A stretch of DNA of 64,000 nucleotides, from contig MDLA01000080.1 in the NCBI GenBank assembly GCA_001730015.1, forward strand, positions 124,001-188,000, read 5' to 3'. Below the pieces are notes generated by a model, which searched no databases, was not told the DNA's origin, and saw only the letters and a list, made by a program, of their open reading frames with translations. This stretch comes from Chromatiales bacterium (ex Bugula neritina AB1) (GTDB taxonomy: Bacteria > Pseudomonadota > Gammaproteobacteria > Granulosicoccales > Granulosicoccaceae). Every line of letters starts with the position of its first letter. Position 1 is the stretch's first letter. This document shows, piece by piece, positions 1 through 64,000 of the stretch. The position numbers and the translations under genes were made by a program.

Positions 1-1
1 G

Positions 2-526
2 ATCAAGCCTGCTGCCGGTTCAAAAGGTGTTACCCGTTTGCTGAATGAAATTATTCACGCTCATAGTGAAACCAGAGCACGAGTTTACGAGGCAAGCCAA
101 AGTGAGCAGATGGAGCAACAGTCGTATACGCTCAGCGAAGTATTTCAACGTCTTCAGCGGACTGCACATACCGGCAGTTCGATTTGCCTGTGCACAGATT
201 TTTCACGCTATAACCCGGAACATTCAGCTTATGTTCGCCAGCTGCTACTGCACAATCATATGGCGGTTTGTAGAATCTATGATCCCCTGGAGGCTGTCTT
301 ACCCCCACCCGGTCGCTACACCGTCAGTAACGGAATCAAACGCTCCAGCTTCGACAGTTCTGCGAGTGCGGTACGACAACAGTATGCCGAGGCCTTTGCC
401 AGTCGCACGCTCTCTCTGAAGCAGCAATTCGCAGGACACGGTAATTCATACCATGAATGCGCTGTCACCGATAATCTTTCAGAGGTTGCGGGTAACATGC
501 TCCGCCGACTACCGGGAAGCGTTTAG
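2..526 (+). CDS. DUF58 domain protein, C-terminal part (5' end outside window)
   Basis: The frame is open to the left edge, so only about 174 C-terminal residues are visible. They resemble the C-terminal half of DUF58 proteins, the cytoplasmic partners of MoxR ATPases that often carry a degenerate von Willebrand A fold. The stop codon is immediately followed by the GTG of the DUF4381 gene, which indicates co-transcription. The assignment rests mainly on context: DUF58, DUF4381, two VWA proteins, a TPR protein and BatD is the standard Bat operon order. A MoxR ATPase gene would be expected just upstream, outside this window. Confidence 0.75.
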   Translation: MKPAAGSKGVTRLLNEIIHAHSETRARVYEASQSEQMEQQSYTLSEVFQRLQRTAHTGSSICLCTDFSRYNPEHSAYVRQLLLHNHMAVCRIYDPLEAVLPPPGRYTVSNGIKRSSFDSSASAVRQQYAEAFASRTLSLKQQFAGHGNSYHECAVTDNLSEVAGNMLRRLPGSV

Positions 527-1261
527 GTGGATCAGACTGCAGAGCAATTGCTGGCCCGGTTGCGAGATCCGCACTTGCCACCCAGCCTCGAGTGGTGGCC
601 ACCGGCGCCAGGGTGGTGGCTGCTTGCGGCACTGGTTATTTTGCTGGTGGTACTGCTTGTCCGATGGCGGATAGCTCGGAGAAAACCTCATTGGCGAAAA
701 AGCGCATTGCAGATACTGGATCAGCTGGACGCTCGCAGATTGCATACGGCAAAGGATTGTAGCGAGGTATTGTCGGATTGCTCAATACTGATGCGGCGTG
801 TCGCTATTGCCGTGAGGCCACGCGAAGAGGTCGCTCAACTAACCGAAGCACAGTGGCTGAGCACGCTCGATTCAATTAGTGGCACGGACCAATATAGCGC
901 CGGCGGTGGTCGCTTGCTCGTCCGCCACCCTTACATGGCACCCGGACAAGTGTCATCTGATCAGGTCGAACAACTGTTGCAGCTGATGAGACGAACTATC
1001 AATGCGTCGCAGGCGGCACCGGCAGTCAGTTCACAGCAGATTTCAAACTGGTCAGATCGAGAAATTCAGGCAGCGGATTTGCGCCTTGGCCAGCTGCCGC
1101 CGCCCCCTGATGCAAACAATACCCGCCATTCTGCAGCATTGTCTGACAGTGAAAAACAGCAGGAAACCGAAAGCACGGATGTAATGCGATACAAAAGCTC
1201 GGGAAGCAATTCAGTATCAGTGCGGGAGCAAAGTGAAGGGCATCGACATGTTCGCATTTGA
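527..1261 (+). CDS. DUF4381 domain membrane protein of Bat operon
   Basis: The 244-residue protein has a short N-terminal segment, one strong transmembrane helix at about residues 30-48 and a basic cytoplasmic stretch after it. This is the plan of DUF4381 proteins found between DUF58 and BatA genes. The GTG start directly abuts the previous stop. The first 160 or so residues match the family layout. The remaining 80 are polar, Gln/Ser-rich and not recognisable, making this longer than the family members I know, and the gene end overlaps the BatA start by 14 bases. Its biochemical role is unknown; by position it probably belongs to a MoxR/Bat membrane complex. Confidence 0.75.
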   Translation: MDQTAEQLLARLRDPHLPPSLEWWPPAPGWWLLAALVILLVVLLVRWRIARRKPHWRKSALQILDQLDARRLHTAKDCSEVLSDCSILMRRVAIAVRPREEVAQLTEAQWLSTLDSISGTDQYSAGGGRLLVRHPYMAPGQVSSDQVEQLLQLMRRTINASQAAPAVSSQQISNWSDREIQAADLRLGQLPPPPDANNTRHSAALSDSEKQQETESTDVMRYKSSGSNSVSVREQSEGHRHVRI

Positions 1262-2228
1262 ATGGTGGTGGATGGTTGCCGTGTTGCCGCTTCCACTGTT
1301 GATCAGGTGGCTGGCTCCGGCTGTACCAGCGCGTCGCCAGGTGGCTATACGGGTTCCTTTTTTTGACGATCTGCATCATTTGACAGCGGACTCAGGTCCG
1401 GTATCCGGATCCTCGCTGAAACTGTTGATTGCCAGCCTGATGTGGATTGCCCTGATTCTAGCGGCTATGCGGCCGCAATGGCTGGGTGAAGCGACCGATA
1501 CCCCCTTATCTGGCCGCGACCTCATGCTCGGTCTGGATATCTCGGGAAGTATGCGCGAGCGTGATTTCCAGATTGAGGGCAGATCAGTGGAAAGGCTCGA
1601 TGCAGCTAAAATTGTTGCATCAGAATTTATAGCCAAGCGTGAAGGTGACCGCGTCGGGTTAATTCTGTTCGGCGACAACGCGCAGGTTCAAACACCGCTT
1701 ACTTACGACCTCGATACCGTGCAGCATTTTCTATCTGAATCGGTAGTGGGTCTGATTGGTTCGTCGACCGCTATCGGTGACTCTATAGGGCTGGCAGTAA
1801 AGCGGCTCCGTCAGCGGCCAGCTGATTCTCGCGTGTTTATATTATTAACAGATGGTGCAAACACAACCGGGGCCGTTGAGCCCGTTGATGCAGCGCGTGT
1901 TGCCGCAGAGAATGGTATTCGAATTCACACGATTGGTGTTGGTGCTGATCGAGTCACCGTGCGTGGTCTGTTCGGTACAGAAGTGATCAACCCGTCAAAG
2001 TCGCTGGACGAACCCACGCTGAAAGAAATCGCCTCATTGACCGGCGGCGAGTATTTTCGTGCTAGAAATACCGGCGAGATGGTGAAAATCTATGAGTTGA
2101 TCAACGATCTTGAAACAACCGAACTCGATGGCGTGCAACTACGGCCACTGGCAGAGTTGTTTATGTGGCCGCTTGCTGTCGCGCTCGGCTTGAGCGCATT
2201 GCTTATCTGGTACCGGTCTCGAATATAA
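1248..2228 (+). CDS. BatA-like von Willebrand factor A membrane protein
   Basis: The 326-residue protein has N-terminal hydrophobic helices at about 5-22 and 57-74, a VWA domain, and a C-terminal helix near 300-320. The metal-binding MIDAS motif is intact as D97-x-S99-x-S101 (DISGS), with a downstream LTDGAN segment typical of VWA folds. The ATG at 1248 is preferred over the upstream GTG at 1233, because GAAGGG lies seven bases before it and the resulting N-terminus matches BatA proteins. Bat proteins have been linked to stress tolerance and envelope integrity, but no reaction is known. It overlaps the genes on both sides. Confidence 0.85.
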   Translation: MFAFEWWWMVAVLPLPLLIRWLAPAVPARRQVAIRVPFFDDLHHLTADSGPVSGSSLKLLIASLMWIALILAAMRPQWLGEATDTPLSGRDLMLGLDISGSMRERDFQIEGRSVERLDAAKIVASEFIAKREGDRVGLILFGDNAQVQTPLTYDLDTVQHFLSESVVGLIGSSTAIGDSIGLAVKRLRQRPADSRVFILLTDGANTTGAVEPVDAARVAAENGIRIHTIGVGADRVTVRGLFGTEVINPSKSLDEPTLKEIASLTGGEYFRARNTGEMVKIYELINDLETTELDGVQLRPLAELFMWPLAVALGLSALLIWYRSRI

Positions 2229-3229
2229 TGGAGAATTTTCATTTCATTCGTCCGTATTGGATGCTTGCAGCACTGCCATTGCTGTGGCTGTTGTGGCGGA
2301 CTGTTCGCGCGTCGCAGCGAAGCAATCAATGGCAGCGAGTGGTTGATCCGGCGCTGCTGGCAAACCTGGTTGATGACAATCAATCGCCGGCGTCACGCCA
2401 GCCGATTTTATTAGTCGGTGTGTTGTGGCTGGCAGCCCTTATCGCACTGGCCGGACCCAGCTGGGAAAAGCAGCAAGCACCGGTTTATAGAGGTTTGTCA
2501 GAACGGGTACTTGTAGTGGATCTGTCTCTGTCGATGAATGCAGCAGATGTCAAGCCGTCGAGAATCGCCCGGGTTCGTCAGAAACTCAGTGATATTCTAG
2601 ATCGGTCGGGTGAAACCCAGACAGCGCTGGTGGTATATTCGGCAGTGCCTTATATCGTTTCGCCTTTGACTGACGATGTGCAGACTATTCGCTCCATGCT
2701 GCCATCGCTGGCAACGAATATTATTCCGGCGCAGGGCAGTCGCACATCGCTGGCGCTGAAAATGGCACAGCAGCTTCTTAGCAGTGCCGGAAGCAGGAAT
2801 GGCAGTATCTGGTTATTTACCGACAGCCCAGTCGATTCCGGCGCCGACAGCGTAGCTGAATCAATCAGGTCGGACGGATACCAGCTGTCTATAATCGGCG
2901 CGGGCACGGCAGAAGGTGCGCCAATTGCAAATTCTTCCGGTGGGTTTGTCAAAGACAGAAACGGCAATATAGTGATAGTAAAACTTGCAGCATCGCCGTT
3001 GCGGGAATTAGCAGCAACAGGTGGCGGAACCTATACGACATTGACAACCAATGACGACGATATAGCAAAATTGTTTGCCTACACTGGCAACGGCTTACCG
3101 CCATCTATAGAAGGTATAGACGAAGACGCTGAACAACGTCAAACCGAAATCTGGTTAGAGCGAGGCCCCTGGATTTTGCTGTTACTGACACCATTGACCG
3201 CGCTTATATTCAGACGGGGTTGCCTGTAA
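2228..3229 (+). CDS. BatB-like von Willebrand factor A membrane protein
   Basis: This second VWA protein of the operon has 333 residues, helices at about 10-26 and 59-76, a MIDAS motif at D98-x-S100-x-S102 (DLSLS), and a C-terminal membrane helix. The start was set at the ATG inside TAATG, which overlaps the BatA stop by one base, rather than at a further upstream non-ATG codon. BatA and BatB pairs usually occur together and probably form a membrane-anchored heterocomplex with the TPR protein encoded next. That complex is inferred from family knowledge, not from the sequence. Confidence 0.85.
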   Translation: MENFHFIRPYWMLAALPLLWLLWRTVRASQRSNQWQRVVDPALLANLVDDNQSPASRQPILLVGVLWLAALIALAGPSWEKQQAPVYRGLSERVLVVDLSLSMNAADVKPSRIARVRQKLSDILDRSGETQTALVVYSAVPYIVSPLTDDVQTIRSMLPSLATNIIPAQGSRTSLALKMAQQLLSSAGSRNGSIWLFTDSPVDSGADSVAESIRSDGYQLSIIGAGTAEGAPIANSSGGFVKDRNGNIVIVKLAASPLRELAATGGGTYTTLTTNDDDIAKLFAYTGNGLPPSIEGIDEDAEQRQTEIWLERGPWILLLLTPLTALIFRRGCL

Positions 3230-4146
3230 TGCATTCGCTTCGCTCTCAGATGCTGCCAGCGTGTGGTTTCCTGTTGCTGCTTTTTTGCGGCCAGGTGCAA
3301 GCTCTGGAGCTTGACCGATTGTGGCTGCGCGCTGATCAGCTAGGTCGGAAATTACTGGAGCAGGGTCAGGCTGCGGAGGCAGCAGAAATGTTTGAAGATT
3401 CACAATGGCGCGGTTTGAGCCACTACCGGGCTGGAAATTTTGCAGAAGCGCAGAAAGCGTTCTCTGACGCGAGTGATGATGCCGGACTATATAATGCGGG
3501 CACCTCGGCTGCGAAGGCAGGGGACTATGCGCTGGCATTGGAAAAACTGGAGCAGTTGGTTGAGCGGAATCCGGAATATCCGGACGCCAGTCATAACCTG
3601 GAAATCGTTCGCCAACTACTCGAAGATCAGCAGCAAAATCAGCAGCAGGACTCGTCGCAGGATTCATCCGATGAATCGTCAGACGAATCCAGTGAGCAGA
3701 ATCAGCAGGAATCACAGCAGAATGGTGAGCAGGCTGACGGAGATAATTCACAACAGAATTCCGACAGTTCCGACGGGAGCTCCGGTGACTCGCAGGCAAA
3801 TGAGAACGGGCAGTCAAACGGTGAGCTTGCAGCCAATTCTCAGCAACCCGGCGAACCGGAAGCCCCCCCAGACGAACAGCAGGCCAGTCCCGGGCAAGCA
3901 GAAGAGGACCCGCAAACGCACGGGCAGCAAGGCGTGGCAGACCCGGAAGATAATGGCGAGTCAGAAGGCGAGCGCACTGCGGATACTGCGTTGACAAGCA
4001 GCGGTGAGATCAGTGAAGACCAGCAAGCGACCGAGCAGTGGCTGCGTCGCATCCCGGACGACCCATCTCAGTTGTTGCGTAACAAAATCAGGTTAAATCA
4101 TATGATTCAGCATGCTGATGTACAGGATATGCCTGAACCATGGTAG
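3229..4146 (+). CDS. TPR protein of Bat operon (BatC-like) with acidic Gln/Ser tail
   Basis: The ATG lies in a second TAATG overlap. The product has 305 residues. It begins with a signal-peptide-like hydrophobic segment (about 8-27) and then has TPR-like helical repeats at about 45-125. From about residue 130 to 265 it is low-complexity sequence dominated by Gln, Ser, Glu, Asp and Asn. A short conserved-looking segment at the C-terminus (about 265-295) resembles the end of other Bat-operon TPR proteins. Such proteins are thought to scaffold the VWA partners in the periplasm. The low-complexity tail should be excluded from similarity searches, because it will give spurious matches. Confidence 0.8.
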   Translation: MHSLRSQMLPACGFLLLLFCGQVQALELDRLWLRADQLGRKLLEQGQAAEAAEMFEDSQWRGLSHYRAGNFAEAQKAFSDASDDAGLYNAGTSAAKAGDYALALEKLEQLVERNPEYPDASHNLEIVRQLLEDQQQNQQQDSSQDSSDESSDESSEQNQQESQQNGEQADGDNSQQNSDSSDGSSGDSQANENGQSNGELAANSQQPGEPEAPPDEQQASPGQAEEDPQTHGQQGVADPEDNGESEGERTADTALTSSGEISEDQQATEQWLRRIPDDPSQLLRNKIRLNHMIQHADVQDMPEPW

Positions 4147-4154
4147 GAAGATCT

Positions 4155-5948
4155 ATGAGCGAGGGCGTAAGCCGTGTCGGGGCCGGTCAGCCGGCTGATC
4201 GATATTCTGTTTTAGCGGTGCTGTTTACACTGATAGCCTTGCTGGGCCCGATTACCGGCTGGGCTGCCTCGCTGACAGCTAATGTTGAGCGAAAGACGGT
4301 GATCGACGGTGAGTCGGTGCTATTGTACATTGTCGGTGAAGACCTGAAATCACTACCCGACACCTCAGCTCTCAACCAGCGTTTCGATATTCTCGATTCC
4401 AGAGTGTCCAATAGCCAGATTCTCACTAATGGCGGCATGCAGTCGAAATTCACTTTGCGCTTCGAGTTAATACCCAAACATCTCGGTGCCACAGAGATCC
4501 CTGCGTTCGAAGCAGATGGTCATAAAAGTCTGCCAATTACCGTTGAAGTGGTTGAGAGAGGTACGCCGGGCAGTGTTCCTCGTGATAACGTTTTTGCAGA
4601 AATCACAGTGAGCAGCGATACACCTTATGTGCAGGCTCAGGTGGTTATGTCGTTACATTTGTTTGACGACGGCACTTTAGCCGCCGCAGATCCGATGGTG
4701 CCAGACATTCCCGGCGTTCAAATTGAAGCACTCCCGGTTGGCAAGCAGAGAATTGAAAAGCGCAACGGATCCGAATACCGGGTCCACACCTGGCACTACG
4801 CGTTATTTCCACAAAAAAGTGGTGAGGTGGAAATACCGCGGCTGCAGATCGTGGGCAGCGTGAAGGATCCGGGCTATGGCGGGAACCTGATTCTGCGTAA
4901 TACGCCGACTCGCAGAATTTCAGTTCGCACTCAGGCGGTCACTCTGAAAGTCCGCACTAAACCAAAGCAAAGTACCGCAAGCTGGTGGCTGCCGGCGGAG
5001 CAACTGGAGCTTCGCCACAAGTGGTCAAGTGGCTTTGAGAAGGCGCGTGTCGGAGATCCGCTGACGCTGGATTTACAGTTGACAGCCAGGGGAGTCACAT
5101 CAACGCAGTTACCTGAATTAGTACTGCCGGATACACCGGCCCTTAAGGTATACCCGGATGTGCCGGGTCTGGTATCTCAACCGGAAGCCGACGGATTAAT
5201 TAGCCAGCGTAGCCAGAAATGGTCAATTATTCCACAGCAGGCAGGTGAAATTGTGATACCGGCGACCACGGTCAAATGGTGGGATACCGTCGCTGACGTT
5301 GAACGGGAAGCGGTGTTTGCAGCGCAAACGATACGGGTGGCTGCAGCAACACCTGAGCGCAATGGAAATCCGGAACTTCCAGTCGGCAAACCTGAGACGA
5401 CCTTGCCGGATGCCGTGCCGGATGCGCAGGCAGAGATACCTGCAGGCAGCGAATCGCTCAATGCTAAGCCAGCGAGTTTGCCGTTCGGGCTGTTGCCTGC
5501 TCACGACAACCTCTGGGTGTGGCTTGCTGCAGTGCTGGCGATTGGCTGGCTAGTGACCATTATCTGCTGGTTACTCAGTATTCGAAACAGCCGGTCCGCA
5601 GGCAAAACTGACAAACCGGTTACTGACGACAGCAGGTTCGAACGGCAGCGACTGAAGGATCTGAAAGTGCTCAGCCGCAGTGGGTCACTTACTGAATTTC
5701 GAGAATCACTAATGCAATGGTCAGAAGCACGATGGCCGGACAAAGCGCCGTTGAATCTGGCGGAGATAGGTAATAGGCTGTACAATCCGGAACTTGAAAT
5801 GCGCTTGCACGAACTTGATGCAGCCGTATATTCACGAGCAGGCAGCTCTGTGTCGCTGCCTGGCCTCTATGCCTGTTTAGTTGAATCTCTCAGTAGCAGT
5901 CGTCGAAAACCACGGCCGGCAGGCCCAGATCCATTGCCACGGTTATAA
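4155..5948 (+). CDS. BatD family protein (oxygen-tolerance type)
   Basis: The 597-residue protein has a signal peptide-like N-terminus (hydrophobic at about 22-42), a long beta-rich periplasmic region, one transmembrane helix at about 458-478 and a cytoplasmic tail with several basic segments. This is the architecture of BatD. An in-frame ATG at 4140 overlaps the previous gene, but the ATG at 4155 has AGGA six bases upstream and is the better start. This is the last gene of the Bat operon; the next gene, ccmA, starts 78 bases later. The function of BatD is not established beyond links to aerotolerance and envelope stress in a few bacteria. Confidence 0.85.
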   Translation: MSEGVSRVGAGQPADRYSVLAVLFTLIALLGPITGWAASLTANVERKTVIDGESVLLYIVGEDLKSLPDTSALNQRFDILDSRVSNSQILTNGGMQSKFTLRFELIPKHLGATEIPAFEADGHKSLPITVEVVERGTPGSVPRDNVFAEITVSSDTPYVQAQVVMSLHLFDDGTLAAADPMVPDIPGVQIEALPVGKQRIEKRNGSEYRVHTWHYALFPQKSGEVEIPRLQIVGSVKDPGYGGNLILRNTPTRRISVRTQAVTLKVRTKPKQSTASWWLPAEQLELRHKWSSGFEKARVGDPLTLDLQLTARGVTSTQLPELVLPDTPALKVYPDVPGLVSQPEADGLISQRSQKWSIIPQQAGEIVIPATTVKWWDTVADVEREAVFAAQTIRVAAATPERNGNPELPVGKPETTLPDAVPDAQAEIPAGSESLNAKPASLPFGLLPAHDNLWVWLAAVLAIGWLVTIICWLLSIRNSRSAGKTDKPVTDDSRFERQRLKDLKVLSRSGSLTEFRESLMQWSEARWPDKAPLNLAEIGNRLYNPELEMRLHELDAAVYSRAGSSVSLPGLYACLVESLSSSRRKPRPAGPDPLPRL

Positions 5949-6026
5949 AATTGTTTAACACGGTCAAAACCTTGTACCGACGTTTGATGCGTGTGCCAGT
6001 CGCTTTGCGTTCTGCCCGGCAATTTC

Positions 6027-6650
6027 ATGAGTAAGCCGTTATTACACGTTAAAAACCTGGCTGTCTTTCGTGGTGAGCACTGTGTATTTGCGGGGCTTGA
6101 TTTTCAGTTGTTCAGTGGCGAAATCCTGCAGTTACACGGTGATAATGGCTCAGGAAAAACCACGTTGCTTCGAGCTTTGTGCACCCTGTTGCCTCTTGAA
6201 CAGGGCGTAATATTCTGGCGCGGAGAATCACTGCCCGGTGCGCGGGCACGATTTTTTACCGAAATGATCTATTCGGGCCACAGCGAAGCGATTAAGAGCG
6301 ATTTGTCACCGCGTGAAAATCTGATAGCCGGCGCTGCACTTCGAGGTTCCGCCGATGTTGACATCGATTCAATTCTGGTACGGGTGGGGCTGACCGGCAA
6401 AGCAGATTTACCCTGTCGCTTATTGTCAGCCGGGCAACGACGTCGGGTAACGCTGGCGCGACTTCTAACCAGTCGCACAGCATTGTGGATTCTCGACGAA
6501 CCACTGACTTCGCTGGACATGGATGGCCGATCGCTGGTTGAGAAACTGATAACCGGGCATGCCGTCGACGGAGGTGCTGTTATCTATACCACTCATCAGC
6601 CACTGAACCTTGAAGGCTGCGAAGTCCGATCTCTGAAGATGGGACACTAA
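6027..6650 (+). CDS. ccmA: Heme exporter ATP-binding protein CcmA
   Basis: This is the ATPase of the CcmABCD complex, which releases holo-CcmE during cytochrome c maturation. The 207-residue product has a Walker A motif (GDNGSGKTT, about residues 37-45), an ABC signature-like LSAGQRRR, and a Walker B followed by DEP (LWILDEPLTSLD). The length is normal for CcmA. The ATG at 6027 was chosen over an upstream GTG because it places the first beta strand at the normal distance from the N-terminus. It is the first gene of a nine-gene ccm operon, and its stop overlaps the ccmB start (TAATG). Confidence 0.95.
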   Translation: MSKPLLHVKNLAVFRGEHCVFAGLDFQLFSGEILQLHGDNGSGKTTLLRALCTLLPLEQGVIFWRGESLPGARARFFTEMIYSGHSEAIKSDLSPRENLIAGAALRGSADVDIDSILVRVGLTGKADLPCRLLSAGQRRRVTLARLLTSRTALWILDEPLTSLDMDGRSLVEKLITGHAVDGGAVIYTTHQPLNLEGCEVRSLKMGH

Positions 6651-7318
6651 TGGGCCAGGCCTTCTATGCCTTATTGAAACGCGATTTGCTGCTCGCATTG
6701 CGACGTCGTGCAGATTGGCTGAATCCGCTTGTATTTTTTGTCATTGTCGTTACTTTATTTCCTCTGGGCGTTGGACCGGACAATGATCTGTTGCGGGAAA
6801 TTGCACCCGGGGTGTTGTGGGTAGCGGCACTGCTGGCGACGCTTCTCGCGCTTGACGGTTTGTTCCGCAGTGATTACGACGACGGAAGCCTTGAGCAGCT
6901 ATTGTTGTCGCCGCAGCCGCTGTCGGTGCTGGTGCTGGCTAAAGTACTTGCTCATTGGCTGATCACTGGACTGCCGTTGCTGTTGTTATCACCGTTGCTG
7001 GCTGTTGTAATGCAGTTGCAGGTAACGGCTATTCCGGTGTTGCTGGTATCGCTGTTAATCGGTACGCTCACGTTGAGTCTGGTGGGTGGTATCGGCGCTG
7101 CGCTAACTGTGGGATTACAGCGCGGCGGTGTGTTGCTGGCGTTGCTGGTTCTGCCACTATTTATCCCGGTACTTATATTTGGCAGCAGCAGTGTTATTGC
7201 CGCTGCATCGGGCTTTGCTGTTGACGCCCAGATATCCCTGCTTGGAGCGTTGCTTCTGCTGGCTCTGGCACTCGCGCCGATAGCAATCGCTGCGGCATTG
7301 CGAATTAGTTCAGAGTAA
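6650..7318 (+). CDS. ccmB: Heme exporter membrane protein CcmB
   Basis: The 222-residue product is almost entirely hydrophobic, with about six predicted membrane helices, as expected for the CcmB subunit that pairs with CcmA and CcmC. The N-terminal RDLLLALRRRADWLNPLVFF segment is characteristic of the family. Its ATG overlaps the ccmA stop by one base. A 60-base gap follows before ccmC. Confidence 0.95.
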   Translation: MGQAFYALLKRDLLLALRRRADWLNPLVFFVIVVTLFPLGVGPDNDLLREIAPGVLWVAALLATLLALDGLFRSDYDDGSLEQLLLSPQPLSVLVLAKVLAHWLITGLPLLLLSPLLAVVMQLQVTAIPVLLVSLLIGTLTLSLVGGIGAALTVGLQRGGVLLALLVLPLFIPVLIFGSSSVIAAASGFAVDAQISLLGALLLLALALAPIAIAAALRISSE

Positions 7319-7378
7319 TGCGGTCTACTCCAGGCAGTATCATTATTTAACCTCACCGACCGCCGGAGACTTGCACGC

Positions 7379-8122
7379 GTGTTTCAATGGTTTCATCGAC
7401 TTGCCGCATCGAAAAACTTCTACCGCCTGGCAGAGATTCTCGGGCCGTTGTTTGGTGTTATTTGCGCCATCCTGCTTACGATGGGTTTGTATCGCGGCCT
7501 GTTTGTCGCACCGGCAGACTATGAACAGGGTGAGAGCTATCGAATTATCTACGTGCATGTGCCGTCTGCATGGATGTCAATGTTCGTCTATATGGTGATA
7601 GCTACCTGCAGTGCCTTCTTTCTGATCTGGAAAATGAAGCTTGCCGATATTGTCGCCGAGGTATCTGCGTCTATGGGCGCTGCTTTTACGTTTCTGGCTC
7701 TGGCAACGGGCTCATTATGGGGGAAACCGATGTGGGGCACCTGGTGGGAGTGGGATGCTCGACTCACTTCAGAGTTGATATTACTGTTTTTGTATATAGG
7801 CTATATGGCATTGCGGGCGTCAATTGATAATCGCGCAACCGCGTCACGTGCGGCAGCGATTCTGGCACTGGTCGGGGTGGTGAATATTCCGATCATTCAC
7901 TACTCGGTAGAATGGTGGAATACGCTTCACCAGCCGGCGTCTATTACCAAGCTTGATACACCATCAATTCACATCAGTATGCTAATTCCACTTTTAATGA
8001 TGGCGCTGGGCTTTACGTTTTTCTATTTGACCAATATGTTATCCAGAGCGCGCAGCGTTATTCTCGAACGAGAGGCGAATACCGGTTGGGTGAAACAGCG
8101 CTTACAGGAGAATCGTCTGTGA
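7379..8122 (+). CDS. ccmC: Heme-handling membrane protein CcmC
   Basis: CcmC presents heme to CcmE in the periplasm. The 247-residue protein has six hydrophobic segments and the tryptophan-rich WWD motif in the loop after the third (about residues 118-127, reading GTWWEWDARL), plus flanking histidines near HVPSAWM and NIPIIHYSVEWWN. The start is a GTG with GGAG about ten bases upstream. The stop overlaps the ccmD GTG in the form GTGA. Confidence 0.95.
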   Translation: MFQWFHRLAASKNFYRLAEILGPLFGVICAILLTMGLYRGLFVAPADYEQGESYRIIYVHVPSAWMSMFVYMVIATCSAFFLIWKMKLADIVAEVSASMGAAFTFLALATGSLWGKPMWGTWWEWDARLTSELILLFLYIGYMALRASIDNRATASRAAAILALVGVVNIPIIHYSVEWWNTLHQPASITKLDTPSIHISMLIPLLMMALGFTFFYLTNMLSRARSVILEREANTGWVKQRLQENRL

Positions 8123-8313
8123 CTGAATTCTTTGCAATGGGTGGTTACGCCATTTATGTCTGGCCGTCATTCGGCCTGACACTGGTGGTGATGACCATCA
8201 TCCAGTGCGCCAGTATATTGCGTCGTCGTAAAGCAATTGCTGCAGTTAAACGACAACACGCTGCGAATGCTCAGAGTGAGCAGCGAATTTCTAATAGTGG
8301 TGATCCCGTATGA
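8119..8313 (+). CDS. ccmD: Heme exporter small subunit CcmD
   Basis: The 64-residue protein has one membrane helix (about residues 14-34) followed by a basic, helical cytoplasmic tail, exactly the form of CcmD, which stabilises CcmC and CcmE interactions. The start is a GTG overlapping the ccmC stop, with CAGGAG nine bases upstream. It lies between ccmC and ccmE with overlaps on both sides. The protein is too short to be called from sequence alone, but operon position makes the call safe. Confidence 0.9.
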   Translation: MTEFFAMGGYAIYVWPSFGLTLVVMTIIQCASILRRRKAIAAVKRQHAANAQSEQRISNSGDPV

Positions 8314-8771
8314 ACCCGGTTCGAAAGCAACGATTAATACTTATTACACTGATGATACTTGGTGTCGGTGGAGCGGTTTCTCTGCTGTTGAAAGCGTTCA
8401 ATTCTAATATTCAGCTGTTCTACTCGCCTTCGGAAGTAATTGCCGGTGAAGTACCGCAGGGAGCGGAGTTCAAAATAGGTGGACTGGTATCGGCCAATAG
8501 CGTTGTGCGGGAAGGTGATGGTCTGACGGTGCAATTTGATCTAACCGATAACGGAGAGACAGTACCGGTGCGCTATACCGGAATTCTGCCCGATCTGTTT
8601 CGCGAAGGGCAGGGCACGGTTTCAATAGGCAAACTTGATAATAACGGGGTGTTTATAGCAACCAAGGTTCTGGCCAAGCACGATGAAAACTATATGCCAC
8701 CGGAGGTGGCCGATGCGCTCGAAAAAACGGCCGCTAAAAAGCACGGACAAAATACGGTAAATTTGCAATGA
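8310..8771 (+). CDS. ccmE: Cytochrome c-type biogenesis heme chaperone CcmE
   Basis: CcmE is the periplasmic heme chaperone that binds heme covalently and passes it to CcmF/H. The 153-residue product has an N-terminal anchor (about 8-27), an OB-fold beta barrel, and the heme-binding motif with His124 and Tyr128 in the sequence AKHDENYMPPE. The ATG overlaps the ccmD stop (ATGA). Confidence 0.95.
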   Translation: MNPVRKQRLILITLMILGVGGAVSLLLKAFNSNIQLFYSPSEVIAGEVPQGAEFKIGGLVSANSVVREGDGLTVQFDLTDNGETVPVRYTGILPDLFREGQGTVSIGKLDNNGVFIATKVLAKHDENYMPPEVADALEKTAAKKHGQNTVNLQ

Positions 8772-10756
8772 TCCCTGAAATAGGCCATTTTTCGCTAATA
8801 CTCTCGTTGTGCGTTGCGATTGCCCTGGCTGTTATACCCATGGTTGGCAGCTTTACAGGAACCCACTCCTGGATGACGATGGCACGTCCTGCAATGTACA
8901 TGCAGGGGTTACTGGTTGCGTTTTCCTACGCCACGCTGACGCACTCGTTTTTAGTTCATGACTTTTCAGTCAAGTATGTTGCTTCTACATCGAACCTGTC
9001 GCTGCCGCTGATTTACCGGATTTCCGGCGTCTGGGGCGGGCACGAAGGTTCATTGTTACTGTGGTTGCTGATTTTATCCGTATGGGGCGTGGCCGTAGCT
9101 ATATTCAGCCGCGGAATTCCGCTGCAGATGATTGCCCGGGTACTGTCTGTTATGGGCATGATAAGCGTGGGTTTTCTGTTGTTCATGCTGTTTACCTCTA
9201 ACCCGTTTGATCGTTTGTTACCGGCGCCGGTAGATGGTCAGTCGCTGAATCCGTTACTGCAGGACTTCGGTCTGGCGATTCATCCTCCGATGCTTTATAT
9301 GGGCTACGTGGGTTTTTCTGTGTCGTTTGCATTTGCGATAGCAGCACTCATCGGCGGTCGTCTGGATATGGCCTGGGCGCGTTGGATGCGGCCCTGGACC
9401 AATATCGCATGGGCGTTTCTTACCATTGGAATTGCGTTGGGCAGCTGGTGGGCATACTACGAACTGGGCTGGGGGGGCTGGTGGTTCTGGGATCCGGTAG
9501 AAAACGCGTCATTTATGCCATGGCTGGTTGGAACTGCATTAATCCACTCTCTGGCTGCGACTGAAAAGCGCGGTGCGTTTAAAGCGTGGACCGTACTGCT
9601 CGCCGTTAGTGCTTTTTCATTGAGCCTGCTCGGTACCTTTCTGGTCCGCTCCGGAGTATTAACTTCCGTGCATGCATTTGCCAACGATCCCGCGCGAGGT
9701 GTCTTTATTCTGGGCTTCCTGGGTGCCGTGGTCGGCAGCTCTCTGGTGCTGTATGCGTGGCGCGCTCCAATGTTGCGCAGCAACAGTGAATTCACTGTTG
9801 AATCGCGCGAGTCCGGGCTGCTGTTCAATAATGTAGTGATGGTGGTGATTTGCGCCAGCGTACTGCTTGGCACTCTATATCCGCTGGTGCTTGATTCAAT
9901 GGGAATTGCCAAACTGTCGGTCGGTGCTCCGTATTTCAATGCGATCTTCCTGCCTCTGTTCGGGGCTGTCGGCCTGATGGCTGGAGTAGGCGCCCTCAGT
10001 CGCTGGAAACGCGATAGCCTGAAGGGAATTCTCAAACGCGTACGCTGGGCAGCAGTTCTTAGTGTGGTGGCTGGTTTGACTCTGCCGTTTGCAATGGGAC
10101 AATTTAAAATCGGGGCAGCGCTGGGTATTGGTATCGCATTGTGGGTATCTCTCACAACCCTGCAGGGAGTCTGGGAACGTATCCGGAATCGCAACAACAA
10201 GTTATTTGCATTGCTCACGATTCCGGCCGGATTCTGGGGGATGACATTGGCACACATTGGTATTGCTGTATTCAGTGTTGGCGTTAGCCTGACTTCACTC
10301 TACAGCATTGAAAAAGATCTGCGACTGGATCCGGGTGAGACTGAAGAGATAGCCGGATACCGCTTTACTTTTGCCGGAGTGGAGCAGGTACGGGGAGAGA
10401 ACTATCTGGCTGAAGAAGGCGTGCTAAATGTCGAGCTGGGTGACAACAACGTTGCCCGGATGGCGGCGCAAAAACGCGCTTACGACGGTAATAGTCAGAT
10501 GGGTGTGATGACAGAAGCAGCCATTGATGCCGGATTCACACGCGACCTGTTTTTTGCGCTTGGTGAAGAACTGGATCAGCAAGGTGCCTGGAGTATGCGT
10601 ATTTACTACAAGCCTTTCGTTCGCTGGATATGGCTCGGTGCTTTTATCATGGGTATTGGTGGTGTCATCGCGGTAACCGATCGTCGCTATCGCAAGATCA
10701 GAGTGAAGCACAGCGCTTTGGATGCAAAGGCTGCGACGGGAGTTGCCGGTTCATGA
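8768..10756 (+). CDS. ccmF: Heme lyase subunit CcmF
   Basis: CcmF is the large integral membrane subunit of the system I heme lyase, which attaches heme to apocytochrome c. The 662-residue product has about 14-15 hydrophobic segments and the WWD signature (GGWWFWDPVENASFMPWL, about residues 235-253), with conserved His residues in flanking loops (such as AIHPPMLYMG and LIHSLA). The length is normal. ATGA overlaps join it to ccmE and ccmG. Confidence 0.97.
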   Translation: MIPEIGHFSLILSLCVAIALAVIPMVGSFTGTHSWMTMARPAMYMQGLLVAFSYATLTHSFLVHDFSVKYVASTSNLSLPLIYRISGVWGGHEGSLLLWLLILSVWGVAVAIFSRGIPLQMIARVLSVMGMISVGFLLFMLFTSNPFDRLLPAPVDGQSLNPLLQDFGLAIHPPMLYMGYVGFSVSFAFAIAALIGGRLDMAWARWMRPWTNIAWAFLTIGIALGSWWAYYELGWGGWWFWDPVENASFMPWLVGTALIHSLAATEKRGAFKAWTVLLAVSAFSLSLLGTFLVRSGVLTSVHAFANDPARGVFILGFLGAVVGSSLVLYAWRAPMLRSNSEFTVESRESGLLFNNVVMVVICASVLLGTLYPLVLDSMGIAKLSVGAPYFNAIFLPLFGAVGLMAGVGALSRWKRDSLKGILKRVRWAAVLSVVAGLTLPFAMGQFKIGAALGIGIALWVSLTTLQGVWERIRNRNNKLFALLTIPAGFWGMTLAHIGIAVFSVGVSLTSLYSIEKDLRLDPGETEEIAGYRFTFAGVEQVRGENYLAEEGVLNVELGDNNVARMAAQKRAYDGNSQMGVMTEAAIDAGFTRDLFFALGEELDQQGAWSMRIYYKPFVRWIWLGAFIMGIGGVIAVTDRRYRKIRVKHSALDAKAATGVAGS

Positions 10757-11283
10757 GATTTGCACTGCCGTTGCTGGTATTTCTGTTGATTGGCGGTTTC
10801 CTCTATACCGGCTTAAATCGCGATCCGCGCTATGTTCCGTCGCCGTTGATTGGCAAACCTGCTCCGGAGTTCACTCTGCCGACACTAGCCGATGCATCGC
10901 AAACGTTTTCTCCATCCCAGATGGTCGGCAAAGTGTGGTTGTTTAATATCTGGGGCACCTGGTGTGTTGCCTGCCGCGCCGAGCATCCGGTGTTGGTGCA
11001 ATTGGCGCAAAGCGGTCAGGTGGATATTGTTGGTTTGAACTATAAAGACGACAAAAGCAGCGCGATCACCTGGTTGCAGGAACTGGGTGATCCCTATATT
11101 ACCACCGCCGTTGATGCAGACGGGCGAACCGGCATAGACTGGGGCTTCTATGGCGCGCCGGAAACGTTTGTCGTAGACAAGAAAGGATTGGTAAGACACA
11201 AACATATAGGCCCGGTGTCTCCGAAAGACCTCAGCAATACGATTTTGCCACTTGTGGCTGAGCTGAGAGCGGAAGCAGGCTGA
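10753..11283 (+). CDS. ccmG: Thiol:disulfide interchange protein CcmG (DsbE)
   Basis: This 176-residue periplasmic thioredoxin-fold protein keeps apocytochrome and CcmH cysteines reduced. It has an N-terminal membrane anchor (about 4-20) and an active-site C71-V-A-C74 in the context WGTWCVACRAEHP, followed by a cis-Pro region near YGAPETFVVD. The ATG at 10753 overlaps the ccmF stop and gives the expected anchor position, so upstream in-frame starts inside ccmF were rejected. Confidence 0.95.
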   Translation: MRFALPLLVFLLIGGFLYTGLNRDPRYVPSPLIGKPAPEFTLPTLADASQTFSPSQMVGKVWLFNIWGTWCVACRAEHPVLVQLAQSGQVDIVGLNYKDDKSSAITWLQELGDPYITTAVDADGRTGIDWGFYGAPETFVVDKKGLVRHKHIGPVSPKDLSNTILPLVAELRAEAG

Positions 11284-11768
11284 TGAGATCACTATTTTTA
11301 ATAGCCATGATGCTGATTTGCTCTGCGCAGCTGCAGGCACAAAGTGTCTACGCGGAGCACGAATTCGACGATCCCGCACAAACCGCTCTGTTTCAGGAGC
11401 TTGCAGCCGAACTCCGTTGCCTGGTTTGCCAGAATCAGAACATCGCCGATTCCAATGCTGAACTGGCTCAGGATCTTCGCCGCGAGCTATACACCATGAT
11501 AAAACGCGGCGACAGCAAAAAAGGCATCGTCGACTTCATGGTCGAACGTTATGGCGAGTTTATTTTATACCGCCCTTTGTTGTCGGCCAAAACCATGGTG
11601 CTGTGGCTGGGCCCCCTGATCTTTTTTCTCGGTGGCCTGCTGATAATTTTCAAAATTGCCCGCCGTAGAAAACAACCCGATATCAAAATCGATGAAGCCT
11701 CGCTCGCCAGTGCACGAAGCCTGCTCGATACCACTGATTCCGACACCTCAACTAACAAACCCAACTAA
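11283..11768 (+). CDS. ccmH: Cytochrome c maturation protein CcmH
   Basis: CcmH (161 residues) holds apocytochrome c cysteines in the heme lyase complex. It has a signal peptide (about 1-20), the LRCxxC motif with C46 and C49 (LRCLVCQNQNIADSNA), and a transmembrane helix at about 100-120 followed by a charged tail. It is the short form of CcmH; the TPR part is encoded separately as ccmI, as in Pseudomonas. It starts within a TGATG overlap. Confidence 0.95.
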   Translation: MRSLFLIAMMLICSAQLQAQSVYAEHEFDDPAQTALFQELAAELRCLVCQNQNIADSNAELAQDLRRELYTMIKRGDSKKGIVDFMVERYGEFILYRPLLSAKTMVLWLGPLIFFLGGLLIIFKIARRRKQPDIKIDEASLASARSLLDTTDSDTSTNKPN

Positions 11769-11779
11769 CGGAAATTCTC

Positions 11780-13075
11780 TTGCCTGTCTTTTTCTTGTGT
11801 ATTGCGTTGTTGGTGGTGGTTGTGTTGGCATTGCTGTTACCGTCGCTGCAGCGACGGCGTGTGTCAGCTGATCTGGTTGACCGGCGCGAGGTAAACGTTG
11901 CAATTGCTCGCGCGCAGTTAGCTGATCTTGAAAAACGTCTGGCAGATGGAGAATTACCCGATCCGGAATTTCAACAGGAACGCCAGAGACTTGAGCGGGA
12001 TCTGGCAGTTGATATAACCGGAACAGGTGAGCAGAGTGCCTCTGGTTCAGGTGGTCACTGGATGACCTGGCCGGTAGCGGCACTGGTACCGGTACTGGCG
12101 GGCTTTGTCTATTTAACCATCGGCACACCTACGGCAATAGATCCGCTGAATCGCAAAGCGATGCCTCCCGTTGCACAGAATCAGTCTGGAGAAGCCTCAC
12201 CTGATATGCAGGAAGTTATTGCCCGCATTCAGCAGCGATTGCGACAGCAACCGGACGATGCGAAGGGGTGGTTTATGTTGGGTCGTGCTTACATGACGGT
12301 TCGCCAGTTCCCCAATGCGGTTGATGCAATACGCAAATCCTATGAACTCAATGATTCGGTGCCTGATGTCATAATCCGGCTGGCTGATGCGATTGCCATG
12401 AGTCAGGGTGGCAGTATGGCCGGCGAGCCGGAGCCTTTGTTGCAGCGTGCATTGCTAATGCAGCCGGACAACGCGCAAGGGTTGTGGTTGCTGGGCATCG
12501 CTCAGAACGAACGCGCTAGTCACGCGGAGGCGATTGCTACATGGGAGCGGTTGTTGCCGCTACTACAGGATGACCCTCAGTCAAAAGCGGAAGTTACCCG
12601 TTTGATTAACAAAGCCCGGCAGGAACTTGATCCGTCCGACGCACAGGTTGCTGCTGTGAAAACGGAGCAATCGCAAGGGCAGCAAATGACGGAATTTTCA
12701 GAGGCATTCCCGCAACCACCGGCCGGGCCGCTGACTCTGCGCGTTAATGTCTCACTGCTGGAAGGCGTAGCGGAAGAATTAAGTGCAGATACCACGGTTT
12801 TTGTCTACGCCAAAGCTGCTGAGGGGCCACCGATGCCGCTGGCAGTTGCCCGTCGCACCCTCGGTGATATCCCGTTTAGCGTGACCTTAAGCGATGAAGA
12901 CGCAATGATGCCGGCAATGAAGCTAAGCGGTTTCAAGCGCGTTATCGTGGGTGCGCGGTTGTCGCGCAGTGGCAATGCGATTGCGAAGCCGGGCGATATT
13001 TACGGCGAGACACTCGATATTGATACCGGTGGCGAAGGCGAAGTCGATGTTAAAATTACCGATGTGGTGCAATAA
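11780..13075 (+). CDS. ccmI: Cytochrome c-type biogenesis protein CcmI (CycH), TPR
   Basis: The 431-residue protein has two N-terminal membrane helices (about 3-20 and 95-113) separated by a charged cytoplasmic loop with a leucine-zipper-like heptad pattern. A TPR region (about 145-285) and a C-terminal periplasmic domain (about 310-431) follow. This is the layout of CcmI, which delivers apocytochromes to CcmFH. The start is a TTG 12 bases after ccmH with only a weak ribosome-binding site, so translation may depend on coupling. It closes the ccm operon. Confidence 0.92.
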   Translation: MPVFFLCIALLVVVVLALLLPSLQRRRVSADLVDRREVNVAIARAQLADLEKRLADGELPDPEFQQERQRLERDLAVDITGTGEQSASGSGGHWMTWPVAALVPVLAGFVYLTIGTPTAIDPLNRKAMPPVAQNQSGEASPDMQEVIARIQQRLRQQPDDAKGWFMLGRAYMTVRQFPNAVDAIRKSYELNDSVPDVIIRLADAIAMSQGGSMAGEPEPLLQRALLMQPDNAQGLWLLGIAQNERASHAEAIATWERLLPLLQDDPQSKAEVTRLINKARQELDPSDAQVAAVKTEQSQGQQMTEFSEAFPQPPAGPLTLRVNVSLLEGVAEELSADTTVFVYAKAAEGPPMPLAVARRTLGDIPFSVTLSDEDAMMPAMKLSGFKRVIVGARLSRSGNAIAKPGDIYGETLDIDTGGEGEVDVKITDVVQ

Positions 13076-13177
13076 CCCGGAAAAATCGTGATTCTTCGTG
13101 GTGCGTGTCTGATTTGTCACTGGATCATTTAATTAACAGTCTAGAATAATTGGTAGCGTCAAATACCGATTGATTCT

Positions 13178-14491
13178 TTGAAACCCACAAGCCACTTAAT
13201 ATTCTCAACATTACTGGGACTGGTTGTTGCCTGCACCAGCGTGACTGCACCGCTGTACGGACAGACGATGCCGGTCTGCGATGGTGTGATTAGTGATGTA
13301 ATTTTTACCGGAAACAAAGTCACACGCGATCGCACTCTGGAACAGCGCATTGACCTCCGTCCGGGATCGCTGTGCACCGCTGAAGCGCTGGCAAATGGTC
13401 GCCAGGCGATCATGAACACCGGGTTGTTTCAGGATGTCAATGTAAGCTTTGATGAAGTGACGTCGCAGGTGGAATTTACAGTTACCGAGCGACACTACAT
13501 ATTGCCCTTACCTCGAATTTCGCGCAACGCAGATGGTGAAGTACAACTCGGCGGACAGCTTCGCTTCGATAACGTCAAAGGTCTGGGCCACAAATTTAAA
13601 CTGGCCGCTCGACGAGAACAGGAAGATGACGGCAAGGGTAATGGGGGGTCTAAAGCGTCGGTGCGATATGAAATCCCGCGATTCTTCAACTCGGATTTCG
13701 GCGCGACCATCGGCGTATCCGCTATTAGCAGAACGGAAGATGCGTTCGATAACGAAGTTGAGGTTGGAATAGTTAAGCGGCGTGAGCGTGCCCTGAATCT
13801 GGGTGTGTCCAGATTTCTGGCTCCCGGGCCTTCGTTACAGGGTTTTCGCGTTGATGTGGGCCTTTCGTTTGTAGACAGAGAATATACCCTGGAAGAAGGC
13901 GGTTTCGGAACGCTGGTATCAGGAACTAATTCTGAATTGCGGGTCAAATTGAGCAATAATCAATTGCAGCTCGATGAATATCGTCGGCGTGGAACACAGT
14001 ATGGAGTTGTTCTCGCGTTGGCAAAGGAGGGCGTACTGAGTGATTTTTCCTATGTGCGTTTGTCTGCTTTCTGGCGCTTGTATTTCCCACTGGTTAGCGA
14101 AGCCTATGAGAACATCAATGTGCAGCTTAGACTGGGAGCTGCCAATAGAGGCGCCTTTGGTGAACCGTCTTTTCTGCTGGGTGGAAGCAGTACCTTACGC
14201 GGGTTTCCAAGTGACGCGCTTCAGGGTGAGAAAATGGCGCTCGCCAATATAGAATACCTGCGTTCGTTCAGACGCAGGCCGGGATTGCGCTGGGCGTTAA
14301 TTATGGATTTTGCAGCAGTCAAAAATGATGACCCGTGGAATTTCTCCGACTTGCGTGGCGGTGTTGGAGGCGGGTTTCGATGGAAGATTCGATCTTTCGT
14401 CAATACAGATTTAAGGCTCGACATTGCTTACGGCCTGGGCACTGGCGGTGGTGAGAGAAAAGTCTACTTTGGCACAAACACCCTGTTCTAA
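13178..14491 (+). CDS. Outer-membrane BamA/TamA-like (Omp85) protein with one POTRA domain
   Basis: The 437-residue protein has a signal peptide (about 1-28), one POTRA-like domain (about 38-110, beginning VISDVIFTGNKVTRDR), and a C-terminal beta barrel typical of the bacterial surface antigen family. The chain ends in aromatic Phe, as expected for a BAM substrate. Within the barrel, a GGSSTLRGFPSD segment matches the conserved strand-loop motif that carries the VRGF/Y signature in Omp85 proteins. The protein is much shorter than BamA (about 800 residues, five POTRA) or TamA (about 580, three POTRA). The start is a TTG with no clear ribosome-binding site. The cargo or partner is unknown. Confidence 0.8.
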   Translation: MKPTSHLIFSTLLGLVVACTSVTAPLYGQTMPVCDGVISDVIFTGNKVTRDRTLEQRIDLRPGSLCTAEALANGRQAIMNTGLFQDVNVSFDEVTSQVEFTVTERHYILPLPRISRNADGEVQLGGQLRFDNVKGLGHKFKLAARREQEDDGKGNGGSKASVRYEIPRFFNSDFGATIGVSAISRTEDAFDNEVEVGIVKRRERALNLGVSRFLAPGPSLQGFRVDVGLSFVDREYTLEEGGFGTLVSGTNSELRVKLSNNQLQLDEYRRRGTQYGVVLALAKEGVLSDFSYVRLSAFWRLYFPLVSEAYENINVQLRLGAANRGAFGEPSFLLGGSSTLRGFPSDALQGEKMALANIEYLRSFRRRPGLRWALIMDFAAVKNDDPWNFSDLRGGVGGGFRWKIRSFVNTDLRLDIAYGLGTGGGERKVYFGTNTLF

Positions 14492-14573
14492 ATCAGGTTA
14501 AGTACGCATGCAGTACCGCATGATAAACAGAACGCTCAGATGCCTGTTTCCAAGGCAAAAGGGAAGCTAAACG

Positions 14574-16526
14574 ATGCAAGAAAGCAATTTTACACACTGG
14601 ACGCTTAAGCGTGATGCCGACAACATTGCCTGGCTATCGATTGATCGGGCAGGGGAATCGACTAACACACTCAGCGCGGAAGTGATCGAAGAACTTGATC
14701 AGATTCTCGACCAGCTCTATGAAAATAAACCGCACGGGCTGGTTATCGACTCGGCAAAAAAATCCGGATTTATAGCCGGTGCGGATATACGGGAATTCGA
14801 GGCGTTTGAAGAGGCAGCGAATGTAACTAAACGAGTGCGTCAGGGGCATGCGGTATTTGCCAGGCTTGAGCAATTACCGGTTCCCACCGTTGCAGCTATA
14901 GAAGGTTTTTGTCTTGGTGGTGGTTATGAGCTGGCGCTTTGCTGCAAGTACATTATGGTGCTGGATGTGCCGGGCACACGTGTTGGGCTACCGGAAGTAA
15001 AGCTTGGGATTATTCCCGGTCTGGGCGGGACAGTGCGCCTTCCGGAGCGTGTTGGCGGGATGAAAGGACTGACTGCAATGTTAACCGGTCGTTTGTATCG
15101 AGCCGGCGCCGCTCGTGCTCTTGGTATGGTCGATGAAGTGGTCGATAAACACGGCAACCTGCACTGGGCAGCGCGTCGGGCGATCCTGCAGAAACGTCGC
15201 TTCAAGGGTGCAGCGCTGATCGCACGAGTGACAAATCTCGGGCCAGCGCGCAATAAGCTCGCTGATGTAATGAAAAAGCGTACCGCCGGTAAGGCCAGTC
15301 CGGAACACTATCCTGCACCATTTCAATTGATTGAAAACTGGCGAGAGCATGGTGGTGATCGGGCTGCCATGTTCGACGCAGAAGCCGAAACTATCGGAAC
15401 ACTGATGGTCAGTCCCGGCGCACGAGGTTTGCAACGGGTTTTTCATCTGATGGAGCGGCTTAAGGGGCTCGGTAAAGGCGAGACTTTTACCTGCCGTAGG
15501 GTTCACGTGGTCGGTGCCGGTGTAATGGGTGGAGATATCGCTGCCTGGTGTGCATTGCAGGGTATGGAAGTGACGGTGCAGGATCGTGAGATGAGTTACA
15601 TAGAGCCGGCTGTCGCACGAGCTAAAAAATTGTTCAGGAAAAAAACTTGCAGTAAATATGCTGCAGACGCGACTATGGCGCGCTTTCTACCTGATGTTGA
15701 AGGTAAGGGCGTTGCTCGAGCAGATGTGATTATCGAAGCAATCTATGAAAACGTCGAAGCCAAGCAAGCGTTGTATGCATCTATCGAACCTCGTATGAAA
15801 GCAGGGGCGTTGTTAGCCACTAACACATCGGCAATTCCACTTGAGACATTATCAGCTAATCTGCAGCAGCCGGATCGACTGATCGGACTGCACTTTTTTA
15901 ATCCCGTGGCGAAAATGCCGCTGGTAGAAGTTGTAGCTGGAAGCAACACCGATACTTCTATGGTGTCGAAAGGCAGCGCATTTTGTAGTCAGATTAACCG
16001 CTTTCCATTGCACGTGAAAAGCAGTCCGGGTTTTCTGGTCAACCGGGTTCTGGCTCCCTATATGCTCGAAGCAATGCTGATGTACGATGAAGGCGCAAGC
16101 AAAGAAGCCATTGATGCAGCCGCGCTGCATTTTGGTATGCCGATGGGGCCGATCGAACTTGCTGATACGGTCGGGCTCGACGTTGGTCTGAGTGTGGTCA
16201 AAAATCTGAGTGGCGATGCAGCTGAGAAAGCAGTTGCAAGGCTCACCGCAATGATAGACCAGGGTGAGCTGGGAAAAAAATCCGGCAGCGGCTTTTATAA
16301 ATGGGAAGAGGGCAAGCCGCAGAAGGAGACCTATGAGCCGGACGATACTATCGAGCAACAGGCACAGCGACTGATCAAGCCGTTTCTCAATGAGTGCAAA
16401 GCCTGCCGTGCGGATGCAATTGTCGAAGACGATGATCTGCTCGATGCTGGAATTATTTTCGGTACCGGCTTTGCCCCGTTCCATGGTGGTCCGATGAATT
16501 ATTTGAAACAGGTACAGGCTGAGTGA
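14574..16526 (+). CDS. Fatty acid oxidation multifunctional enzyme (enoyl-CoA hydratase / 3-hydroxyacyl-CoA dehydrogenase), FadJ/FadB-like
   Basis: The 650-residue enzyme combines an N-terminal crotonase domain (about 1-190) with a 3-hydroxyacyl-CoA dehydrogenase (about 305-650). The hydratase half shows the oxyanion-hole segment (IAGADIREF), GGGYELAL and a glutamate in LPEVKLGIIPGLGG. The dehydrogenase half shows a Rossmann motif (VVGAGVMGGDIAAW), NTSAIPLE, and the catalytic His in GLHFFNPVAKMPLVEVV. It is 50-80 residues shorter than E. coli FadB or FadJ. The ATG has a GGGAAG box upstream. A strong terminator hairpin separates it from the thiolase gene. Confidence 0.9.
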   Translation: MQESNFTHWTLKRDADNIAWLSIDRAGESTNTLSAEVIEELDQILDQLYENKPHGLVIDSAKKSGFIAGADIREFEAFEEAANVTKRVRQGHAVFARLEQLPVPTVAAIEGFCLGGGYELALCCKYIMVLDVPGTRVGLPEVKLGIIPGLGGTVRLPERVGGMKGLTAMLTGRLYRAGAARALGMVDEVVDKHGNLHWAARRAILQKRRFKGAALIARVTNLGPARNKLADVMKKRTAGKASPEHYPAPFQLIENWREHGGDRAAMFDAEAETIGTLMVSPGARGLQRVFHLMERLKGLGKGETFTCRRVHVVGAGVMGGDIAAWCALQGMEVTVQDREMSYIEPAVARAKKLFRKKTCSKYAADATMARFLPDVEGKGVARADVIIEAIYENVEAKQALYASIEPRMKAGALLATNTSAIPLETLSANLQQPDRLIGLHFFNPVAKMPLVEVVAGSNTDTSMVSKGSAFCSQINRFPLHVKSSPGFLVNRVLAPYMLEAMLMYDEGASKEAIDAAALHFGMPMGPIELADTVGLDVGLSVVKNLSGDAAEKAVARLTAMIDQGELGKKSGSGFYKWEEGKPQKETYEPDDTIEQQAQRLIKPFLNECKACRADAIVEDDDLLDAGIIFGTGFAPFHGGPMNYLKQVQAE

Positions 16527-16552
16527 CAGCCGGCAACGGCTGTTTTTACTTT
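16526..16552 (+). terminator. Rho-independent terminator after the multifunctional enzyme
   Basis: A perfect stem CAGCCG/CGGCTG, extended by one A-T pair, closes a GCAA tetraloop and is followed by five T, then ACTTTT. It begins just after the stop codon. Because the thiolase gene lies only 37 bases further on, it may act as a partial attenuator between the two genes rather than as a full stop. Confidence 0.8.
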
Positions 16553-16589
16553 TCTATAGCAATAGACAAAACTGAATACAGGAAGCACG

Positions 16590-17867
16590 ATGACTAATAC
16601 ACTCAGACCTGTCGCTTTGGTTGGAGGGATGCGGATACCCTTTTGTCGAGCGAATACCGCTTATAGTGCACTGTCTAACCAGGATATGCTGTCCACCGTA
16701 TTAAACGGATTAATTGAAAAGTACAGTCTTGAAGGCGAGGAAATGGGAGAGGTCGTTGCCGGCTCGGTTATTACTCATTCGCGTGACTGGAATTTTGCCC
16801 GTGAAACTTTACTAAGTACTTCGCTGTCACCATTGACACCTGGACTCACAATTCAGCAGGCCTGTGGTACCAGCCTGCAGGCTGCAATGCTGTCATCGGC
16901 CAAAATAGCAACCGGCCAAATTGAATGTGCTATAGCCGGCGGAGCAGATACCGTCAGCGATGTGCCGATAGTTTTCGGCAGAAAATTCGCACGGCGTCTG
17001 GTACAGATGGGCAAGGCCCGTTCTATGATGGATCGAATAAAGCTGTTCAAGGGTTTCAGCCCCCGTGAGCTGAAGCCTTTGCCCCCTTCGGTCAATGAGC
17101 CACGCACTCTGATGTCGATGGGAGATCATACCGAACTGATGGCTCAGGAGTGGGGCATTACCCGGGAAGCGCAGGATCAATTCGCTCTGGAAAGTCATCT
17201 CAAGGCTGCCGCCGCCTACGATGAAGGCTTTTTTGATGATCTCATCACCCCTTGTGAGCAGGTGATGCGAGATAACAATATGCGCCCGGACACATCGATA
17301 GAGCAGCTTCGCAAGCTTCGTCTGGCCTATGAAAAATCTGAACATGGCACACTGACCGCTGGTAACAGTACACCACTGACCGACGGGGCCTCCAGTGTAT
17401 TGCTTGCCAGTGAAGAATGGGCGCGTGAGAGAGGGCTGCCTATTCTGGCTTACCTTACACACAGTCAGACAGCGGCAGTCGACTTTGTCGCTGGCGAAGG
17501 GTTGTTGATGGCCCCGACTGTAGCGGTCAGTAAAATGCTGAAGCGTGCCGGGCTGACACTTCAGGAATTTGATTTCTATGAAATTCACGAAGCGTTTGCC
17601 GCCCAGGTGCTGTGTACGCTTGCGGCGTGGGAGTCTGAAGACTACTGTAAAAACCGGCTCGGTCGTGACGAGGTGATTGGCAGTATCGATCGCCGCAAGT
17701 TGAATCTGAAGGGCAGTAGTCTTGCCGTGGGCCATCCGTTTGCAGCGACAGGAGCTCGCATTGTCGGCACGCTGGGCAAGATAATTGACGACAATTCAGG
17801 TGGAAGAGGCCTGATTTCTGTTTGTACTGCTGGCGGGATGGGTGTAACTGCTATTCTTGAGCGTTAA
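16590..17867 (+). CDS. Acetyl-CoA acyltransferase (thiolase), FadI-like
   Basis: The 425-residue thiolase cleaves 3-ketoacyl-CoA in the last step of beta-oxidation. The acylated cysteine is in QQACGTSLQA (about residue 92), the histidine pair appears in YEIHEAFAAQV and GHPFAATGAR, and the second cysteine is in SVCTAGGMG near the C-terminus. The length and the segment around MGDHTELMAQEWGITR agree with the FadI subgroup of the trifunctional enzyme. It lies downstream of the FadJ-like subunit with a terminator-like hairpin between them, and probably assembles with it. Confidence 0.9.
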   Translation: MTNTLRPVALVGGMRIPFCRANTAYSALSNQDMLSTVLNGLIEKYSLEGEEMGEVVAGSVITHSRDWNFARETLLSTSLSPLTPGLTIQQACGTSLQAAMLSSAKIATGQIECAIAGGADTVSDVPIVFGRKFARRLVQMGKARSMMDRIKLFKGFSPRELKPLPPSVNEPRTLMSMGDHTELMAQEWGITREAQDQFALESHLKAAAAYDEGFFDDLITPCEQVMRDNNMRPDTSIEQLRKLRLAYEKSEHGTLTAGNSTPLTDGASSVLLASEEWARERGLPILAYLTHSQTAAVDFVAGEGLLMAPTVAVSKMLKRAGLTLQEFDFYEIHEAFAAQVLCTLAAWESEDYCKNRLGRDEVIGSIDRRKLNLKGSSLAVGHPFAATGARIVGTLGKIIDDNSGGRGLISVCTAGGMGVTAILER

Positions 17868-17884
17868 TACATCGAAGATCGTGA

Positions 17885-17914
17885 TTAGGCTGGTCTATCG
17901 AAGGCGGGTATAAT
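17885..17914 (+). promoter_or_regulatory. Candidate sigma-70 promoter of the etfBA operon
   Basis: A perfect TATAAT at 17909-17914 is preceded, after 18 bases, by a poor -35 element (TTAGGC). It would give a leader of roughly 110 bases before etfB. The strong -10 with a weak -35 suggests either activator dependence or a chance match. Confidence 0.45.
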
Positions 17915-18029
17915 TGCACTAGTCGTCGTCAGTTACGCAAGGCAGGTCGTTAGGGCTACGTCGAAATCACCTGCGTTCGACTACATTAGCGACGTTCTCC
18001 ACTAAATTTAAGATTGAGGAAGTAGACAC

Positions 18030-18779
18030 ATGAAGATACTGGTCGCTGTGAAACGGGTGCTCGACTACAACGTCAAAGCGCGCGTCAACGCGGACGGTAC
18101 AGGGATTGACCTGGCCAACGTCAAGATGTCGATGAATCCGTTCGATGAAATTGCTGTTGAAGAAGCACTGCGAATCAAGGAAGCGGGTAAAGCTGACGAG
18201 GTTATTGCTGTGTCTATGGGCGTAAAGCAGTCCCAGGAGACTATTCGTACCGCGCTGGCGATGGGTGCCGATCGCGGTATTCTGGTTGAAACAGATAACG
18301 AGCTGCAGCCACTTGCTATTGCCAAGCTACTGGCTGCAATTGCCGCTCGCGAGGAGCCGGGCCTGGTAATTGTTGGCAAGCAGGCAATCGATGACGACAG
18401 CAACCAGACTGGTCAGATGTTCGCTGCCCTGATGGACTGGCCGCAGGCAACTTTTGCCTCTAAGGTTGATATCGACGGAGACAGCATGAAAGTTACCCGT
18501 GAAGTTGATGGCGGCCTTGAGTCTATACAGGTGTCGTTGCCGGCATTGATCACCACAGACCTGCGTTTGAATGAACCACGCTACGCAAAATTACCGAATA
18601 TTATGAAGGCCAAGAAAAAACAGCTGGACGTACTCACGCCGGAAGAGCTTGAGGTTGATATCTCTCCGCGGCTGGTCACAGTAAAGGTTGAAGAGCCACC
18701 GACACGTAAAGCCGGTGAGATTGTCGGTTCGGTTGCTGAACTGGTCGACAAGCTTAGAAACGAAGCCAAAGTAATTTAA
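18030..18779 (+). CDS. etfB: Electron transfer flavoprotein beta subunit
   Basis: EtfB (249 residues) carries AMP and forms the ETF heterodimer that takes electrons from acyl-CoA dehydrogenases and passes them to ETF:ubiquinone oxidoreductase. It begins [16 protein letters not shown] and contains the beta-subunit signature region around [18 protein letters not shown] and [17 protein letters not shown]. The length is typical. It lies 26 bases before etfA, in the same operon. Confidence 0.95.
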
Positions 18780-18805
18780 GCCAACAGATAATTCGGAAAT
18801 TTCAC

Positions 18806-19744
18806 ATGACAACATTAGTAATAGCCGATCACGATAACAGTGAACTGAAAGCAGGCACCCTGAATGTGGTTGCGGCCGCACAGGCTGTTGGCGAAGAGAT
18901 AACCCTGCTGGTCGCGGGCCAGGGCTGTGGCGGAGTGGGTGAGCAAGCGGCGAAGGTCGCAGGGGTTGCAAAAGTACTTGTCTGCGATGACGCAGCGTAT
19001 GCAAATCAACTGGCAGAAAACATGACACCGTTGGTTGTCGGGATAGCTGGTGACTACAGCCATATCCTGTTCGCCAATACGGCCAGCGGTAAAAATGTAA
19101 TGCCCAGAGCAGCAGCGAAGCTGGATGTTGCCGCTATATCAGATATAACCGCTGTTGAAAGCGCTGATACCTTTGTGCGGCCAATTTATGCTGGTAACGC
19201 CATGCTCACCGTTAAAAGCACCGATGCCTGCAAACTGATTACAGTCAGAACAACAGCATTCGAACCCGTTGCTGCGGAAGGTGGCTCTGCCGTAATTGAA
19301 GCTCTTGCAGCTGCCGGTGCCAGCGAAAAAGTCAGCTGGACAGGCGCTGAGCTAACTAAATCGGATCGACCGGAATTGACCAGCGCCAGCATTGTGGTGT
19401 CTGGAGGTCGGGGAATGCAGAACGGTGATAATTTTGCCATGCTGGAATCGGTGGCTGAAAAACTCAACGCCGCTGTTGGTGCATCACGCGCGGCAGTGGA
19501 TGCCGGATTTGTGCCTAACGATTACCAGGTCGGACAAACAGGTAAGGTAGTTGCGCCTGATCTATACATTGCGGTTGGTATCTCCGGTGCCATCCAGCAT
19601 CTGGCCGGCATGAAAGATAGTAAGGTAATTGTAGCAATCAACAAAGATGAAGAAGCGCCAATTTTTCAGGTGGCCGATTACGGGCTCGTTGCTGATCTGT
19701 TTGACGCCGTACCGGAGCTTGATGCGGCTCTGGCTGAAAGCTAG
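18806..19744 (+). CDS. etfA: Electron transfer flavoprotein alpha subunit
   Basis: EtfA (312 residues) binds FAD through its C-terminal domain. The FAD-binding signature is visible in [24 protein letters not shown] and the segment [17 protein letters not shown]. The neighbours (thiolase, hydratase/dehydrogenase, acyl-CoA dehydrogenase) indicate fatty-acid oxidation as the electron source. A highly structured intergenic stretch follows it. Confidence 0.95.
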
Positions 19745-19770
19745 AAATTACACGTAACAGTTCAACTTAC

Positions 19771-19894
19771 CTGCTGAAACGTTACCGGGCCCGATCTCTT
19801 GCATCGATTTAGAGATCGAACCCGGAAATTCACTACCTTCGGCCGGCTCTTTAAGCGATGTGGAAGGTTCGGAATATAGATTCCGTTTCAGCAG
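19771..19894. other. Multi-stem structured intergenic element (closing stem plus three hairpins)
   Basis: A perfect 11-base inverted repeat (CTGCTGAAACG at 19771-19781 and CGTTTCAGCAG at 19884-19894) encloses three further stems. The first pairs CCGGG and CGATCTCT (19785-19799) with AGAGATCG and CCCGG (19811-19825), interrupted by a 2x2 mismatch. The second pairs ACCTTC (19835-19840) with GAAGGT (19863-19868). The third pairs GGAAT with ATTCC (19871-19884). The last base of the third stem is shared with the closing stem. It lies between etfA and the acyl-CoA dehydrogenase gene. It could be a terminator complex, a small RNA, or a copy of a palindromic repeat. I do not recognise a known riboswitch. 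Confidence 0.5.
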
Positions 19895-19986
19895 TAGCCA
19901 TGCTTCTTGCCCGTGCGATCGGAGCGTATGTCGTCACTCGTTCTATAAAATGTCATTGATTATCGATTCATTTCGGAGAATGTATT

Positions 19987-21756
19987 TTGTCTTATAAAGC
20001 ACCTGTGAAAGAAATGCGTTTTGTACTCGACAACGTCGTTGGGATGGAAGAGATCTCCAGATTGCCGGGTTTTGAGGAAGCAAGCCCGGATCTTGTGGCG
20101 GCCGTGCTGGAGGAGGCCGGCAAATTTGCTGCGGAGGTGCTGGCCCCACTCAACAAAACCGGGGATGCTGAAGGTGCTGCGTGGACAGCAGATGGCGTTA
20201 CAACACCAGCTGGCTGGATAGATGCCTATAGCCAATTCTCAGAGTCAGGTTGGAATAGTCTGGCTTTTGATCCGGAGTATGGCGGCCAGGGCATGCCCAG
20301 AGCACTGGCGGCTGCTGTACAGGAAATGTGGCATAGCTCTAATATGGCCTTTGGTTTGTGTCCGCTGCTGACACAAGGGGCGGTGCATGCCATTGCATCT
20401 CATGCCTCCAGTGAATTGAAACAGACCTATCTTGAAAAAATGGTGTCTGGTGAGTGGACCGGTACTATGAATCTTACGGAGCCACAAGCCGGGTCAGATT
20501 TAGCTGCAGTCAGAACCCGCGCCGAACCGCAGTTAGATCATTACCTGATAAGCGGGCAGAAGATTTTTATCACCTATGGTGATCATGATCTAACAGACAA
20601 TACGATACATCTGGTTTTGGCTCGTACACCTGATGCTCCAGCCGGGGTGAAGGGTATCTCTCTTTTTGTGTGCCCGAAGTTTATTCTGAACGAGGACGGA
20701 AGCCCGGGTAAGCGCAATGATGTGCGCTGTGTTTCGATAGAGCACAAGCTCGGGATACATGCGAGTCCCACGTGCGTTATGTCATTCGGTGATGAAGGCG
20801 GCGCCGTCGGTTATCTGGTTGGAGAGGAAAATCGTGGATTAATGTACATGTTCACCATGATGAATGAGGCTCGTCTCGCAGTCGGTATAGAGGGCTATGC
20901 ATTGGGTGAAATGGCCTATCAGCATGCAGCTGATTTTGCCAGAGACCGGAAACAGGGGGCTGTTTTACTGGGTGACCGGGAAACTCAACCCGGCATAATT
21001 AACCACCCTGATGTGCGGCGAATGTTAATGACGATGCGGGCGCAGGTAGAAGCTGCCCGTGTGATCGCCTATGACTGTGCGGCGGCTTTTGACTTCGCTT
21101 CACACCACAGCGACGATGAAGTTCGAACAAGGTTTAATCGAAGAGGAGCCTTGCTTACACCGATTGTGAAGGGCTGGTCTACTGAAATAGGTGTGGATAT
21201 CTGTTCGCTTGGCGTGCAAATTCATGGCGGTATGGGTTTCATCGAAGAAACCGGCGCTGCCCAGTATCTGCGTGATGTTCGAATTACGCCGATCTATGAA
21301 GGTACAACAGGCATACAGGCTAATGATCTCATCGGACGCAAAACGCGATTCGATGGAGGGCAGGGTATGGAAGAACTGCTAATTGATATGCGTGGTACTT
21401 TGCAAGCGCTTGAAGGAGAACAGGACAGCCATTGCGAAAGAGCGTGCAAAGCACTGGCAGAAGCTATTGATATTGCTTCACGGGCCAGTCAGCAGGCATT
21501 AGCGGAGGAAGATCCGGCGTTGAGTGCTGCGGTTGCCAGTGATTACCTGATGCTGATGGGATACGTCACCGGGTGCTGGGCGATGGCCAGATCAGTACTG
21601 GCGGTACGAGAGCTTGACGACACGGATTTTGTCACTGCAAAACTCTCGGTGTGTCGTTTTTATTTTGACTGCATTGCACCTCGCGCTCACAGTCACCGGA
21701 TCGCTATCCAGAACGCTGACCCGGAACATTTTGAACTTGATATTGCATTGATGTAG
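19987..21756 (+). CDS. Acyl-CoA dehydrogenase (large, DmdC-like type)
   Basis: The 589-residue flavoenzyme introduces the 2,3 double bond into acyl-CoA thioesters. It has a short N-terminal extension (YKAPVKEMRFVLDNVVG), the FAD-contact segment (MNLTEPQAGSDLAAVRTRA), and the catalytic base region YEGTTGIQANDLIGRK. It also carries the extra C-terminal domain of the roughly 590-residue subfamily that includes DmdC. Substrate chain length cannot be read from sequence. The start is a TTG preceded by CGGAGAA. It follows the ETF genes, its probable electron acceptor. Confidence 0.9.
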   Translation: MSYKAPVKEMRFVLDNVVGMEEISRLPGFEEASPDLVAAVLEEAGKFAAEVLAPLNKTGDAEGAAWTADGVTTPAGWIDAYSQFSESGWNSLAFDPEYGGQGMPRALAAAVQEMWHSSNMAFGLCPLLTQGAVHAIASHASSELKQTYLEKMVSGEWTGTMNLTEPQAGSDLAAVRTRAEPQLDHYLISGQKIFITYGDHDLTDNTIHLVLARTPDAPAGVKGISLFVCPKFILNEDGSPGKRNDVRCVSIEHKLGIHASPTCVMSFGDEGGAVGYLVGEENRGLMYMFTMMNEARLAVGIEGYALGEMAYQHAADFARDRKQGAVLLGDRETQPGIINHPDVRRMLMTMRAQVEAARVIAYDCAAAFDFASHHSDDEVRTRFNRRGALLTPIVKGWSTEIGVDICSLGVQIHGGMGFIEETGAAQYLRDVRITPIYEGTTGIQANDLIGRKTRFDGGQGMEELLIDMRGTLQALEGEQDSHCERACKALAEAIDIASRASQQALAEEDPALSAAVASDYLMLMGYVTGCWAMARSVLAVRELDDTDFVTAKLSVCRFYFDCIAPRAHSHRIAIQNADPEHFELDIALM

Positions 21757-21782
21757 GCGTTTTCCAAGTGTATTCCATATAA

Positions 21783-21819
21783 TAACCAATGGCGGGTAGT
21801 AACTATCCGCCCTGGTTTT
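21783..21819 (+). terminator. Intrinsic terminator after acyl-CoA dehydrogenase gene
   Basis: GGCGGGTAG (21791-21799) pairs with CTATCCGCC (21803-21811), with one G-T pair, around a three-base loop. An outer AACCA/TGGTT extension follows, ending in TTTT. It separates the beta-oxidation block from the glycan block. Confidence 0.7.
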
Positions 21820-21939
21820 GCAGCAGAAATCTGAACCCGTTAACTGTTTTAAGACTGCTCATATCAGATTGGTGAGCGTGGAATATTCCTTGCACCGTTG
21901 GCCCTCTCAATGGCGGCTTACCAACGGAAATGTAACAGT

Positions 21940-22848
21940 ATGAAGGGTTTAATACTCGCAGGTGGATCTGGCACTCGACTGTATCCAATAACGCAGGTTG
22001 TATCCAAGCAGCTGTTACCGGTCTACGATAAGCCGATGATTTTTTATCCTCTATCGACACTCATGCTGATGGGGATCCGGCAGATCGCAGTTATCTCCAC
22101 CCCGGAAGATATCGATAGATTCCGTCAATTGCTTGGCGATGGCAGTCAGTTCGGTATCGAGCTTGAATACATCAGTCAGCCCAGTCCGGATGGTCTCGCG
22201 CAGGCGTTTGTACTCGGGGCAGATTTTATTGGCCGGGACAGCTGTTGCCTGATTCTCGGCGACAATATTTTCTATGGAGCCGGGCTGGAGCAGATTTTAG
22301 AAAACGCGGCGTTGGAGCTGGACGGTTCAACGGTTTTTGCATACCGCGTTGCTGATCCGGAGCGCTATGGGGTAGTTGAATTTGATTCCCTGAACCGTGT
22401 TCTTTCACTTGAGGAAAAACCGGAGAACCCCAAATCAAAATTCGCTGTTACCGGCCTCTATATTTATGATAACTCGGTTGTTGAAAAAGCAGCCGGTCTA
22501 AAACCTTCATCACGTGGTGAATATGAAATAACCGATCTGAATAATCTATATCTGGAAGAGCAGACACTCAAGGTTGAACTGCTGGGCAGAGGTCACGCCT
22601 GGCTGGATACCGGTACCCATGCGTCATTGCATGAAGCCGGCGCATACGTAGAAACCATAGAGGCACGACAAGGACTCAAGGTTTGTGTGCCTGAGGAAAT
22701 AGCCTGGAACAAGGGCTGGATTACCACTGAGAATCTCAAAGAAAGTGCGCTTCGGTATGGAAAAAGTACCTATGGAGTCTATTTGCAGAGCCTTATCGAT
22801 GAGCGTGAAGCACAGCCACGTTATGTTCCGGGCAAACAGGCAGCCTGA
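21940..22848 (+). CDS. rfbA: Glucose-1-phosphate thymidylyltransferase RfbA
   Basis: RfbA makes dTDP-glucose from glucose 1-phosphate and dTTP, the first step to dTDP-rhamnose and related sugars. The 302-residue product starts [18 protein letters not shown], with the nucleotide-binding GGSGTRL motif, and contains [12 protein letters not shown] and a LGDNIFYG segment that binds sugar phosphate and metal. The ATG at 21940 puts this motif at the N-terminus as in the family. rfbB, rfbC and rfbD are not in the window. It leads a group of glycan genes. Confidence 0.93.
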
Positions 22849-22887
22849 TCCTGACTTGCTCAGAAAATGCCCTGGTTTGATCAGTAG

Positions 22888-22909
22888 CGTCGGCTAATCT
22901 GAGCCGGCG
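22888..22909. terminator. Hairpin after rfbA (weak terminator candidate)
   Basis: CGTCGGCT pairs with AGCCGGCG (one G-T pair) around a six-base loop. There is no T tract, so termination here is uncertain; it could equally be an RNA processing or stabilising hairpin. Confidence 0.3.
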
Positions 22910-22941
22910 ATTATAGAAGCAGCAACTGATGGTGCTCATTT

Positions 22942-25785
22942 GTGATAAATAAAAAGAAGAAAAGCGCTACCGAGTCCAAAGCGCGTGAAATGTTTGAATC
23001 ACTGTTTACAGAAAAAACACCCCGGGTGGTTGCAGCCAGTCAGTATCTGGCTAACCTCGATTCCCTTAATCACCGGAGTCTTTCTGGCTGGGTCATTAAT
23101 AAAGAAAACCTTGATGAGGTAGTGTCGTTTGATGTATTTCTAGGTGATTTGAAGGTAGGGGAAGGTACCGCTGAGAATTACCGACAGGATCTACAAGAAG
23201 TGGGCTATGGCAATGGAAACCATGGCTTTCTGGTGGGTTTGTCCAGTCAGATGTTCTCTGCCGGTCGGCATGACATCACCCTGCGGGAATCAACAACGGG
23301 AGCACTGATATCGAGCAACAAATTTTCGGTGCGCAACAAAGCTGATTTTGTCGCAGAAGTTATCGGATTTGGAAACCGGGTTGTCCTGGCGCAGATCTGG
23401 ACAGGAGGCGGATCGAAGAAAGATCCCTCCAGCGTGGAAATTCTTGTGGACGGTAATCGCCGTTTGCCCTGTGCCCTTTCTAACAACGCTGGTGAAAAAC
23501 TGAATTATGCTGCGCTGATTCCAGATGAACTGTTCGATGGTATGCCGCATGCGTTTGAAATTATCGCCAATGATGCGAATGTTTCAAGTACAGCCTACGT
23601 GGATATTCTGCATCCGATAGTTACTCCTGATGAGCATCTGTCGGATAGTCTGGGACAGCCGGGATATATTGGCTTATCTCGCAATGCGGGCTTTCGATAT
23701 GAATCTCTGACCCAACATATGACGCAGTTCAGTGCGAATGACAGCCTGGCTCCGGAAGAAATATCAAATCTCTGTCAGGCGCATAAAGAAGTTGTGAGGG
23801 GAGCTGAGAACCGCCGTGAGTTTGCCAGGCTCACTTTGCCGGAAGTCAGTGAACCTGATGTTTCTATAATCGTTCCGGCTAAAGATAATTTTCCGATTAC
23901 CTATCATTGTATCGCATCGCTGATACTCTCCCATAACCATGCGTCATTTGAAGTTATTCTGGTCGATGATGAATCGTCGGATGAAACCACCGCGGCAGAG
24001 GAAATAATTGAAAATCTGGTTGTAGTCCGCAATGCAAAAAATCTAGGTTTTGTGATGGCAAATAATAAAGCCGCGCAAATGGCTCGTGGTAAATACATCT
24101 GCTTGCTTAACAATGATACCGAGGTTACCGGTGGATGGATTGACCAGGCACTGGAAATGTTTGAACTGTACAATGGTGTAGGGTCAGTGGGCTGTAAGCT
24201 GGTCTATCCCGATGGAAGTTTGCAGGAAGCTGGCGGTGTTGTATGGAATAGTGGTGTGCCGTGGAATTATGGAAAAAACCAGAATGCCTCGCATCCTTCC
24301 TATAACTACAGTCGGCAGGCAGATTACCTGTCTGCAGCAGCGCTTTTTATTGATCGATCTGTCTGGCAGAAAGTGGGAGGGTTCAGTGAAGAATATGCGC
24401 CTGCTTACTATGAGGACACTGATCTGGCCTTTAAGATCAGGTCTGCCGGACATAAAACGCTCTATTGCCCGACCTCGGTTGTGATTCATTATGAGGGAAA
24501 GAGTAATGGTACCAGTACAAAATCTGGTATTAAGCGTTTTCAGGAATTAAACAGCAAGACATTCCGCGCAAAGTGGTTTGCCGATTATAAGTCAAACGGC
24601 GAAGAGGGCAAGACTCCACATCTGGAGGTTGATCGCGACAACAATTTCAGAGTGCTGGTGCTGGACGCTGAAACACCGCGAAGAAACAGTGATGCAGGGA
24701 GCTATGCGGCGTTCCAGGAAATGAAGTTGATGATGGAACTGGGCTGCAAGCTCACTTTTATTCCATCAAATCTGGCACATATGGGAAAGCATACGGAACA
24801 TTTACAGAAACTGGGCGTTGAATGTATTTATTACCCGTTCTATCAATCGATTGATCAGTTTCTGAAGTTGCGAGGGGAGGAGTTCGATGCGGTCTATATT
24901 ACCCGGTATCAGATTGCTGCAAACAACCTGGATTCGATAGCAAAATACACAAAGGCAAAAACTATATTCAATAATGCCGATTTACACTTTCTGCGTGAGC
25001 TTCGCGAACAGCTGCAGTCCGGTGATAAAGACTTCTCCGGGCCACTGGCTACCAAGGCCGAAGAACTGGAAGTAATTAATGAAGTTGATGTCGCTATTTG
25101 TTACACAGAAGCGGAGCGCGCTGTGATTACTTCACATGTGCTTAAAGAAGAAAATATTATGCGATGTCCGTGGGTAGTCAAAACAAACGGACGGGTGCAG
25201 GCGTTCTCCCAAAGAAAGGACATTGCATTTCTCGGGGGCTACCGGCATCAACCGAACGTGGAAGCCGTTGAGTATTTCTGTAAAAACGTAATGCCGGTGC
25301 TCAGCAAGCGCATGCCCGATGTAGTTTTCCGCGTATACGGTAGTAGTCAGCCGGTGGAATTTAAACAGTTTGAGTCGAGCAATGTTGTGATGGAGGGTTT
25401 CGTAGAAGATCTGGCAGATGTCTACGATAATGTCCGTTTGTTTGTATCGCCTTTGTTGTCCGGTGCCGGGCTCAAAGGTAAGATTATTGATTGCATGGCC
25501 GCTGGATTGCCATCGGTTATCAGTCCGATCACTGCAGAAGGTACTGGTCTGGTTCATTCCCAGAGTACTTACATCGCCGATAGCGTGGATGAATGGTGTT
25601 CATATATAGAAGAGCTTTACACTGATGAAGCACTCTGGAACAAAATGTCAGCGAATTCCGTGAGCATTGCGGAATCGCTGTACTCACCTGCTGAAGGGTA
25701 TAAGCGAATGAAAAAGATTCTGGAAGCGGTGGATGTTTTTGCCTGCCAGCGGGATCAGGGTAAATTCAAAGGTTATATTGTATGA
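22942..25785 (+). CDS. Two-domain glycosyltransferase (GT2 plus GT4-like) with N-terminal beta domains
   Basis: The 947-residue protein has three parts. Residues about 45-225 hold two copies of a beta-rich module (motif SGWVI...FLGDLKVGEGTA...R.DL...GYGNGNHGF) that I have seen in front of other proteobacterial glycosyltransferases but cannot name. Residues about 305-560 are a GT-A glycosyltransferase 2 domain with SIIVPAKDN, VDDESSDET and the metal-binding LNNDTEV. Residues about 565-940 are a GT-B glycosyltransferase with FLGGYRHQPNVEAVEYF and a donor-binding end (PLLSGAGLKGKIIDCMAAGLPSV). It starts at a GTG and its stop overlaps the sulfotransferase start. The sugars used are unknown. Confidence 0.85.
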   Translation: MINKKKKSATESKAREMFESLFTEKTPRVVAASQYLANLDSLNHRSLSGWVINKENLDEVVSFDVFLGDLKVGEGTAENYRQDLQEVGYGNGNHGFLVGLSSQMFSAGRHDITLRESTTGALISSNKFSVRNKADFVAEVIGFGNRVVLAQIWTGGGSKKDPSSVEILVDGNRRLPCALSNNAGEKLNYAALIPDELFDGMPHAFEIIANDANVSSTAYVDILHPIVTPDEHLSDSLGQPGYIGLSRNAGFRYESLTQHMTQFSANDSLAPEEISNLCQAHKEVVRGAENRREFARLTLPEVSEPDVSIIVPAKDNFPITYHCIASLILSHNHASFEVILVDDESSDETTAAEEIIENLVVVRNAKNLGFVMANNKAAQMARGKYICLLNNDTEVTGGWIDQALEMFELYNGVGSVGCKLVYPDGSLQEAGGVVWNSGVPWNYGKNQNASHPSYNYSRQADYLSAAALFIDRSVWQKVGGFSEEYAPAYYEDTDLAFKIRSAGHKTLYCPTSVVIHYEGKSNGTSTKSGIKRFQELNSKTFRAKWFADYKSNGEEGKTPHLEVDRDNNFRVLVLDAETPRRNSDAGSYAAFQEMKLMMELGCKLTFIPSNLAHMGKHTEHLQKLGVECIYYPFYQSIDQFLKLRGEEFDAVYITRYQIAANNLDSIAKYTKAKTIFNNADLHFLRELREQLQSGDKDFSGPLATKAEELEVINEVDVAICYTEAERAVITSHVLKEENIMRCPWVVKTNGRVQAFSQRKDIAFLGGYRHQPNVEAVEYFCKNVMPVLSKRMPDVVFRVYGSSQPVEFKQFESSNVVMEGFVEDLADVYDNVRLFVSPLLSGAGLKGKIIDCMAAGLPSVISPITAEGTGLVHSQSTYIADSVDEWCSYIEELYTDEALWNKMSANSVSIAESLYSPAEGYKRMKKILEAVDVFACQRDQGKFKGYIV

Positions 25786-26576
25786 GCTCAGATAGAAATA
25801 TAATTGTTCATTATCATCTTTTTAAGAATGCTGGCAGCTCGGTAGATCAATTACTAAAGCAGAATTTTAATGATCGCTGGATGACCTACGATGGTACGCA
25901 TGCCGGCGCAATAATTGTAGCGGATGAACTGCAGGGTTTAATTGCAGACAACCCTGATATTGAGGCAATTTCCTCTCATCAGATTGTGCCGCCATTGCCG
26001 CAAGTGGAAGCAAATGTGTATCCGATCGTTTTCCTTAGAGATCCAATCGATCGAATAAAGTCTGCCTATCTTTTTGAATGGAAAAAGCAGTTAGGTACGG
26101 ATACGCCCAAAGGCACTCTGGAAAGCTACATTAAAGAAAAGTTTGCGCTCAGACGTAAAAATTCCATCGAGGAGTTTCAAACGCTCAGGCTGTCAAACAC
26201 CCAAAGTGATCAGTTTCACCAGTTTAATACGGTTGATGACAACGAGTTGCTGGAGCGTGCAACTCAATTCATAGAGTCTCTTGATTTTGTCGGGATTGTC
26301 GATGAGTTTGATCGCTCTTCGGTACTGTTGAGTAATTTCCTGAGGGAGGCATTTCCGGATTTTGTACCCCGTGAAGTCAAAGCGAATGTATTGCAGGATC
26401 TATCTCTGTCACAGGAAGCAAAGAGGGATATGATCCGGCAGGAACTCGGTGATGAACTTTTTGAAATGATTGTCGAGCGCAACCGGTTGGATGAAGCGCT
26501 ATACCAAAGCGGGCGTCGTCATTTTAATAAATTATGTACATTGGTCCAGCCGGATATCAGTGCGAGCGCTGCGTGA
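25782..26576 (+). CDS. Sulfotransferase-like protein
   Basis: The 264-residue protein carries a 5'-phosphosulfate-binding-like motif near the N-terminus (HLFKNAGSS, residues 12-20) and a 3'-phosphate-binding-like motif (FLRDPIDRIKSAY, about residues 84-96). These are the two PAPS contacts of carbohydrate sulfotransferases. A catalytic His or Lys cannot be assigned with confidence. The ATG overlaps the glycosyltransferase stop, so translational coupling is likely and the substrate may be the glycan made by that enzyme. No PAPS synthesis genes are in the window. Confidence 0.75.
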   Translation: MSSDRNIIVHYHLFKNAGSSVDQLLKQNFNDRWMTYDGTHAGAIIVADELQGLIADNPDIEAISSHQIVPPLPQVEANVYPIVFLRDPIDRIKSAYLFEWKKQLGTDTPKGTLESYIKEKFALRRKNSIEEFQTLRLSNTQSDQFHQFNTVDDNELLERATQFIESLDFVGIVDEFDRSSVLLSNFLREAFPDFVPREVKANVLQDLSLSQEAKRDMIRQELGDELFEMIVERNRLDEALYQSGRRHFNKLCTLVQPDISASAA

Positions 26577-26660
26577 CCGGAAAAGTAAAAACCCCCGCTA
26601 TTTAACTGACTTGTAGCGATTGCTTGTTTGAGATGCTAACCAGTATGGAGACCCTCCGGG

Positions 26661-28013
26661 TTGCAGAAATATAACGAAAATTACAAACTCAGCTCACGTT
26701 TAGTCAACTTTGCCGAAGAACTGATACAAAGTAATTGCCTTGATTCGGCAAAGTCACTGATTTGCAGCGCCTTAGTAATGGCACCCGGTCGTTCCGCTCT
26801 CATACATAAACTTGGTGAGATCTATGACCGCGAAGGCAATTTGGAAGCCGCAGGGTTGTGCTTTCGAGGTGTAATTCCAGACGCTGCAAATGAACAGTAT
26901 TTTCAGTCCAGTCAATTGTCCGGGAAAAGACTGCCTGCTGAACAGTGTGTTTCAGTGCAGAAGTTAATGGCAGAGCAAGCCGAGCAGATATCTCTTAGTA
27001 CGCCGGAGCGTAATACGACTGATAAATACTACCGTCAATTCGAACGTCCGCACACAGAGTCCAGAGAGAACTTTGTGACGGTTGCTGTCAATGGTGCGAT
27101 CTGGTTCGACGGATTCAATACACTCGCGCTTGATAGCGAGCGGAATATTATTACAGACGTAGTGAAAGGAAACGAGTATTCGGCGTATTCAGCGTCGATT
27201 GTGGAAGCTGCAGTCTCTCTTGACGGTACAGCCTGTTTTCTGGATGGAAGAAGTTCTTCAATATATTACCACTGGATGCTGGATATATTACCGAAATTGC
27301 ATATCTTGCAAAAGTCGGGAATTGCGCTTGATTCTATAGATTATTTTGTGGTTCAGGCTCGATCAGGGTTTCAATTCGAAACATTAAAGCATTGTGGAAT
27401 TCCAAAAAATAAAATACATGTGATTGAAGGTCCGGTTCAGCATGTGAAGGCAAGTCGTATGATCTTTCCGCAGTTACGCAATGATTTAGGCGAGCGGGTC
27501 TATTGGGGGCTTGGTTTGGGGCTTGGCAGCTGGGCTCCGGAGTATCTGAAAAAGGTATTTCTTTCGGCTGATATCAAGCAGTCGGGAAGAAGAATCTATA
27601 TCAGTCGCGCAGCACGTGGGACACGGAATATCAGAAACGAATGTGTATTAATCAGTGAATTGGAAAAACGGAATTTTGAAGTGGTGAGTTTTGAGGACTA
27701 CTCTGTTCCTGAACAGGCGCAATTAATGGCGCAGAGTGAAATGGTAGTGGGTGTGCATGGGGCCGGGCTGACTAATCTGTGTTTTTGTCACGAAGGTACA
27801 CGTGTGATCGAGATCTTTGGTGAGTACATTGTACCGTGTTACTGGTCGCTGGCAGCAGTGAAAAAGCTCCGATACTTCCAGTACATGGCGACCAGTGATT
27901 TCCCTGTTGTTGATAATCCGGGGCAGCAAGTCGATAAACTTCGCGAGATGGAGTTAATAGTTGATATCGACGATTTCATGGAAACGGTCGACAGGCAGTT
28001 ATCGACCGCTTAA
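26661..28013 (+). CDS. GT61-family (DUF563) glycosyltransferase with TPR-like N-terminus
   Basis: The 450-residue protein has an N-terminal helical TPR-like stretch (about 10-75) and a GT61 domain (about 150-445). The GT61 domain is recognised by GRSSSIYYHWMLDILPKL, IYISRAARGTRNIRNE and the C-terminal VVGVHGAGLTNLCFCHEGTRVIEIF. GT61 enzymes add xylose, GlcNAc or other sugars, so the donor is open. The start is a TTG with a GGAG box ten bases upstream. It belongs to the same glycan block as rfbA and the sulfotransferase-like gene. Confidence 0.85.
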   Translation: MQKYNENYKLSSRLVNFAEELIQSNCLDSAKSLICSALVMAPGRSALIHKLGEIYDREGNLEAAGLCFRGVIPDAANEQYFQSSQLSGKRLPAEQCVSVQKLMAEQAEQISLSTPERNTTDKYYRQFERPHTESRENFVTVAVNGAIWFDGFNTLALDSERNIITDVVKGNEYSAYSASIVEAAVSLDGTACFLDGRSSSIYYHWMLDILPKLHILQKSGIALDSIDYFVVQARSGFQFETLKHCGIPKNKIHVIEGPVQHVKASRMIFPQLRNDLGERVYWGLGLGLGSWAPEYLKKVFLSADIKQSGRRIYISRAARGTRNIRNECVLISELEKRNFEVVSFEDYSVPEQAQLMAQSEMVVGVHGAGLTNLCFCHEGTRVIEIFGEYIVPCYWSLAAVKKLRYFQYMATSDFPVVDNPGQQVDKLREMELIVDIDDFMETVDRQLSTA

Positions 28014-28095
28014 GGCGGTAGCGGCCTTTAGCGTTATACCGGACCCGCGATCAACCACCTTCGGCTTGTTCGCTATTGCTGGATCAAGCAACCAA

Positions 28096-28118
28096 CCCGA
28101 TCGGATTTCCGGATCGGG
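28096..28118. terminator. Hairpin between convergent genes
   Basis: CCCGATC pairs with GATCGGG, with an inner GG/CC and one bulge, between the convergent GT61 and surface-protein genes. A smaller hairpin (AAGGC/GCCTT, 28012-28028) follows the GT61 stop. Neither has a T tract, so a role as bidirectional terminator is only plausible. Confidence 0.35.
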
Positions 28119-28165
28119 CTGTACCCCGGAATCTATACGATAACTGATTTCCTGTTGCCTGAAGT

Positions 28166-30724
28166 CTACCGGACCTTCAGGTGACGAGTGCCTCTTCTAT
28201 ATGACGCATAACCGAATAGAAGGAACAAGAGCGGTGACATAGTTCCTGTCCCCGGTTCTCTGAAACTCAAACTGAGTGCGTCACTGTTGTTAGCCATATT
28301 GTTGTCTTTGAATCCGGAATTAACTGAAGTCTCGATCGATAGCTCATCCGCTGAAGCTGATGTGATTTCCAGCGCTGCTGACAAAGTCTGATTAGCCTCT
28401 AGCTGGTCTACATCGCAGACGTAGTCTCCGGCTCGTTCGCGGCAGGAATCGAAACCGTTGAGATGTTCAACGTTTGCCGGGTTGACCCCGCTGAATACAA
28501 CCTCTAACCCGATGGTATCGACAGTTGAGCTTTTATTGCTTAGTTCAATATTCAACCGGGAACTTTGGTTGACTTCGGGCTTTTTGGTGGAGGCACTTGT
28601 TTTAAGCGAAATATCTGCGATGCTGTCGGCAAGTGTGAACTCTGCCGGGCCATTGCCTGACGGCGCAGCAACAGGAGCTTTCATTAACAGCAGCTTGTCG
28701 AGTTCCAGGCCGTCGGTTGCCTGCGATACCATGATGGTATAGACACCAGGTTTCGGAAATTGCAGGACGATATTCTCTTCTGCAGAGCAAATATTATTGG
28801 ATGTTGCAGAACTGCTCCATTGCCAGCTTCCGTCGGGGTTACATAAGGTCAGTGCTGATGGATTGCTGCTCCAGTCGTTATCGAGTCCGACGAACAGCGT
28901 TGCATCCTGCTGGTTGTTTGATCGAATTCTGGCAAACACCTGATAACTACCGGGCTCATAGATTGCCGCATGGTACGAAAGGGTCGGTCCTGAACCACCA
29001 GTACTGTAGTTTGTGACATTGGCTACCAGCGGGCTATTGTTGTCGATACGGATATCCGGGAGTATTTCCATATAGGCACCTCCGCTGGCGTCTGCTGCAG
29101 AGGCGTTATCGGGATCAAGACCTGATTCCAGCGGTGTCCATTGCTCGTCTATACGAAACCAGGCTGGTGCATCGTCGCTGTCGCCCGGTGTATTTGATGA
29201 AAAATTCTCTGCTTCCAGCACCAGCATTTGATTTTGTGTGGCTTGCAGCTCAGGGTCTATTGCAATTACGTTCCGGCGTGCCGTATTGTTTGTGTTGTCG
29301 CCATCGGTCTCTGACAGTTGCGCGGTTATGGTTTTCTGCCCGGCATTGGCAATAGACACAGAAACGGCGAAGCTATGTGTCTCTTCAGGTAGCAGAGAAT
29401 TCACCGTACAGCTTACGATGGTTTCACCGGAACAGTTAGATGGAAGGTCTGTCCAGCTTATTCCTTCTACCTCGGGCAGTGTTACCGCTGTACCAGCGAG
29501 GGATTGCAGTCCAACATTGCTAACATTGATCAAGTAACGTGGCTTGTCCCCTACGGCAATGCTGTTTGTGGCGCGTGCTATTTCTATAGCTGCGTCAAAA
29601 TCCGGTTTGTGAGTGGTAACTGAAATTGACGATGAATCCATATTGTTTGCATTACTTGCTTCATCCTGGTCCGAGGTTGCTGATGCATCAACCCGGTGAT
29701 TACCTATTGCATCTATTGACGCATCTACCCTGAACGAACGGGACTCTCGCGGACTCAGCTCCCCGAGTTCGCAAGTTAATGAATTACCGTTACCGGTGCA
29801 GTCTGAGCTGCTCACAAAGCTCAGCCCGGATGGCAATAGAATAGTTACAGCAGTATTGGTTGCACTATTGTCAGCATCGTTGTTAGCCAGATCCAGCTGG
29901 TAGCTGATGTTATCGCCAACTCGATAACTAGAAGCAGATGCGGCAATACTGATATCAAGATCAACCTTTGGCGATGGTGGTTGCGGCGTGACTACATTGC
30001 CGTCACTGACGGGAGAGATTGGTATCTCAGTGGTGCTGACCAGGGCGTTTGTAACAGCGTCTGCGCAGCGCAGGATATCGTTATATTGCGGAAAGCAATT
30101 GAGGCTACCATCGTGTGTTTCCTGGAGCAACAGAATCTGATCAACCTCGAATCCATCTTCACGTGCGTAGAGCGTAATTTCATTTACCCCCGGGGTTGTA
30201 ATGTCGAGATAAATTGTTTTTGTAACACCACAGTGATTAGCCGCAGTGCGCTGCCCGCTGGTCCAGAACCATCCATGCTTCGAACACAGCTGTATACGGG
30301 CACCGCTTTCGGGTTTGGTTCCATTCAAACCAACGTGAATACCATTGTCTTCAGTACCGGTTGAATAGGCTTTCACGTAGACGAGGTAGCGCCCGGCTTC
30401 GGGTATGTCTACTTTGTAGTTCAGTTGAGGTCCGGGACCGGGATTTCCCCAGAAATTCTCTCCGGCAATTATTTCGTCGTGATCTGTTACCCTGGAGTCC
30501 GGTAGTAGCTCCATGTTCGCCTGACCGCTGGCGGTATCATTGTGTGGAGGATCGGGGTCGGGTTGTATGGCTGGTACGTCAGACGGGCTCGTCAGAGTCC
30601 AGCCACCGGTTTTTGATGAATAGTTCTCAGCTTCCAGGCGGATGGCGATAAAATCGGCGCTGATCGCCGCGGCCGACCACTGGCCACAGCACGCCAGCAG
30701 AGTAACAAGCAGAGTCTTTTTCAT
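28166..30724 (-). CDS. Secreted surface protein: two carbohydrate-binding-like domains, three DUF11/CARDB-like domains, C-terminal sorting-like tail
   Basis: The 852-residue protein starts with a signal peptide (about 1-22). Residues about 28-202 and 500-682 are two copies of a CBM-like module (EAEN start, a MELLPD/MEILPD turn, SYH or NYK beta strand, DGFEVDQILL/DGLELDKLLL end). Between and after them lie three immunoglobulin-like DUF11/CARDB repeats (about 252-370, 374-488 and 700-820). The C-terminus (about 823-847) has a Gly/Thr/Ser-Pro motif, a hydrophobic stretch and a basic end, resembling CTERM sorting signals. It probably sits on or outside the outer membrane and may bind glycan. It converges on the glycan cluster. 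Confidence 0.8.
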   Translation of the reverse strand: MKKTLLVTLLACCGQWSAAAISADFIAIRLEAENYSSKTGGWTLTSPSDVPAIQPDPDPPHNDTASGQANMELLPDSRVTDHDEIIAGENFWGNPGPGPQLNYKVDIPEAGRYLVYVKAYSTGTEDNGIHVGLNGTKPESGARIQLCSKHGWFWTSGQRTAANHCGVTKTIYLDITTPGVNEITLYAREDGFEVDQILLLQETHDGSLNCFPQYNDILRCADAVTNALVSTTEIPISPVSDGNVVTPQPPSPKVDLDISIAASASSYRVGDNISYQLDLANNDADNSATNTAVTILLPSGLSFVSSSDCTGNGNSLTCELGELSPRESRSFRVDASIDAIGNHRVDASATSDQDEASNANNMDSSSISVTTHKPDFDAAIEIARATNSIAVGDKPRYLINVSNVGLQSLAGTAVTLPEVEGISWTDLPSNCSGETIVSCTVNSLLPEETHSFAVSVSIANAGQKTITAQLSETDGDNTNNTARRNVIAIDPELQATQNQMLVLEAENFSSNTPGDSDDAPAWFRIDEQWTPLESGLDPDNASAADASGGAYMEILPDIRIDNNSPLVANVTNYSTGGSGPTLSYHAAIYEPGSYQVFARIRSNNQQDATLFVGLDNDWSSNPSALTLCNPDGSWQWSSSATSNNICSAEENIVLQFPKPGVYTIMVSQATDGLELDKLLLMKAPVAAPSGNGPAEFTLADSIADISLKTSASTKKPEVNQSSRLNIELSNKSSTVDTIGLEVVFSGVNPANVEHLNGFDSCRERAGDYVCDVDQLEANQTLSAALEITSASADELSIETSVNSGFKDNNMANNSDALSLSFREPGTGTMSPLLFLLFGYASYRRGTRHLKVR

Positions 30725-30808
30725 GATGATAGCGTTCGATGCACAAATCTACAGAAGTGTATCGTCTGCTCTACCAATGCCTTGAACTGACTTAGCCCGC
30801 ATTATTCA

Positions 30809-32771
30809 GTGCGCCGTGGAAAGGTCGCACTCTTCAGTGGGTGAAAATCCCACCCGACAAGGGTCGTTCCAGTCGGTAGCAGTCGGGACAGTTAGCAAGA
30901 TGCTGGCTGAACAGCTTCCCGATGTCAAAGGGTCCAGTAGAGGATTCAGCGAGTAAACAGGCCGTAACGTGAGTGAACGTCGAGCAGGCCTCGAAAAGGG
31001 CAATGCAGAAGCCGACTCCCCTGAATTTGGAGGAAGGCCGCCGTCACTGGTGAAGTAGAACGACGAACGCAGCCAGTGATTCTGCCGGGGTAGTGACGAT
31101 GGCATGTTTACAAAAGGAGAGTGTGTGCAACACGGGAAGTCTCATCAGACAGTTTGGGTTAGCGACCGAACAACGGTGTTGCCGCGAGGCACGGAATCGT
31201 GTTTGTTGAGATGGCGGATAGGGTCGTAAGACTGAAGAAGTCGGGTAACGCCGATGTAGGAAAGGACCCTTGGTCTAGGAGAAGCGTTTTGAAAGAGCGA
31301 GCGATGAGGTGATTGACGAATGAGTCTGGTAACACCAGCAAAAGTTGAAAAGCTCCGAATGGCGCTGCATGTGAAAGCGAAGGAAGAACCCGAGTTTCGA
31401 TTCTATCAACTGTATGACAAGCTGTATCGAGCGGATGTGCTGGAATTTGGCTACCGAGTAAGCCGTTCAAAGAAGGGCGCGGCAGGCATAGATGGCATGA
31501 CGTTCGAACAGATTGAGTCAGAAGGCGTAGAGAATTGGCTTGGGGAATTGACGCGAGAGTTAAAACAGAAGACGTACAAGGCAGACCCGTTAAAGCGGGT
31601 ATGGCTTGAGAAACCGGATGGTACGCAAAGACCGCTGGGCATTCCGACGATCCGAGATCGAGTGGTGCAGACAGCAGCGGTGCTGTTACTGGGTCCGATA
31701 TTCGAACCGGACCTGCAACCAGAACAGTATGCGTATCGCAAAGGTCGCAACACACATGATGCAGTAAGACATGTGCACAGTCTGGTCAACACCGGACACA
31801 CAGAGATAGTGGATGCGGACTTGTCCGGCTACTTCGATACGATCCCCCACGCAGAACTGATGACATCGCTGTCGCGGCGCATCAGTGATCGCCACGTACT
31901 GGCGCTCATCAAGCAATGGCTTGTGGCACCAGTCGAGGAGAAAGATAAGCGTGGTCGTCGTCATCGAACGACGCGGGCCAAGGACGAGAAGCGTGGAGCC
32001 CCGCAAGGTTCTCCGCTATCGCCATTTCTATCCTCTGTGTACATGCGTCGTTTTCTGTTGGGATGGAAGACACTGGGCATAGATCGAAAGCTCAACGCAC
32101 ACATTGTCAACTTTGCAGATGACTTCGTGATCTGCTGTCGGGGAACCGGAGCACAAGCGATGTCGTTGATGAGGCAGATGATGGAGCGATTAAAGCTGAC
32201 GGTCAACGAGCAGAAAACGGGATTGCGAATTCTGCCCGAAGAGACAGTGGACTTTCTGGGATACACAATAGGACGTTGTTACTCAACCAAGACAGGCAAA
32301 GCGTATTTTGGTACCCGCCCGTCAAAGAAGAGTATACGCAAACTGACAACCAAGGTAAGTGAGTTGACAGCGCCGCGTAGATCCCTACTCGAAGCCGAAG
32401 TAGTGGTGGGGCAACTGAACAGACTGTTGTCAGGGTGGAGTCAGTACTTCTGTCTCGGTCCGGTGTATAAGTCTTATCGAGTTGCAGACGCTCACACAAC
32501 GCATCGGCTGCGTCAATGGTTAAGGCGAAAACACAAAGTCAGTGGTTCGGGGTCAAAACGCTACCCTGATGAGTACCTATATGAATCACTAGGGCTCATC
32601 CAGCTGAAAAGGAAACCGCAAAACTTTCCGTGGGCGAAGGCATGATAATCTTAGAGAAAGCCGGATGCAGGAAAACTGCATGTCCGGTTTGCCGAGCGGC
32701 GACTGGAAACGGGAGGGGATCTTGTCTGTACGACTACCTGTCTGCGCGCCAGTCGTCGACTCTACCGGGAT
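30809..32771 (+). mobile_element. Group II intron with internal maturase gene
   Basis: The 5' end has the GTGCG consensus, and the first 22 bases fold as a GTGCG/CGCAC stem. Domain V is at 32657-32690: a 34-nt hairpin with the AGC triad at 32659-32661 and a GAAA tetraloop at 32671-32674. Domain VI follows, with CGG and GAG pairing with CTC and CCG around the likely branch-point A32764, which is 8 nt before the proposed 3' end in AT. A possible EBS1 (TGAAT at 31022-31026) can pair with the last five exon bases ATTCA. The maturase gene lies in domain IV. The 3' end is inferred from these features and from the restored inverted repeat. Confidence 0.85.
31320..32645 (+). CDS. ltrA: Group II intron reverse transcriptase/maturase
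   Basis: The 441-residue protein has RT domains with KPDGTQRPLGIPTIRDRVVQ, the segment AYRKGRNTHDAV, and a catalytic box FADD at about residues 265-268 (the common form is YADD). Maturase domain X occupies about residues 330-420. The chain ends with YLYESLGLIQL...NFPWAKA and has no HNH endonuclease domain. It reads in the same direction as the intron and ends 11 bases before domain V. There is no frameshift or stop, so the intron may still be active. Homing without the endonuclease would use a nascent-strand primer. Confidence 0.93.
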   Translation: MSLVTPAKVEKLRMALHVKAKEEPEFRFYQLYDKLYRADVLEFGYRVSRSKKGAAGIDGMTFEQIESEGVENWLGELTRELKQKTYKADPLKRVWLEKPDGTQRPLGIPTIRDRVVQTAAVLLLGPIFEPDLQPEQYAYRKGRNTHDAVRHVHSLVNTGHTEIVDADLSGYFDTIPHAELMTSLSRRISDRHVLALIKQWLVAPVEEKDKRGRRHRTTRAKDEKRGAPQGSPLSPFLSSVYMRRFLLGWKTLGIDRKLNAHIVNFADDFVICCRGTGAQAMSLMRQMMERLKLTVNEQKTGLRILPEETVDFLGYTIGRCYSTKTGKAYFGTRPSKKSIRKLTTKVSELTAPRRSLLEAEVVVGQLNRLLSGWSQYFCLGPVYKSYRVADAHTTHRLRQWLRRKHKVSGSGSKRYPDEYLYESLGLIQLKRKPQNFPWAKA

Positions 32772-32794
32772 TGACAGGATCTCACTTGATCTTT

Positions 32795-32817
32795 GAATCC
32801 ACAGAGGATTTTTTTCT
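32795..32817 (+). terminator. Terminator-like hairpin inside the MITE-like element
   Basis: GAATCC pairs with GGATTT (one G-T pair) around ACAGA, followed by an uninterrupted T run. It lies in the downstream exon of the intron, 24 bases past the predicted splice site. Confidence 0.5.
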
Positions 32818-32958
32818 TGCAAACATCAGTAAGTATTCCACGCGAGAAGAAAATCCACTGTGATATCCCTTGGTGTGAACAGATCAGGGCGGCGCGATAT
32901 CCTCGCCACCCCATGAATAATGCGGGCTAACTAACAAGGCGGACAGCAGTTCTCGGGT

Positions 32959-33978
32959 ATGACGTTCAATAATACAGATGCATCGGGAGCGCGTGCCGGA
33001 CGTCGAACCTCCAAACTTCTTCAGCAGCCGTGGTTGCCTGGGGTCTTGTCGCTGATTGTTTTTGTGGCGGCGTTAGTGGTGGTGTACCGCAGTCTGCACG
33101 GGGTTCGGCTGGACGAAGTAAAGCTCCAGTTGAGTCAGATTGGCGGATTATCGGTCGCAGCTGCCATTGTGCTGACGCTCTGTAGCTATTTCCTGATTAC
33201 TCTATATGACTACCTGGCATTGAAGCATGTTGGCTTTCCGATGACCTGGGCGCGTATGATGCCGACCGCGTTCAGTGCGTCAGCGATTGGTCACAACGTG
33301 GGGTTCGCTGCATTGTCCGGAGGGGCAATCCGGTACCGGGGCTACAGTATGGCGGGCCTTGATCCGGCGCGGATTACCGGCGTTGTGGTTTTCTGTGTCA
33401 TCACTTATTTTGTCGGCGGTAGTTTGCTACTGGGTGTGGTATTGCTGACCGAGCCTGCCAGTGTATTGCAGAACATCGTGGTTCCGGGCTTGTCGATTGG
33501 TTTGTCTATCCAGGTACTGGGTGTTGTCTGCATTGTCGGGTCGCTTACCTATGTGTTGTGGAGTCTGGTGCCGGGATCGGCGATAAAAGTTGGTGCACTG
33601 CAGATCAAGTTACCGCGTGTGGTAATAGTGCTGTGGCAGATTGCGCTGGGTGCGACCGACGTTTTTTTAGCCGCGTTTATTATGTACCTGTTGCTGCCGT
33701 CCGGTTTTGACATGCCTTACATGGCGTTTCTGGGGATCTATCTGATTAGCATGGCGATTGCCGCGGTCAGTAATGTGCCTGGTGGCATTGGCGTCTTTGA
33801 AGGTGGAATTCTGATGCTGGTAAATGAGATACCCAAACCTGAACTGGTCGCCTCACTGGTGGCGTTTCGTCTGGTTTATTATTTACTGCCGCTTATCTTT
33901 GGTCTTATTGTATTTGTCGGGCAGTTATTTCATGAGCGGCGAACCCGACCAGCCGGTGCACCGACCGAGGATGCCTGA
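32959..33978 (+). CDS. YbhN/UPF0104 (lysylphosphatidylglycerol synthase TM region) membrane protein
   Basis: The 339-residue protein has about eight membrane helices and matches the UPF0104/LPG-synthase transmembrane family, as seen in ALKHVGFPMTWARMMPTAFSA, HNVGFAALSGGAIRYR and NVPGGIGVFE. Family members include YbhN and the flippase domain of MprF. There is no C-terminal lysyl-transfer domain. The function is not established for stand-alone members; a lipid or isoprenoid-sugar transport role is an inference. It starts just downstream of the MITE-like element, which may have altered its promoter. Confidence 0.8.
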   Translation: MTFNNTDASGARAGRRTSKLLQQPWLPGVLSLIVFVAALVVVYRSLHGVRLDEVKLQLSQIGGLSVAAAIVLTLCSYFLITLYDYLALKHVGFPMTWARMMPTAFSASAIGHNVGFAALSGGAIRYRGYSMAGLDPARITGVVVFCVITYFVGGSLLLGVVLLTEPASVLQNIVVPGLSIGLSIQVLGVVCIVGSLTYVLWSLVPGSAIKVGALQIKLPRVVIVLWQIALGATDVFLAAFIMYLLLPSGFDMPYMAFLGIYLISMAIAAVSNVPGGIGVFEGGILMLVNEIPKPELVASLVAFRLVYYLLPLIFGLIVFVGQLFHERRTRPAGAPTEDA

Positions 33979-34082
33979 CCGCAACGGCTTGATTGAAGCT
34001 GTCAGGCCGAAGTTGATTGACCAGAGATGTTTGAACAGTGAAATTCTGGTTATGATGCGGGTTTAACCGGGAGTGGATTCAT

Positions 34083-34982
34083 TTGAATGTAGTTATAGTC
34101 GGGTGTGGTGATATAGGTGTGCGATGTGCCGGTACTCTTCAGCGCGCGGGACACCGGGTTATGGGTGTGAGGCGTAATAGTGGCTTACTGCCCGATACCA
34201 TTGAGGCTCGTTCTGCTGATGTTTGTGATCCATCCAGCCTGAAGTTTCTGGCTGATCAGCCTATTGATGTACTGATCTACAGCCTCGCTGCAGAAAACTT
34301 TAACGAAAGCGATTATCGTGCGGCTTATGTCGACGGGGTAAAAAATGTGCTAGCCGCATTGGGTGACGTGAGTGAAGCGGGAGCAGGTGCTGCCCGGCTT
34401 GCGCTAAAGAGAATATTTTTTATATCGTCGACCGGTGTGTATCATCAGAATGACGGCAGTGTTGTGGACGAAAATTCACCGACTGAGCCTGCTCGCTTCA
34501 ATGGGCAGCTAATGCTCGAAGGCGAAACGCTGATTCGCGATACCGGCATCGGAACCTGCATTCGTTTCAGTGGTATCTATGGACCGGATCGTCTGCGGAT
34601 GATCAACCGGGTGGCAGCCGGGCAGGGTAGCAAAGAAATATCTACTGCCTATACCAATCGCATTCACGTGGAAGACTGTGCGGCTGTGATTGCACATCTG
34701 GTTGAGTGTGTTCAGCGCGGGCAAACGCTTGAGCAGATTTATCTGGCATCGGATTGTGGTCCGGCTACAAGTACCGAAGTTGAACGGTTCATTGCCGAAA
34801 CGCTGGGGCTGGTGATAGAACAGAGCGGAAGTTCTGCTTCAGCTGCGGTCAACCGGATCGCTGGAAGCAAGCGTTGCAACAATAAACGACTGCTGGATAG
34901 CGGTTATCAGTTTATCTATCCCGATTATCGAGCAGGTTATGCGAAGATTATAGAGCAGCTGCGCTCATCGTCTCAGCAATAA
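34083..34982 (+). CDS. NAD(P)-dependent epimerase/dehydratase family protein (SDR, YeeZ-like)
   Basis: The 299-residue protein starts at a TTG (GGGAG nine bases upstream) with a Rossmann motif MNVVIVGCGDIGVR. A later stretch, ISSTGVYHQNDGSVVDENS, resembles the SSTGVYG region of YeeZ-like extended SDR proteins. The canonical YxxxK catalytic pair is not obvious. The substrate is unknown. It lies between the YbhN-like and GH31 genes with short gaps. Confidence 0.75.
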   Translation: MNVVIVGCGDIGVRCAGTLQRAGHRVMGVRRNSGLLPDTIEARSADVCDPSSLKFLADQPIDVLIYSLAAENFNESDYRAAYVDGVKNVLAALGDVSEAGAGAARLALKRIFFISSTGVYHQNDGSVVDENSPTEPARFNGQLMLEGETLIRDTGIGTCIRFSGIYGPDRLRMINRVAAGQGSKEISTAYTNRIHVEDCAAVIAHLVECVQRGQTLEQIYLASDCGPATSTEVERFIAETLGLVIEQSGSSASAAVNRIAGSKRCNNKRLLDSGYQFIYPDYRAGYAKIIEQLRSSSQQ

Positions 34983-35055
34983 TCTGATAACGGATCACCT
35001 TGTACCGCTGAATGAAATCAACCCGTTTTTCACTTTAACAAATAGCTGACTGGCA

Positions 35056-37476
35056 ATGACTGTTCTTCACGCAGAGTCCGGATTTACACTGAATCAAAGC
35101 GGTGCAATAGCAAGGTTAAGTGCGGGCTATTCGCTGCGGGTGGATCTTCTGGAAAGTTGGCTTTGCCGTGTTGCCATCGTTCCGGAACACGGCTTTACTG
35201 TAGAAAACAGCTGGATGGTTGCACCGGATGGAGACGTTCCCTGGGAAGGCAGGCCTAGATTGGATACGTCGGGTTTTAACTGTCAGGCTATAGAAATTGA
35301 TCAAGCCGCAGTGGTGCTGCGGTCCGACTCTATGCGGGTTCGGATGCAGGCAGCGCCTCTGGCTCTTGAGATCAGTCAATGGCGAAATGGCGGTTGGTCA
35401 ACGATTATGCAGGATCGACCGATGGCTGCGTATCGCTATCTTGAACAGCGCGGGCAACTGCTCCACGCGCAAACCCGGCGAGTGGCTGACAGACACCTGG
35501 GGCTTGGTGATAAGTCGGGTTCTATAGATCGGACTGGTCGGCGTGTGCGGTGCCTGCAAACCGATGCGCTTGGTTACGACGCCGAGACATCTGATCCACT
35601 CTATAAGCATGTGCCGTGGATTATCGTGGGCGATGACTCAAACGACTACTGCGGTATTTTTTACGATACTCTGGCGGAGTTAGCGATAGATCTGGGGGCA
35701 GAGCATTCCAACTATCACGATCACTATAGAAGTGTCGAAGTCTATGAAGATGCGTTGGTTTATTATGTGGTCTGTGGCCCTGAGTTATCTTCTGTAGTAC
35801 CTCGCTTTCAGCAGCTTGTTGGAAAGCCTCACCTGCAACCGCGCTGGTCCGCGGGTTTTGCTTTTACCTCAATGCACCATGCTGATTCCGATAATGCTCA
35901 AGCGGTGATGCTTGATTTTATCCGGGAGTGTCGGCAACGCGATATACCGATCAGTGCGCTGCATTCGGGCTCTGGCTACACCACCGGTGAAGATGGCAGG
36001 CGATACGTTTTTACCTGGAATACCCGCAAATTTCCGGATCGTGATGGTTTTTTCAATGCCCTGAGACAGGCCGGGTTGCACAGCTGTGCGAACATAAAGC
36101 CGGTTTTACTGACGGAACATCCCTCGTTTGCGGAAGTTGCCGCGTTTGACGGCTTTATCACTGATGCAGACGGTAAACCCGCCATTGAAATGTTCTGGGG
36201 TGGTCCCGGAGCCAGCCTCGATTTTACCAACCCTGATACCGTCGCCTGGTGGCAGAATGGTGTGCGTTCGCAAGTGCTTGGAGCCGGATTTACTGCAACC
36301 TGGAACGATAACAACGAGTGCGAATTGTGGGATGAGCAGGCGGGCTTGCACGGATTTGGTCATCGTCTGCCTGCGATGCAAGTGCGCCCGCTACAAGCGT
36401 TGCTGATGATTCGGGCGAGCTTTGAGGCTGCGATAGAACGGCAGCCGGGATTGCGGCCCTATACCATTTCAAGGGCGGGTCCGGTGGGTATATCACGCTA
36501 TGCGCAAACCTGGAGCGGCGATAATAAAACCTCATGGCACACGCTGCGGTGGAATCTGGCCAATGGTTTATCTATGAGTCTATCGGGCCTGCCTCTACAT
36601 GGCCATGATATTGGTGGATTTGACGGCCCGAGACCCACGGCTGAGCTGCTGTGTCGCTGGGTAGAAATGATGGCACTGCACCCGCGCGCAGTGATGAACT
36701 CATGGAAGCCGGATGCCGATATGGAAGTAGAATCAGCATCTGGTGCGGCGCCGCCTGCAGAGGAAAGCCGCGCCACATTGCCGTGGATGCATGAAAGTGT
36801 AGAGGCGCATGTGCGCCATAATTTGCGATTGCGATACCGGTTTCTGCCGTGGATCTATCATTTATCCTGGTGCGCGCACTGCCAAGGTACTCCGGTAGTT
36901 GTGCCGCTCGAATACTATTACCAGGAGCCGCAGTCTATTGGTGAGCAAACCCAGTTTTTACTCGGTGAATCTGTGCTGGTGGCACCGGTTATAGAAGAGG
37001 GGGCGGTTGCAAGGCAGGTGTACCTTCCGGACGACAGCGCTATCTGGTATGAGTGGAAACCGGGAGTTACCCTTGATGCCTCTGATAACACGCCGCGAAG
37101 TGTTCATCGTGGAGGCAGGGTTGTAACTGTCGCAGCTGAGCCGGGTGATCTGCCGGTCTTTGTTCGCGAAGGGGCTGTTTTACCCATAGCGCAGGAGTGG
37201 CCTGATCATCAACCGCACAATGCAATTATAGTGTGCGTCACAATATTTGCGATAGCTGCCGGGGGACTATTGGAGCAGGAACTTTTTTACGACGATGGCG
37301 AGTCGTGGGACTTTCAGCGCGGCACTGCGCAGACGATAACGGTGAGCGTTGAATGCGGCGAGCAGCGGGTGCAGGTGAAAGCACCTTCACGCTGGCCAGC
37401 AGAAGGCGGACCCGTTGTTGAAATTGCCGTGGTTGGTCTGGCCGGACGTAAGCTGGAGTTGATCCGACATGAGTAG
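35056..37476 (+). CDS. GH31 family glycoside hydrolase (alpha-glucosidase-like)
   Basis: The 806-residue protein has an N-terminal beta-sandwich (about 1-260), a (beta/alpha)8 catalytic domain (about 265-590) and C-terminal beta domains. The nucleophile Asp lies in ATWNDNNECELWDE (about residue 417), and the acid/base candidate in WSGDNKTSWHTLRWNL (about residue 486). The further motif GHDIGGFDGPRPTAELLCRW is typical of GH31. There is no clear signal peptide, so it probably acts on cytoplasmic oligosaccharides. Sugar specificity cannot be decided; the WNDNNE form is found in alpha-glucosidase-type members. Confidence 0.88.
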   Translation: MTVLHAESGFTLNQSGAIARLSAGYSLRVDLLESWLCRVAIVPEHGFTVENSWMVAPDGDVPWEGRPRLDTSGFNCQAIEIDQAAVVLRSDSMRVRMQAAPLALEISQWRNGGWSTIMQDRPMAAYRYLEQRGQLLHAQTRRVADRHLGLGDKSGSIDRTGRRVRCLQTDALGYDAETSDPLYKHVPWIIVGDDSNDYCGIFYDTLAELAIDLGAEHSNYHDHYRSVEVYEDALVYYVVCGPELSSVVPRFQQLVGKPHLQPRWSAGFAFTSMHHADSDNAQAVMLDFIRECRQRDIPISALHSGSGYTTGEDGRRYVFTWNTRKFPDRDGFFNALRQAGLHSCANIKPVLLTEHPSFAEVAAFDGFITDADGKPAIEMFWGGPGASLDFTNPDTVAWWQNGVRSQVLGAGFTATWNDNNECELWDEQAGLHGFGHRLPAMQVRPLQALLMIRASFEAAIERQPGLRPYTISRAGPVGISRYAQTWSGDNKTSWHTLRWNLANGLSMSLSGLPLHGHDIGGFDGPRPTAELLCRWVEMMALHPRAVMNSWKPDADMEVESASGAAPPAEESRATLPWMHESVEAHVRHNLRLRYRFLPWIYHLSWCAHCQGTPVVVPLEYYYQEPQSIGEQTQFLLGESVLVAPVIEEGAVARQVYLPDDSAIWYEWKPGVTLDASDNTPRSVHRGGRVVTVAAEPGDLPVFVREGAVLPIAQEWPDHQPHNAIIVCVTIFAIAAGGLLEQELFYDDGESWDFQRGTAQTITVSVECGEQRVQVKAPSRWPAEGGPVVEIAVVGLAGRKLELIRHE

Positions 37477-37581
37477 TATTTGTTTGAACACCCGTACAAA
37501 CGGCCTGGTTCGTCCAGGGTTGTGTGCAAGCCGTTACAAAAAAAGCAAGCAATTATAAAACGCTGGATAAAAACACCTGAT

Positions 37582-38586
37582 ATGCAAGAGATTCACACAC
37601 AGGCGTTTGCCCGTGCCGGGCTGATTGGTAATCCGTCAGACGGTTACAACGGCAAGACCATAGCTTTTTCGGTTAGAAATTTCTCGGCCAGCGTCTGGCT
37701 TACCGAATCGGCGAATATAGAAATAGTTCCACATGGCAACGATATAGATTGTTATTCGTCAATTAGCTCATTGCACGATCATATCAGCTTGCATGGTTAT
37801 TACGGTGGTGTCCGCCTGATAAAAGCGACGATCAAACTATTTTTTGAGTATTGCCGCAAAACCGGCAGGCCATTGCACGGGCAAAATTTCACCATACGAT
37901 ACGATTCCGCCATTCCGCAGCAGGTCGGGTTGGCTGGTTCCAGTGCAATAATTGTAGCGACACTCAGGGCGTTGATGAAATTCTATAGTGTCAAAATAGA
38001 TCAGGTGGTACAACCCTCGCTGGTACTGGCGGTAGAGCAGCGCGAGCTTGGAATTTCAGGCGGGCTCCAGGATCGTGTTATTCAGGTGTATGAAGGGCTG
38101 ATGCAGATGGACTTTACCGCCGCAGCCAGCCAACAGATTGATGGTTTTGAATGCGGCAGCTACCAGCGGCTTGAAGTCAGTGCTCTGCCATCGCTTTACC
38201 TTGCCTATCGACCGGCTACCAGCGAACCGACCGAAGTCTTCCACAACGATTTGAGGGCACGCTTTGATGCTGGTGAAGTGCTGGTCCGCAATGCAATGAA
38301 GCAATTCGCCCGATTAACAGATGAGGCGAACAGTGCGTTGCAACGCTCAGACTCTGAGGCGTTTTTTAACGCCATTAACGAGAACTATGATCTGCGAAAT
38401 TCTATGTGCAGCTTGAATCCGCTGCATTCAGAAATGGTGGCAGTTGCGCGTTCACAAGGGGCCAGCGCCAAATTCGCGGGTTCCGGTGGAGCGATTGTTG
38501 GCAGCTATAAGGGCGATGATCAATACCGCAATCTTGAAAAGGCGCTGCAGGCTATTGGCTGCGTGGTGTTCAAGCCGGATATATAG
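37582..38586 (+). CDS. GHMP-family sugar kinase (glucuronokinase-like)
   Basis: The 334-residue product has the GHMP kinase ATP-binding motif 2 (QQVGLAGSSAIIVATLRAL) and motif 1-type N-terminus (ARAGLIGNPSDGYNGK), with a C-terminal glycine-rich motif (SAKFAGSGGAIVGSY). The layout resembles eukaryotic glucuronokinase and related sugar kinases. The ATG at 37582 was chosen because GHMP domains begin about 10 residues before this motif; an upstream TTG at 37480 would add 34 unconserved residues. It is 105 bases downstream of the GH31 gene and may phosphorylate a sugar released by it. Confidence 0.8.
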   Translation: MQEIHTQAFARAGLIGNPSDGYNGKTIAFSVRNFSASVWLTESANIEIVPHGNDIDCYSSISSLHDHISLHGYYGGVRLIKATIKLFFEYCRKTGRPLHGQNFTIRYDSAIPQQVGLAGSSAIIVATLRALMKFYSVKIDQVVQPSLVLAVEQRELGISGGLQDRVIQVYEGLMQMDFTAAASQQIDGFECGSYQRLEVSALPSLYLAYRPATSEPTEVFHNDLRARFDAGEVLVRNAMKQFARLTDEANSALQRSDSEAFFNAINENYDLRNSMCSLNPLHSEMVAVARSQGASAKFAGSGGAIVGSYKGDDQYRNLEKALQAIGCVVFKPDI

Positions 38587-38604
38587 CCGTGAGCTAAACT
38601 GTTT

Positions 38605-39336
38605 TTACTGTGCCAGCGGTGCCACCGAAAGTTTGCCTTTTACTCCGTGTTTTTCAATCAGCGACGCGATCAGGCCATTGCTGATCGCATTTTTTATGAA
38701 TTCGTCTAGAAATGCTGCTGCATGCGTGTGCTTTGGCCGGCAACCGATTGATTGCTGAACGGCAGTAAAGCTGCAGTCGAATATTCTGGCACCAGGCATA
38801 TTCTGTTGCTGCTTTAAAAGCGCCGGACGCAAACCGGCAAGCACTTCCAGTTTGTCTGCTGAAAATATCTCGAAGGACTGATCTACAGTGTCAACCCGCA
38901 CCAGGCTCGCGTGTTTAAGATGTTCTGTGAGCCATAGGTCGTAAGCGGCTCGTGCTTTCACGGCGATCCGATTGCCGCTTGCATCAACTTGCGTGATATC
39001 GGTAAGGGGCGAGTCGGGTGGTACCATATAGGTAGCCTGAATTTCACAATAAGCCGGGCTGAATGAAATTGTTTTTGCGCGTTCCGGCTCTGCCGCGATA
39101 TTGCCGATATCCCAGGTGTTATCTTTAATGGCGTCAGCTACTTCACCGGGGCCCTTGTAGGGGATCATTTTTGCTTCGATGCCCAGTTCGGCGGCGATTG
39201 CGCGAGCGAGGTCCGGGGAGACGCCATCCGGTTCGCCGCTGTCGGTTTCACCGGTTATCAGTAGGAAATTAGCCATGTTAACGGCGGTTCGCAATACACC
39301 GGTGGGTGCGAGTTGTTGCCTGACCTGTTGATTCAT
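38605..39336 (-). CDS. Solute-binding-like protein (SBP_bac_3 family), no signal peptide
   Basis: The 243-residue protein matches the type 3 extracellular solute-binding fold (GVLRTAVNMANF, DGVSPDLARAIAAELGIEAKMIPYKGPGEVADAI, WDIGNIAAEPERAKTISFSPAY). However, no signal peptide or lipobox precedes it, even using the longest frame. The ATG at 39336 has a weak GAGA box. No permease or ATPase gene is nearby, so it may be a cytoplasmic binding protein or a cyclohexadienyl dehydratase-like relative. The two genes here converge with only 18 bases between stops. Confidence 0.75.
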   Translation of the reverse strand: MNQQVRQQLAPTGVLRTAVNMANFLLITGETDSGEPDGVSPDLARAIAAELGIEAKMIPYKGPGEVADAIKDNTWDIGNIAAEPERAKTISFSPAYCEIQATYMVPPDSPLTDITQVDASGNRIAVKARAAYDLWLTEHLKHASLVRVDTVDQSFEIFSADKLEVLAGLRPALLKQQQNMPGARIFDCSFTAVQQSIGCRPKHTHAAAFLDEFIKNAISNGLIASLIEKHGVKGKLSVAPLAQ

Positions 39337-39610
39337 GTGATTCTCGTTACGGTAATGTGGCCTGATGCTGGTCCGGTTCAACCTGATCCGCATTGTTGCG
39401 CTATTCTAACACTGCAGGGCGGAGATTATTATTCATGTGCCGGTCAGAGCCACTGGGCATTGTGGTAAATTGCAAGTGGCGTGAAATTTGGCGTTTAACA
39501 CTACTTTGAGCCGGACCATTAGACGTTTATGTTGTCACCTTGTCGGGCACACGAATTACCATTTTTGTCATAGAAAATAGTTAAGCTGCAGATTCCAATA
39601 TTCGAGGCTG

Positions 39611-40468
39611 ATGAATGATCGAGACCAACAAATGAAAGAGCCCTATGACCCTTCCGTCGAAGGGGCGCAGATGTCCTTTGACGGTCGCATGTCTTACTCG
39701 GATTATTTAAAACTCGATAAAATTTTAAACGCCCAGAGTCCGGTTTCTACTGCGCATGATGAGCTGTTGTTTATTGTTCAGCATCAAACGTCTGAGTTGT
39801 GGCTGCGACTGGCGATTCATGAGGTTTCAGCAGCCAGAGTGGCGATTCAAACCGATAACCTCTCTGAATCATTCAAGATGCTGTCACGCGTTACCCGTAT
39901 TTTTGAACAATTGAACAATGCATGGGATGTATTGCGTACCATGACGCCCAGTGATTACACCGAGTTTAGAGATTCACTCGGGCAGTCGTCCGGCTTTCAG
40001 TCTTATCAGTACCGGCAGATCGAATATATGGTGGGCAATCGCAATCGTGCGATGCTGCGGCCGCACGAGCACCGGGCTGATATCACGGAATTATTATTGA
40101 ACGAATTGAAAGTCCCGAGCCTGTATGACGAAGTCATTATTTTGCTGGCCCGCCGGGGGTTGTCTATTCCTGAAACTGTTCTGGAACGGGATTTTTCATT
40201 AACTCACAGTGCCTCTGATGCGGTACAGCAGGCGTGGAAAACAGTGTATCAGAATACCGATGCGCACTGGGAGCTATACGAACTGGCTGAGAAGCTGGTC
40301 GACTTCGAAGACTACTTCAGGCGCTGGCGGTTTAACCATGTGACGACTGTCGAACGTGTGATTGGTTTTAAACGCGGAACTGGCGGGACGGGTGGTGTAT
40401 CTTATCTAAGGCGTATGCTCGATGTGGTATTGTTCCCGGAGTTGTGGAGCGTTAGAACTTCCCTATAG
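39611..40468 (+). CDS. kynA: Tryptophan 2,3-dioxygenase
   Basis: This 285-residue heme enzyme opens the indole ring of tryptophan to N-formylkynurenine. Two signatures are clear: [20 protein letters not shown], with the substrate-binding His in QHQTSELW, and [25 protein letters not shown], in which the histidine of FNHV is the heme ligand and the GTGGTGG loop closes over the substrate. The length is typical. Other kynurenine-pathway genes are not in the window. Confidence 0.95.
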
Positions 40469-40477
40469 GTGCCGTAA

Positions 40478-40954
40478 ATGATGAAGGTTGCATTGCTGGT
40501 CGATGTACAGAATATTTACTACACCACGCGTCAGGCATACCGCCGGCATTTTAATTACAAGCAGTTCTGGGCGCAGGCGGCCGATGGTCGTGAAGTAGTT
40601 GCGGCAATTGCCTATGCTATTGATCGGGGTGATAAAAAGCAGCAGCAGTTTCAGAATATCCTGCGGGCAATTGGTTTTGAGGTAAAGCTGAAACCCTATA
40701 TTCAACGTTCCGATGGTTCCGCGAAAGGGGACTGGGATGTCGGCATTACCATTGATGCGCTCGACTGCGCAGAACATGCCGATATTGTAGTGCTGGCGTC
40801 CGGTGACGGCGACTTTGATTTGCTGGCAACTGCTATGAGGGAGCGCAACCGGGCCTCAGTAGAGGTATATGGGGTGCCGCAGTTCACCGCAGGTACATTA
40901 ATCGATGCAGCGTCGGTATATATTCCAATTGAAAATGAACTGTTGCTGCCATAG
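40478..40954 (+). CDS. NYN-domain (LabA/DUF88-like) protein
   Basis: The 158-residue protein is a PIN-like NYN domain. It has an acidic first strand (ALLVDVQNIYY), a KGDWDVGITIDAL motif and a DGDFDLLATAMRERN motif, which supply the metal-binding aspartates of this nuclease-like fold. The gene lies nine bases after kynA with a doubled ATG. Many NYN proteins are single-strand ribonucleases of unknown target; activity is inferred from the conserved acids. The closeness to kynA is probably chance operon packing. Confidence 0.8.
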   Translation: MMKVALLVDVQNIYYTTRQAYRRHFNYKQFWAQAADGREVVAAIAYAIDRGDKKQQQFQNILRAIGFEVKLKPYIQRSDGSAKGDWDVGITIDALDCAEHADIVVLASGDGDFDLLATAMRERNRASVEVYGVPQFTAGTLIDAASVYIPIENELLLP

Positions 40955-41101
40955 GTGGCTGTCGTAGCGAGGGTGTGTGATTTTGAGTCAGATATTGTGA
41001 TCAATTTAGGCGAATAGTTATTCATATTCAACTAAATCGATCGCAGTAGCTGGCCAAAAGACCACATCCGCAGTAGATCATTCATTCTCGGACAGCCACC
41101 T
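40953..41101. repeat. Widely spaced inverted repeat after the NYN gene
   Basis: AGGTGGCTGTC (40953-40963) is perfectly complementary to GACAGCCACCT (41091-41101), with 127 bases between. The interior also has a direct repeat GCAGTAG. It lies in the 300-base gap before the TPR gene, in which I see no gene. Confidence 0.35.
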
Positions 41102-41254
41102 TGCGATTGCTGGTCTTACTCGCGGGTGAACTGATGCCCCTGGCTTGAATCGGTTATACCGGTTTGCGTTGATTGCGGCTGTGATGTTAAATCATGATTT
41201 CCTCAGTTCAACCGGCATCTATCAGTTGCCAGAAACTCCCGGGACCCACAAGCA

Positions 41255-42616
41255 ATGTCGATGCATGAGCGCAACTTTTCAGTGAGCACTTCGAGTGCGG
41301 CGGCGGCAGCTGCCTGCTCCCGGGCAGTAGAGAAATTCACTCAGCGCAAAATTGATGTGGTTCCCTGTCTGCAGGAGGCATTGGCTGCTGATCCGGATTG
41401 CGGATTTGCCCATGCGGTATCGGGGTTGATGCTGCACGGTGCGCGGCAATCGAGTTTAATGCCATTGATTGAAGATTCACTCGCAGCGGCTAAACGGCTG
41501 AGAGCTTCTATGAACCACCGCGAACAAGCGTATGTTGATGCGCTGGAATGCGGTGCGGCCGGGAATCTTCATGGCATGGTTGATCACTATGAGAAAATTC
41601 TGGCAGCGCATCCGACGGACATTCTGGCGCTGGTTCTGTGCCAGGGTGAGCTTTTCTGGCTGGGAGAAATGCAGCGCTCGGAACGTGCGTCGTCAATGGT
41701 TGCTTCGGCGTGGCACGAAGAGACTCCGGGCTATCCCGATTATCTGGCGGTTCGGGCATTCGATCTGGAGGAATGCGGGCAGTACAGTAAAGCAGAGGCA
41801 TGCGGGCGGGAGGCGGTGGAGCAGCGGTCTTCCAATGCCTGGGCGGCGCACGCAGTGGCTCATGTCATGCTGATGCAAAGGCGCAGCAAGGAAGGGGTTG
41901 ACTGGCTGGAGGGATTGCAGAACAACTGGCAGGAAACCAATCAGATGAAATTTCATATCTGGTGGCATCAGTGTCTGTTTTATCTGGAGACCAGACAGCA
42001 CGATGCGGTACTTGATGGCTACGATAACTGGATCCGCAATCGCAATGAACCCCTGGTTCAGGTTACACCTGATTTATATATTGATCTTCAAAATGGCGCA
42101 TCGATGCTGTGGCGGCTTGAGCACGCTGGCGTGGCGGTCGGGAGCCGCTGGCAGGAAATGGCTGAGCTGGTCGAGAAACGCCTGCTCGATATGAGCAGCC
42201 CGTTCACCAGTGCGCACTATGCCGTGATACTTGCCGCAGTAGGAAACTATAAGGCCTGTGACACATTGATCGAGGCGATGCGAGATTTCGCATCGGCCAG
42301 TCCGGCAACTCTGGCTGAACGATACCGGGTGGCGGCTATTCCTGCAGCGGAGGCTGCGGTGGCGCATCGGCGAGGGCAGTACCAGAATGTGCTGGACAGT
42401 TTACTGCCTGTGAGACAAGCGCTGTGGCAGATGGGGGCCAGCCACGCCCAGAGAGACTTATTTTTTCAAATGCTGGTCGATGCAGCTGCTCGATCCGGTA
42501 AAACAGATCTTGTGCAGTCGCTGTTACAGGAAATAGAATTGATTGGGTTTGTCGAGCCTGCGCAGCGGGTTGCCTATGCGAGCGCTGTATCGCAGGTGGA
42601 TTCGGCTCGCAGTTGA
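41255..42616 (+). CDS. TTC38-like tetratricopeptide repeat protein
   Basis: The 453-residue soluble protein resembles TTC38 (tetratricopeptide repeat protein 38) by its conserved segments, including REQAYVDALE, GYPDYLAVRAFDLEECGQY, AHAVAHVMLMQ and MKFHIWWHQCLFYLE, spread over helical repeats through the chain. No signal peptide or membrane segment is seen. TTC38 has no established biochemical role in bacteria. The nth gene begins 16 bases after its stop. Confidence 0.8.
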   Translation: MSMHERNFSVSTSSAAAAAACSRAVEKFTQRKIDVVPCLQEALAADPDCGFAHAVSGLMLHGARQSSLMPLIEDSLAAAKRLRASMNHREQAYVDALECGAAGNLHGMVDHYEKILAAHPTDILALVLCQGELFWLGEMQRSERASSMVASAWHEETPGYPDYLAVRAFDLEECGQYSKAEACGREAVEQRSSNAWAAHAVAHVMLMQRRSKEGVDWLEGLQNNWQETNQMKFHIWWHQCLFYLETRQHDAVLDGYDNWIRNRNEPLVQVTPDLYIDLQNGASMLWRLEHAGVAVGSRWQEMAELVEKRLLDMSSPFTSAHYAVILAAVGNYKACDTLIEAMRDFASASPATLAERYRVAAIPAAEAAVAHRRGQYQNVLDSLLPVRQALWQMGASHAQRDLFFQMLVDAAARSGKTDLVQSLLQEIELIGFVEPAQRVAYASAVSQVDSARS

Positions 42617-42631
42617 GAAAAATAAAAAAGT

Positions 42632-43285
42632 ATGCGTAAAAAAGAACGTGCAGAGTACATTCAGAGACGGCTGGCTGAATTGTATCCGGAGACGCCCATT
42701 CCGCTGGATCATAAAGATCCCTACACGCTGCTGGTGGCAGTGCTGCTGTCTGCGCAGTGTACTGACGAGCGCGTTAACAAGGTTACGCCAGCCTTGTTTC
42801 AGCTGGCTGATAATCCAAAAGATATGGCAAAAAAAACGCCGTTGTCGGTGGAAAAAATAATTAAACCCTGCGGATTGTCGCCGCGCAAATCGCGGGCTAT
42901 TGTCGAGTTGTCTAATCTGTTGGTTGACCTGCACGATGGCGAAGTACCGCAGTCATTTGAAGCACTTGAAGCGCTGCCTGGAGTGGGGCACAAGACGGCC
43001 TCGGTTGTAATGAGTCAGGCGTTTGGTGTGCCGGCGTTTCCCGTCGATACCCATATTCATCGGCTGGCGCAGCGCTGGGGTCTGACCTCGGGCAAAAACG
43101 TGGTGCAAACAGAAATCGATTTAAAAAAACTGTTTGCCAGAACACTGTGGAATGATTTGCATTTGCAGATCATTTTCTACGGCAGGCAGTTTTGCACCGC
43201 TCGTGGATGTGATGGCACCGTCTGCGAGATATGTTCTCACTGTTATCCGCGCAGACGTACTCCACCGGTTGTGCATTCACCCTGA
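42632..43285 (+). CDS. nth: Endonuclease III (DNA glycosylase/AP lyase)
   Basis: Nth removes oxidised pyrimidines and cleaves the AP site. The 217-residue product has the helix-hairpin-helix LPGVGHKTASVV with catalytic K121 and the catalytic D139 in VDTHIHR. The C-terminal iron-sulfur region is odd: cysteines lie at 188, 193, 198, 201 and 204, while E. coli-type Nth uses C-x6-C-x2-C-x5-C. The cluster may use an alternative ligand set. Everything else is normal. Confidence 0.93.
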   Translation: MRKKERAEYIQRRLAELYPETPIPLDHKDPYTLLVAVLLSAQCTDERVNKVTPALFQLADNPKDMAKKTPLSVEKIIKPCGLSPRKSRAIVELSNLLVDLHDGEVPQSFEALEALPGVGHKTASVVMSQAFGVPAFPVDTHIHRLAQRWGLTSGKNVVQTEIDLKKLFARTLWNDLHLQIIFYGRQFCTARGCDGTVCEICSHCYPRRRTPPVVHSP

Positions 43286-43329
43286 TCCGATACTTTACGG
43301 CGCGGTTGCATGCTGCCGGTGGCTGAAAA

Positions 43330-43845
43330 TTACGGCTCGCGGATGATCAGCTGGTTTCCCCGTTGCACCAGCTCATAATGCTTCAGTACGCTCATGCCCA
43401 GTAGTACTTCACCGCTCAGTCCCGGGTTTATGTGCGCGGTCGCGTTGCGAATTTCCAGATCACCAATGGTGAGGCTGTCGATGCGGGTTCTATAGGCGAC
43501 GCCCATTCCGTTTGCTGTGCTTATCGGGATTGAGTCTCCTTTCGGCAGACCGATTCTAGCAGCGAAGTCGGCTGGAATACTGACGGTTGAAGCGCCGGTG
43601 TCGACAAGAAAATCAATTGCGGAGCCGTTGATTGAGCCTGTTACCAGGTAGTGTCCCCAGCGGTTTTGTTGCAGTGAGATACTGCGCTTACCGCCGTCGA
43701 CCGAGCTGACCACTGCGTCATTTGGGTTGCGGCTTCGTTCCAGAGAGCGATTGACCAGCAGCACGGCAAGCGCCAGGGCTAGAACCCACATGCCGATAAT
43801 CATGCTGCGGCCGATACTGCGTTGCTCGCTTGCCTCGTTACTCAC
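43330..43845 (-). CDS. Retropepsin-like aspartic protease (TIGR02281 type)
   Basis: The 171-residue protein has a membrane anchor (about 13-31) followed by a single retropepsin domain with the active-site VDTGAS at about residues 78-83 and a C-terminal ILGMS-type strand (VLLGMSVLKHYEL). The family, clan AA aspartic protease in proteobacteria, is presumed to dimerise like retroviral protease, in the periplasm. Targets are unknown. It is transcribed towards nth, with 44 bases between the stops. Confidence 0.85.
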   Translation of the reverse strand: MSNEASEQRSIGRSMIIGMWVLALALAVLLVNRSLERSRNPNDAVVSSVDGGKRSISLQQNRWGHYLVTGSINGSAIDFLVDTGASTVSIPADFAARIGLPKGDSIPISTANGMGVAYRTRIDSLTIGDLEIRNATAHINPGLSGEVLLGMSVLKHYELVQRGNQLIIREP

Positions 43846-44051
43846 GGCGTCTCTCTATGCTCTAAAGGGCCAACTCGGTCGGGATAATCCGGTGAAATAC
43901 TAACTTAGCAAAAGTGTTGCAGATACAATACCGCTTTGAGGTCAGCGTGGTGTGGTCAAATCTTCTGATTCACCATTGCTGTGACCTCAATCGTACTAAT
44001 CGCTTATGCATAATCCTGTTCAGCTGTTCGAAAAACGGAGCCTGGTGACTA

Positions 44052-45131
44052 ATGTCCGGCAACACCTTTGGAAAATTGTTTACAGTGACTACTTTCGGTG
44101 AAAGTCACGGTCCGGCTATTGGCGCAATTGTCGATGGATGTCCGCCAGGGTTGCCGCTCACAGAGGAAGATCTGCAGGTCGACCTTGATCGTCGAAAGCC
44201 TGGGCAGTCACGCTATACCACGCAGCGGAGGGAAGACGACTCTGTACGCATTTTATCGGGAGTGTTTGAAGGCTGTACGACCGGCACACCGATTGGCCTG
44301 ATGATCGAGAACACGGATCAGCGCTCCAAGGACTACAGCAAGATCAAAGATGTATTCCGGCCAGCTCACGCCGATATGACCTACGAAAAAAAATATGGCA
44401 TTCGTGATTATCGCGGTGGCGGGCGTTCATCGGCGCGCGAGACCGCAATGCGAGTCGCCGCGGCTGGAATTGCAAAAAAGTATCTGCGCACGGAATATGG
44501 CATCACCATTCGCGGCCACTTATCTCAGCTCGGACCAATTGTGCTCGATGAATCAGGCTTTGAGTGGGATGAAGTCGAAAGCAATGCGTTTTTCTGGCCG
44601 AATGCTGCGCAGGTTTCAGAGCTCGCCAGCTATATGCAGGAGCTCGCGCGTGATGGCGATTCCGCTGGCGCTAAGGTGGTGGTACAGGCCAGTGGCGTAC
44701 CTGTAGGATGGGGTGAACCGGTCTTTGATCGGCTTGATGCCGATATCGCCCATGCGCTAATGAGTATTGGTGCAGTCAAGGGGGTTGAGATAGGCGCCGG
44801 TTTTGATTGCGTTGCCCAGCGTGGTACCGAGCACCGGGACGAAATCACCCCGGAGGGTTTTTTATCCAATAATGCCGGTGGTGTGCTTGGTGGTATCAGC
44901 TCGGGTCAGGATGTTGTTGCCTCAATAGCATTGAAACCGACGTCGAGTCTAAGAACACCGGGCCGTAGTGTTGATAAAAACAATAATGCAGTAGAGGTGG
45001 TAACCACGGGCAGACACGACCCCTGCGTGGGAATTCGTGCAACACCAATCGCCGAGGCCATGATGGCGCTGGTGCTGGTTGATCACTGCCTTCGCGACAG
45101 GGCTCAGAATTTTACCTTGAGGGCAACCTGA
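44052..45131 (+). CDS. aroC: Chorismate synthase
   Basis: AroC makes chorismate from EPSP with reduced FMN. The 359-residue product has the signatures [32 protein letters not shown] and [11 protein letters not shown], which form the FMN and substrate site. The length is typical. The start is an ATG 48 bases downstream of a CATAAT-like sequence, but no promoter is called with confidence. Confidence 0.97.
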
Positions 45132-45231
45132 CGGCTGCTACGATATAGCAGGTTGGTTAAAGCGCGCTGGAGCAAAAACTCTATTCTGGAAATATCGGTG
45201 CTCGTAGCTCCAGGCTGGACGAGGGCCTTTG

Positions 45232-46104
45232 CTACACGCCGTTGTTCGGTAGCGCTTCTATAAAAGCTTCTGCCGCCCTGGACAGGGTGCGGTCATGGTG
45301 ACGGATCAGTGAAATTCGCCGCTTAATATTGAATCCCGGAATTTGCAGAATGGTGAGGGAATCGTCGACCATTACTTTCGGGATACAGGCCCAGCCGAGC
45401 CCGATCGATGCCATGGTTTTAACGGTTTCAAGGTCGTGTGCTTCCATTGAGACGGCGGCTTTGGTGTTCAGTGTTGATAGTGCGCTATCGATTGTTTTTC
45501 TGGTAGCAGAGGGCAGCGAGGGCAGCACGGCCGGACACTTCATTAGGAGCTCGATGTCAGGTTGTTGCTCTTCGGTTAACGGGTGATCACGTGATACTAC
45601 GATCACCAGATCGTCGTTCCAGATTTCACTTTCCTTTAGGTGGGATTCCGCAGTTGAGTGCATGGCGCACAGACCGATTTCGAACAGGCCGTCTTCGACA
45701 GACTGCATGGCCGTTGTGGAATCGCCGAAGTGGATGTCGATGACGACGTCGGGATAGGCGCTGCGGAAATTTTTTAAAATTGTCGGCAGGCGGTGAACGC
45801 CGATGTAAGAGCTGGTTCCGATGCTGAGTTTGCCACTGACCCCTTTACCCATATTGCAAATGACATCTTCGATGCGATCTAGTTCTGCACTGATTTGTCG
45901 CGCCGAGGGGAGCAACACTTTGCCGGCTTCGGTCAGGTGCACACTGCGACCGACTCGATCAAACAATCGGGCTGACAGTTCAGTTTCCAGCGCGGCAATT
46001 CGCTTGCTGACTGCAGGTTGTGTGAGATGCAGTGTTTCTGCAGATCGGGAAAATGACCGCTTATCTGCGACCTCTATAAATGCCTTGAGGTTGTTGATAT
46101 CCAA
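45232..46104 (-). CDS. LysR-type transcriptional regulator next to asd
   Basis: The 290-residue protein has the N-terminal winged helix-turn-helix (DINNLKAFIEVADKRSFSRSAETLHLTQPAVSKRIAALE) and a LysR substrate-binding domain (about 90-290). The TTG at 46104 was chosen because a GGAG box lies eight bases upstream and the product starts at DINNLKAF, as usual in the family; GTG codons upstream would add six residues. It is divergent from asd. From memory, Pseudomonas has a LysR gene and leuCDB in this position, so the target may be asd, but no effector is known. Confidence 0.85.
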   Translation of the reverse strand: MDINNLKAFIEVADKRSFSRSAETLHLTQPAVSKRIAALETELSARLFDRVGRSVHLTEAGKVLLPSARQISAELDRIEDVICNMGKGVSGKLSIGTSSYIGVHRLPTILKNFRSAYPDVVIDIHFGDSTTAMQSVEDGLFEIGLCAMHSTAESHLKESEIWNDDLVIVVSRDHPLTEEQQPDIELLMKCPAVLPSLPSATRKTIDSALSTLNTKAAVSMEAHDLETVKTMASIGLGWACIPKVMVDDSLTILQIPGFNIKRRISLIRHHDRTLSRAAEAFIEALPNNGV

Positions 46105-46160
46105 CTTGACCACTCCATCCACGAATACAAGCTAACGTTCAGTTGAGACGCTTGGTGCCG

Positions 46161-46180
46161 GCTTTGCAGTAATGCAAAGC
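46161..46180. promoter_or_regulatory. Perfect dyad upstream of the lysR gene
   Basis: GCTTTGCA and TGCAAAGC flank GTAA, giving a perfect 8-bp dyad 56 bases upstream of the lysR start codon. It may be an autoregulatory operator. It does not follow the T-N11-A LysR box, so another regulator or an RNA hairpin is possible. Confidence 0.4.
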
Positions 46181-46381
46181 GAACGGTTTAACAATTTTGA
46201 AAATTGCTAACCGATGCGGCAATATAGCGCCAGCATATTCCTTTACCTGCAGAACTCACAGCGCAATACTGTATTTCGCTGCCGCGAGTTTCTACTACAC
46301 GAGGTGTATGAGTAAGACTGACACAAAAAAGATCTTATATTTCTGCTGGTTATGCTTACACATCGCGTTGTGTCAAAGACT

Positions 46382-46401
46382 ACCACAATTGTTTTTGTGG
46401 T
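46382..46401 (+). promoter_or_regulatory. Hairpin in the asd upstream region
   Basis: ACCACAA pairs with TTGTGGT around TTGTTT. It precedes the LysR-like dyad by 17 bases. It has no T tract; its role is unknown. Confidence 0.3.
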
Positions 46402-46418
46402 TACACGGGCTGTGAGTT

Positions 46419-46437
46419 TGATAGGAAAAACCTATCA
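46419..46437. promoter_or_regulatory. Candidate LysR-type operator (T-N11-A dyad) upstream of asd
   Basis: TGATAGG and CCTATCA flank AAAAA in a perfect dyad. It contains T-N11-A and also ATAG-N7-CTAT, the spacing found in LysR-family (for example OxyR) sites. It ends 18 bases before a possible -10 element (GATAAT, 46455-46460), so it overlaps the expected -35 of asd, a typical activator position. The divergent LysR gene is the obvious candidate partner. Confidence 0.5.
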
Positions 46438-46544
46438 CAAAGATCAATTTTTTCGATAATTAAGATGATAAGTATGACTGGCCGTTGGTCGGCGGCCGTA
46501 CGGTCGGGCAAATTGTAATTCTATTATATGAAACAGGAAAATTA

Positions 46545-47654
46545 ATGAAAGTTGGGATTGTTGGCTGGCGCGGTATGGTCGGTTCTGTTCTTTTGCAGCG
46601 TATGCAGGCAGAAGGAGATTTTGATCACATTACCCCGGTCTTTTTCACTACATCTCAAACCGGTATGGCGGGTCCTGAAATCGGTGGCGGCGAGCCATTG
46701 CAGGATGCGACAGATATCTCTGCATTGTCTGAACTCGATGTGATTATTACGTGCCAGGGCGGGGATTACACGCGCGATATACACCCGTTGCTTCGTAGTA
46801 GCGGATGGCAAGGGTACTGGATTGATGCGGCATCAGCGCTACGCATGGAAGATTCCAGCCGAATTGTGCTCGATCCGGTAAACGCTCATATTATCGATAA
46901 CGCGCTTGATAACGATGTGCGTGATTTTATCGGTGGAAACTGTACTGTCAGCCTGATGATGATGGCTCTGGCAGGACTTATTCGCGAAGATCTGATTGAG
47001 TGGATCAGTGCAATGACATACCAGGCGGCATCCGGAGGCGGCGCGCGCAACATGCGCGAGTTGATCTCGCAAATGGGCGTATTGCATCATTCTGTCGAGC
47101 AGAGCCTGACCTCGGCAGACAGTTCTATCCTGAGTATCGATTCCGATATCACAGCAGCCCTGCGGGGACCGTCACTTCCGACCAGTGAATGTGGTGCGGC
47201 ATTGGCTGGAAGCCTGATTCCCTGGATTGATGCGGAACTTGAAAACGGCCAGAGTCGTGAGGAATGGAAAGCGCAGGCAGAGACGAATAAAATACTGGAG
47301 AAAAACTCTGCGCAGGTAATTCCTGTTGATGGAATTTGTGTACGGGTCGGTGCAATGCGATGTCATTCGCAGGCGTTGACCATCAAACTCCGTAAAGATA
47401 TTCCGCTTGATGAAATTGAAGGGATACTCGCTGACGGCAATGACTGGGTTCGGGTAATTACGAACAGCAAGACCGAGACAGTTGAACAATTGTCACCTGC
47501 CGCAGTGAGTGGCACGTTATCGGTTCCGATAGGACGGTTGCGAAAACTCAACATGGGACCCGACTATCTTTCGGCATTTACCGTCGGTGATCAGCTTCTC
47601 TGGGGAGCGGCAGAACCGTTGAGGCGGATGCTGAGACTGATTCTGGCGCGGTAA
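46545..47654 (+). CDS. asd: Aspartate-semialdehyde dehydrogenase
   Basis: Asd makes aspartate semialdehyde for lysine, threonine, methionine and diaminopimelate. The 369-residue product begins [20 protein letters not shown], with an NADP-binding motif, and has the catalytic Cys in [13 protein letters not shown] and the [12 protein letters not shown] loop. The ATG at 46545 (AGGA seven bases upstream) was chosen; longer versions would add unconserved residues. The length matches E. coli Asd. Confidence 0.95.
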
Positions 47655-48323
47655 CTCACGCGAAATTATAAAAATCCTGATTGAGGTGCGTCGGCATCTG
47701 AGTGTTGTCGGCGCGAATTGATGGCAGTACCTGCAGCTGCATTCCTCACAGAGTTTCCCTGCACCTGATCGATATCTCGCTCTGGTGTCCGGCGATGCCG
47801 GATTATCGGCAGCAAGCCGGACCCAAGCTTACCGGTTTGTCATCCGGTGTGTTTCTTCATGCTTTGTCCCTGTCTGTTGTTAGTACATGAGGCAGCATCG
47901 GCATTCTTCGGTGCCCGAATTATTGCGCTGACCGGAGTTAATTCCAGATTCTTCGCGGCGCAGGCGATCCGCGCTTGCATAGTTGAATCTATGTGTTATG
48001 GCCAATGCGATAAATGTGAATTGATCGAGATTTTGTAAGAGCCAGGAAATGTGCAACGCTGTTGCCTAATCGGGCTGGGCGTACTATATCAATGAGGGAC
48101 AAATGTTTGATAGCCGCCCGGGTGAGTCCTTTTTAGGAGCGAGTGGCCGTCGATCTAAAAATAAAAACATTATAATACCGATGGTTACGTCGGGTGTATC
48201 AGATTTCGTTGGTTAAGTTCATCTGTAGTGTGCAGTACTGCGGAGCGATGGACTCAATACCGGCCGACGAGCTGCATCCCCGATCTGACATAGCCTTGAG
48301 CATAAACAAGAGATCGAATAATT
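47655..48323. other. 669-base gap between asd and fimV; no gene seen
   Basis: Short frames here have no recognisable content and are rejected. The gap holds a strong nested stem-loop at 47787-47822 (GTCCGGC/GCCGGAC outside TGCCG/CGGCA), without a T tract, and a likely fimV promoter near its end. Confidence 0.5.
48171..48176 (+). promoter_or_regulatory. Candidate -10 element for fimV
   Basis: A perfect TATAAT lies 147 bases before the fimV GTG in an A/T-rich stretch. No good -35 is seen at 16-18 bases, so the call is weak. Confidence 0.35.
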
Positions 48324-51300
48324 GTGCGTAAACTAGCAATTGCAGCTGCTGTCAGCATAGGCCTGGGATCATACTCTGTGAACTCACTGGCACTGGGGCT
48401 GGGTGATATAGAGATGTATTCTGCGCTCAACCAACCTCTGGATGCTGAAATCGGCATTCTCGCCGCTACGCCGGCGGAACTGGAGGGGCTTTCCGTAACT
48501 ATGGCACCGCATGAGGCATTTTCGCGAGCGGGCCTGGATCGTCTGCCTGTTTTGTCGGCATTGAGATTTCGTGTAGAGCGCCGGCCGGACGGTGTGCCGG
48601 TGGTGAAAGTCACGAGTGATGTACCGGTTGTCGAGCCTTTCCTGAACTTTCTTTTGAATGTCGATACCCAGCTGGGACAGCGATTGGTACGTGAATATAC
48701 GGTGCTTCTAGATCCGCCCGTTTTTGCTGCACAGCGCTCACAGTCTGGTATAGATAATATCGCTGAATCTACTGCCATTGATATAGAAAAGGAAATTGGT
48801 GCATCGACAGTGATCGATCGCGTGGCCGCCAGTACTGCTGTTGTAGCCGATTCTGCAGGGACTGGACACAGCGCTGCTATGGACTTATCCAGTGAAGTTA
48901 TGCCAGCGCCTGTTGTCAGCAACTCAGTCGACTTGTCTGCGGGTGATCCAGTTGCAATCAATATTGACGATGTTGCCAGCCCGGGCTCTGCGGAGCAAAT
49001 GGTCGCACGGCAGTTGTCTGAGGCTTCCGGGGGAGCAGTTGCGGCGTCGGATGATGAAGCGCTGTTGTCTGATGTGTCTCAGGGTGAGGTGGTAGCGTTT
49101 GAAAGTGTGGTGGTGCCTGCAGAAAATATGGTCGTGCCTGCAGAAAGTGGACCTGATGCTGTCGAGGCCGTCGCTGACGTCATCTTCAACAGTGATGCTG
49201 AAACACAGACGCCTGACCAGGCACGAGACGGTGGGCAGTTGATCGCGCTGGAATCAGAACTGGTGGGCGATGTAGTCGCTGAAACTCGTGTGCTGGATTC
49301 TGGCGGTGTGTCGCTTTCACTGAATAATCTCGGTGAGCAGGGCGCCCCGATTTTTGAACCGGATGCAGTAGCGTTACTTGATACCTATGCCGTTGACCTT
49401 AGCGACAACAATGCCGGGTCGGTAGCCGGTGGATTGGAAGTTGATTTGAGTGAATTGCTGCCAGTTGCACTACCTGCGGATCAGGATCAAGCAGCTGGGC
49501 TGGAAAATGATGGTGGTACTCCGGTTGAAATTGGACAACAGGAATCTGTGCCGTCAGAGCCGGTACAGTCAATAACGGTCGCGGCAAATGCTGATACGAC
49601 TGACCTTGGCGAAGAAGTCGATTTGAGCGGAATTATCGAATCATTACCCTCAGCGGTTGCACAGAGTAACTTTGCGCCCGCGGCAACTGATGATTACACC
49701 GTTCGTCAGAACGATACACTTTGGAGTATTGCGCGACGCAACAAGCCGAAAGGTTATTCAACGCAGCAAATGATGGTGGCATTACTGCGCACCAATGAAG
49801 GTGCTTTCGTTGCTGGCGATATGAATAAAATGCGCAATGGCTCTACGTTGAGCATGCCGGCTATGGATGTCATTGCACAGACCGATGGTGGCGCTGCGTT
49901 GGCAATCGTGCGTGAACAGATTGAGCGGCAACCGCCTGTTGCCTTGCCCGAGCCTGTTGCAAAGGAAGTTTCTGAATCGGCAACGTCTGAAGCTATGATT
50001 GCCGAACAGAAGCCCCTGTCAATTGTTGGCGTGGATGAAACGATCAGTGAAACGACAACACCGGCAACCGATCAGAGCAGCGCTGGCTCTGAGGTAGCTC
50101 GTGATCTGGACGAGGTAAATCGCAGGATGCAGCTGGCGCAGGAAGAGCTGGCATCTGAATCGATGCAGCGCGATGAACTGCGTGGTCGGGTAAATGAGCT
50201 CGAAGATAGCATGGGCAAAATGAAGCGCTTGATTACGCTTCGCGAAAGTGAACTCAGCGAACTGCAAACGGAGCTGATAACAGCGAAATCGGATACCACT
50301 GAGGCCGCAGCTGAAGCAGAAGAAAAAGCCCGCATGCTGGCGCAGGCCCAGTTAGAAAAGAACGACATGCAAAAACGCATGGAGGAAATGCAGGAAAAAA
50401 TTACGGCAGGTGCATCACAGGCACAGGAGCGCATTGATCAGCAAGCGGACGCTGACAAAAATCTGGCGTCTGCGGAAGCGCAGGCGCTGAGTGTCAGGCT
50501 GGCAACTGAAGAAGACACCATCCGGGCTCAGTTGGCCGCGTTGCAGGAAGAAAAGAAAGCGCTCATGCAAACGGCGCAGGATGACAAGGTTGAGCTGGTT
50601 CGCCAGGCGGAGGCCGAGAAGTCAGAGTTGCTGGCACAAGCCAAGGCTGAGCGCGAGCGCATTATGGCCGAACTTGAAAGTGAGAAGCTGCGAATCACCG
50701 AGCAGGCTGCTGCTGACAGGCAGCGAATAGCTGATGAAGCTCGTCTGGAAAAAGAAAGGCTGATTGCTGAGGCAACAGCAGAGCGGGAAAAGCTGGCCGT
50801 GGAGAGCGAGGCTATGCGAGTCAGGCTGGAAGCGCTCGAAGAAGAAAAGGCTAACTTGCTTGCCGCTGCGGAGCTGGATAAAACCCAGTTAGAGCAGGCG
50901 GCGCAACAAGCTGAACAGGCACTGCAGGAAGCCGAGGAGCAGAAGCGGCTGCAGGCAGAAGCACAAGCGGAGAAAATGCGGGTCGAGGAAGAGTCGCAGC
51001 GTGTGAAAGAGAGGCTGGCTGAGTTGCAGGCTGAAGCGACGGCTAATCTGGCATCGAGTGGAGAAACGGTCTCGACGATTGCCGATGGTGGTGCCACCAC
51101 AGCGGTTGCGACAACAATTGAAGCGGTTGCCGGAAAAACCGCTTCGGTGTCTCTTGAGCCCGTTACAGATGCTGTTGACAATACGGTAGAAATAGGTGCT
51201 GCGGGTACAGCTGCGGCGGGCGGTTTACTGGCCGCTGCTCCGCTTCAGCGTGAACTCGGCGATCGCAAAACGGTGCTTGCGACAGGAGGAGTTGTCGCCT

Positions 51301-52637
51301 TGCTGGGGCTGTTGGGTGCCTGGGCAATGCGTCGACGTAAACCGGTGGTAAAAGAAGATATCGACTTCGATCAAGGTCGGGAAGTGCCGCGAACAATGTT
51401 TGATAATCGCCCGGCTAATCTCGATTCCAGTGCGGAAACGCAACGCAACAGCATGGCCAGCGCCGCTGTGGCCGCGAGTGCGGCAGCTGCCGCCGGCGGC
51501 GTGGCGGCAACGCATGGAACTGAAGAAAACCAACCGGAGTTGGCGGAGCGGAATATTGGCACGGCGGCTCAGGCTGAAACAGAGCAGGTTGACTCGCAGC
51601 AGCAACCAGCAGCGGTAACCGAGGCTGTTGCTGCCGCAGATAATGATAATGAATTACCTGCACAAAGCAGCAGACTCAGTGATGCAGAGTTAATGGATGA
51701 CAGCACATTGCTCGACGACACGATTACCGAAGCTGAAGTCTATTTGCGTTACGGTTTGCATGGGCAGGCGGAAGATCTGTTGCAAACTGCGATTGAACGT
51801 TCCCCTGACAATGAAGACTATCAGTTCAAGTTGCTGGAAAATTATCACGATCAAAAAAATGTGCAGGGATTCCAGTCGGCGGCCAGTACTTTTCGGAAGC
51901 GTTTTGAGGATTCACCGCGCTGGGAGCGGGTTGCCGAGATGGGGCGTGATCTTGAGTCTGGCAATACGTTGTATTCCCGGGTTACGGCGCTGGACACAGA
52001 TCCTGAACTGGCAGCGGCTGGTGCAGCTGCTATAGATGATGATGCTGCATTACTGAATAAGGTCGGTGATCACAGCACGGATGACGCTGACGGATTTGAT
52101 ATTGATGCCACCATCGATCCGAATGCCGAATTTAATTTATCTGATCTTGAGGCAACCGGTCAGTTTGAAACTGAATTAACCGGGTTAGCCGATGACAATG
52201 CGTCTGATCTGGGCGATCTCGGTGATGTTACGCTTGATGAGGTTGATCTGGCGGCACTTGACGATGATGGTACGCTGAATCTTGAAGAGCTGGCGGGGAA
52301 TCAAATGTCCGGGCTGGACCTGGGGTCACTTGATCTGACAAATCCCGATAACGATTCGACGCTGGATAATCTGACGCTTGACGACGCGGATCTAAACTCA
52401 CTGGGTGATGTTACATCGAGCTTGCGCAATGGGCTCGAAGCCGATTTTTCATCTGATGATCTGGATGGAGGTCTGGAGGAGAGCTCAGACGAAATGGAAA
52501 CGATGCTGGATCTTGCCAAAGCCTATATAGATATGGGTGACACAGATAGTGCCGCAAGTGCGTTGAAGGATATTGCAGATAATGGCAATGCCGCGCAAAA
52601 GCTTGAGGCGACCGAGCTACTGAAAGGTCTGACCTAG
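48324..52637 (+). CDS. fimV: FimV-like polar/inner-membrane protein
   Basis: The 1437-residue protein begins at a GTG with a signal peptide (about 1-24) and the FimV N-terminal domain (LGDIEMYSALNQPLDAEIGI..., about 25-135). A long Asp/Val/Ser-rich acidic region follows. A LysM peptidoglycan-binding motif is at about 456-510, a coiled coil (Ala/Glu/Arg-rich) at about 590-905, a membrane helix at about 980-1002, a TPR-like cytoplasmic stretch at about 1130-1205, and a FimV C-terminal motif at about 1385-1437. In Pseudomonas FimV is needed for type IV pilus motility and cell polarity. A terminator follows. Confidence 0.9.
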   Translation: MRKLAIAAAVSIGLGSYSVNSLALGLGDIEMYSALNQPLDAEIGILAATPAELEGLSVTMAPHEAFSRAGLDRLPVLSALRFRVERRPDGVPVVKVTSDVPVVEPFLNFLLNVDTQLGQRLVREYTVLLDPPVFAAQRSQSGIDNIAESTAIDIEKEIGASTVIDRVAASTAVVADSAGTGHSAAMDLSSEVMPAPVVSNSVDLSAGDPVAINIDDVASPGSAEQMVARQLSEASGGAVAASDDEALLSDVSQGEVVAFESVVVPAENMVVPAESGPDAVEAVADVIFNSDAETQTPDQARDGGQLIALESELVGDVVAETRVLDSGGVSLSLNNLGEQGAPIFEPDAVALLDTYAVDLSDNNAGSVAGGLEVDLSELLPVALPADQDQAAGLENDGGTPVEIGQQESVPSEPVQSITVAANADTTDLGEEVDLSGIIESLPSAVAQSNFAPAATDDYTVRQNDTLWSIARRNKPKGYSTQQMMVALLRTNEGAFVAGDMNKMRNGSTLSMPAMDVIAQTDGGAALAIVREQIERQPPVALPEPVAKEVSESATSEAMIAEQKPLSIVGVDETISETTTPATDQSSAGSEVARDLDEVNRRMQLAQEELASESMQRDELRGRVNELEDSMGKMKRLITLRESELSELQTELITAKSDTTEAAAEAEEKARMLAQAQLEKNDMQKRMEEMQEKITAGASQAQERIDQQADADKNLASAEAQALSVRLATEEDTIRAQLAALQEEKKALMQTAQDDKVELVRQAEAEKSELLAQAKAERERIMAELESEKLRITEQAAADRQRIADEARLEKERLIAEATAEREKLAVESEAMRVRLEALEEEKANLLAAAELDKTQLEQAAQQAEQALQEAEEQKRLQAEAQAEKMRVEEESQRVKERLAELQAEATANLASSGETVSTIADGGATTAVATTIEAVAGKTASVSLEPVTDAVDNTVEIGAAGTAAAGGLLAAAPLQRELGDRKTVLATGGVVALLGLLGAWAMRRRKPVVKEDIDFDQGREVPRTMFDNRPANLDSSAETQRNSMASAAVAASAAAAAGGVAATHGTEENQPELAERNIGTAAQAETEQVDSQQQPAAVTEAVAAADNDNELPAQSSRLSDAELMDDSTLLDDTITEAEVYLRYGLHGQAEDLLQTAIERSPDNEDYQFKLLENYHDQKNVQGFQSAASTFRKRFEDSPRWERVAEMGRDLESGNTLYSRVTALDTDPELAAAGAAAIDDDAALLNKVGDHSTDDADGFDIDATIDPNAEFNLSDLEATGQFETELTGLADDNASDLGDLGDVTLDEVDLAALDDDGTLNLEELAGNQMSGLDLGSLDLTNPDNDSTLDNLTLDDADLNSLGDVTSSLRNGLEADFSSDDLDGGLEESSDEMETMLDLAKAYIDMGDTDSAASALKDIADNGNAAQKLEATELLKGLT

Positions 52638-52660
52638 GAGTTTATTTCCGACAGAAAATC

Positions 52661-52687
52661 AGGCGTCCGTCAGGGCGCCTTTTTTTT
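52661..52687 (+). terminator. Terminator after fimV
   Basis: AGGCG pairs with CGCCT around a loop of about nine bases, followed by eight T. It is strong and marks the end of the fimV transcript, so truA probably has its own promoter. Confidence 0.75.
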
Positions 52688-52777
52688 GCCTGCTACAAAC
52701 GGATATTGCCAGGAAATAACCCGTTATCAGCTTGTGCTAATAGAGTATGCTTGGTTGATTTTCTACTCCAATATTCA

Positions 52778-53569
52778 ATGAATAGATTTGTGCTGGCAAT
52801 AGAGTACGATGGCACTGCCTATAGCGGGTGGCAGCGGCAAGACCACAGTACAACGATTCAGCAGCAACTTGAAATAGCGCTGAGCAAAGTTGCTGATGAA
52901 GAGGTCACCCTGCTGGCTTCAGGTCGGACAGATGCTGGTGTACACGCCTGGCAGCAATGCGCCCATTTTGAAACGGCTGCACAGCGTGATCTCAAAGCGT
53001 GGGTGCTGGGGGTTAATGCGCAGCTGCCACCGGATATATCAATTCGCAGCGTGACGCCGGTGGATGATCGATTTCATGCCCGTTACAGCACGATCGACCG
53101 AACTTATCGCTACCTTATTCTGAATCGCAGTTCGCGATCCGCGCTGCTGTATCGGCGTGCTGCGGTGTTCTATCAACCGCTTAGTGTTGAGTTAATGCAG
53201 CGGGCGGCCCAATGTCTGGTCGGTGAGCATGATTTCAGCAGCTTCCGGGCTGCCGGTTGTCAGGCTAAGCACGCTCGCCGTGAAATAAAATCGATTGGCG
53301 TTACCCGACAAGGGGTGCAGATCCAGGTGCAAATAGTAGGCAATGCCTTCCTGCATAACATGATAAGAATCATTGTTGGCAGCCTGTTGCGAGTGGGCAG
53401 TGGACAGGAATCGGTTGACTGGCTGGCGCAGGTTCTGGTGGCGCGGGACCGCAAACTAGCCGGAGCGACTGCTGTAGCGGCCGGGTTGTATTTTATGGGG
53501 CCGACATATGCCGCAGAATTTGGAATTCCAGACTGGCGGGAAAGCTTGCCAGCGGGGCTGGGCCTGTAA
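52778..53569 (+). CDS. truA: tRNA pseudouridine(38-40) synthase TruA
   Basis: TruA modifies U38-U40 of tRNA anticodon arms. The 263-residue product begins MNRFVLAIEYDGTAYSGWQRQ, and the catalytic Asp52 is in GRTDAGVHA. The ATG at 52778 gives the normal N-terminus; an upstream start would add 24 residues. The fimV-truA-trpF-accD order is gammaproteobacterial. Confidence 0.95.
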   Translation: MNRFVLAIEYDGTAYSGWQRQDHSTTIQQQLEIALSKVADEEVTLLASGRTDAGVHAWQQCAHFETAAQRDLKAWVLGVNAQLPPDISIRSVTPVDDRFHARYSTIDRTYRYLILNRSSRSALLYRRAAVFYQPLSVELMQRAAQCLVGEHDFSSFRAAGCQAKHARREIKSIGVTRQGVQIQVQIVGNAFLHNMIRIIVGSLLRVGSGQESVDWLAQVLVARDRKLAGATAVAAGLYFMGPTYAAEFGIPDWRESLPAGLGL

Positions 53570-53671
53570 CTAACTGTGTTAAAAAACAGTGCACCTGCCG
53601 GACTGCAGCAATCACGTGCATGCCGGTATGGCCGGATGATTTGACGCGGTTTTTTATGCTATCGTCAGGGC

Positions 53672-54337
53672 ATGATTGACACCGCTCCAGCTAGAACCAG
53701 AACGCAAATTAAAATCTGCGGGTTTACCCGCCCGGCTGATGCGGTTACCGCTGTTGAGCTTGGTGCAGATGCGCTGGGCCTGGTGTTTTATCCGCCCAGT
53801 TCTCGCTATATCAGTATTGACCAGGCAGTTGCAATATCGGCTGCGGTTGCACCGTTTACCTGCATCACGGCGCTGTTTTTAGATGCTGACAAAGAGCATG
53901 TCGATCAAATACTCGACGCTGTACCGGTGTCGATGCTGCAGTTTCATGGCAATGAAACACCCGCCTACTGTGAATCGTTTAAACGGCCCTATATGAAGTC
54001 GGTTTCGATGAAATCGACGGTAGACATTCATGGCTATTGCAAGCCCTATCGCAACGCCCGCGCGTTTCTTCTTGACAGCAATGTGGCCGGAGCCGCAGGT
54101 GGCAGTGGTGAAGTGTTCGACTGGTCTCTGGTACCCCGTGATTTCTCTGCCCCTCTGGTGCTGGCTGGCGGGCTTGATACTGCGAATGTAGAAACAGCGG
54201 TGGCGCAAGTACGCCCTGATGCGGTCGATGTGAGCAGTGGCGTGGAATCGGCCAGGGGAATCAAGGAATCTGCTCTGATGCAGCAATTTATCGCCGGCGT
54301 TCGCAGGGCGGATGCGAACCTCGGGTCGGGCCTCTAA
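53672..54337 (+). CDS. trpF: Phosphoribosylanthranilate isomerase
   Basis: TrpF is a (beta/alpha)8 enzyme of tryptophan synthesis. The 221-residue product has the catalytic Cys16 in KICGFTRPAD, a catalytic Asp in LLDSN, and the C-terminal phosphate-binding SSGVES. trpB and trpA do not follow it, as in Pseudomonas. The ATG gives a normal N-terminus with about 12 extra residues. Confidence 0.93.
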   Translation: MIDTAPARTRTQIKICGFTRPADAVTAVELGADALGLVFYPPSSRYISIDQAVAISAAVAPFTCITALFLDADKEHVDQILDAVPVSMLQFHGNETPAYCESFKRPYMKSVSMKSTVDIHGYCKPYRNARAFLLDSNVAGAAGGSGEVFDWSLVPRDFSAPLVLAGGLDTANVETAVAQVRPDAVDVSSGVESARGIKESALMQQFIAGVRRADANLGSGL

Positions 54338-54512
54338 CGTTCTTTACGTGGTGTGACAGGTTCTGTTCCGTGTATTTTCAGGAAACCTGATTTCCGGCGA
54401 AGCCGATGGCGGCGTTGTGCCCATTGTTTCAAAATGAAAATAAATCGCGTGATAGAAGTTAATTCGCCAGTGGCGCGTTACAATTCACGGATAAGCTTCG
54501 TCGGGGTCACTG

Positions 54513-55433
54513 ATGGCAATGAGTTGGTTTGACAAATTGATGCCTTCGCGGGTGCGGAGTGACAGCCGTAATCGCGGTTCAGTGCCGGAAGGCTTGTGGG
54601 TCAAGTGTCATAGTTGTACTAACGTCCTGTACGGCGCAGATCTGGAACGCAACAACAGCGTATGTCCTCGTTGCGGGCATCATCGCCGGATTCGTGCGCG
54701 TGAAAGGCTTGAGATGCTGCTCGATGTTGATCCGCGTGTCGAAATAGGGGCGTCACTTGAGCCGGTTGATCATCTTAAATTCCGTGACAGTAAAAAATAC
54801 CGTGATCGTCTGACTCAGGCGGCGAAAAACAGTGAAGAGAAAGACGCACTGGTTGCGGTGCATGGTGCAATCAAGGGGTTGCCGGTGGTTGCCGCAGCGT
54901 TTGAATATGAGTTTATGGCAGGTTCTATGGGCTCGGTTGTGGGTGAGAAATTTGTTCGTGCGGCCGAAACATCACTGCAGCACAACGCGACGCTGATCTG
55001 TTTTTCTGCATCCGGCGGGGCGCGCATGCAGGAAGCTTTGTTGTCGCTGTTTCAAATGGCAAAAACGAGTTCGGCGCTGGCGCAGCTTTCACGGCGCGGT
55101 GTGCCGTATATTTCAGTGCTCACTGATCCGACTATGGGCGGTGTTTCCGCAAGCTTTGCGATGCTGGGCGATATAATCATGGCGGAACCCCGTGCATTAA
55201 TCGGCTTTGCCGGTCCGCGAGTCATAGAGCAGACGGTGCGCGAGACTTTGCCTTCGGGTTTTCAGCGTTCCGAATTTTTACTTGAGCATGGTGCGATTGA
55301 CATGATCGTCGATCGACGTGAAATGCGCGATACCATGGCGCGGATTGTCGCTCAACTAACCGGTCAGCAGTCACCACCTGATAACTTTTCACCCGCTGTC
55401 GGCGGTGTTGGTGTAGAAAATACCGGTGGATGA
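54513..55433 (+). CDS. accD: Acetyl-CoA carboxylase carboxyltransferase subunit beta
   Basis: AccD joins AccA in the carboxyltransferase of fatty acid synthesis. The 306-residue product has the N-terminal zinc ribbon (C32, C35, C51, C54), a crotonase-like fold with [21 protein letters not shown] and the segment [15 protein letters not shown]. The ATG at 54513 or an ATG six bases later could be used. The gene overlaps folC by eight bases. Confidence 0.95.
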
Positions 55434-56685
55434 TACTCAATTACAGCCGTGGTTGCGTAAACTCGAACAGATGCAGCCTGACCGGATTGAGCTGGGTCTT
55501 GAACGTATAAAAAAAGTGGCAAAAGCCTGTGGCCTTGACAAGCCCGACTTTCGAATTGTGACTGTTGCCGGAACGAACGGCAAAGGTTCTACAGTTGCCT
55601 ATATCAATAGTATGTTACGTCACAATGGCTATTCGATCGGAGTCTATACCTCACCGCATTTTATCGATTTCTCAGAGAGAATTGTGATTGATTCAGTGCC
55701 GGCAACTTCGCAGCAGCTGTGTGCCGCATTTGATTTTATAGAAAACGCTCGTGACGATACTGCGCTTACCTATTTCGAATTTACCACTCTCGCGGCGATC
55801 TACTGTTTCGTACAGCAGGGTGTCGATATAGCCGTACTGGAGGTGGGATTAGGGGGACGGCTTGATGCAGTCAATGCCTGGGATAGCGAGGTTGCCTGCA
55901 TCACATCTATCGGCCTGGATCACACGGATTGGCTGGGTGATGATCTTGAGTCGATTGGCCGGGAAAAGGCCGGTGTTGCCCGGGCTGGCTGTGCGCTGGT
56001 TTGCGGGGCAAAAAATCCACCGCAAAGTGTTATTGATAAGGCGGCCGAAACCGGCGCTGAATTATTGTTGTCGGGCAGGCATTTTGGAGCTACTACGCAG
56101 GAAAGCGGTTCATGGGGCTACTACGGTCCACACGGAGAGATGCAATTACAGCAGCCGGCAATGGCGGGTTCATGGGCAAGGGAAAATGCCTCGGTAGCCA
56201 TTTGTGCCTGCGGTTGCTTTCTCTCACGGCAGGTAGATAAAGACACAGTGCAAAAAGCGCTCGATGAAGTTGTCATTCTCGGGCGAATGCAGCAATTACT
56301 CTTTCGGGGTGTAAATGTTCTGCTCGATGTAGCGCATAACCACGATGCGGCGGCACGCCTGGGGGACTACCTAGAATCCGGTTCTGGCAAAACCCGGGCA
56401 GTGTTTGGCTGCATGCAGGACAAAGACGCTGACGCAGTTGTGCAGCAGTTAGCGCGCTCAATAGACCATTGGTTTATCGCTGAGATCGACTATCCGCGTG
56501 CGATGCCGGCGATTGATCTGGCCGGAATTAGCGGGCCTCGGATCAGTTCAGTTTTCACTTCGGTAATTCTGGCGTTTGAGGAGGCTGTTGCACAATCGGA
56601 TCCTGGTGATCGCGTTGTAGTGTTTGGTTCTTTTCACGTCGTTGGGCCGGTATTGGCCTATCTTGATGAAAGCCGCCCAGTGTGA
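55426..56685 (+). CDS. folC: Folylpolyglutamate/dihydrofolate synthase
   Basis: FolC ligates glutamate to dihydropteroate and folate in two steps. The 419-residue product has the Mur-ligase-type P-loop [27 protein letters not shown] and a DVAHNHDAA motif. The start is a GTG inside the accD end. Its length matches Pseudomonas FolC. Confidence 0.95.
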
Positions 56686-56773
56686 TTGAGCAAACGAGTC
56701 GAATTGCGGTTGTGGTATTGTCCGGAGTGATAAACCCCGGCTCCACGTGGTTGAATAAAATGGGCATCTATGA

Positions 56774-57418
56774 ATGAGCGGAACGGTGGCAATGGCTCAG
56801 GGGCGTAAAGAGTACAAAGACGAGCAATTGCTGGCGCGCCTGATTGGTGCTGCGGTTTTGCTGGCAATTGCTGTGATTGTTCTGCCATTCGTGCTGAGCG
56901 GTGCCGGCTCCAAGCACGAATATGACTACGCGGAATCAATACCGGCACAGCCCGACCGCCCGGTTGTTGAACAGTCTTATTCATCGCGTCAGCCGTTGCC
57001 CCAGGTAGCCACAGCTGAGCAGGTAGAGGCACTGCTGCCTGCCACTATGAGTGAGGAAATTGTCAATCCGCTCGAGCCAGTCTCTGTCGCTGCTGAGCCG
57101 GTTGTGGCGAAGGCAGTTGACTCCAGCGCGACTGCGACGAGCGCTGTTACGCCGGTAACAGCTGAGTTTTCGCGTGAAATAGCGGCTGGCTGGAATATCC
57201 AGGTTGCCAGTTTCATCAAGCAGAATAATGCTGATCAGCTGCTTAGCCGCTTGCAGTCGGAAGGGTTACCCAGCTATATCAATCAGGTCGCCGGCCGGCA
57301 GCGGCCGATCTTTCGGGTTTTTGTCGGTCCGCTGGACAATCAGATTGATGCCCTGGCACTGAAAAATCAGGTGGATCGGAATTATCGAGTCGAAAGCATC
57401 ATGGTTTCCCGCAATTAG
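56774..57418 (+). CDS. SPOR-domain protein (DedD-like)
   Basis: The 214-residue inner-membrane protein has one helix (about 22-43), a linker rich in Ala, Val, Pro and Glu, and a C-terminal SPOR domain (about 137-214: WNIQVASFIKQNNADQLLSRLQ...FRVFVGPL). SPOR domains bind denuded septal peptidoglycan, so a role in cell division is likely. It occupies the position of dedD between folC and cvpA. The ATG at 56774 or the one 18 bases later could be the start. Confidence 0.88.
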   Translation: MSGTVAMAQGRKEYKDEQLLARLIGAAVLLAIAVIVLPFVLSGAGSKHEYDYAESIPAQPDRPVVEQSYSSRQPLPQVATAEQVEALLPATMSEEIVNPLEPVSVAAEPVVAKAVDSSATATSAVTPVTAEFSREIAAGWNIQVASFIKQNNADQLLSRLQSEGLPSYINQVAGRQRPIFRVFVGPLDNQIDALALKNQVDRNYRVESIMVSRN

Positions 57419-57469
57419 CACGTTTCCAGTGTGCTGCTACAATAGTCAAGTATTTCAGAGAATTAATCG

Positions 57470-57976
57470 ATGACATTAAACACCCTGGATTTGCTGATTA
57501 TCGGTGTTATTGCGCTATCGGGAGTGCTGAGTCTGTTTCGCGGGTTTGCCAGTGAAGCATTGTCACTGCTGACGTGGACTATTGCTCTCTGGTTACCGTT
57601 TTCCTATACAGAGAAGTTCAGCGCCTTCCTGCCCGATACAGTACAGAGCGATTCAGCGAGATGGTTTATCAGTGCCGCCGTGCTGTTTTTCAGCGCTCTG
57701 ATCATTTGCTCGACGATTGGTTTTATGATTCGCAAGCTGCTGGTGGCGACGAACCTCGGGTTCATGGACCGCTTTTTGGGTGTCGGTCTGGGGGCTGTCA
57801 GAGGTTTCCTGATTGTCGCTCTGATTGCGCTACTGGCCACGGCTAACCCGGCAATTCCCAAAGAACGTTGGTGGAATGAATCAAAGCTGATGCCGCTGGT
57901 GTTGAATGTTTCCAAACTGATTCATTCTCAGCTGCCTGCGAATATTGCCGGATGGTTTAACTTTAACAAGAGCTGA
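57470..57976 (+). CDS. cvpA: CvpA family membrane protein
   Basis: The 168-residue protein has four membrane helices and the CvpA pattern (LDLLIIGVIALSGVLSLFRGFASEALSLLTW, FMDRFLGVGLGAVRGFLIVALI). CvpA is needed for colicin V export in E. coli, and its general function relates to envelope homeostasis. It lies directly upstream of purF, as in many gammaproteobacteria. Confidence 0.92.
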   Translation: MTLNTLDLLIIGVIALSGVLSLFRGFASEALSLLTWTIALWLPFSYTEKFSAFLPDTVQSDSARWFISAAVLFFSALIICSTIGFMIRKLLVATNLGFMDRFLGVGLGAVRGFLIVALIALLATANPAIPKERWWNESKLMPLVLNVSKLIHSQLPANIAGWFNFNKS

Positions 57977-58068
57977 GCAACAGTGCGGCAGCTTCGACCA
58001 ATGTTCTGCAAGTAAATCTTCGGTAAACGGTTTACAATTCGTGCTGGTAATAAACGCAAGGCAGGTAC

Positions 58069-59577
58069 ATGTGCGGGATAATCGGCCTTGTCGGCCGCGA
58101 GCCGGTCAATCACCGGCTCTACGACGGCTTGTCGCTGTTGCAGCACCGTGGGCAGGATGCCGCGGGCATTGCAACCTGTGAGGAAAGAAAGCTCTTTGTT
58201 CGCAAGGCTCCGGGTTTAGTTTCTGAGGTGTTCCGCACAACCCATATGCTGAGGTTGCGCGGCAATATGGGTATTGGCCATCTTCGATATCCGACAGCCG
58301 GAAGCTCGAAAGTATCGGCTGAGGCACAACCTTTCTATGTCAACTCGCCGTTTGGCATTGTTATGACCCACAATGGCAATTTAACCAACTCGGAAGAACT
58401 GCAAAGTGAGCTGTATCGAACCGATCGGCGCCATATCAATACCAGTTCAGATAGCGAAGTGCTGCTGAATGTATTTGCACATGAACTGCAGCGTGCTGCC
58501 CAATCAGATAAATTCAGTCCCGCCCAGTTGTTTCAGGCAGTTTCTGCCGTGCACCGGCGTTGCAAGGGCAGCTATGCGGTAATCGCCATGCTGGTCGGCC
58601 GCGGTGTACTGGCTTTTCGTGATGCCTATGGGATAAGACCGGCAATTCTTGGCAAGCGTGAGTCAGAAAATGGCACCGAGTATTGCGTTTCCTCCGAGAG
58701 CGTTGCGCTAACCGGTCTTGGCTTTGAGCCGGTGCGTGATCTGTTGCCGGGAGAGGCGGTCTATATAAGCCGCGATGGTGAGCTGTATCAGCAGCAGTGC
58801 GCCACATCCACCACATTGACGCCGTGTATTTTTGAGTACGTGTATTTTGCCCGGCCGGACTCGGTTATTGATAAAGTCTCGGTATATTCGGCGAGGCTGA
58901 AAATGGGGCGCAAACTGGCGAACAAAATTCGCTCGCAGTGGACCGATCACGATATAGACGTTGTTATCCCGATTCCGGATACGGCCAGAACGTCGGCGCT
59001 TGAGCTGGCTATGGATTTAGGCATTACCTACCGCGAGGGCTTTGTAAAAAATCGCTATATCGGGCGTACTTTTATTATGCCGGGGCAAACCAGACGCCGT
59101 AAATCGGTACGGCAGAAGCTGAGCCCGATTGAATCAGAGTTTCGCGGGCTGAATGTACTTTTGGTTGATGATTCAATTGTGCGAGGTACAACGTCAGAGC
59201 AGATCATCCAGATGGCGCGGGAGGCGGGCGCGAACAAAGTCTATATGGCATCCGCAGCCCCTCCGGTCATGTACCCGAATGTCTATGGAATCGATATGCC
59301 AGCGGCGAATGAACTGATTGCCTACGAGCGTAGCGTAGAGCAGATTTGTGAAGAAATAGGGGCAGATGGATTAATCTATCAGGATCTGGACGATCTGATC
59401 GGTGCCGTGCGTGAGATCAATCCGGAGCTCGAAGCGTTTGAAACCAGCTGCTTCAACGGCCAGTATGTGACAGGTGATGTCGACGGCAAATACCTGCGTT
59501 GGCTGGAAGCTCGTCGTGCCGATGCAACCCAGTCCCGTGTGGCTGATGAAGAGTTTGTTGATGTAGGTATGGAGTAG
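58069..59577 (+). CDS. purF: Amidophosphoribosyltransferase
   Basis: PurF makes phosphoribosylamine from PRPP and glutamine, the first committed step of purine synthesis. The 502-residue product begins MCGIIGLVG, with Cys2 as glutaminase nucleophile, and has the PRPP-binding loop [17 protein letters not shown] (about 363-379). No propeptide precedes Cys2. The stop overlaps the GTG of the next gene. Confidence 0.97.
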
Positions 59578-60131
59578 TGAAAACGCCGGGTAGCCTGGCG
59601 GCTGAGTGGAAAGCGTTAATCCTGCCGGATGGCATGACACTTGATCTGGCAACCTGGTTGCTGGTTGAAATCGAAACACAACAGCTTCGTTACTTTGAGC
59701 AGCTGGAGGAAACAAGCCGGTTCCCGGTTTCAACTTCATGGCGGGGTGCGGGTTGCCGAAATGGCACCTTCTGCACGCCACTGGGCTGGCACAGAGTTGT
59801 GAAAAAAATAGGCGACGGGTGTAAGCCCGGTACCATTTTCAGCGGTCGTGTAGCTGGCGCTGTTGCCTCTTCTCTGAAGTCGGATGCAGACGATGATCTG
59901 ATCACCAGTCGTATACTCTGGCTCGATGGCTTACAGCCGGGATACAACCGGGGCGGGGAGGTGGATAGTCGTTCCCGCTACATCTATATTCATGGAACTA
60001 CACAGGAACACCTGATTGGCCGTGCGGAATCGCACGGGTGTATTCGTATGCGCAATGACCATGTGATTGAATTGTTTGATCAAACCAAAGTTGATGTGCC
60101 TGTCTATATCAGCCAGCACGCTTTGCACTGA
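59577..60131 (+). CDS. L,D-transpeptidase (YkuD) family protein without signal peptide
   Basis: The 184-residue product has a YkuD catalytic segment: IHGTTQEHLIGRAESHGC, followed by IRMRND, with the catalytic Cys and the two His of the family. No signal peptide or membrane helix precedes it, although YkuD enzymes normally act in the periplasm. A GTG overlapping the purF stop by one base is the start. From memory, Pseudomonas has metZ directly after purF, so this is an extra gene. Possible roles are peptidoglycan remodelling after leaderless export or a cytoplasmic activity. Confidence 0.85.
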   Translation: MKTPGSLAAEWKALILPDGMTLDLATWLLVEIETQQLRYFEQLEETSRFPVSTSWRGAGCRNGTFCTPLGWHRVVKKIGDGCKPGTIFSGRVAGAVASSLKSDADDDLITSRILWLDGLQPGYNRGGEVDSRSRYIYIHGTTQEHLIGRAESHGCIRMRNDHVIELFDQTKVDVPVYISQHALH

Positions 60132-60184
60132 AGTTCTATCCCTTAACCCGAACCGAGTATGAGCTCACTGCCGGCCGGTATGTC

Positions 60185-60212
60185 TTGACACCGTATCGGC
60201 TTCGTTCATAAT
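60185..60212 (+). promoter_or_regulatory. Strong sigma-70 promoter for metZ
   Basis: TTGACA at 60185-60190 and CATAAT at 60207-60212 are separated by 16 bases. Transcription would start at about 60219, leaving a 5' leader of about 205 bases before the metZ ATG. Confidence 0.7.
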
Positions 60213-60218
60213 TAACGA

Positions 60219-60424
60219 CAGCGCCGATTTGATACAGCTTGCGGGCGCTTCAAAAATTCAGCTAAAGCGAGCTTTGGCCCGCTGGATTCTGTCAACCCTG
60301 CCGCTGACCGGCACCGTTTCGACAGGTCAACTGACAAGAAATTTATTTGTCGAAGTTAAGCTGGCTAACACAGCCCTGCAAGCCGTTGTTTTTTCTTTTC
60401 CTTTGCAGAGGTTTCCTGTAGCCG
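60219..60424 (+). promoter_or_regulatory. Long structured 5' leader of metZ (candidate attenuator or riboswitch)
   Basis: Two mutually exclusive stems are visible: AGCGCC (60220-60225) with GGCGCT (60244-60249), or GCGGGC (60241-60246) with GCCCGC (60277-60282). A third stem, CTGTC/GACAG (60289-60325) enclosing TGCCG/CGGCA, and GACAA/TTGTC (60333-60351) follow. A weak GGCT/AGCC hairpin is followed by a T-rich run (60387-60401). This resembles a transcriptional attenuator for a methionine gene, but no SAM or SAH riboswitch motif is recognised. Confidence 0.45.
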
Positions 60425-61624
60425 ATGAATACCCCAGACTGGTCTGATCACAATTTTGCCACTGCGGCTGTCCGCGCTGGTCATCGACGAAGTAATGAAG
60501 GTGAAAATGCCGAGGCAATCTTCACTACCTCAAGCTTCGTATTTGATAATGCCGCACAAGCCGCTGACCGGTTTCAGAACAATGCCCCGGGCAATGTGTA
60601 CTCGCGTTTTACGAACCCGACGGTTCGTGCGTTTGAGCAGCGACTGGCTACACTTGAAGGCGGTGAAGCCTGTATAGCAACGGCTTCAGGCATGGCGGCT
60701 ATTATGGCGAGTTGTGTGGCGTTACTTGCGCCCGGTGAACATGTTGTTGCCTCTAGTGGACTGTTTGGTTCGACCTCGCAGTTTTTTAGAAAGTACCTTA
60801 CCCGAATTGGTAATCCGGTGGATTTTGCCCGCATTGATTGCCTCGAAGACTGGGCGGCAAAAGTCACCCCGCAAACTCGCATGCTGTTTGTTGAGACTCC
60901 GTCGAATCCGCTGACACAACTGGCGGATATCCGTGCGCTCGCAGAACTGGCGAACGATAACAATGCCTTGCTGGTGGTGGACAACTGCTTCTGTTCACCG
61001 GCCCTGCAGCGTCCTCTCGATCTAGGCGCGCATCTGGTGGTGCACTCGGCAACCAAATTTATAGACGGCCAGGGGCGCTGCGTAGGTGGTGCGGTGGTGG
61101 GCGATAAAAAACGTGTCGGGGAAGATATTCTCGGGTTTCTACGTACCGCCGGGCCAACAATGAGCCCTTTTAATGCGTGGGTATTTCTCAAGGGGCTTGA
61201 GACTCTGCAAATCAGAATGCAACGCCATTGTGAGAGTGCAATGGCTCTGGCGCTTTGGCTGCAGCAACATAATTCAGTATCGAGAGTGTATTATCCGGGG
61301 CTTAGCAGTCATCCGCAGCATGAGCTTTGCAGACAACAGCAAAGTGGATTTGGTGGCATTGTATCTTTCGAGATAGCGGGCGGTAGTCGCGACAATGCCT
61401 GGCGGGTTATAGATCAAACTGAGCTTCTGTCTATAACCGCAAATCTGGGCGACGCAAAATCCACAATTACGCATCCGGCGACAACGACGCATGGGCGGCT
61501 GTCGGATCAGGACAGAGCCGAGGCGGGAATTGGTGAGGGGCTGCTGCGGGTAGCTGTGGGGCTTGAGTCAGTGGATGATATAAAAGCCGATCTGGAACGA
61601 GGCTTGAGAGACTTGTCGCTGTGA
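60425..61624 (+). CDS. metZ: O-succinylhomoserine sulfhydrylase
   Basis: MetZ forms homocysteine directly from O-succinylhomoserine and sulfide with PLP. The 399-residue product has the PLP-binding Lys in HSATKFIDGQGR (about residue 210), the SRFTNPTV motif and a GEACIATASGMAAIMA loop. The sequence type and the position after purF agree with Pseudomonas metZ. MetB/MetC-type trans-sulfuration enzymes are related, so the exact acyl donor is an inference. Confidence 0.9.
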   Translation: MNTPDWSDHNFATAAVRAGHRRSNEGENAEAIFTTSSFVFDNAAQAADRFQNNAPGNVYSRFTNPTVRAFEQRLATLEGGEACIATASGMAAIMASCVALLAPGEHVVASSGLFGSTSQFFRKYLTRIGNPVDFARIDCLEDWAAKVTPQTRMLFVETPSNPLTQLADIRALAELANDNNALLVVDNCFCSPALQRPLDLGAHLVVHSATKFIDGQGRCVGGAVVGDKKRVGEDILGFLRTAGPTMSPFNAWVFLKGLETLQIRMQRHCESAMALALWLQQHNSVSRVYYPGLSSHPQHELCRQQQSGFGGIVSFEIAGGSRDNAWRVIDQTELLSITANLGDAKSTITHPATTTHGRLSDQDRAEAGIGEGLLRVAVGLESVDDIKADLERGLRDLSL

Positions 61625-61682
61625 ACAATACTGCCAGCCTGAAAGCGAGATAGCCGGATATAGAAGGCGGGTAAAGTACGTT

Positions 61683-61722
61683 TGCCGTGTCGGCTTATAA
61701 TCAGCCGACACGGCAGGGTTTT
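61683..61722. terminator. Bidirectional terminator between metZ and the parvulin gene
   Basis: A perfect 13-bp stem, TGCCGTGTCGGCT with AGCCGACACGGCA, closes a 7-base loop and is followed by GGGTTTT on the plus strand. It lies between two convergent genes. Confidence 0.75.
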
Positions 61723-61741
61723 AGTTGCAGTTCGTCTGCAT

Positions 61742-62530
61742 CTATTTTCTTTCAATAGTGGCTTTGTCGTGCAGGCCGGTGATGAACAATTCAATTTCGC
61801 TGCGCATCTTCATGTTGCGCAGTTGCTCTTTAACTGCATCAAAAGGTTGTGGTTCTTTGGATCGGCTGTCATTGAGCTTGATGATATGCCAGCCGAAATC
61901 GGTTTTGACAGGTGCCATCGTGTGTTTCCCGGTTTCCAGCAAGGCAACGGCTTGTGAAAATTCCGGAACCATGGCGGCTGAATCGAACCAGCCCAGATCC
62001 CCGCCCTGAGGACCTGACGGACCGGTGGAGTATTTCTTTGCCGCTTCTGCGAAATCTGTACCGTCGTTAAGTTCGACAATGATCTCTTCGGCGCGGGCTT
62101 CGTCTTCCAGCAATATATGGCTGGCCTGATACTCTTTTACATCAGCCATTGCAATTTGTTTGTCGTACTCGACTCGTAGCGATTCATCAGTCACATCGAT
62201 ACCTGCCGTGTGCTGGCTCAGCAGCGCGTTGGCTAGGACACGGGCCTGCATGATTTTCATTTCTGCAGCCATTTCCGGTGTTTTGTCGAGACCGAGTTTT
62301 AGTGCTTCCTGGCGCATTAATTCGAGGCTGACCAGTTCTTCAAGAATCTGCTCATCCGTTGCCTGCTGGCCTCGAGCTATAAATTGCTGTGCCTGACTGT
62401 CTCTATCGACAGCGGTGATCTGCTCGCCGTTGACTGTAACCAGTATTTCCGCTGCGTTTTCATCGGCGAGTACTGCACCCGATGCCAGAGCGGTGGTGGT
62501 AACAGTGGCTAGCAATAAATTTTTAATCAT
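61742..62530 (-). CDS. Periplasmic parvulin-type peptidyl-prolyl isomerase
   Basis: The 262-residue protein has a signal peptide (about 1-22), an N-terminal chaperone-like helical domain and one PpiC rotamase domain (about 128-225: ASHILLEDEARAEEI, GPSGPQGGDLGWF, PVKTDFGWHIIKL). This layout resembles PrsA/SurA-like foldases of gammaproteobacteria. It lies upstream of the terminator shared with metZ. Substrates are probably outer-membrane or periplasmic proteins. Confidence 0.88.
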   Translation of the reverse strand: MIKNLLLATVTTTALASGAVLADENAAEILVTVNGEQITAVDRDSQAQQFIARGQQATDEQILEELVSLELMRQEALKLGLDKTPEMAAEMKIMQARVLANALLSQHTAGIDVTDESLRVEYDKQIAMADVKEYQASHILLEDEARAEEIIVELNDGTDFAEAAKKYSTGPSGPQGGDLGWFDSAAMVPEFSQAVALLETGKHTMAPVKTDFGWHIIKLNDSRSKEPQPFDAVKEQLRNMKMRSEIELFITGLHDKATIERK

Positions 62531-62616
62531 GATTTAGAATTACCTTGTTTGTTTTTGGATTAAGGGATGGTTGTTATCCGGGAGCCCTTGCAGGGATGAA
62601 ACTACCGTTGATTCAG

Positions 62617-63321
62617 TTATGAGCTCGACGGCTTGCCGGGTTCTTGTATTGCTTCGGGCGATGGCTCTTCTTCCACCTCGACATGGCGTATTAAAAAGAT
62701 TCCCTGACCGATAACAAAAATCAGAGTCAGCCCCATGAGCCCGAATACTTTCACCGTAACCCAGGTTTTTTCGCGGGCGCTTGCGCTTTCGCACAACGGT
62801 TTTACCGGGTCGCTAAAACCGGTGCTGCAATCGAGGTCGGCCAGTTGCTCTGTGGATATGGACGGTACTGCGGCTGTGAGTTCGTTCTGTGCACTGATGT
62901 ACGCTTGAGCAAAGTAGAGATTGACAAAACCGGCAATAATAAAAAAAAGGACCCAGGCGTTGCTCAACTTTCGCCAGACGGATTCAGCCATGGTTATCTG
63001 ACCATCCAGCATACGCTGAATAAGGGATTTTTCGCTAAGCAGGGCCGTGCCTGCAAATGCGGCAGCAAACAACCAGTTAACGATTGTGGGTTTCCACATA
63101 ATAAAGCGCTTATCACGCAGGTATAGTGTCAGTCCTCCGAGTACAATAAACAGTGCCAGTGACACAAGATGCATTTTTTCAAAGCGGCGATGGATGATCC
63201 AGTAGGTGGCTACCTGGGCTACCGACGCCACAATTATTACCAGAGTGGCGGTGTAGATATCGCTGAACTTGTAGGCTATCAAAAATAGCGCTAGCGGAAA
63301 TAAATCAAACAGGAATTTCAT
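62617..63321 (-). CDS. yciB: Intracellular septation protein A (YciB/IspZ) with loop insertion
   Basis: The 234-residue inner-membrane protein has about five hydrophobic segments and matches YciB/IspZ (MKFLFDLFPLALFLIAYKFSDIYTAT, WKPTIVNWLFAAAF, TWVTVKVFGLMGLTLIFVIGQ). E. coli YciB is about 180 residues. Here an extra polar stretch of about 35-40 residues (about 150-187) with two cysteines separates two of the helices, and the C-terminus is longer. The function is linked to septation and envelope homeostasis. The stop is 87 bases from the parvulin gene. Confidence 0.9.
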   Translation of the reverse strand: MKFLFDLFPLALFLIAYKFSDIYTATLVIIVASVAQVATYWIIHRRFEKMHLVSLALFIVLGGLTLYLRDKRFIMWKPTIVNWLFAAAFAGTALLSEKSLIQRMLDGQITMAESVWRKLSNAWVLFFIIAGFVNLYFAQAYISAQNELTAAVPSISTEQLADLDCSTGFSDPVKPLCESASAREKTWVTVKVFGLMGLTLIFVIGQGIFLIRHVEVEEEPSPEAIQEPGKPSSS

Positions 63322-63659
63322 TGCATCGTCCGGTGAAAAGACAGGTATGGTATGGCCCAGGCGGTTAAGCCACGGAAAACGGGATTTTTATCACCGGGAT
63401 TACCAGCTTCTTGCGGGATCAATGTTGTAACGCACCGTTTACTGATATTTGGTTACTTTTTGGGTCAGATTCAAGAAATTGCTGGTGATTCTAGTAGATT
63501 GGTCAGAGAAATGGTTGATGCTGACCGCCAGGCTGCAGGGATTTCCGGTTCGTCAAATAATTTACCGGTCAGCACGCTGTCAGTGTACCAGCAGATTTGT
63601 GGAAACGCGTACGATCGGCGCGAGCATCAAGGGTCGATCAGGATAATATAGTAATTCAA
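63322..63659. other. 338-base gap between yciB and yciO; no gene recognised
   Basis: A short plus-strand frame of 99 codons (63352-63651) has no recognisable domain and no obvious ribosome-binding site. I treat the stretch as promoter sequence for the divergent genes. From memory, other gammaproteobacteria often carry a PHP-domain (Rnm/YciV) gene before yciO; none is visible here. Confidence 0.4.
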
Positions 63660-64000
63660 ATGAGCCAGTATTTTGAAATTCACCCGGACAACCCTCAGTC
63701 GAGGTTGGTTGCGCAAACAGCCCGACTGTTAAAGGACGGTGGCGTGATCGTTTATCCGACCGATTCGTGTTACGCGATCGGGTGCTTGCTGGACAACAAG
63801 CAGGGTGTTGAGCGGATTTACCGTTTGCGAAAATTGCCGAAAGGCCACCATATGACACTAATGTGTTCGGATTTGTCGGCAATATCGACCTACGCGAGGG
63901 TTGATAACCGCGACTACCGGCTGCTGAAATTGCTGACGCCGGGTCCGTACACTTTTATTTTAAGAAGTACCAATGAGGTGCCCCGGCGGTTTTTGCATCC
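63660..64000 (+). CDS. yciO: YciO/Sua5-YrdC family protein, N-terminal part (3' end outside window)
   Basis: The frame starts MSQYFEIHPDNPQSRL, closely similar to E. coli YciO, and continues IVYPTDSCYAIGCLLDNKQGVERIYRLRKLPKGHHMTLMC and TPGPYTFILRST without a stop to the window edge. The YrdC-like fold binds nucleotide and threonylcarbamoyl-AMP-type ligands. YciO is a paralogue of the tRNA t6A enzyme TsaC, with weak or uncertain activity. The ATG is preceded by TAATTCAA. Confidence 0.93.
   Translation, partial: MSQYFEIHPDNPQSRLVAQTARLLKDGGVIVYPTDSCYAIGCLLDNKQGVERIYRLRKLPKGHHMTLMCSDLSAISTYARVDNRDYRLLKLLTPGPYTFILRSTNEVPRRFLH

What the first reader, a model, noticed from the sequence alone, without database searches (positions are those of the whole stretch)
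30792..32930. Group II intron precisely inserted in the terminal repeat of a MITE-like element; excision restores a 19-bp inverted repeat
The sequence shows a perfect 17-bp inverted repeat on either side of the intron. The intron starts directly after the left copy. If the 3' splice site is placed where domain VI predicts it (branch A 8 nt before an AT end), the joined exons give TTAGCCCGCATTATTCATG, and both repeat ends then match over 19 bp. This supports both the intron boundaries and the identity of the host element. It suggests an intron that homes to transposon ends and may spread with them.
Basis: partly seen in the sequence, partly recalled or inferred. Interest (0 to 1): 0.72.

Follow-up and report, generated by a model that had tools for sequence, protein, structure and literature searches.

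The report
Intron that targets transposon ends
A self-splicing, self-copying RNA element sits exactly inside the end of a small repeated transposon, and its relatives in distantly related bacteria sit at the same spot of the same kind of transposon, so this intron line appears to make its living by homing into transposon ends.

Summary
The 9 distinct 3' junctions found in the genome, read with uninterrupted copies and domain VI, put the intron at 30809-32765. The "restored 19-bp repeat" is an artefact: 13 bp are transposon end, 4 bp the YTAR target-duplication site. The host is a MITE (175-bp consensus, about 325 end matches) whose ends resemble IS1380-family transposons. All 8 distinct 5' and 9 distinct 3' junctions found here lie at one position of a MITE end; both ends are used. 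Near-identical introns in diverged MITEs indicate repeated invasion, not co-transposition. A covariation scan over 19 introns recovers EBS1 (-1 to -7) and, less strongly, EBS2 (-11 to -14, the last duplication base plus first transposon bases). Relatives with 58-90% identical RTs (Gammaproteobacteria, Verrucomicrobia, a "Deltaproteobacteria" MAG) occupy the same position in such ends, EBS1 partly tracking the local sequence; other relatives insert elsewhere. Insertions are strand-biased (16 of 17 flanks; control 12 of 20), as expected of an endonuclease-less intron using the lagging-strand template. Prior art: RmInt2 uses both repeats of ISRm17. New: MITE/IS1380-type targeting, across phyla.

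The parts
30792..30795 (+). Left flank TTAG: YTAR target-duplication site of the MITE
   Evidence: perfect 4-nt direct repeats in 26 of 40 uninterrupted copies; here left TTAG / right CTAA do not match
30796..30808 (+). Left terminal repeat CCCGCATTATTCA, end of the 5' exon
30795..30798 (+). IBS2 (positions -14 to -11, GCCC)
   Evidence: covariation scan; per-intron table; pair counts
30802..30808 (+). IBS1 (positions -7 to -1, TTATTCA)
   Evidence: covariation scan
30809..32765 (+). Group II intron, 1957 nt (GTGCGCC...CTCTAC)
   Evidence: 8 distinct 5' and 9 distinct 3' junctions read with uninterrupted copies; Rfam
30835..30972 (+). Rfam RF02003 group-II-D1D4-4 match
   Evidence: 71.3 bits
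30998..31001 (+). EBS2 (GGGC)
   Evidence: window 30997-31001 paired 0.71 with -10..-14 in 16 introns against permuted 0.50, maximum 0.62 of 200
31022..31028 (+). EBS1 (TGAATTT)
   Evidence: 0.91 paired over -1..-5 in 19 introns against permuted 0.45, maximum 0.69 of 200
31320..32645 (+). Reverse transcriptase/maturase, 441 aa, no endonuclease domain detected
   Evidence: Pfam RVT_1 and GIIM only; TIGR04416 over cut-off plus three sub-cut-off RT families
32655..32690 (+). Domain V hairpin
   Evidence: Rfam RF00029 32656-32765; fold z -5.0
32694..32762 (+). Domain VI, bulged branch-point A at 32759
32766..32913 (+). Rest of the MITE (3' exon), starts CGGGATTGAC
   Evidence: 40 scored places at 86-100% identity, itself included (225 candidates, 40 scored)
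32914..32926 (-). Right terminal repeat CCCGCATTATTCA (read on minus)
32927..32930 (+). Right flank CTAA

Best explanation
An endonuclease-less group II intron that retrohomes into the terminal inverted repeats of IS1380-type MITEs. Shown by sequence: exact boundaries; at least 9 copies at one position, 13 nt into a MITE end; both ends used; the intron's EBS1 and EBS2 can pair with the terminal repeat and with the last base of the YTAR duplication site; EBS1 changes with the target in relatives; insertions are strand-biased. Inferred: the RNP reverse-splices into single-stranded DNA of the lagging-strand template at replication forks, the RT copies it, and the large stock of near-identical MITE ends serves as a renewable landing site that mostly harms no gene. 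Splicing itself is inferred from intact domains and ORF.
For: Junctions: 8 distinct 5' and 9 distinct 3' junctions, at YTA(A/G)C(C/T)CGCATTATTCA | CGG. Uninterrupted copies: 40 distinct elements in the fetched loci. Two of 9 3' junctions (C183, C201) lie in the opposite MITE end. Independent invasions: MITE identity mean 85% over 21 pairs against 639-641 of 641 identical intron positions in five copies. EBS1 and EBS2 emerge from a scan without a prior position; -1 A to G is matched by EBS1 T to C in L095, and -14 A by EBS2 T in L078 and L081. Relatives with the intron at the same position of a YTAR-CC end: L077, L078, L079, L080 (GTAG flank), L081, L082, L091, and copies in G015; L156 from its 3' side only. 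Host genomes carry the cognate end in excess: G017 72, G015 34, G388 142, G413 180, G416 12, G417 19 against reversed-pattern controls of 0-4; G414 11 against 4; G418 36 against 14. IS1380 transposase genes with such ends beside them: G388 (12 and 13 of 13 nt), G413 (12; other end 10), G414 (13 at one locus, 12 at another), G417 (11); own genome 12 of 13 at the right end, 10 of 13 at the left. Strand: GC skew positive in intron orientation in 16 of 17 flanks and 9 of 9 of the 3' flanks, against 12 of 20 for uninterrupted MITEs.
Against: No RNA data: splicing and mobility are untested. The window's own flanks (TTAG/CTAA) are not a direct repeat. The window's EBS1 pairs at only 5 of 7 positions with its own exon and at 6 with that of L082; in 3 of 8 end-targeting introns (window, L077, L080) another intron's exon pairs better than the own one, and EBS2 pairs 4 of 4 with most exons of the set, so within the set only EBS1 discriminates, and partly. 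EBS2 was picked from some 20,000 scanned windows without correction. EBS3 could not be located. PF13701 was not found in 5 of 9 host genomes. The RT tree needs 3 changes for end-targeting; relatives L169, L170, L173-L175 and L261 insert elsewhere. G025 and G044 have only intron fragments of 89 and 34 nt at the 5' side and no excess of ends in the patterns tried. Right ends were not found for L077 and L078, and that of L082 matches only in its first bases. The skew test uses draft contigs and some 5' and 3' flanks may be two sides of one copy; against the MITE control Fisher P is 0.023.
Confidence: 0.87

Rival explanations
1. The intron entered one MITE once and the intron-bearing MITE then transposed as a composite unit.
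For: Each intron is inside a MITE; the outer flanks of different copies differ.
Against: Carrier MITEs differ by about 15% on average and include both size classes while the intron is almost identical; two of 9 copies are in the opposite end. Relatives insert at the same position in quite different elements.
Confidence: 0.05
2. Terminator-type (class C-like) targeting: the intron recognises the hairpin of the palindromic MITE rather than its sequence.
For: The MITE consensus is an imperfect palindrome by eye.
Against: EBS1 of 7 nt with covariation and an EBS2; insertion is 13 nt inside the end; relatives with different element interiors use the same position.
Confidence: 0.04
3. The repeated ends are recognised mainly by the RT protein (for example the conserved YTARCC), with RNA pairing secondary.
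For: YTARCC is conserved where EBS1 target bases vary; EBS2 hardly discriminates within the set; protein contacts outside the IBS are known for group II introns (recalled).
Against: Relatives with other targets carry another EBS2 that fits their exon in part, for example L084; -14 A is matched by EBS2 T in L078 and L081.
Confidence: 0.13

Closest known systems
RmInt2 of Sinorhizobium meliloti in the inverted repeats of ISRm17 (class D)
   Same: Group II intron that uses both inverted repeats of a mobile element; lagging-strand advantage proposed (PMC5894124, passages; the primary paper is not held)
   Different: Other target element (family of ISRm17 not checked here); the one S. meliloti plasmid record listed matches the window's RT at 31%, not verified to be RmInt2; described in those passages for one species, whereas here the target is shared across phyla and is mostly a MITE
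RmInt1 in ISRm2011-2 (IS630 family)
   Same: Intron homing to an insertion sequence; bias to the lagging-strand template (PMC5894124 passages); lacks the endonuclease domain (PMC8914252, abstract in the listing)
   Different: A site in ISRm2011-2; not described as a repeat end in the passages seen
c-Ha.de.I1 subgroup 2 in ISPlu15-like elements
   Same: Intron copies at one specific position of an IS (PMC3522654, passages)
   Different: Not described as a terminal repeat in the passages seen
Class C introns at terminators and attC
   Same: Endonuclease-less, use abundant sites outside genes (PMC4424553 passages; PMC8919778 section 9)
   Different: Different recognition; here a sequence-specific homing site with EBS1 and EBS2
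IStrons (group I intron plus IS)
   Same: Self-splicing intron associated with a transposon (PMC4227781, abstract and passages)
   Different: There the IS gives the chimera its mobility; here the intron is an independent retroelement that invades the transposon

Membership tests
Mobile group II intron | Conserved core and domain V | tested here: met
   RF02003 71.3 bits, RF00029 42.6 bits, both over gathering score; DV fold
Mobile group II intron | Domain VI with bulged branch A 7-8 nt before the 3' end | tested here: met
   A32759
Mobile group II intron | RT plus maturase domain ORF | tested here: met
   (TIGR04416 317.3 bits, cut-off 300)
Mobile group II intron | EBS-IBS pairing | tested here: met
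   (EBS1 strongly, EBS2 less so); EBS3 not located
Mobile group II intron | Self-splicing and retromobility | not testable with these tools
   needs RNA or cells
Endonuclease-less intron | No endonuclease domain in the IEP | tested here: met
   only RVT_1 and GIIM in Pfam; protein ends 32 aa after the GIIM match
Endonuclease-less intron | Bias to the lagging-strand template | tested here: met
   16 of 17 flanks, control 12 of 20, Fisher P 0.023; GC skew is a proxy
Class D (RmInt type) | IEP clusters with class D | tested here: inconclusive
   31% to the best place on one S. meliloti plasmid record, not verified to be RmInt1 or RmInt2; no class D reference in the tree
Class C (terminator-targeting) | No EBS2; inserts after terminator hairpins | tested here: not met
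   EBS2 found; target is a MITE end
IS1380-type MITE (host element) | Terminal repeats shared with an IS1380 element in the same genome | tested here: met
   CCCGCATTATTCA against IS right end CCTGCATTATTCA, 12 of 13; left end 10 of 13; in relatives' genomes 11-13 of 13 at the better end in G388, G413, G414, G417, no IS1380 gene found in 5 of 9
IS1380-type MITE (host element) | 4-bp target duplication | tested here: met
   26 of 40 perfect, mostly YTAR; not perfect at the window copy
IS1380-type MITE (host element) | Short, no transposase, multiple copies | tested here: met
   159-179 bp, 175-bp consensus, 40 distinct uninterrupted copies in fetched loci

The most novel reading that the evidence does not exclude
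An old lineage of group II introns is specialised on the ends of one transposon superfamily (IS1380 and its MITEs). It has followed those ends across phyla, its EBS1 and EBS2 being re-tuned to the host's version, with EBS2 reading the junction of duplication site and transposon end. This would be a further conserved target class beside unique homing sites, terminators and attC, and a direct case of one selfish element tracking another.
Probability: 0.52. Interest if true: 0.72.

Novelty: new variant of a known kind. Interest (0 to 1): 0.6.

Why it matters
Bacterial group II introns need sites where they do no harm. Here the site is itself a multiplying element with hundreds of ends, and intron and target can be read off together in several genomes. 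That makes co-adaptation of guide RNA and target directly testable, and it offers a natural set of retargeted introns with their cognate sites, useful for design rules of intron-based gene targeting.

Tried and rejected
19-bp repeat: rejected. Co-transposition: rejected as the main route. An early guess of mine that EBS1 lies in the conserved TGAGTGA loop (about 30980) was dropped because that stretch is conserved in introns with other targets; the scan put EBS1 at 31022. EBS3: a scan of D1 columns gave no column that explains the +1 base in all 18 introns used; unresolved. The first pattern for counting ends in other genomes was badly chosen (it fixed the +1 base; counts near or below control in most of the 10 genomes); replaced for 7 genomes. 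Cardinium MITE paper (PMC9769881, passages): MITEs and introns both mentioned, no intron in a MITE end in the passages shown. Searches whose listings and passages showed no report of introns in MITE or IS1380 ends: (no paper); one search found four papers with RmInt2 or ISRm17. The RmInt2 paper (doi 10.4161/rna.32092) is not held and is known here only through the review PMC5894124. A search of the order of G388 held only 5 genomes and added one relative with another target.

Corrections and dropped rows: one search printed 42 elements, two of which (in L048 and L076) are alternative pairings of an element already counted; one search recounts 40. For the +1 base, three of 42 rows were dropped as misaligned. 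One search gave a mean MITE identity of 80% because some pairs of different size class were aligned without a gap; the gapped recount is 85%. The C109 intron figures (such as 62 of 105) reflect a contig end where only 67 nt match at 94% and are not used. C183 and C201 were left out of the MITE pair table because they are in the other end. L087 and L091 RTs were too short for the tree, and L083, whose 5' side is unknown, was labelled as not end-targeting there.

Full report
What is there. The perfect 17-nt inverted repeat is real (30792-30808 and 32914-32930). Between the arms lies a group II intron: Rfam finds a core match and domain V, and the ORF 31320-32645 is a reverse transcriptase/maturase with no endonuclease domain detected.

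Exact boundaries. In the same genome (7.44 Mb, 207 contigs) the intron is repeated, and apart from the window copy the matches lie at or near contig ends, as expected of a repeat that breaks an assembly (16 matches). A script over the fetched loci found 8 distinct 5' junctions and 9 distinct 3' junctions, counting the window. All 8 of the 5' exons end in YTA(A/G)C(C/T)CGCATTATTCA and all 9 of the 3' exons start CGG; the intron termini themselves were part of the search pattern. Uninterrupted elements read straight through TTCA-CGGG at this point, so the exon restarts at the C at 32766 and the intron is 30809-32765 (1957 nt). Domain VI folds with one bulged A at 32759, seven nucleotides before that end.

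The host element. The 17-mer (up to 3 mismatches) occurs 166 times forward and 159 reverse, against 7 and 4 for the reversed control. From the loci in hand, 40 distinct uninterrupted elements of 159-179 bp give a 175-bp consensus (its 42 rows include two double pairings); 26 of 40 are flanked by a perfect 4-nt direct repeat (TTAG 10, TTAA 8, CTAG 4, CTAA 3, GTAC 1), against a shuffled mean of 7.3 and maximum of 17 in 1000. So the outer 4 nt are a duplication site and the terminal repeat proper is CCCGCATTATTCA. In the window the two flanks are TTAG and CTAA, two mismatches from a direct repeat, as in 5 of the 40. The IS1380-family transposase (PF13701) has 10 matches in this genome; where element ends were found in those loci they read CCTGAATAATTCAT on one side and CCTGCATTATTCAT on the other, mostly with YTAR flanks, which is 10 and 12 of 13 nt of the MITE end. 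In relatives' host genomes the link is closer: G388 has an IS1380 gene with ends CCCGGATTTCTCT and CCCGGATTTCTCA (flanks CTAG and, read inwards, CAAG), G414 has one with CCCGGATATTTCA after TTAG, G413 one with CCCGGATATTTCA after CTAG and a less similar second end, G417 one with 11 of 13. PF13701 was found in 4 of 9 such genomes; in the other five the family rests on the end sequence alone.

How it spreads. Five copies with 641 nt of intron are identical at 639-641 positions, while the MITEs around seven left-end copies average 85% identity over 21 pairs (76-96%) and include both size classes. Two of 9 copies sit in the opposite end of the MITE. The intron has thus invaded existing MITEs repeatedly. 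All 9 3' junctions begin with C. Among 39 uninterrupted copies counted, the left end has C there in 34, the right end in only 3 (T in 33), and both right-end insertions have C; the intron seems to prefer that base. Relatives in G015 have T or A at +1 (L102, L106, L110), so this is not general.

Target recognition. I aligned the first 520 nt of 19 introns with known 5' junctions, 8 of them at transposon ends of this type, and asked which intron windows pair with the exon at a fixed register better than after permuting exons. The top window starts at 31022 and pairs with -1 onward (91% over the first five, permuted 45%, maximum 69% of 200): EBS1. The next group that exceeds its permutations is 30997-31003, pairing around -10 to -16 (71% in 16 introns against 50%, maximum 62%): EBS2, GGGC with the exon GCCC at -14 to -11. 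It was picked from some 20,000 windows without correction, so its support rests also on its place upstream of EBS1 and on the changes in step: two relatives with A instead of G at -14 (L078, L081) have GGGT. L095, with G at -1, has CGAATTT instead of TGAATTT. L084, in an unrelated gene, has a different EBS2 and EBS1 that fit its exon. The intron of the window pairs at 5 of 7 EBS1 positions and 4 of 4 EBS2 positions. In eight end-targeting introns the mean EBS1 match is 5.75 of 7 with the own exon and 4.25 with exchanged ones, but in 3 of 8 some other exon pairs better than the own one, and EBS2 hardly discriminates within the set.

Relatives. A scan of genome contigs with the RT gave 16 loci. 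Of these, L077 (90% RT identity, Granulosicoccaceae; same junctions as L094 in G017), L078 (68%, Oceanospirillales MAG), L079 (65%, "Deltaproteobacteria" MAG, labelled Myxococcota by the tree tool), L080 (60%, Opitutaceae), L081 and L082 (58%, Verrucomicrobia) and L091 (Gammaproteobacteria, partial RT) have the intron after a 17-nt end that starts with (Y or G)TAR and CC; L156 (64%) shows the right end though its 5' side is missing. Right ends with an extended matching repeat were found for L079, L080, L081, L091 and L156; for L082 only the first bases match; for L077 and L078 none was found. An 8-nt match of the kind searched is expected by chance about once in six loci, so short matches alone mean little. 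In the same family, G015 has copies at ends CTAGCCCGGTTTATTCG and, judged by eye, at both kinds of MITE end; G025 and G044 have short 5' fragments after similar ends, without shown excess of such ends. The cognate ends are frequent in other hosts: G388 142, G413 180, G017 72, G015 34, G417 19 and G416 12 against controls of 0-4, and G414 11 against 4, which is weak. L079 is the best case of retargeting: its exon is TTAGCCTTGATGTGACA, its right end lies 171 nt downstream with 3 mismatches over the 17 nt and a perfect TTAG duplication, the host genome has 13 places with at most one mismatch (two of them, by their coordinates, probably the intron's own locus; with up to 3 mismatches 36 against 14 in the control), and its EBS1 pairs at 7 of 7 positions where the window's EBS1 would pair at 3. 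Other relatives do not use such ends: L084, L086 and L092 share a gene-like target, and L085, L160, L169, L170, L173-L175, L176 and L261 sit elsewhere. The tree of 26 RTs clusters the 8 end-targeting rows (0 of 500 shuffles as low) but needs 3 changes, so one origin with losses and several origins are both open.

Strand. If an endonuclease-less intron uses the lagging-strand template, its sense strand should be the G-rich one (established knowledge, recalled, plus PMC5894124 passages for the template). In the intron's orientation the GC skew of up to 20 kb of flank is positive in 16 of 17 flanks, and in 9 of 9 of the 3' flanks alone (one of them, C183, short and weak); the one negative value is near zero. 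Twenty uninterrupted MITEs give 12 of 20, Fisher P 0.023. The window itself has positive skew in all 8 bins. Flanks of the same copy may be counted twice among the 17, and skew is a proxy.

Known or new. The review PMC4424553 (passages) names three specificities of bacterial introns: homing sites, terminators and attC. The review PMC5894124 (passages) states that RmInt2 of S. [quoted passage not shown] so intron homing into transposon ends is known in one species. What I did not find in print, in the listings and passages, is a lineage conserved on IS1380-type ends or on MITEs across phyla. I file it as a new variant of a known kind.

Shown and inferred. Shown by sequence: boundaries, position, copy number of at least 9, both ends, pairing with partial covariation, strand bias. 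Inferred: splicing, lagging-strand retrohoming, and the benefit of a renewable harmless target.

Noticed in passing
L171, L172 (Buttiauxella and Xenorhabdus plasmids): Similar introns with 5' exons TTAACGTAGGATAATTT and TTAACGTATAATAACTT, which look like another repeated target; no inverted copy with up to 5 mismatches was found within 1.5 kb downstream.
   Followed up: partly
L261 (G420), 5' junction at 997 on the minus strand of the locus: A relative (54% RT) inserted beside repeated TGTCCGCCATG motifs that resemble the end region of some other transposon.
   Followed up: no
L084, L086, L092: Introns of Alphaproteobacteria share a 3' exon beginning TGCT.GT, apparently one conserved gene as homing site.
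   Followed up: no
L034 (G000 contig C183, 1-700): An intron copy followed by CGGGGTTTATTCACGGGGTGG, a MITE end that seems to carry a duplication of part of the terminal repeat.
   Followed up: no
window 30792-30795 and 32927-32930: Flanks TTAG and CTAA are inverted to each other, not direct repeats, which is what made the repeat look 17 bp long; point mutation or recombination between intron copies could explain it.
   Followed up: partly
L173, L174, L175: Introns on Microvirga, Bradyrhizobium and Paraburkholderia plasmids share exon ends CGGGT|C, an unidentified common target.
   Followed up: no
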